Below, piece by piece: positions 1 to 21,316 of a stretch of DNA of 21,316 nt; the first letter of the stretch is position 1; each line of letters starts with the position of its first letter. Both the position numbers and the translations under genes were made by a program. Below the pieces are notes generated by a model. It saw only the letters and a list, made by a program, of their open reading frames with translations. It searched no databases and was not told the origin of the DNA. The stretch is from a virus, in the IMG/VR virus record IMGVR_UViG_3300030012_001023, positions 8,086-29,401 of that record; one strand, written 5' to 3'.

Positions 1-1538
1 TAAGGCGGAAAAGTTTTGATATAACCATACTTTTTACCAAAGCTACCTAGTTTGTTTAGGAAACCACCAATAGCTGGAAAGGCATCAAAGTATTTGTTAA
101 TCAAAGCTTCAGCCGCTTTTGTATTTATATCAAGAGTATCTGCAAGTTTATGTGGGCCCATGCCATAGGCTAAGCCAAAGTTAATAGTCTTAACGTTTGT
201 TCTTAGCTTACCATGTTTAGGACATTTACACTTGCTTTTGTTCTTCATATAACTGCAATCATCTTCAGCTGCATCTGCCCACTCTTGTCCGTATACAAGA
301 TCAGCACACACACTGTGTAAGTCTTGTCCTTGTTTAAGAGCTTTTATCCATACAGGATCTTGACTGCCAAATGCAATCACATTAAGTTCCTGAGAAGAGT
401 AGTCAGAAGAAACAAAACACCAACCATCAGGAGCCAGAAAACAATTACGGAACTTATTATCCGCAGGTATCTGTTGCATGTTTGGCTTCTTGGATGCGAC
501 GCGTCCAGTGTCAAGTATTTGATTGAATTGCGTATGTATCTTACCATCGCTTGAAACAAATTTAAAGAAGTCATTACCATAAGAAGTAGCCAGCTTCATC
601 TTTTCTTTGTACTTAACATACAAATCAATGATCTTGTGCTGACGTCTGTACTTATACATCTTCTTACCGTTAACATCTTCTAGTTCAGGGACCAACTTTT
701 GAAATACTTTGAGCACTTGTGTAGGACTGGTCCACTTAATCCCAACTTTACGTAACTCTTCTTGTGGAGTAAACAAGTCACCCTGAATATGAGACAACAC
801 AAAGCACGACAACTCTGGGACGACTCTTACCAGGTTATCTAATTTATCCCTCATACTCAAGGCTTCTTGTTCGCTTGCTTTTGCAATAACTTCCCACTTA
901 TCCTTATCAATATTTAAACCATTGTACTCTATATCAGAAAAAGCTAGTACTGCTCTGTTCTCTAGTCTTACTACATTACCAAGTTTAAACTCAGTAATCT
1001 TAGGAAGCTGCAGTTTACGTAGCTTACATAAATACTCTACATCTTTGGCACCGTATACTATCTGGTCATCACGATAAGCTTGTCCCGATAACCCTATAAA
1101 TTGGTTTCTCACTTCTTTATTTAACTCTACATTTAAGTAGCGTTTGCAGAGGTCTTTTAGTCCATAACCTATGTGACGACCACAAGATAGTATTCTCTCA
1201 ACCAAAAAAGTATCATACACGCCATCACATTCTATTCCAGCCCAACGTTTGATAAACTTATAATCAAACTTAGCATTGTGAAATATCTTTGTGATAGCAG
1301 GTGATTCTAATATATTTTTTAAAGGCTCTATACTTATGTATCTAGTATCAATAACAAACTGCTGATGTTCATCACCGATCTGAAACATAATCATCTTCTT
1401 ACATGTAAAATCAAAACCTTCTGTCTCAGTGTCAACACCAAGTACTTTTTTATTGTAGCAATAGTCTACTACATCTTTAATTGTCCCTAGGCGATACGAA
1501 TCGCTCAAACTCGTCGTTTGCGTTACGAATGTTATCAT
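1..1538 (-). CDS. Family A DNA polymerase with 3'-5' exonuclease domain (C-terminus beyond window)
   Basis: This is the replicative DNA polymerase of the phage, extending DNA from a primer and proofreading with an N-terminal exonuclease. I translated the reverse strand by hand: 512 codons are present and the frame stays open to the left edge. Exonuclease motifs are D36-T-E38, H-N-A-K-F-D92 and Y162-G-A-K-D166, the DEDDy type. Polymerase motif A is D379-Y-S-S-Q-E384 and motif B runs from K450 through N-F-G to Y458-G. Motif C (usually H-D-E) would lie beyond base 1. The chosen ATG at 1538 lies inside the upstream small gene and overlaps it by 62 bases; an AAAAGGA stretch sits just before it. 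The sequence between this ATG and the first exonuclease motif is short, so a later start is unlikely. Family assignment is firm; the exact start is less so. Confidence 0.93.
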   Translation of the reverse strand, partial: MITFVTQTTSLSDSYRLGTIKDVVDYCYNKKVLGVDTETEGFDFTCKKMIMFQIGDEHQQFVIDTRYISIEPLKNILESPAITKIFHNAKFDYKFIKRWAGIECDGVYDTFLVERILSCGRHIGYGLKDLCKRYLNVELNKEVRNQFIGLSGQAYRDDQIVYGAKDVEYLCKLRKLQLPKITEFKLGNVVRLENRAVLAFSDIEYNGLNIDKDKWEVIAKASEQEALSMRDKLDNLVRVVPELSCFVLSHIQGDLFTPQEELRKVGIKWTSPTQVLKVFQKLVPELEDVNGKKMYKYRRQHKIIDLYVKYKEKMKLATSYGNDFFKFVSSDGKIHTQFNQILDTGRVASKKPNMQQIPADNKFRNCFLAPDGWCFVSSDYSSQELNVIAFGSQDPVWIKALKQGQDLHSVCADLVYGQEWADAAEDDCSYMKNKSKCKCPKHGKLRTNVKTINFGLAYGMGPHKLADTLDINTKAAEALINKYFDAFPAIGGFLNKLGSFGKKYGYIKTFPP

Positions 1539-1722
1539 TTGTTAATCCTTTTAAGAATGTGTCTTCAAACTCTAGTAGATACTTAGCATATGTCATACTA
1601 ACTTCTTCTCCTTGCCACATTACAGTTTCTCTACCCTCAGAATATGCTCTCATGTATGCATTTCTAAGGTCTTCCATATAGCCTTCTTGTATAGCTATAT
1701 ATAATTCTTTCATCTTTCCCAT
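1477..1722 (-). CDS. Small acidic protein of unknown function upstream of DNA polymerase
   Basis: This gene encodes 81 residues that I do not recognise. The protein is soluble, rich in Glu, Asp, Tyr and Arg, and probably helical, with no membrane segment or cysteine motif. Its ATG at 1722 shares one base with the stop codon of the preceding 65-residue gene, and its 3' end overlaps the 5' end of the DNA polymerase gene by 62 bases in another frame. This tight packing suggests the three are co-transcribed and translationally coupled. A role near replication is only a guess from position. The opposite-strand open frame over the same bases is treated as a shadow because every neighbour is on the minus strand. 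Confidence 0.7.
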   Translation of the reverse strand: MGKMKELYIAIQEGYMEDLRNAYMRAYSEGRETVMWQGEEVSMTYAKYLLEFEDTFLKGLTNDNIRNANDEFERFVSPRDN

Positions 1723-1919
1723 TACTTATATGATTCTATCTGGTTAATTTTTTCAGTAAAAAGTTGTGCTTCCATAGATAATAATGTTTCTAACAAAACT
1801 CTATGCTTACGTAATATCTCAGTAGCTCCATCTTCCCACTTCTCAAGATTTATAATAGTTCTCTGCACACTCTGTATGACAAGAATTATTTCATCTCTAG
1901 TTAATTCTAATTTGTCCAT
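1722..1919 (-). CDS. Small helical protein of unknown function
   Basis: A 65-residue protein with no recognised family. The sequence is a run of alternating charged and leucine/isoleucine positions (for example the stretch around residues 24-50), consistent with two amphipathic helices forming a helical hairpin. There are no cysteines and no signal peptide. The ATG at 1919 is about 20 bases after a terminator-like hairpin on the same strand, so transcription must either read through that hairpin or begin close by. The stop codon overlaps the start of the next gene by one base. Small size keeps confidence moderate. Confidence 0.65.
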   Translation of the reverse strand: MDKLELTRDEIILVIQSVQRTIINLEKWEDGATEILRKHRVLLETLLSMEAQLFTEKINQIESYK

Positions 1920-1937
1920 ATCTAATTAGTTGTGCAT

Positions 1938-1968
1938 AAAAAAGGGAGAACATTACTGCACTCCCTTT
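1938..1968 (-). terminator. Intrinsic terminator after the 28-residue peptide gene
   Basis: On the minus strand AAAGGGAG (1968-1961) pairs with CTCCCTTT (1948-1941) across a 12-base loop, and the run of T continues to 1938. This is an eight-pair stem with a U tract, the standard form of a rho-independent terminator. It follows the tiny membrane peptide gene and precedes the 65-residue gene, so it may also act as an attenuator for the polymerase operon. Confidence 0.75.
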
Positions 1969-1993
1969 CTATGCGTTAATAATAATAATTTGT

Positions 1994-2080
1994 TTACCTT
2001 TTTACGTTTTCTATTATTCTTATTATTGTTAATCTAACTAGTAGATATATTGTAATAATAATAAATAACTTTCCAAACAT
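1994..2080 (-). CDS. 28-residue hydrophobic membrane peptide
   Basis: Hand translation of the reverse strand from ATG at 2080 gives 28 residues beginning MFGKLFIIITIYLLV and ending in a basic tail with ENVKR, then TAA. A run of roughly 18 Ile, Leu, Val, Phe and Thr residues is long enough for a single membrane-spanning helix, with positive charges at both ends. A Bacteroidota-like promoter lies about 55 bases upstream and a terminator about 25 bases downstream, so the peptide is the only reading frame of its own transcript. No family is recognised. It could be a small host-membrane effector, a holin-like or toxin-like peptide, or a chance frame in a small RNA. The clean promoter-ORF-terminator layout is the main support. 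Confidence 0.5.
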   Translation of the reverse strand: MFGKLFIIITIYLLVRLTIIRIIENVKR

Positions 2081-2135
2081 GTAAACTTGATTCTCTAAAA
2101 TGAGGTTATAATAAAAACTTATACAATTATGTGAA

Positions 2136-2167
2136 CAAATATACTACAATAATATATATGTAACAAA
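2136..2167 (-). promoter_or_regulatory. Bacteroidota-type promoter, minus strand
   Basis: The reverse complement reads TATATTTG at 2143-2136, matching the TAnnTTTG (-7) element of Bacteroidota housekeeping promoters. TTTG (-33) lies at 2167-2164, with a 20-base gap inside the usual spacing. Transcription would start near 2130, giving a leader of about 50 bases before the 28-residue peptide gene. It sits just downstream of the stop codon of the 214-residue gene. Confidence 0.65.
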
Positions 2168-2171
2168 TTAT

Positions 2172-2816
2172 TTACGATTTTATTTGACTTACATCTACAG
2201 AGACACCATTAGCGGCGCATTTTTCTACAAACGCCTCTAAATCAGATATATAGAAAGACTCATTTGTTGAAGTTTTTGTTATAGCTTCATATTTTACCTT
2301 ATCAATAGGCAAAATTGTATGGTCAATCTTTTCGTTGTTTGTTAAAATAACGTCAGTATTAGCGAAGATCAGCTTACCATCGTGTGTACAATAGTCACCG
2401 TCTTTACCTCTACGTTTAGCAATGTTATACGCATTGTCTACTTGATATTCATTGTTAGGATATATAGATTCTTCAATGATAACACGAAGTCTCTTACCCA
2501 ACGCCTTAGGATTTAGATAGTTTAGATTACAAACATCCTGTCCCTTAGCATTAAGAGTCCATTTAAGTTTATCTACATCTAGTCCAAAGTGTTTTAGAAT
2601 ATCTTTCGGATCTGCTGGATACCAAGCACGGCGAATACCGGGCTCATATAACTCATCAGACTCATTAAATAAAGATATTGCGCGATCATCAGTTGACCTT
2701 GTGTTTATACGTTCACCAATCTCAACCATAATTTTATCTCTATCTATTCTACGAAAACTCATTAGCAGAGTATCACCTACCTTGAGGTTCTCTGGCTTTA
2801 CCTTAATCTTCTTCAT
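2172..2816 (-). CDS. Conserved-looking phage protein of unknown function
   Basis: A 214-residue soluble protein that I cannot place in a family. The N-terminus is Lys-rich with a KVGDTLL segment that resembles a short beta-barrel-like turn. The middle has W-Y-P and mixed charged segments, and residues about 150-190 look beta-rich and then helical. There is no signal peptide, no membrane segment and no recognisable catalytic motif. The ATG overlaps the TGA-type end of the preceding 82-residue gene by four bases, so the two are almost certainly translated from one message. A promoter of the next unit begins within a few bases of its stop codon. Replication-arm location suggests an early or middle gene; nothing more specific is supported. 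Confidence 0.8.
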   Translation of the reverse strand: MKKIKVKPENLKVGDTLLMSFRRIDRDKIMVEIGERINTRSTDDRAISLFNESDELYEPGIRRAWYPADPKDILKHFGLDVDKLKWTLNAKGQDVCNLNYLNPKALGKRLRVIIEESIYPNNEYQVDNAYNIAKRRGKDGDYCTHDGKLIFANTDVILTNNEKIDHTILPIDKVKYEAITKTSTNESFYISDLEAFVEKCAANGVSVDVSQIKS

Positions 2817-3061
2817 AATCCTGATACGTAATCATGTTCTTGTTGTGCCTGCACCAATTGTTCAAGTGTAATATCTCTAGAGACACAGTTAGAGCTTATT
2901 ACAAATATATTCCTGATGGGAACTGAGCATTCCCCCATAAAGTGAAGAGCTTCTCTTTCACAGATAAACTCTTTCTGGTTAGTTACTACTGCGTCTTTCT
3001 CAACGCATGTGTGGTCATCGTTATAATCTGACTTATAACGGATTACATAAACTTTGCTCAT
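2813..3061 (-). CDS. Small protein of unknown function
   Basis: This 82-residue protein starts MSKVYVIRYKSDYNDD and has four cysteines spread without CxxC pairing, so a zinc site is not obvious. The first strand (VYVIRY) and later VIS segment suggest a small alpha/beta fold. The gene follows a terminator and an unusual AT-rich triple repeat in its leader, and it overlaps the next gene by four bases. The clean start directly after an intergenic control region supports its being a real gene heading a two-gene unit. No function is assigned. Confidence 0.75.
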   Translation of the reverse strand: MSKVYVIRYKSDYNDDHTCVEKDAVVTNQKEFICEREALHFMGECSVPIRNIFVISSNCVSRDITLEQLVQAQQEHDYVSGL

Positions 3062-3070
3062 GATAATAAA

Positions 3071-3097
3071 TGTTAAAAATGTTAAAAATGTAAAAAA
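3071..3097. repeat. Three tandem 9-base units in the leader of the 82-residue gene
   Basis: TGTTAAAAA occurs at 3071-3079 and 3080-3088, and a one-base variant TGTAAAAAA at 3089-3097. On the transcribed minus strand this gives T-rich blocks between the terminator hairpin and the ATG at 3061. It may simply lengthen the U tract or open the leader for ribosomes. Confidence 0.6.
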
Positions 3098-3121
3098 TGG
3101 TAGCCTATAAAGCGGGCTACC
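3092..3121 (-). terminator. Intrinsic terminator after the small acidic protein gene
   Basis: On the minus strand GGTAGCC (3121-3115) pairs with GGCTACC (3105-3099) around a nine-base loop, followed by T residues at 3097-3092. The hairpin includes the last base of the stop codon of the 106-residue gene, so it closes the lipoprotein operon. Confidence 0.75.
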
Positions 3122-3441
3122 TAACGCTTCTTTATTGTATTTACACTAATCGGTTTACCAACCCTTCTATTTAGAAAACCAACAAACTCTGCATCTCTAT
3201 CATCTAGAGTGCCAAAGTGATGCAACTCTTGCTCATCATAACTATGATAAGGATTAAACTGCTTATCAAAAAGTTCTTGAGCCATGCCTCCTTCAAAGGG
3301 ACAACCAGCTTCCCAGATAGCTTCTCTTATGGTAATTAATCTTTTAAGATAATATTCCTCAGAGTAAATTTTCTGTTCCTCTCGTGTTTTATGAGTAAAG
3401 ATGCCAAAAGAATCGATTGTTTCATACTTACTTTCCATCAT
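3121..3441 (-). CDS. Small soluble protein of unknown function, last gene of lipoprotein operon
   Basis: The 106-residue product is rich in Glu, His, Tyr and Phe and has no signal peptide or membrane segment. A single cysteine lies in an E-A-G-C-P-F-E-G-G turn near the middle. The C-terminal part ends in a basic K-K-R. ATG codons at 3441 and 3438 are equally possible starts, and the gene overlaps the end of the preceding coiled-coil gene by 14 bases. A terminator follows at once. No family is recognised, and its job can only be inferred as linked to the operon that encodes the two lipoproteins. Confidence 0.75.
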   Translation of the reverse strand: MMESKYETIDSFGIFTHKTREEQKIYSEEYYLKRLITIREAIWEAGCPFEGGMAQELFDKQFNPYHSYDEQELHHFGTLDDRDAEFVGFLNRRVGKPISVNTIKKR

Positions 3442-3772
3442 TACCCTCCTTTTCTAAGTATTTCTTGTTCTCTAGTTTTACTACATTTTCTTCTAGTTCA
3501 GTAACTCTGCTGTTAGTACCACTTAGTCTAGCATTGATTGCATTAATCGTCTGAGCTAATGAGGAGATACTATCTGTGTAATACCTTTCTAATTCATATT
3601 TATCTGCAGCTTCTTCTTCATAATCAAAATCAAACTCCTCATCATCAATCTTCTGATTAAGATCTTCCCTTAACCGATCTGTTTGCTTTTCTAAACGCTT
3701 TATCTCTTCTTCAAGAGCCATATTCTTAGCATTAAGAGATGCTACGAGTTCTAATAATTCTTGTCTTTCCAT
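3428..3772 (-). CDS. Coiled-coil protein of unknown function
   Basis: From ATG at 3772 the product has 114 residues. It contains an N-terminal helix with heptad spacing (L-E-L-V-A-S-L-N-A-K pattern into E-I-K-R-L-E-K), a very acidic middle (D-D-E-E-F-D-F-D-Y-E-E-E) and a second heptad helix near the C-terminus (L-E-E-N-V-V-K-L-E). This is a soluble coiled-coil protein, probably oligomeric. An in-frame ATG at 3799 would add nine residues but those codons lie wholly inside the end of the lipoprotein gene. The 3772 ATG is just past that gene's stop, so I prefer it. It could be a partner of the membrane and lipoprotein gene products; it has no membrane anchor of its own. Confidence 0.72.
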   Translation of the reverse strand: MERQELLELVASLNAKNMALEEEIKRLEKQTDRLREDLNQKIDDEEFDFDYEEEAADKYELERYYTDSISSLAQTINAINARLSGTNSRVTELEENVVKLENKKYLEKEGNDGK

Positions 3773-3776
3773 ATTG

Positions 3777-4193
3777 TTAGTATATAAATTCAACTTCATC
3801 TATCATTGACTCTGGTATTAACGCAGAGTATATGTCCTCAGGAATTAGAGGATTAGTAAAAGAGTTATAATAGTATAGCTTACCACCATGTCTGTAAGTG
3901 AGATAATCTACATCACTACACTCAGGGTTCATAAGAGTATACATATATAACCTAACAGTTTCAGGATGATCCATCACCTGTAGTGTGTCACCACATTCTA
4001 TCTCACTCCAAAATACACCAATTGTAGTTACAGCTGGTATACCTGAAGTATGAATGTAAGCTTCACATCTCTCAACTTGAATTGGTTCTATGTCCAAGAC
4101 TTCATCTTCTTTGCTACAAGATGTTAGAGCCAAGCTAAGCACCATTAATAATGATGCAAAGCTTGCAAGTTTATGTAACGCTCTAGTCTTCAT
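3777..4193 (-). CDS. Lipoprotein with a predicted surface-export signal
   Basis: A 138-residue lipoprotein. The first 25 residues form a basic start followed by a hydrophobic stretch, then the lipobox L-T-S-C26, where signal peptidase II would cut and the cysteine would be acylated. The residues right after it are S-K-E-D-E, which fit the lysine-plus-acidic export signal that sends lipoproteins of Bacteroidota to the outer face of the outer membrane. The mature part is about 110 residues, acidic, with several further cysteines and aromatic residues, and matches no family I know. It overlaps the upstream membrane protein gene by 11 bases. A phage-encoded surface lipoprotein could block receptors against rival phages or take part in lysis; the export signal favours the first. 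Confidence 0.8.
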   Translation of the reverse strand: MKTRALHKLASFASLLMVLSLALTSCSKEDEVLDIEPIQVERCEAYIHTSGIPAVTTIGVFWSEIECGDTLQVMDHPETVRLYMYTLMNPECSDVDYLTYRHGGKLYYYNSFTNPLIPEDIYSALIPESMIDEVEFIY

Positions 4194-4419
4194 AATACCA
4201 CTTTCTTTGTGAGTAAGTTCTATTCTTTACCGCATCTTTTATAGCTAGTAAGAATAGAGTACATAATATTACAGCACATGCTATAAATAGTGTAACTATA
4301 AGTATGTCAAGAGTTCTAAAAACTATTAGTATTAATAAACTAACAGTTAAAAGAGCTGTGCATACCATTCGTAATGCTTCAAGAGTTATCCTCCATCTTT
4401 TTAATCCTTGTATACTCAT
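4183..4419 (-). CDS. Small integral membrane protein with two predicted helices
   Basis: The 78-residue product has two hydrophobic stretches, about residues 16-34 and 38-60, separated by a short turn, with a charged C-terminal tail (K-N-R-T-Y-S-Q-R-K-W). A helical hairpin in the inner membrane with both ends in the cytoplasm is the simplest topology. The ATG is two bases after the stop codon of the tiny lipoprotein gene, and the gene overlaps the next lipoprotein gene by 11 bases. Two-helix holins have this general size and shape, but so do immunity and superinfection-exclusion proteins, and no sequence signature separates these here. Confidence 0.77.
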   Translation of the reverse strand: MSIQGLKRWRITLEALRMVCTALLTVSLLILIVFRTLDILIVTLFIACAVILCTLFLLAIKDAVKNRTYSQRKWYYED

Positions 4420-4421
4420 AA

Positions 4422-4541
4422 CTATCTCTTCATTTTGCAGTGTGACTTTACATAGCCATTGCCGGTTAATACTTTAGGTCCTGAGCACGATACAATAGTA
4501 CCTGCTACTAATAATAATAAGATTAATCTAAATGCTTTCAT
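4422..4541 (-). CDS. 39-residue lipoprotein
   Basis: Reverse-strand translation from ATG at 4541 gives 39 residues: MKAFRLILLLLVAGTIVSC followed by a short mature peptide with a second cysteine and a basic end. The leader has a basic start, a leucine-rich core and the lipobox I-V-S-C19, so the cysteine should be lipidated. Unlike the 138-residue lipoprotein, the residues after C19 (S-G-P-K) carry no acidic export signal, so it probably stays on the periplasmic side. The stop codon ends two bases before the ATG of the two-helix membrane protein. Very short phage lipoproteins of this size are sometimes outer-membrane spanins. The gene is easily missed because of its length. Confidence 0.7.
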   Translation of the reverse strand: MKAFRLILLLLVAGTIVSCSGPKVLTGNGYVKSHCKMKR

Positions 4542-4664
4542 AATATTTAATTTGGTTGATTGTGTTATATTATATCATCTGATAAATTAGATACTAAGTA
4601 AAATCATGGCAAAATAGTGTGAGAGAGAGCTGATACACGCGCTCGCATAATACGATCTGTAATA

Positions 4665-4699
4665 TAAAAAAATAAATAGGGATACTTTCATATCCCTAT
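4665..4699 (-). terminator. Intrinsic terminator after the 112-residue gene
   Basis: On the minus strand TAGGGATA (4698-4691) pairs with TATCCCTA (4684-4677) around a six-base loop, extended by one A-T pair at each base, then an interrupted T tract to 4665. It lies five bases past the stop codon of the 112-residue gene. The 120 bases beyond it (4545-4664) hold no gene and probably carry the promoter of the lipoprotein operon; I see no exact TAnnTTTG there. Confidence 0.75.
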
Positions 4700-4703
4700 A
4701 TTA

Positions 4704-5042
4704 TTAAAGTGTTACTCTATTTCTAAAAGTTCCCTCTTGATTTGGATTAGGTGTTGTTGTTACAACAAGATTTTTCTTAGGTGTTACCTTAGAAGCATCA
4801 GACTCAGATATTAAACCTGTGTCTTCTATTGTATCTTTACCTAGTTTTGTTGTGAATACACACAAACCTATTTTGTACATATTTCCGTTTCTCTCGTATT
4901 CTACAATACGAAAACCTTTGAAAGAACCTTTGTGTTGTCCCTCTGGTAGTTTACTACCTACCTGAACAGCAGATTGTGCTGTGGATTTACTCCAAGCATC
5001 AGAAAATTGTTTAGCGTTTTTACACTCAATTACATTAGCCAT
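4704..5042 (-). CDS. Small basic protein of unknown function at the divergence point
   Basis: A 112-residue protein with no recognised family. It is soluble, rich in Lys, Thr, Ser and Gly, and its C-terminal third (T-P-K-K-N-L-V-V-T-T-T-P-N-P-N-Q) looks beta-rich. A single cysteine occurs early (I-E-C) and another in the central strand. It is the first gene of the leftward arm, has its own terminator, and faces away from the rightward promoters. Genes in this position in phages are often early-expressed, so it may be abundant or regulatory, but nothing in the sequence specifies a function. I found no clear promoter in the 80 bases upstream of its ATG. Confidence 0.78.
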   Translation of the reverse strand: MANVIECKNAKQFSDAWSKSTAQSAVQVGSKLPEGQHKGSFKGFRIVEYERNGNMYKIGLCVFTTKLGKDTIEDTGLISESDASKVTPKKNLVVTTTPNPNQEGTFRNRVTL

Positions 5043-5120
5043 AATTTAATAAATTTTATGTTAGTATTAATTTATGCGAACAATAGGGGGTGTCCCAATG
5101 CGCGCAAGACCGATAGGCGC

Positions 5121-5128
5121 TATATTTG
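5121..5128 (+). promoter_or_regulatory. Possible rightward promoter -7 element
   Basis: TATATTTG fits TAnnTTTG and lies in the gap between the divergent arms. It has no upstream TTTG at the right distance. It sits inside a short inverted repeat (TAGGC at 5114-5118 with GCCTA at 5134-5138), which could be an operator. Confidence 0.35.
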
Positions 5129-5166
5129 AGGAGGCCTACGCTCTCACAAAATTTCCAAAAATTTTT

Positions 5167-5174
5167 TATATTTG
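5167..5174 (+). promoter_or_regulatory. Rightward promoter -7 element for the 44-residue gene
   Basis: TATATTTG followed by CA, preceded by a T-rich tract, fits the Bacteroidota TAnnTTTG element. Transcription starting near 5180 would give a leader of about 45 bases to the ATG at 5225. No clear upstream TTTG is visible, so the -33 half is weak. Confidence 0.5.
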
Positions 5175-5224
5175 CACAATGACGTTTAAAGAAATACTTA
5201 GAAATTGTAAACAAAAGATAATAG

Positions 5225-5359
5225 ATGGCAAGATTAACAACAATAACAAGGACAGAAAACTCGAAAGTAAAAAGACCACAGACACACGCAAAGAGCAAAA
5301 GTAGTAAACTAAAGAGCTCTAAGAACTACAAAAAGAAATATAGAGGTCAAGGTAGATAA
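5225..5359 (+). CDS. 44-residue very basic protein
   Basis: Translation from ATG at 5225 gives 44 residues with about one third Lys or Arg, starting MARLTTITRTENSKVKRP and ending YRGQGR, with a Ser/Lys-rich centre. I recall short basic proteins with the same kind of ending in other phages of Bacteroidota, but cannot confirm this here. Such a protein would bind nucleic acid or be packaged with it. A promoter lies about 50 bases upstream. A different frame starting with ATG at 5179 overlaps most of it; that start would be leaderless and its composition is less protein-like, so I prefer this frame. It is the first gene of the rightward arm and is followed by the structured RNA. Confidence 0.65.
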   Translation: MARLTTITRTENSKVKRPQTHAKSKSSKLKSSKNYKKKYRGQGR

Positions 5360-5376
5360 TAATTAAATATTTTTTA

Positions 5377-5384
5377 TAACTTTG
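5377..5384 (+). promoter_or_regulatory. Promoter -7 element directly before the structured RNA
   Basis: TAACTTTG, followed by CA, fits TAnnTTTG exactly and follows an AT-only tract. The predicted start near 5388-5392 coincides with the first paired bases of the folded region. No upstream TTTG is seen at the expected spacing. Confidence 0.6.
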
Positions 5385-5389
5385 CAGAC

Positions 5390-5675
5390 TGAGGCACTCT
5401 CACCAGAGTATCACCCCTGAGGATCGAAAGAGCAGTAGGGGGTCAGACGTTGGATTGTAGGTCCTAAATAAGGACTAGAGTTTTCTCCAATAGCCTCACA
5501 AAAGAAAGGTATAGAACCTAGTTGGGATAGAATACATATTAGGTACGTGTGGTGAATTAACACCGAGATAATTATCCCTGGGTCTTCTCACAGAAGAAAG
5601 CACTGCTAGGTTTAAAGTCCTGACTGAAATTAAAAAAGGCGATAGTCGCTAGGGGGAACCTGTATTCAGACTGCA
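5390..5675 (+). ncRNA. Candidate structured RNA, or long structured leader, of unknown class
   Basis: About 290 bases with no credible reading frame, visibly richer in G and C than the flanks, starting at a promoter. The 5' domain closes with TGAGGC (5390-5395) and GCCTCA (5493-5498). It contains three hairpins: 5396-5400 with 5405-5409; 5413-5418 with 5437-5443, capped by a GAAA tetraloop at 5426-5429; and 5458-5465 with 5471-5477. The 3' domain has hairpins at 5507-5519, 5524-5529 with 5573-5578 (enclosing 5551-5554 with 5561-5564), 5583-5588 with 5592-5597, and 5607-5612 with 5657-5662 (enclosing 5639-5642 with 5646-5649). It is not recognisable as tRNA, tmRNA, RNase P RNA, or a group I or II intron. 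No U tract follows, so it may be the leader of the gene at 5691 or be processed. A packaging or capsid-associated RNA is one possibility, unproven. Confidence 0.6.
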
Positions 5676-5690
5676 CATATATTTATAATT

Positions 5691-5912
5691 ATGGGAAAAT
5701 CAAAACCAAACAATCCTAGCCTGTGGTCACGAGCAAAAGCTGCGGCCAGAAAGAAGTTTAAGGTATATCCATCTGCGTATGCTAATGCGTGGGCTTCTAA
5801 ATGGTACAAGTCAAAAGGTGGCACATGGAGAGGATCTGATAACAGAGTAAAAAAGAAAAGAGCTGAGAAGGGCGGATTTGTTATGGAGAAAGGTCCAGCT
5901 AAACTAGACTGA
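5691..5912 (+). CDS. Small basic phage protein, NPSLW-type family
   Basis: A 73-residue protein strongly enriched in Lys and Arg with several Trp and Tyr residues. The core reads N-P-S-L-W-S-R-A-K followed by a K-F-x-V-Y-P-S-A-Y-A-N-A-W-A-S-K-W-Y segment. I recall this pattern from small unannotated proteins of large phages and some algal viruses, where the function is not known; that link is from memory. There is no signal peptide or catalytic motif. Basic charge and location at the head of the virion module suggest nucleic acid binding or a minor virion component. Its ATG is 15 bases past the structured RNA, and the next gene begins two bases after its stop. Confidence 0.8.
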   Translation: MGKSKPNNPSLWSRAKAAARKKFKVYPSAYANAWASKWYKSKGGTWRGSDNRVKKKRAEKGGFVMEKGPAKLD

Positions 5913-5914
5913 TC

Positions 5915-6187
5915 ATGGCAAAAGGCGGATTAGGTAAATGGTTCAAGGAACGTTGGGTAGACGTAAAGACAGGTAAACCTTGTGGTAGATCTGGTAAGAA
6001 AGATAAACGTCGTGGATACCCAGCATGTAGACCATCCAAAGTTGCAGGTAGAATATCTAAAAGAGAAGCAGCTAAGAAAACAGGACCAGGAAGAGTAAAT
6101 TGGTCAACAACTGCATCTGGTAGAAAAAGAAAAACTACTAGAGCAATGCATGGAGGATATAAGGCTATACCTAAATTAATGAAGTAA
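5915..6187 (+). CDS. Basic glycine-rich protein, DUF5872-like
   Basis: The 90-residue product starts MAKGGLGKWFKERWVDVK and continues with C-G-R-S-G and Y-P-A-C-R-P-S segments, then a long Lys/Arg-rich tail. The G-L-G-K-W-F-x-E-x-W-V-D start with two C-x-R motifs is what I associate with DUF5872, a family seen in phages and large viruses with no established function. The two cysteines could form a disulfide or metal site. With the preceding gene and the 44-residue gene it makes a set of three very basic proteins at the start of the rightward arm. It ends the first transcription unit, since a fresh promoter follows within a few bases. Confidence 0.78.
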   Translation: MAKGGLGKWFKERWVDVKTGKPCGRSGKKDKRRGYPACRPSKVAGRISKREAAKKTGPGRVNWSTTASGRKRKTTRAMHGGYKAIPKLMK

Positions 6188-6190
6188 ATA

Positions 6191-6223
6191 TTTGCTTTTG
6201 TAAAGTATTTTGTTATAACTTTG
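6191..6223 (+). promoter_or_regulatory. Bacteroidota-type promoter for the co-chaperonin gene
   Basis: TTTG at 6191-6194 (-33) and TAACTTTG at 6216-6223 (-7) are separated by 21 bases, and the second element is followed by CA. Transcription would start near 6230, leaving a leader of about 18 bases to the ATG at 6248. This is the most complete plus-strand promoter in the window. Confidence 0.72.
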
Positions 6224-6247
6224 CATTTATAACTTAATATATAGACA

Positions 6248-6532
6248 ATGGCAGATAATTTAAATTTTAAACCTTACGGGAACTGGTTAGTATGTCCAGA
6301 CCCAACTACCAAGAAAACAAAATCAGGAATCATCTTAGATGATGATACAGCAAAGAAGCTAGCTACTAATATTCTTACAGTATTAGAGGCGGGGCCTTCT
6401 TGTGTTATGGCATCTGTGGGAGATGAAGTTATGGTTAATCCTATGGCAGAAGCTATGAAGATGACTATCAATGATGTACCTTGTATCTTAGTTAGTGAAC
6501 ACAACATACTTGGAAAATTTGATAACAACTAA
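6248..6532 (+). CDS. GroES-like co-chaperonin
   Basis: A 94-residue protein, the normal length of the GroES (Cpn10) fold. It starts with the K-P-Y-G-N-W-L-V strand, then a T-K-K-T-K-S-G-I-I-L-D segment (residues about 21-31) that matches the mobile loop, whose G-I-I-L tip docks onto GroEL. The later V-L-E-A-G-P, V-G-D-E-V-M-V and I-L-V-S-E-H-N-I-L-G strands fit the closing parts of the family. The likely role is to replace or adjust host GroES so that host GroEL folds the phage capsid protein, as gp31 of phage T4 does. It has its own promoter and heads the run leading to the terminase. Its 3' end overlaps the next gene. Assignment is by motif; binding is inferred. Confidence 0.82.
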   Translation: MADNLNFKPYGNWLVCPDPTTKKTKSGIILDDDTAKKLATNILTVLEAGPSCVMASVGDEVMVNPMAEAMKMTINDVPCILVSEHNILGKFDNN

Positions 6533-6701
6533 ATTTGAAACAGATAATTACGAAGAGTTATTTAAACTAGCCTGGGAGTTTGAAGATAAGCTTACAGTTT
6601 TTTGTAAGAACAACAAAGCTAGGTGGGGTATGGAGATACACTTTGGAGCTAAGTTTCATTTTATATATTTATACGTGACAACCGATGAAGATAAAAATTA
6701 A
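6495..6701 (+). CDS. Small protein of unknown function
   Basis: A 68-residue product with no known family. It is acidic at the start, then has aromatic-rich strands (G-M-E-I-H-F-G-A-K-F-H-F-I-Y-L-Y-V) that suggest a small alpha/beta fold. The reading frame has no ATG near its start: candidates are GTG at 6495, or TTG at 6510 or 6519, all inside the end of the co-chaperonin gene. The first ATG would remove more than half of the protein. Its 3' end overlaps the next gene by 17 bases, typical of translational coupling here. The position of the true start is uncertain. Confidence 0.65.
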   Translation: MNTTYLENLITTKFETDNYEELFKLAWEFEDKLTVFCKNNKARWGMEIHFGAKFHFIYLYVTTDEDKN

Positions 6702-6993
6702 CGCAGATACAACTTTAAAACGCATAGGGATTTGGAATGGTATATTTAATCTTACAAGAAAAGAGCTTGAAGTACTAGCAGCATTAATAGATTCAAAAGA
6801 TTCTAATATTGTTTCTGCAGATTCAAAAAGAGATGCTGCAAAGATTGTGGGTATTACAGATTTTAATACCTTAAATAATTATGTAAAACGATTGAAGGAT
6901 AAGAAAGCACTATTGTATAAGAACAAGACATACTCTCTACACCCTTTACTATTAGAAAAAAATAATAATGTACAAATCATTATCACCTCTTAA
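6685..6993 (+). CDS. Helix-turn-helix-like small protein
   Basis: A 102-residue protein whose central part (about residues 22-85) reads like a winged helix: F-N-L-T-R-K-E-L-E-V-L-A-A-L-I forms a first helix, D-A-A-K-I-V-G-I-T-D the second, and N-T-L-N-N-Y-V-K-R-L-K-D-K-K-A-L-L a recognition helix, followed by a short wing. Replication or late-gene regulation, or binding of packaging sites, are possible uses. A position a few genes before the terminase could also suit a small terminase-like DNA-binding protein, but the length is short for that. The domain call comes from pattern and is not confirmed. It overlaps both neighbours by a few bases. Confidence 0.72.
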   Translation: MKIKINADTTLKRIGIWNGIFNLTRKELEVLAALIDSKDSNIVSADSKRDAAKIVGITDFNTLNNYVKRLKDKKALLYKNKTYSLHPLLLEKNNNVQIIITS

Positions 6994-7213
6994 ATTTGTA
7001 CCATCTTTTTGGGAGAATGAATATAATATGGAGTTTGATTTTATTCAAGACTCTAATGGAGCGGTGGTACTAATAAAAGTTAAATACAATGACACAGAAG
7101 AAGAAATTACCTTCAGCATTGACAATGATCAAGAACTTCAGCAAGGAGCTGACTGGTTATGTGGCAAAGGGTATGCCAAACGTCTCATCAGAAGATTATC
7201 AGGAAAGAATTGA
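6968..7213 (+). CDS. Small acidic protein overlapping the next gene
   Basis: An 81-residue frame from ATG at 6968. The first half, with P-S-F-W-E-N-E-Y and M-E-F-D-F-I-Q-D-S-N-G-A-V-V-L-I-K-V-K-Y strands, looks like real beta-sheet protein. The second half lies entirely over the beginning of the next gene in another frame (7089-7213, 125 bases), far more overlap than elsewhere in the window. Either both frames are used or the frame is real only at its start and the gene once ended sooner. I found no family. Confidence is limited because the coding evidence in the overlap favours the downstream gene. Confidence 0.55.
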   Translation: MYKSLSPLKFVPSFWENEYNMEFDFIQDSNGAVVLIKVKYNDTEEEITFSIDNDQELQQGADWLCGKGYAKRLIRRLSGKN

Positions 7214-7355
7214 TACTTGCTTTAACTGTGAACATTTTTTAGAAAAATTAAAAAGATGTGGAGCTTGTGGTTGTTTAGTAGAACATAAAGCAAAATGGAA
7301 GACTACAAACTGTCCGAAGAATAAGTGGAAACCTCAGAATGAAAAAATCAACTAA
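7089..7355 (+). CDS. Cysteine-rich zinc-ribbon-like protein
   Basis: An 88-residue protein with six cysteines at positions 44, 47, 57, 60, 62 and 75: C-x2-C, then C-x2-C-x-C, then one more cysteine before a Pro, Lys and Trp ending. The pattern R-C-G-A-C-G-C-L-V-x-x-K-A-x-W-x-T-x-x-C-P resembles a small family I recall from cyanophages and phages of Bacteroidota, where the role is unknown. It most likely binds one zinc ion. The helical N-terminus (residues 8-30) precedes the metal part. It overlaps the preceding frame by 125 bases and the HU-like gene by 17 bases. Confidence 0.8.
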   Translation: MTQKKKLPSALTMIKNFSKELTGYVAKGMPNVSSEDYQERIDTCFNCEHFLEKLKRCGACGCLVEHKAKWKTTNCPKNKWKPQNEKIN

Positions 7356-7566
7356 AGAGATAATACAAAAGATTGCTACAAAATATAACTTACCCTTATC
7401 TAAGGTAGAAGATATAGTAATGCATCAATTTAAGTATGTGTCAAAAATTATGGAAGAAGGTAACTTTGATCAAGTAAGGTTACCATACTTTGGTAAATTT
7501 TCATCAAAGCCAAAACGTAGAGAATATATAACAAAACTAAAGAATGGATCTGATAACGATAGATAA
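7339..7566 (+). CDS. HU/IHF-like DNA-binding protein, shortened
   Basis: At 75 residues this is shorter than normal HU or IHF subunits (about 90-100). The first 40 residues form the two-helix part (I-I-Q-K-I-A-T-K-Y-N-L-P-L-S-K-V-E-D-I-V). The V-R-L-P-Y-F-G-K-F-S segment then matches the HU strand usually written G-F-G-x-F. After that the sequence stops shortly past a basic K-P-K-R-R-E-Y, so the long beta arm that wraps DNA and the last helix are missing. It may still form a dimer, compact or bend DNA, or assist packaging. HU/IHF-like genes are recorded among crAss-like phages. It lies just before the gene for a 180-residue unknown and the terminase. Confidence 0.78.
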   Translation: MKKSTKEIIQKIATKYNLPLSKVEDIVMHQFKYVSKIMEEGNFDQVRLPYFGKFSSKPKRREYITKLKNGSDNDR

Positions 7567-8086
7567 TAATGTAGCAATACCTAGTGCATATACTATGACT
7601 ATTCTAGAGTTTGGAGAACTAGTTAGTAGAGATAAAACTAAAGGTAAGAACAGGGCATCTAAAGAATTAGCATACGTATATTTTATGGAGGATCATAGAT
7701 CACCATTTGCAGTGTATGGTAAAGACGAAAGACATGGTGAAGTACTAGTCAATGTATTTGGACCAGAGTCAGAATGGACAGCTGATGCTAAAGTTAAAGC
7801 AGCATGCGATGTATACAGAGGATTGATAGAAACATCAGCTGTAAGATTACTAAAAGCAGCAAGAGAATCTGTACGTAAGTTGCAGAAGTATTTTGAGACT
7901 GTAGATCTTACTATGATGGATGATAATGGTAAACCAATCTTTCATGCTAAGGACTTAATTGCTAACCTATCTAATATGGGTAAAGTAGTAAATGGTCTTA
8001 CAGATTTAGAAGATTTAGTTAAGAAACAGGAACAACAGGCAAATTCTAATAGAGGAGGAGTTGTAGTTAACAAATATAGTTCGTAG
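7544..8086 (+). CDS. Terminase-adjacent protein of unknown function
   Basis: A 180-residue soluble protein with a beta-type start and a long helical middle (residues about 80-150, with Y-R-G-L-I-E-T-S-A-V-R-L-L-K and V-R-K-L-Q-K-Y pattern), ending in a Gln- and Asn-rich tail. No named family is recognised. The position, two genes before the large terminase and after an HU-like gene, is where a small terminase subunit would be expected, and helical oligomerisation is compatible. It lacks an obvious helix-turn-helix at its N-terminus, which argues against. Call it a possible small terminase at best. It overlaps the HU-like gene by 23 bases. Confidence 0.8.
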   Translation: MDLITIDNNVAIPSAYTMTILEFGELVSRDKTKGKNRASKELAYVYFMEDHRSPFAVYGKDERHGEVLVNVFGPESEWTADAKVKAACDVYRGLIETSAVRLLKAARESVRKLQKYFETVDLTMMDDNGKPIFHAKDLIANLSNMGKVVNGLTDLEDLVKKQEQQANSNRGGVVVNKYSS

Positions 8087-8094
8087 ATTTGAAT

Positions 8095-8370
8095 ATGGAT
8101 TTTTTAGAAGATTTGGAAGCGTATAATAGCTCAATGGAGAATGCGTATAATATTGTCACTAAAAGAATGACTGTAGATGATATTTATGAATTGTTAGATA
8201 AACAAGAGATAAAAGAATTCTACTTGCCTTTTGATCCAATACAGAATGATGGTAGAGATGAAGCAACTATAGCTTTACTTATAGATCATTTTACACAATC
8301 AGAAGAGTACGAAAAATGTCAGGAACTAGTCAATATAAAACAGAGGTTTTTAGAGGCACACAAGGATTAA
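8095..8370 (+). CDS. Small acidic protein before the large terminase
   Basis: From ATG at 8095 the product is 91 residues; an in-frame TTG at 8089 would add two. The protein is acidic and helical with I-Y-E-L-L-D, F-Y-L-P-F-D-P and H-F-T-Q-S-E-E-Y-E-K-C segments. I recall similar short proteins with an L-P-F-x-P and E-E-Y-E-K-C pattern directly ahead of terminase genes in other phages. It overlaps the terminase start by 55 bases. Function is unknown; a packaging accessory is inferred from location only. Confidence 0.75.
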   Translation: MDFLEDLEAYNSSMENAYNIVTKRMTVDDIYELLDKQEIKEFYLPFDPIQNDGRDEATIALLIDHFTQSEEYEKCQELVNIKQRFLEAHKD

Positions 8371-10310
8371 GACCTGCAGCTGAACACTTTCTTACACATG
8401 GGTATTATACTAATGCTTTGCCAGGAACCAGAACTTATTATGAGTACTGGGATCAGGAGAAAGAAAGATGTTTATATGGCTATGAAGCGGGCGGTATAAA
8501 AATTACAGGTTATCATTATTTCTATTTAAACTATTGCCGTATGGAAAGAGCTATAGAAGAGCTTCAACCAGATGGTACAACTCTTAACAGAAGAGAGAAT
8601 AGTTTCCCATCTTTCTATGATGGAGATTACAAATACTTTCATGCAGTAGATAGAGCAAGAAGAGAGAACAAACATCTCTCAGTATTAAAGGCTAGACGTA
8701 AAGGTTATTCGTACAAAGCAGCATCAATGCTTGTTCGTAATTACTATTTTCAACGTGGTAGCAGAGGATACGTATTTGCTAGCCAAAAAGAATATTTGAT
8801 TGGTGATGGCTTGCTTTCTAAAGCTTGGGACATCATGTCATTTGTAGATGATAATACAGCATGGACACAACCTAGAATACGAGATCGTGAGATGAACAAA
8901 CAATCTGGGTATAAGAAAAATGTAAATGGTGCACTAGTAGAGTTAGGGATGAAGTCGCAGATTATTGGTGTATCTCTAAAAGATGATCCAGATAAAGTAA
9001 GGGGTAAAGCAGGAGATCTAGTATTCTTTGAAGAGGCAGGATCATTTCCAGGACTACTTAAGGCATGGGAAGTAGCTATGCCAACAATGCGTCAGGGTAG
9101 TAAGACATTGGGTACTATGATAGCATTTGGTACAGGCGGTGCTGAAGGATCTGACTTTCATGCACTAGAAGAATTGTTTTATAGCCCAGATGCGTATGAC
9201 TGCTTATCATTTGAGAATATATGGGACGACGGAGCACAGGGTAGTAGATGCGGATACTTTGTACCTATATATGAGAACTTAGATGGATTTATAGATAAGG
9301 ACGGTAACTCAGATATAAATGGAGCAAAGGAGTATGAGGTAGAGCAGAGAGATAAAAAGAAACTAGCTGCAGATACAAAAACATTTGATCAATATATAGC
9401 AGAGCATCCTTGGAATCCAGGAGAGGCTACTCTACAAGTTACAGCTAATTTATTTGATATATCATCTTTGCAGGCTCAGTATAATAATGTAAAAGCAAAC
9501 AACTTGACATCAAGAGCTATACCAGGTAAGCTATTTTACGGTAAGAATAATGCTATAGAGTTTAAGCCTGAATATACTCTCAAACCTATATTTAAGTTTC
9601 CGCATAATAAAGGTGATGATAATGAAGGATGTATAACTATGTGGGAGACACCATACAAAGATAAGACAGGTGTAACTCCTCATAACTTATATATTATTGG
9701 GCATGACCCCTATGGACAAAATAGATCAGCAGACTCTACATCACTTGGATCTGCATACGTACTTAAAAGAGTAAACAATGTATCTCAACCTGATGACATT
9801 ATTGTAGCTAGTTATGTAGGTAGGCCTGCAACTCAAGATGAGTTTAATCGTAATCTATTTATGTTAGCGGACTATTACAATGCTAAGATTGGGTTTGAGA
9901 ACGACAGGGGTGAGGTTATAGCGTATGCAAAAAGACATAGAAAGTTGCATAGGCTTCAACCTGAATTCGAGATGTTGGACAAAAAACAGCTACAATCTAA
10001 GAGAGTAAAACGTAGCTATGGCATGCATATGACCCAGGCTAGAAAGCAGCAAGGTGAGATATATATAAGAGACTGGCTAAATTCAGCCAGGGGGGTTGAA
10101 GATGATGGTAAAGAATTGTTAAATTTGCATAAGATCTATGACCCTGCACTATTGCAAGAGTTAATAAAATTTAATCACAAAGGCAACTTTGACCGGGTCA
10201 TGTCTTTGATGATTGCTATGTATCACTCTAGGGAGTTATACAACACAGAAATAAAAGATATATATAATGACAGGTCGTCAGATTCATTTTTTGACAGACA
10301 ATTTTTTTAA
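8316..10310 (+). CDS. terL: Terminase large subunit (packaging ATPase and nuclease)
   Basis: A 664-residue large terminase, the motor that pumps DNA into the procapsid and cuts the concatemer. The ATPase site has an unusual Walker A-like segment A-R-R-K-G-Y-S-Y at residues 126-133 and a Walker B segment D-L-V-F-F-E-E at 234-240, then a coupling segment M-I-A-F-G-T-G-G. The C-terminal nuclease has the RNase H-like acidic triad: D464 in G-H-D-P-Y-G, E528 in G-F-E-N-D-R-G and D626 in N-F-D-R-V. Length and layout are normal for this family. The ATG at 8316 lies inside the previous small gene; the stop is three bases before the portal gene. Sequence flavour is crAss-like by memory; the functional call is firm. 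Confidence 0.95.
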   Translation: MSGTSQYKTEVFRGTQGLRPAAEHFLTHGYYTNALPGTRTYYEYWDQEKERCLYGYEAGGIKITGYHYFYLNYCRMERAIEELQPDGTTLNRRENSFPSFYDGDYKYFHAVDRARRENKHLSVLKARRKGYSYKAASMLVRNYYFQRGSRGYVFASQKEYLIGDGLLSKAWDIMSFVDDNTAWTQPRIRDREMNKQSGYKKNVNGALVELGMKSQIIGVSLKDDPDKVRGKAGDLVFFEEAGSFPGLLKAWEVAMPTMRQGSKTLGTMIAFGTGGAEGSDFHALEELFYSPDAYDCLSFENIWDDGAQGSRCGYFVPIYENLDGFIDKDGNSDINGAKEYEVEQRDKKKLAADTKTFDQYIAEHPWNPGEATLQVTANLFDISSLQAQYNNVKANNLTSRAIPGKLFYGKNNAIEFKPEYTLKPIFKFPHNKGDDNEGCITMWETPYKDKTGVTPHNLYIIGHDPYGQNRSADSTSLGSAYVLKRVNNVSQPDDIIVASYVGRPATQDEFNRNLFMLADYYNAKIGFENDRGEVIAYAKRHRKLHRLQPEFEMLDKKQLQSKRVKRSYGMHMTQARKQQGEIYIRDWLNSARGVEDDGKELLNLHKIYDPALLQELIKFNHKGNFDRVMSLMIAMYHSRELYNTEIKDIYNDRSSDSFFDRQFF

Positions 10311-10313
10311 GAT

Positions 10314-12542
10314 ATGTACGGATCTAATTCACAAATACCTAAACAAAAAATACCCGCTTCAAAGAAAAACAAGAAGTGGTCAGAAGAATGTGTAGATGCT
10401 TATATTGCATTATCAAATATAAGTGGATACGGTAACCGCAGAAGTAAACTGCAAAAGTTATATGATTATTATAACGGTCATGTAGAAGAGGAAGACTACA
10501 AATACGTAACAAAACCTTATGGAAAATCTCGTGCAAACTTTCCATCTAAAATACGTAACTATCCTATTATAAAACCCATCATAGATCTACTCCTGGGTGA
10601 AAAATCTAAACGACCTATAAACTATAACGTTGTAGTTAAAAATGCGGATACTGTATCTCGTAAAGAAGAAGCAAAGAAAGCTGCAGTAAAAGCAGCTATG
10701 GAACAAAAGCTAGTCAATATGTTGAATGCTCAAGGTATTGATACAGGACAGCAATCAAGAGAAGTAGAATTACCTGAACATGTAGCTAAACTATTTGATG
10801 CATCTTATGTAGATGTTAGAGCTATCATAGGTCAAAATGCTATGAACTATATTATGCAAGATCAAGATGTGTATGATAAGTTACAGAAAGCATGGTTTCA
10901 TTTCTTAGTATCTGGTGAGTGCTATACGCATAGAGGTGTTAGAAGTAATGAGCCTTTCTATGATATACTAAATCCAATTGATGTAGACTATGATAAAGAT
11001 CCTGATGTTGACTTTGTAGAAGACGGAGACTGGGCTATAGTTAGAAAGTTTGCTCACGCATCTACAATCATAGATATGTATAGAGAAGAACTAACTGACA
11101 AGCAGATTGATAAGTTAGAGAATCCTTCAGAGTTTACAAGAGACTCACATATGACTCAAGGATATTCTTTATATGGACAAGAGCAGTATAGAAGTAGATT
11201 GATAGAAGTAAACATAGTTTACTGGAAGTCTATGAAGCGTATTGGATTCTTAACATATGTGAATCCTGCAACAGCAGAAGAAGAGATTGAGATAGTTGCT
11301 GATGGTTTTGAAATGCCAGAACAACTAAAAGAGTTAGGTGCAACTGTATCTTACGAATGGGTAAATGAGGTATGGCAAGGAACTAAGATTGGTGATGAGA
11401 TATATCTAAAGATGTCTCCCCTAGACAACCAAAGAAACTCTATCAATAATCCATCAGAGTGTAAGTTACCTATTAACGGTAGAACTTACTCTGATATAAA
11501 CTCAGACAATGTATCTCTAGTAGGATTAGGTGTACCATACCAAATCAACTACAATATTTATAAGTATAGATTAGAGATTGCTATTGCAAAGTCAAAAGAT
11601 ATTATTGCACAGTTTGACATCAATATGATACCAAAGAAGTGGGACATGGATAAGTTCATGTACTATGTTGATGCAACTGGTATTGCATGGGTAGATTATA
11701 ATAAAGAAGGTATACAGCTTAACCCACAACACCAAGCTGTACTTGATATGTCTATCAAAACTATAAATCAATATATAGCTTTACTAGAATCTATTATGCA
11801 AGAGTTTGAAAAACTTCTAGGTGTAAATAGACAAAGACAAGGTAGTGTGGGTAGATATGAAGGTAAAGGAACTAGTCAGCAGGCTATCATACAATCATCA
11901 CATATTACAGAAGATATATTCCGTAAGTTTGCTGCATTAGAGCAAAGAGATATGCAAGCTCTATTAGACTATTCTAAGGATGCATGGATCAAAGGCAAGA
12001 ATAGCATGTACTACATGGGTGATGGTACACAAGAGTTTTTAGCAATAGATCCTACAGATTACTCTGAAACTAACTACGGTATCTTTGTAAGCAATGCATC
12101 TGCAGATCTAGAGAAGAAATTAAAAGTAGAGCAACTAGCTCAAGCTATGATACAGAATGGTACGCCAGCATCTATTGTAGCAGAAGCTATAGACTCAGAT
12201 AGCTTTACAGCAATCAAGAAGAAGATTGAAGAAGCTGAAAAGTCAATGCAAGAATTACAACAGGCTCAGCAAGAAGCACAGCAAGAGATGCAACAAAGAC
12301 AGCTACAGGCACAACAGCAACAAGCTCAAATGCAGCAAGCTAATGATGAGGCAAATAGAAATACTCAGATTGAGGTAGCCTTGATAAATGCTGAAGCTAA
12401 CAAAGATCTTAAGATGGCAGAGTTACAACTTAAAGCTCAGATAGCAGAAGATCAAGCAGAAGATAATGATAGAAAGCTTGATATAGAAGATAAAAAAGCT
12501 GATGCCGCAGTAGCTAAATCAAAACAGAATGCTAACAAATAG
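10314..12542 (+). CDS. Portal protein
   Basis: A 742-residue portal protein, the twelve-subunit ring through which DNA enters the head and to which the tail joins. The N-terminal part contains L-Y-D-Y-Y-N-G-H and N-Y-P-I-I-K-P-I-I-D-L-L-L-G-E-K-S-K-R-P, which fits portals of crAss-like phages. A central region of mixed alpha/beta sequence follows, then a long helix-prone stretch around Q-Q-A-I-I-Q-S-S. The C-terminal 110 residues are Gln-, Glu- and Ala-rich, an extended coiled coil or barrel. It follows the terminase by three bases and overlaps the next gene by 14 bases. Identity is supported by position and sequence character together. Confidence 0.88.
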   Translation: MYGSNSQIPKQKIPASKKNKKWSEECVDAYIALSNISGYGNRRSKLQKLYDYYNGHVEEEDYKYVTKPYGKSRANFPSKIRNYPIIKPIIDLLLGEKSKRPINYNVVVKNADTVSRKEEAKKAAVKAAMEQKLVNMLNAQGIDTGQQSREVELPEHVAKLFDASYVDVRAIIGQNAMNYIMQDQDVYDKLQKAWFHFLVSGECYTHRGVRSNEPFYDILNPIDVDYDKDPDVDFVEDGDWAIVRKFAHASTIIDMYREELTDKQIDKLENPSEFTRDSHMTQGYSLYGQEQYRSRLIEVNIVYWKSMKRIGFLTYVNPATAEEEIEIVADGFEMPEQLKELGATVSYEWVNEVWQGTKIGDEIYLKMSPLDNQRNSINNPSECKLPINGRTYSDINSDNVSLVGLGVPYQINYNIYKYRLEIAIAKSKDIIAQFDINMIPKKWDMDKFMYYVDATGIAWVDYNKEGIQLNPQHQAVLDMSIKTINQYIALLESIMQEFEKLLGVNRQRQGSVGRYEGKGTSQQAIIQSSHITEDIFRKFAALEQRDMQALLDYSKDAWIKGKNSMYYMGDGTQEFLAIDPTDYSETNYGIFVSNASADLEKKLKVEQLAQAMIQNGTPASIVAEAIDSDSFTAIKKKIEEAEKSMQELQQAQQEAQQEMQQRQLQAQQQQAQMQQANDEANRNTQIEVALINAEANKDLKMAELQLKAQIAEDQAEDNDRKLDIEDKKADAAVAKSKQNANK

Positions 12543-14799
12543 TCAGAGACTTAAAATAATTGCTGAAGCTAAGAGGTCTGGTTACAAAGGATCTTACTTA
12601 GATTTATTGAAGCAGTATGAGCAGGGTGGGTTTTCAAATGATATAAACAAACCTGCTAAGTCTACCTATGTAGATAAAAGATCTGGCTATGGTTTTCCTA
12701 CTACTTATAGCCATGGTGGTCCACATATGCCTACTGTAAACATACCTGAGGTAGAAATATCAGCACTTACAGATCAAACTTATGATAAGCTAAGCCAAGC
12801 ACAGAAAAAGTTATATGATTTATATGAGACTCCACAAGGCACTAAACAGACTATACCTATTGATGTCGGAAGAGATAGAAGGGTTACGCAAGATATACAT
12901 TACCTAGATGCTTTAAATTTAGCTGCTAGAAATCCTACAACTCAAATATACAATACTCCTCTTGATAGACCTTTTGTGGATGATTATGAAATGAATGATT
13001 TTGGAGACTTTAGAGCGCATTATTATCCAGCAACTGATAACATTCATAGTCCTGGACTTGCTGCTAATTTAAAGAACGTAAGTAATATTAATAAATTTGT
13101 TGTGATTGATAGGGACAAGAATATTGTTACAGATATGAATTTAGGTAAGCCTGAAGATCTAAGAAAGTTTCACAGTAGTGGTGAACTTTATAGTTATAGT
13201 CCCCACCGTCCAAGTCAAAGAGAATATCTTGAAAGTGATCCTGCTAGAAAGGCCCAAATGATAGAGAATCTAAAACGTGGTCCTACTCCACAACAGGAAG
13301 ATAAGGCTAGATCAGAAACTCTTAGTACGTACTTTGAAGAGTATGCGCATGCAGATGATGATACCGTTCATCCTATGCAGAACTTTATAGGACAAGGTAT
13401 TACACAAGTAGATAGACTACGTAGGGCTATTAAAGAAGGGAGTTATCCTGATGCTTCTAATTATAGTTCTAGGTTTGATTATGAATATCATACTCACAAC
13501 TCACCAAATAGTGCAGTGAATCAATTAGCTGATAGATATGGTATGGAGCAATATGACATGGTTAATAGGAAGCCTACCATAGGACAATATAATTTTCCTA
13601 TCTATAATACAGGATACCCTATAACAGGTGATCCTCGAAGGTTTAGAACAGATTATGATCGTGGTGTTACTGAATTTAAAAGAGCTGGGGGTTTTGCTAA
13701 CTTACCTGATCCTGACCCTAAACCAACAATGTCTCAGTCTTTACAAAGATTTATGAAGCAAGAGCATATGCCTCCTATGAAAAATTTTGAAGAGGGTGGT
13801 ATGAAAGATTCTAGCCCTCAACAGTATCAAGTAGAAGTAATTAAATATCCACTTGGTTATAAAAATATGCCTCCTGGTCATATTGAGTCAAGGATATTAA
13901 ATGTAGATGATTTACCAGAAGAGTATGGTAATGTAACAAAGGAATTGAATCCATGGCCTGAAGGAAATAGAAGAGTCTATTATAGCCCAGAGCGTAATTA
14001 TGCTCCAGGCGTTGAAACAACTGTTTTAAGTTTAAATAAAAAAGATTTAGAAACTTACTTAGATGCAGCTCAAAAAGGTGATTATAATTTTTTAAGTAAT
14101 AACTGTGCAGATCAAACATGTGCAGCTTTTGGACTAGATGAATCTAAGTATACAGCATTAGGAGTAACAACACCACAACAAGTATTTGATGCACTTAAAA
14201 ATGATCCAAGAGCAGTTAAGGAATTAACAACCGGGGATCAAACAGATTTAGAAGATTCATTAAAAGATGTTAATAAGGTTATCAATTTTGGTGCTGACTT
14301 GTTAAAGAGTCCCGTTACTTTTGGATTGGACCTGGCTGATAAGTCTGCAAAGGCATTTAAAAGAGCTGCTGCTAGATATGACAAAACAATAGCCGAATCA
14401 AAAGCATCTGCTAGAAATAGACAAGACGGTGGACTTTCTACAAAAAGTGACAGCACTATAATTCAAAAAAATGATCCTCTAGTAGATCAACTTCAAACAG
14501 CAGCAAGGTCTATAGATCAACTAAGGTTTGATAATAAAGGCATAGCTTATGATCTTGAGACTGGAGAAAGATTTAGCGGTGATATAATTTTTGGAGATAG
14601 CGCTGCAAATAAAATACCAAATAAAGGTCATGTATCACTACATCATAGTCCTTATGGAAGAGCGACATCTGGTAAGACAGATAAACATGATATGTACTAC
14701 CATGTTGAAAATGATAAAGTATATACTAGAAGTGAGTACAAGAAATTGTTGAATAGCTATAAAGTGCTATATAATAAAACGCGTAAGGAAACAGAATAG
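12529..14799 (+). CDS. Large virion-type protein with possible permuted papain-like hydrolase centre
   Basis: A 756-residue protein starting at an ATG that overlaps the portal end by 14 bases. It contains glycine pairs in a repeated form: E-Q-G-G (residues 31-34), H-G-G (62-64), R-A-G-G (385-388), E-E-G-G (421-424) and Q-D-G-G (632-635, with R631). Residues about 435-550 carry a histidine (P-P-G-H451-I-E-S) followed by N-N-C526-A-D and C531, an order His-then-Cys like permuted papain-type hydrolases such as the LRAT, PPPDE and YiiX groups. If real it could act on peptidoglycan links or as an amidase or protease in the virion. The rest is polar and Tyr-rich without clear domains. An internal virion or ejection protein is the best general guess; a search would settle it. 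Confidence 0.72.
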   Translation: MLTNSQRLKIIAEAKRSGYKGSYLDLLKQYEQGGFSNDINKPAKSTYVDKRSGYGFPTTYSHGGPHMPTVNIPEVEISALTDQTYDKLSQAQKKLYDLYETPQGTKQTIPIDVGRDRRVTQDIHYLDALNLAARNPTTQIYNTPLDRPFVDDYEMNDFGDFRAHYYPATDNIHSPGLAANLKNVSNINKFVVIDRDKNIVTDMNLGKPEDLRKFHSSGELYSYSPHRPSQREYLESDPARKAQMIENLKRGPTPQQEDKARSETLSTYFEEYAHADDDTVHPMQNFIGQGITQVDRLRRAIKEGSYPDASNYSSRFDYEYHTHNSPNSAVNQLADRYGMEQYDMVNRKPTIGQYNFPIYNTGYPITGDPRRFRTDYDRGVTEFKRAGGFANLPDPDPKPTMSQSLQRFMKQEHMPPMKNFEEGGMKDSSPQQYQVEVIKYPLGYKNMPPGHIESRILNVDDLPEEYGNVTKELNPWPEGNRRVYYSPERNYAPGVETTVLSLNKKDLETYLDAAQKGDYNFLSNNCADQTCAAFGLDESKYTALGVTTPQQVFDALKNDPRAVKELTTGDQTDLEDSLKDVNKVINFGADLLKSPVTFGLDLADKSAKAFKRAAARYDKTIAESKASARNRQDGGLSTKSDSTIIQKNDPLVDQLQTAARSIDQLRFDNKGIAYDLETGERFSGDIIFGDSAANKIPNKGHVSLHHSPYGRATSGKTDKHDMYYHVENDKVYTRSEYKKLLNSYKVLYNKTRKETE

Positions 14800-14826
14800 G
14801 AACTATAAAATTTAACATAATAATTA

Positions 14827-14834
14827 TAATTTTG
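14827..14834 (+). promoter_or_regulatory. Promoter -7 element ahead of the scaffold-like gene
   Basis: TAATTTTG, followed by CAAAGAT and then the ATG at 14842, fits TAnnTTTG. The predicted start is within a few bases of the ATG, so the message would be leaderless or nearly so. No TTTG lies about 20 bases upstream. Confidence 0.5.
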
Positions 14835-14841
14835 CAAAGAT

Positions 14842-15963
14842 ATGGACAATAAAGAGAAACTTAATTTAGATGACATTACTTTTGATGACTTCATTGATAG
14901 TGGTGTAGCAACAACTAGTGAAGAGCAAGTAGCTAGTGAACTTGCAGTAGAAGAACCTCAAGACAAAAATATTGAGGAAGAGCCTAAGTCTGAAGAGATT
15001 GAGGACATAGAAGAAACAGAAGAAGAGATAGACGAGATTGAAGAAGAAAAAGTAGAAGAAACAGTTTCAGCTTCAGAAGATGAGGTAGAGGCTAAAACTA
15101 CAGAACCAGCAGAGACAGCAGTAGTTAGCGAAGTTCTTTCAAATCTTGGTTATGAAATGGATGGTGAGTATGATGATACTGTTGATGGATTGACAACTCT
15201 TACAAAAGATGTTGCATCTACAATGGCAGAAGAACAACTTGACAATTTATTTGATCAGTTTCCTGAAATACAAAAACATTTAGAGTATGTATTATCAGGT
15301 GGAGATTCAACTCAATTCTACCAAATGGGCAGCAGAATGCAAAGTATTAGTAATGCTAATATTACAGAAGACAATGCACTTATGCAAAAAGCAGTATTAA
15401 CAGAATACTTTAGAGTAAAAGGCCATGAAGATGACTTTATAGCTGACTTACTAAATGACTACGAGGCTGGAGACAAACTATATGCTCAGTCCGTAAAAGC
15501 AAAAGAAGCTCTAGTAAAATATGAAAATGCTCGTCAGAGTGAGATTATGGAGCAACAGAAACAATCTCAAGAACAGCAGCAAGAAGAGGCTAGAGAGTTC
15601 TGGGAAAATGTAAATAGTACTATACAAGAATCAAGAGAGTTCTCAGGAATAGTAGTACAAGAAAGAGATAAGAAAAAATTCTTTGATTATATCTCTAAGC
15701 CAGTAGATTCTCAGGGTAATACCAAAAGAGATCTAGATCACGGCGATGCAGATATGGATGTTAGATTAGCAATTGACTATCTAATGTTCAAAGGATTTAA
15801 ATTAAACGATATTATCAAAGCTAAGGCTAAAACAGAAACAGCCAAAACTTTGAGAAAGCAGATTAGGTCTAACAAGACCACATCTGTAAAAGGTGCAAAA
15901 GGTGTAGGTAAAACTAAGTCAACAGATTTAGATAACTTAGATCTTAGCCTAACAAGTCTATAG
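14842..15963 (+). CDS. Acidic protein, probable capsid scaffold
   Basis: A 373-residue protein with a very acidic N-terminal region (residues about 20-95, dominated by Glu and Asp), a helical middle, a Gln/Glu-rich coiled coil near residues 232-248, and a basic C-terminus (K-Q-I-R-S-N-K-T-T-S-V-K-G-A-K-G). Lying immediately before the major capsid gene, with an acidic helical body and basic end, it fits an internal scaffolding protein that guides capsid assembly and then leaves or is cut. No protease triad is visible, so this is not itself the maturation protease. The scaffold role is inferred from position and composition only. A promoter element ends eight bases before its ATG. Confidence 0.72.
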   Translation: MDNKEKLNLDDITFDDFIDSGVATTSEEQVASELAVEEPQDKNIEEEPKSEEIEDIEETEEEIDEIEEEKVEETVSASEDEVEAKTTEPAETAVVSEVLSNLGYEMDGEYDDTVDGLTTLTKDVASTMAEEQLDNLFDQFPEIQKHLEYVLSGGDSTQFYQMGSRMQSISNANITEDNALMQKAVLTEYFRVKGHEDDFIADLLNDYEAGDKLYAQSVKAKEALVKYENARQSEIMEQQKQSQEQQQEEAREFWENVNSTIQESREFSGIVVQERDKKKFFDYISKPVDSQGNTKRDLDHGDADMDVRLAIDYLMFKGFKLNDIIKAKAKTETAKTLRKQIRSNKTTSVKGAKGVGKTKSTDLDNLDLSLTSL

Positions 15964-15994
15964 GACGAATCTATAGCAATTAAATTTTTTTAAA

Positions 15995-17404
15995 ATGCGA
16001 GTATTAAAAACTTATTACAATGATTCGCAAATGACTGACACTAACTCGTTAGTTAATGCGTTAATGGAAAAGCCTACTGAGCTTTCTCCAATTATTACAC
16101 ATCTCGCAGGACGTGAGGACAGAAAGTTTCCTCTAACTATGTTAACAGAGGGTGTCGGTAACACCGTATCTATTGATAGATTTGAATACGAGTACCGAGT
16201 GAAGTCTCATACTCAGCATATTCGTCCTGTAGTAGCAAGCGCTGGTAACGGCCTTGGAGGTGCTGTATTTCAAATTACTTTCCCAGACAAGTGGTTCATA
16301 TTCCCTTACACATTGGTTTCTCAATCAGGTGTATTAGTGAGAATCATGAGTGAGCCAACTCCAGTTGAGGGAGGTTATCAGTATGATGTAAAACTAGTTA
16401 ACCCAAGTACAACTTTACAAGTACCAGCAGCTGATTTATTAGCAGGTGCAATGTTTGGTCAATTGTACGCTAACGTAGGTGTTGACTTCTCAAGAGGTAA
16501 TGCTTCTAACTGGACAGCGCCAGGTTTAGTACGTAACAAAATTGGTACAGTACGTAAATCTTATCACATGTCTGGTAATGCAAAAGATTATGTTGCAGAG
16601 TTTGAATTACCAACTAAAGAAGGTTCAACTACTAAGTTATGGATGGACTATGAAGAGTATCAGCACATGTTACACTTCAAACAAGAATGTGAGTTAATGT
16701 ACATGTATGGTGAGAAGACTTATGATAATAATGGTGTAACTACTATGACAGATGAGAACGGACAGCCTGTTATCTCTGGTCCTGGTTTATTACAGCAAAT
16801 TATCAATAAGGATACTTATTCTACATTGACTGAAACTAAACTTAAAAATGTAATCGGTGACTTATTCTACGGAATGACTGATGCATCTCAAAAGCAAATT
16901 ACTCTTTACACTGGAACAGGTGGTATGAGAGAATTTGATGAAGCATTAAAGAATCACTTCTCAACTAATACTTTTAAAGTAGGTGGTGAGAATAGATTCA
17001 TCACGGGTACTGGTCGTTCATTAGGATTGACTGGTTACTTTACAACATACGAGCACGTGGATGGACACGTAGTAAACGTTGTTAAACATGATATGTTTGA
17101 TCACGGTCCAGTAGCACAAGCTCGTGCAAAACACCCTGTTACAGGATATTCATTAGAATCTTACCGTATGGTATTTGTTGACAACTCTAATTATGATGGT
17201 CAAGCCAACATTCAGATGATCAACAAAAAAGGTCGTGAGTATTTAAGATGGGCAGTAGCTGGATCTGTAGTACCTAAAGGTTTTGCAGAGTCAGATTTAC
17301 GTGCATCTGATGTAGACGGGGCGTCTGTACACATGTTAAAGACTGGTGGTATTGTATTGAAGAGATTTGATACTTCACTAGACATTGAGTGTGTACGTTC
17401 GTAA
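15995..17404 (+). CDS. Major capsid protein
   Basis: A 469-residue major capsid protein, forming the icosahedral head. It begins MRVLKTYYNDSQMT and carries a mix of strands and a W-x-D-Y-E-E-Y-Q helix near residue 208, then Y-M-Y-G-E-K-T-Y. The Y-H-M-S-G-N-A-K-D-Y segment and the Glu-rich helix look like crAss-like capsid proteins as I remember them. The chain is expected to have the HK97 fold, but I saw no lysine or asparagine crosslink signature. Codons here look steadier and the gene is followed by a strong hairpin, fitting high expression. Position after a scaffold-like gene and before connector genes supports the call. Confidence 0.88.
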   Translation: MRVLKTYYNDSQMTDTNSLVNALMEKPTELSPIITHLAGREDRKFPLTMLTEGVGNTVSIDRFEYEYRVKSHTQHIRPVVASAGNGLGGAVFQITFPDKWFIFPYTLVSQSGVLVRIMSEPTPVEGGYQYDVKLVNPSTTLQVPAADLLAGAMFGQLYANVGVDFSRGNASNWTAPGLVRNKIGTVRKSYHMSGNAKDYVAEFELPTKEGSTTKLWMDYEEYQHMLHFKQECELMYMYGEKTYDNNGVTTMTDENGQPVISGPGLLQQIINKDTYSTLTETKLKNVIGDLFYGMTDASQKQITLYTGTGGMREFDEALKNHFSTNTFKVGGENRFITGTGRSLGLTGYFTTYEHVDGHVVNVVKHDMFDHGPVAQARAKHPVTGYSLESYRMVFVDNSNYDGQANIQMINKKGREYLRWAVAGSVVPKGFAESDLRASDVDGASVHMLKTGGIVLKRFDTSLDIECVRS

Positions 17405-17440
17405 GAGGCGTTAATCGCAGTCTATATATCTGGTTTCTCT

Positions 17441-17474
17441 GAGATGAGGGGGGTGTCAAAACCCCCCAAATCTC
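17441..17474 (+). terminator. Strong GC hairpin after the capsid gene
   Basis: GAGAT (17441-17445) and GGGGGGT (17448-17454) pair with ACCCCCC (17461-17467) and ATCTC (17470-17474) around a six-base loop, giving twelve pairs in two blocks. It is followed by TATTTATAT, not a clean T run, so it may act as a partial terminator or as a message-stabilising 3' end for the capsid gene. Confidence 0.6.
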
Positions 17475-17545
17475 TATTTATATAAGAAAGTAGGGTTGAG
17501 TATTCTTACAGACCCGAATGGAAAATTAATTTAAAGAACTTAAAA

Positions 17546-18358
17546 ATGACAAGAAAAGTAGTTATTAGGAGACAAGAGACTAAGAGTTTCTTACCTAAGG
17601 AGATTCAATTAGAATCAAGAATGTATCTAAGTAGTGTATACAAAGATAGGCAACCGCTAAGAGGCTTTAGCCCGGCAGATTGCAAAAAATATTTAGATGG
17701 GCTTCTAGATGTAGGAGCTGATCACGTTGACTGGCCAAAGTATGAAAAAAACTATTGGGCAGAAATGACACTAAGTGTTCCCTTTGCGGGAGTAGAATTA
17801 GACATCTCTGAAGATGAAGATGGTAATCCAATTGTTATGGAAGATTGGATTAAATACAAGTGGGCATTAAGACATCCACAAGTAGCATCTAGTAAAGACG
17901 AAATGGAAAAAGACTTTATGAAAAGGTTTTACATTTTGGATAATCAGAAAGAGATAAGAACTAAGAACAATAAAATACAAGTTCTTAAAGATGCTGATAA
18001 GGAGTTTATTAAAGCTTCAGGAAGTTTAGATAAGATGAAGCATATTGCGCGACTGATGTCTAACACAACTAATCCTGATACTCTAACAAAAGAAGAATTA
18101 GAGAATATGCTTTACGAACTTAAAAACTCTGAGCCTGCTAAGTTTTTGAAGTATGCAACTGATAAGAACTTAGAATTAAAGGCACAATTAGAAGAGATGG
18201 TTAGTTTAGAGATCTTACGTAAGATTGGTAACCAAATCATTTATATTGATGAGATTTTAGGGGATACTATGAATGATGCTGTAATTAAGCTGAATGATAA
18301 GAAGAACTCTGGAAAGCTTATGGAACTAAGAGCTAAACTAAAAGACGCTAGAGCTTAA
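17546..18358 (+). CDS. Helical virion-module protein, possible head-tail connector
   Basis: A 270-residue protein not assigned to a named family. The N-terminus is basic (M-T-R-K-V-V-I-R-R) and the body has a W-Y-E-K-N-Y-like and then several long charged helices (K-N-N-K-I-Q-V-L-K-D-A-D-K, L-T-K-E-E-L-E-N-M-L), ending in a K-L-M-E-L-R-A-K-L-K-D-A-R-A helix. It follows the capsid gene hairpin and its stop codon TAA shares its last A with the ATG of the next gene. Position between the capsid and a probable ring protein suggests a head-completion or tail-associated part. The function is inference from context. Confidence 0.78.
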   Translation: MTRKVVIRRQETKSFLPKEIQLESRMYLSSVYKDRQPLRGFSPADCKKYLDGLLDVGADHVDWPKYEKNYWAEMTLSVPFAGVELDISEDEDGNPIVMEDWIKYKWALRHPQVASSKDEMEKDFMKRFYILDNQKEIRTKNNKIQVLKDADKEFIKASGSLDKMKHIARLMSNTTNPDTLTKEELENMLYELKNSEPAKFLKYATDKNLELKAQLEEMVSLEILRKIGNQIIYIDEILGDTMNDAVIKLNDKKNSGKLMELRAKLKDARA

Positions 18359-19497
18359 TGAATGTACAAGAGATGCATATTGCGGTCAATCAAGGGGTGG
18401 ATAAAATCCACTCCTTTCAGGCCGACTTAATTTTACCTGAAGAAATAGATATAGAACTGAATAAAAATATACATAGATTTATCAGTCAAAGATTTAATTC
18501 AAAAGGTAATAAGTATGGAGTAGGATTTGAGGAAAGTCAAAAAAGAATTGATGACCTTAGAACTTTACTTACTGAAGTGGATCTCTTACCTTTATATAAA
18601 GAACAAATATTAAGTAATATATTTGTAGATACTGTAGCCTTTCCAATAGATTATTATCATTTGATAAGAGTAAGTGCTCGAACAAATGTATATAAGTGTA
18701 GAAGAATACTAACTTCAACTGAAGAGATAGATGGATTTCAATACATTGCAGTTCCTTCTACCGCTTTGTATAATGCATCCAGTGGTTTTGCAACAACTGT
18801 TAATATAGCATCAGATGATACATATTTAGGATTAGGAACATCTATTCTAAATGCTGTAGATGAAGTTCCTAATTTTGAAAATTTAGATGCAGTTATTACT
18901 TATTTAACTGATCCTGTAAATTTAGTACCAGGTATAGAAGTATATTGGCAACAGTATAATCAAGTATTTGCAGCTAATAATTTTATTATTATAGCTAATC
19001 CTAATACATTTGAAAGTCTAGCAGATACTGCTGGTGTACTAAATGCCAATACTATAATTCATACTGTATTAGGAGATACAACTAATTTAGCATATGTAGC
19101 AGCTTCTCCTTCAGATTACACAAGAGTAATTGATCCATCATCTAATTATACTTTAGCAGATATGACTCCAGGAGTATATGCTGCTAAGTTTTCTCAGCAT
19201 GATGATATATATAAAATGTTAGGAGACCCTTTTAATAAAACCAGTCATAAGGCGCCATTATACACAATTACAGATAACAAGTTAGAATTATATAGTAATG
19301 ATATATTTATAATAGATAACGTAAAAATGTTATACATAAGAAAACCTGCAACGGTTTCATTATCTTTGCAGGTAAACTGCGATCTTCCTGATAACGTACA
19401 TCAGGAGATTGTAGACATGACGGTAGCTACGATCTTGGGTAATATCTCAGATCCTAGGTACCAGATCGGATCTGTAGAACGTCTACAGTCTGAATAA
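18358..19497 (+). CDS. Probable head-tail connector or ring protein
   Basis: The product has 379 residues. The N-terminus (N-V-Q-E-M-H-I-A-V-N-Q-G-V-D-K-I) and the C-terminus, with C-D-L-P-D-N-V-H-Q-E-I-V-D and ending S-V-E-R-L-Q-S-E, recall the ring or connector proteins of crAss-like phages as I remember them. The centre (about residues 130-330) is Asn-, Thr- and Ala-rich with many short beta strands, like an inserted jelly-roll or tail-type domain. It is joined to the preceding gene by a one-base stop-start overlap, so the pair is probably made in fixed ratio. The assignment is from position and sequence character and would need a profile search. Confidence 0.75.
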   Translation: MNVQEMHIAVNQGVDKIHSFQADLILPEEIDIELNKNIHRFISQRFNSKGNKYGVGFEESQKRIDDLRTLLTEVDLLPLYKEQILSNIFVDTVAFPIDYYHLIRVSARTNVYKCRRILTSTEEIDGFQYIAVPSTALYNASSGFATTVNIASDDTYLGLGTSILNAVDEVPNFENLDAVITYLTDPVNLVPGIEVYWQQYNQVFAANNFIIIANPNTFESLADTAGVLNANTIIHTVLGDTTNLAYVAASPSDYTRVIDPSSNYTLADMTPGVYAAKFSQHDDIYKMLGDPFNKTSHKAPLYTITDNKLELYSNDIFIIDNVKMLYIRKPATVSLSLQVNCDLPDNVHQEIVDMTVATILGNISDPRYQIGSVERLQSE

Positions 19498-19510
19498 CCT
19501 AATTATTAAC

Positions 19511-19526
19511 GTAGTCATATGACTAC
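19511..19526. promoter_or_regulatory. Perfect 16-base palindrome between two structural genes
   Basis: GTAGTCATATGACTAC is its own reverse complement and lies in the 44-base gap before the 353-residue gene. As RNA it can form a five-pair hairpin; as DNA it could bind a dimeric regulator. No T run follows, so it is not a clear terminator. Confidence 0.45.
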
Positions 19527-19541
19527 ACAAATTTTAAAACT

Positions 19542-20603
19542 ATGAGTCATAGTGGAATACAACGACTAACTTTTGTTGGTAACGATGCAGATTTAGCTGT
19601 AAACGGAACAGCTTATGGAGCGATTGCTTCAGGAGCAATAGGTATTTGGGATGTAGACGCAGCCGCATACTTATCAGCATCTGAATCTTTCCTAGTAAAC
19701 AACTTTGTAGCAAATGCTTCAATTGCTGATACTTCAGTAGCTAATGCTATTGATGTTACTGAGGCATTACCATCAGCTATCGTACCTAAAAGATTTCAAA
19801 TTGTTCAAGGACAAGCTAGTGGAAATCCTAAGTGTTCACCAATTATCTATTCTGATGATGTAATTAAAATCAATATGCACCCTGATACTCCATCAGTTGC
19901 TGCTTCAGCTTCTTTTGTTGCTACAGGTGCTAACATTGCTGTAGGTGAAATTCACAGCTACAAGTTTGTGATTACAAGTTTAGATACTGAATATCAAGGA
20001 TTCATTGATCCTTCAAATGATGAAAGACCATCATATGTAGGACAAGTAATTAACTACGAGCGTGTTGCTACTTCAGCTGTATTAGATACTGAATTTGCTG
20101 CTTTAGAAACTGAGTTCAATGCAATTGATAACATGCCTTTTACAGCTGATTATACTGCTGGTACAGATACATTAGTATTTACAGCTAAGCAAGAGGGTGT
20201 AAACTTTAAATTACTTGGTGATTTTTCAGGTTTAACAGCAGCTCCTACTTCAACAGCCATAACTAATAATGGATTTGTTTTAGGTAATGGTGATGGTAGA
20301 ATTATTGCTGGTTACGAAAAAATGTCTAGAGCATATTTCGGACGTCACAACAATATCTATTTACCAATGAGTGAAACTCTTTATGCAGATGCTGCAGATG
20401 ATTACTTCACAATCACGTTAACTTGGGATCAGTCTCAAAAAGGACATGCTAATCCATGGTTATTTACTGGTGAGAATTCTATTCTTATTGCAGTTCCTGA
20501 TGGACTTTCAACTGAAACAAACTGGAACAATGCTTTTGGTAATGTCAATATCGGTACTACTGATGCTGAACTTTACAACAAGCATAACCGTTACGTTGGA
20601 TAA
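19542..20603 (+). CDS. Structural protein rich in beta-strand sequence
   Basis: A 353-residue protein with low Cys and high Ala, Asp, Thr, Ser and Asn content and repeated short hydrophobic strands, typical of a virion protein made in large amounts. The centre contains a K-F-V-I-T-S-L-D-T-E-Y-Q-G-F strand pair and a T-A-D-Y-T-A-G-T-D-T-L-V-F-T segment like tail tube or sheath repeats. The C-terminal part reads W-D-Q-S-Q-K-G-H-A-N-P-W-L-F-T. I cannot name a family. The gene is alone between a palindrome and a strong terminator, which fits separate high-level expression. A tail-tube or capsid-decoration role is possible but unproven. Confidence 0.78.
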   Translation: MSHSGIQRLTFVGNDADLAVNGTAYGAIASGAIGIWDVDAAAYLSASESFLVNNFVANASIADTSVANAIDVTEALPSAIVPKRFQIVQGQASGNPKCSPIIYSDDVIKINMHPDTPSVAASASFVATGANIAVGEIHSYKFVITSLDTEYQGFIDPSNDERPSYVGQVINYERVATSAVLDTEFAALETEFNAIDNMPFTADYTAGTDTLVFTAKQEGVNFKLLGDFSGLTAAPTSTAITNNGFVLGNGDGRIIAGYEKMSRAYFGRHNNIYLPMSETLYADAADDYFTITLTWDQSQKGHANPWLFTGENSILIAVPDGLSTETNWNNAFGNVNIGTTDAELYNKHNRYVG

Positions 20604-20615
20604 TAACTAATTAAT

Positions 20616-20647
20616 ATCATCCCCTGAAATATGGGGATGATTTTTTA
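20616..20647 (+). terminator. Intrinsic terminator after the 353-residue structural gene
   Basis: ATCATCCCC (20616-20624) pairs with GGGGATGAT (20633-20641) around an eight-base loop, then a T run of seven (20641-20647) broken by a single A before more T. This is a textbook rho-independent terminator and marks the end of a strongly expressed unit. Confidence 0.85.
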
Positions 20648-20665
20648 TTTTTAAAAATTTAAGAT

Positions 20666-21217
20666 ATGCCTAATATTCCAAGCCTTACAGGTATTGCAGG
20701 AGGAATGCAGAATGCAATGCTGACAAACATAAATGCAGGTTTCAATGCCACAATAACCAGAGACTGCAAGACTATAACAATAACCTTCGTTCCAAAAAAC
20801 TTTGACGAAGATGTAATTATAACAGGCTTTGTGAATAACAATGCTGTTGAAATAAATGATAATGTTTTTACTCCTGACCAATTAACTGCAGGTAATACAA
20901 CATTAACATTAAATCAAGCACAACCATTTGCAGGCGTATATGTATTTGCTTTTAACCAAGGAGAGCACAGTTTTAGCACAGCAGTTCTTGCTGGATGCGC
21001 TTTAGATTGCTGTTTAGGAGACGCAATGGATGACTATTTAGCTTGTCCATGTGACCCAGCAAAGTCTCCAAAGTTAGAAAAAGCAATGAAAATTTATTTA
21101 TTACAAACTGCTGCAAGAGCAGATTTAGAAGGCTTTTTTATAAATGCTGGAAGAGCCACAGAAAAATACAATAAAGCTATTAACCTATGCACGTCCAGTT
21201 GTGACTGTGGATGCTAA
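20666..21217 (+). CDS. Cysteine-rich structural-module protein
   Basis: A 183-residue protein. The first 110 residues look like a beta-rich domain (T-I-T-R-D-C-K-T-I-T-I-T-F-V-P-K-N). The second part has C-A-L-D-C-C-L-G-D, then C-P-C-D-P, and ends in C-T-S-S-C-D-C-G-C. In total ten cysteines are present, nine of them from residue 112 on, and a helical stretch (M-K-I-Y-L-L-Q-T-A-A-R-A-D-L) lies between the two clusters. They could hold metal or form crosslinks. No family is recognised. The gene begins 18 bases after the terminator T run, which suggests a nearby promoter I cannot see, and it stands nine bases before another virion-side gene. Confidence 0.75.
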   Translation: MPNIPSLTGIAGGMQNAMLTNINAGFNATITRDCKTITITFVPKNFDEDVIITGFVNNNAVEINDNVFTPDQLTAGNTTLTLNQAQPFAGVYVFAFNQGEHSFSTAVLAGCALDCCLGDAMDDYLACPCDPAKSPKLEKAMKIYLLQTAARADLEGFFINAGRATEKYNKAINLCTSSCDCGC

Positions 21218-21226
21218 TATTAATAA

Positions 21227-21316
21227 ATGTCTAGTACTACAAGATTAACTTTAACAGGTCAAATAATTGATATTAGAAGAATGCGCCAGCCAAGACATGG
21301 TGGTAGTGATAATTTT
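21227..21316 (+). CDS. Start of a further gene (3' end beyond window)
   Basis: ATG at 21227 opens a frame of 30 codons that remains open at the right edge, starting MSSTTRLTLTGQIIDIRRMR. The start is nine bases after the stop of the Cys-rich gene, the spacing common in this arm. Too little is present to assign a family. Confidence 0.6.
   Translation, partial: MSSTTRLTLTGQIIDIRRMRQPRHGGSDNF

Follow-up and report, generated by a model that had tools for sequence, protein, structure and literature searches.

What occupies the roughly 290 bases that separate the divergent gene arms of this phage? The window, meaning the whole stretch analysed, spans 21,316 nucleotides (positions 8,086 to 29,401 of IMG/VR virus record IMGVR_UViG_3300030012_001023). 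A first-pass annotation had described a gap without genes following a TAnnTTTG element, and had read it as a possible undescribed structured RNA with a packaging, regulatory or leader role. Comparison with relatives shows that the + strand at 5391-5669 is a real two-domain structured RNA with a conserved tail, located at the point where the phage arms diverge (Table 1). The gap is indeed free of genes, as its longest stop-free frames have a median of 51 aa across 53 full-length homologues, compared with 56 aa in shuffled sequence. A coding region was rejected on this basis.

Table 1. Coordinates of the RNA, its parts and its neighbours in the window
Feature	Position	Strand	Basis or remark
44-aa basic ORF ending in NYKKKYRGQGR and a stop, unlisted	5225..5359	+	just upstream of the RNA
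TAnnTTTG (-7) promoter element, Bacteroidota type	5377..5384	+	sequence; 14 nt before P1
Structured RNA, ~280 nt	5388..5669	+	domains I and II and 3' tail; >120 viral stretches, covariation
Domain I	5391..5497	+	A1, A2 and A4 pair counts; tree-aware test
P1 (closing stem of domain I)	5391-5395/5493-5497	+	A1, A2 and A4 pair counts; tree-aware test
P2 hairpin (domain I)	5396-5399/5406-5409	+	
P3 hairpin (domain I)	5413-5418/5438-5443	+	small inner stem 5424-5425/5430-5431
P4 (domain I)	5449-5454/5486-5491	+	capped by P5
P5 (domain I)	5461-5465/5471-5475	+	
Domain II	5503..5625	+	unsupervised RNAalifold on A5; tree-aware test
P6 (domain II)	5503-5509/5619-5625	+	
P7 (domain II)	5515-5516/5611-5612	+	
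P8 (domain II)	5524-5530/5572-5578	+	
P9 (domain II)	5534-5537/5547-5550	+	
P10 (domain II)	5551-5554/5561-5564	+	
P11 (domain II)	5581-5587/5596-5604	+	
Conserved 3' tail, consensus ~ARGGGGNNNNNTRTRTC	5650..5666	+	A5 alignment and other lineages; no pairing partner shown
First downstream gene, 73-aa basic protein (weak DUF5872, Pfam)	5691..5912	+	start ~22-24 nt past the tail
Second TAnnTTTG	6216..6223	+	precedes the GroES-like gene
GroES/Cpn10-like co-chaperonin gene	6248-6532		GroES PHROG/Pfam; own TAnnTTTG

Comparative evidence for a two-domain RNA

Among terminase relatives taken from viral contigs, the stretch could be aligned in ~26 distinct ones, some of which are only 71-76% identical over the RNA with the stems visibly kept. 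A DNA pattern built from two conserved words of domain I retrieved at least 120 viral stretches, while a second retrieved 75 and a third 47, including 27 new loci. The first pattern also matches bacterial genomes, where the sequences show part of the matches to be chance. At E<=1, a covariance model made from 40 close relatives (R1) matched 86 places across 90 further viral loci, and 82 of these loci, all distinct, were matched at E<0.01. In 36 bacterial loci it matched 32 places at E<0.02. A second model (R2), made from the broad alignment A4, matched 27/27 further loci that had been pre-picked by pattern, and the E-values of both models are rough. A weak hit in L047, scoring 18.7 bits and then 14.6, probably arose by chance. 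Neither model found the RNA in ten named crAss-like, Flavobacterium and Cellulophaga phage genomes, blastn of phage records returned short chance matches only, and tblastn of TerS found no named phage. As the set was gathered with fixed words, the true spread of the RNA is probably wider.

The folding energy of the single sequence is at chance level (MFE -74.1 kcal/mol vs. a shuffled mean of -73.2, z -0.18), hence proof of structure must be comparative. Alignment A1 was made with MAFFT alone from 40 domain I sequences of close relatives; under the structure named from it, 98.9% of cells pair and double changes occur at 13 pairs. The covariation score of this alignment is 0.306, compared with 0.128 when shuffled and <=0.088 when the partners are slid. 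Model-fitted alignments, which are biased towards structure and in which the invariant CCC/GGG and GG/CC pairs are partly set by the search pattern, gave scores of 0.561 and 0.614 (the latter for A4) against ~0.16 shuffled (A4: 0.161). For domain II, unsupervised RNAalifold on alignment A5 produced 28 pairs with compensatory changes in 14.

A tree-aware test modelled on R-scape was applied to the unbiased alignments A1 and A5, with substitutions re-placed randomly on a FastTree tree and an APC-corrected G statistic scored for all column pairs more than 3 apart. At E<=0.05, 5 of 7,140 column pairs were significant in A1 (domain I) and 5 of 11,628 in A5 (domain II), and all ten fall within the proposed helices. 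Chance folding is thus ruled out by covariation despite the unremarkable single-sequence energy, and the compensatory changes by which the first-pass annotation had suggested its fold be judged are present. The cells of A4 contain 163 G.U against 15 A.C, indicating that it is the + strand RNA, in the direction of the late arm, that is under selection. An antisense functional strand was rejected because it forms fewer pairs (88.9% vs. 95.8% on the + strand in A4) and the G.U excess lies on the + strand.

The architecture drawn by eye in the first-pass annotation is borne out by comparison. Its closing stem, placed at 5390-5395 with 5493-5498, corresponds to P1, which varies among relatives (GAGGC/GCCTC, GAAGC/GCTTC, GAGAC/GTCTC) and remains paired. 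The three hairpins within it are P2, P3 with its inner stem, and P4 capped by P5, and the second domain, credited with at least six stems, contains about six helices (P6 to P11). Full-length members are 251-328 nt long (53 homologues). In some crAss-like members (L008, L036, L068, L111, L150) an insertion of tens of nucleotides, which has apparent stems of its own, expands the region of the P5 hairpin. An early idea that the 3' tail pairs with GGTATAG was dropped as the covarying P6 is preferred.

Genomic setting in phages and bacteria

The RNA is found in two phage lineages that share no packaging genes by blastp clustering, with 39 crAss-like loci and 38 loci carrying TerS, TerL and a P22-like portal. 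Where both neighbours could be scored, the nearest upstream gene runs leftward and the downstream gene rightward at 59 loci, compared with 8 in any other arrangement, and each of 8 long viral contigs has one strong copy. A TAnnTTTG element is positioned ~12-16 nt upstream of P1 in 30 of 77 distinct viral loci; in other phage loci the stop codon that ends a small gene immediately precedes P1. Endings like that of the small upstream ORF of the window precede the RNA in many crAss-like relatives, and in other relatives the ORF ends in DPDCENCGS and a stop. GC and AT skew switch sign at the RNA, which is expected from the gene orientations alone.

The distance from the end of the tail to the first late start codon is 3-60 nt in most of 71 loci, and this gap is usually without a promoter whatever the first gene is. 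By inspection, first genes encode a SET-like protein, a small acidic protein before TerS, or tail or holin-like proteins. When a GroES-like gene comes first, a promoter usually lies within the ~56-83 nt between the RNA and the gene. The GroES/Cpn10-like gene is conserved within the crAss-like late core. In the window, PHROGs confirmed the terminase large subunit, portal and major head protein. No terminator was found at the 3' end of the RNA in the window, and the late arm shows only one strong internal terminator, where a hairpin and T run like those of an intrinsic terminator lie between late genes (20616-20641, +). In the second lineage the small terminase is extended at its N terminus, with ~95 additional aa ahead of the TerS domain (L077 ORF 434-1174 from the RNA start; homologues in ~37 loci).

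In bacteria the RNA is rare, occurring in 2/199, 2/198, 3/396 and 2/341 genomes (~0.5-1%), counts that each include the starting genome. In Flavobacteria it heads a ~1.1 kb cassette with a 64-86 aa protein and an HTH_17 protein, which is present in several genomes and repeated within some. This repeated element (L298, L299, L300, L330) has no transposase and may be a minimal satellite; its second tandem copy in L298 is missing most of the RNA. Sequence inspection places a tyrosine integrase next to the RNA in L304 and L306 and a Sak4-like ATPase near it in L306 and L331. In Belliella the RNA adjoins a type IIG restriction-modification system, a Cyclobacteriaceae MAG has homologous neighbours, and in one further genome a copy adjoins Cas9. 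Copies beside defence genes (L308 5967-6115, L212 6277-6419) are too few for an association to be drawn. A contig labelled Endomicrobium (L307) looks like a crAss-like phage.

Two rumen Bacteroidales MAGs, RUG14866 and RUI415, harbour dispersed intergenic copies of domain I alone, 15 in one and 12 in the other. Each is followed by a short 3' hairpin and often also by a GC-rich terminator-like hairpin, and the copies are mostly convergent with the next gene (L234, L224, L225 and others in RUG14866; L215, L249 and L276 in RUI415). Most RUI415 copies have a TAnnTTTG promoter, and most consist of promoter, RNA and GC-rich terminator-like hairpin with no gene behind. A co-oriented gene directly behind the RNA is likewise absent in Belliella, the Cyclobacteriaceae MAG, the Flavobacteriaceae locus L305 and the dispersed Bacteroidales sets. 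The copy in the cultured Belliella buryatensis 5C is a solitary one.

Relation to known RNA families

Rfam 15 gave no family at the gathering threshold over the RNA, in the window or in diverse members, and at E<=5-10 (window and 14 loci) yielded only tRNAs elsewhere and chance miRNA and scaRNA matches. A known Rfam RNA, a tRNA and a tmRNA were rejected as identities. No description of such an RNA was found in the literature, of which coverage was partial. Together with the covariation, these results bear out the proposal that the RNA is undescribed and fits no known class. Newness is judged here against Rfam and the literature, with the published Bacteroidetes candidates Bacteroides-2 motif and HMP2_4078 outside the comparison. 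A new class in this sense means one belonging to no known family; its mode of action may prove to be a known one.

Among the closest parallels in kind are GOLLD and ROOL, large and elaborate phage-borne noncoding RNAs which were found by covariation and whose functions are still open (PMC12286853). The present RNA resembles them in these respects. However, GOLLD and ROOL are ~600-800 nt or more, often lie near tRNA islands and are in Rfam, whereas the present RNA is 250-330 nt and sits at the head of the late arm. Neither a covariance match nor a member above 600 nt was found.

The put RNA of phage HK022, EAR/epsC and JUMPstart are structured leader elements that are located near the start of long operons and act via the polymerase. 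The present RNA likewise heads a long co-oriented operon, with its transcript start placed from the promoter motif only. These elements are smaller than the present RNA, which no Rfam model for an element of this kind matches. Both epsC and JUMPstart are listed in PMC2864571.

Like phi29 pRNA, this is a phage-encoded folded RNA. However, pRNA comes from phi29-like phages with a different motor, whereas the present RNA is carried by two unrelated terminase systems and is not always adjacent to packaging genes; pRNA gave no match over the RNA, assuming Rfam holds a pRNA model. The 6S-flavo RNA (RF01685) is also a Bacteroidetes noncoding RNA. Unlike it, the present RNA is rare, mobile and not a housekeeping gene, and 6S-flavo gave no Rfam hit. 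Rfam searches found no match to the catalytic core of group I or group II introns. A group I intron had been considered as R- and S-like words could be picked out by eye, but the P7 partners mismatch and no model hit was obtained.

Possible functions

The constancy of place, strand and spacing in phages favours a leader of the late transcript, while the solitary and dispersed bacterial copies suggest that domain I is useful alone, most simply by binding a conserved partner. Combining the two, the reading we tentatively prefer is that the late transcript begins with a leader RNA whose portable host-factor-binding domain promotes late expression. A long structured leader is thus the best-fitting of the functions guessed in the first-pass annotation, and the mechanism given here is one we infer. 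Transcription of the RNA would start at a host-type promoter of its own or continue into it from a small upstream gene, making it the 5' leader of late mRNA. Domain I would act as a portable unit, using its invariant unpaired loops to bind a conserved factor of Bacteroidota, most probably RNA polymerase or the ribosome. The bound RNA would then favour the long late operon through polymerase read-through or control of translation start past the tail. Satellite-like elements and host copies may use domain I to tap or titrate the same factor.

Some observations count against a leader. GroES-first phages have a second promoter between the RNA and the gene, the late arm has a single strong internal terminator, and the bacterial copies without a co-oriented gene behind them are better explained by a trans-acting RNA. 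Such a noncoding RNA, processed from the late transcript or independent of it, ranks close behind the leader as a possible though less probable account. Its target would be a host machine (polymerase, ribosome, or a defence or RNA-decay factor), acted on for take-over or counter-defence, and satellites and host copies would exploit or titrate that same target. This is consistent with the solitary bacterial copies, the retention of domain I alone, the gene-less units of RUI415, the neighbouring type IIG system and Cas9, and the extra promoter behind the RNA in GroES-first phages. The very constant place and strand of the RNA in phages, and its similarly constant proximity to the first late start codon, argue against it, as does the lack of a terminator at the RNA 3' end in the window.

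The late leader with a portable domain is set against three further readings, each of which is improbable. One is that the RNA acts, where the arms diverge, as a primer for replication or an origin transcript, which would suit the skew switch and the Sak4-like or RepA-like ATPases (by inspection) that adjoin the RNA in some bacterial elements. However, the skew also tracks gene orientation, multi-copy chromosomal forms would be senseless for a primer, and a primer needs no such extensive structure and loop conservation.

Slightly less probable again is a packaging RNA, or a transcribed pac element, that works with the terminase and is common to helper phages and satellites. The RNA does occur on satellite-like elements, and one lineage has terS (PHROG terminase small subunit) within ~0.5 kb, followed by terL and portal. 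However, the distance to terL varies up to 9.7 kb, with tail-fibre or holin-like genes coming first in many crAss-like loci, and the terminases of the two lineages are non-homologous by blastp. Cultured crAss-like phages among the named genomes lack the RNA, copies are dispersed in chromosomes, and there are bacterial copies that have no packaging genes close by. The packaging role suggested in the first-pass annotation hence gains no specific support.

Least probable is a mobile ribozyme (intron-like or self-cleaving) in intergenic DNA. In its favour are the dispersed copies, the abutment of P1 on upstream stop codons in some phages and, in Polaribacter L270, a downstream gene that by inspection alone resembles a homing endonuclease. 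Against it are a constant phage location, no match to group I/II introns or any ribozyme family, and no empty site in the TerL relatives L040 and L048, where tail genes fill the sequenced flank.

The preferred leader reading and its trans-acting competitor both place a host factor at the centre, and conservation across different terminases, satellite-like elements and multi-copy chromosomal sets suggests a shared host target. This structured RNA is widespread and deeply diverged in crAss-like phages and in other, mainly marine, phages of Bacteroidota, and it is apparently unlisted. Like GOLLD and ROOL, it bears on the still open question of the role of large phage RNAs, and its size of ~280 nt makes it tractable for structural and genetic study. 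It is conceivable, if doubtful at present, that it represents a new phage RNA class in which a portable multi-stem-junction domain captures a core Bacteroidota machine. Two unrelated phage lineages would use it to run their late programme, satellites would parasitise it, and some hosts would employ it as multi-copy decoy or regulatory RNAs. The host target, if found, would show how these abundant and poorly understood phages switch on their late genes and explain what a host gains from a dozen copies of one domain.
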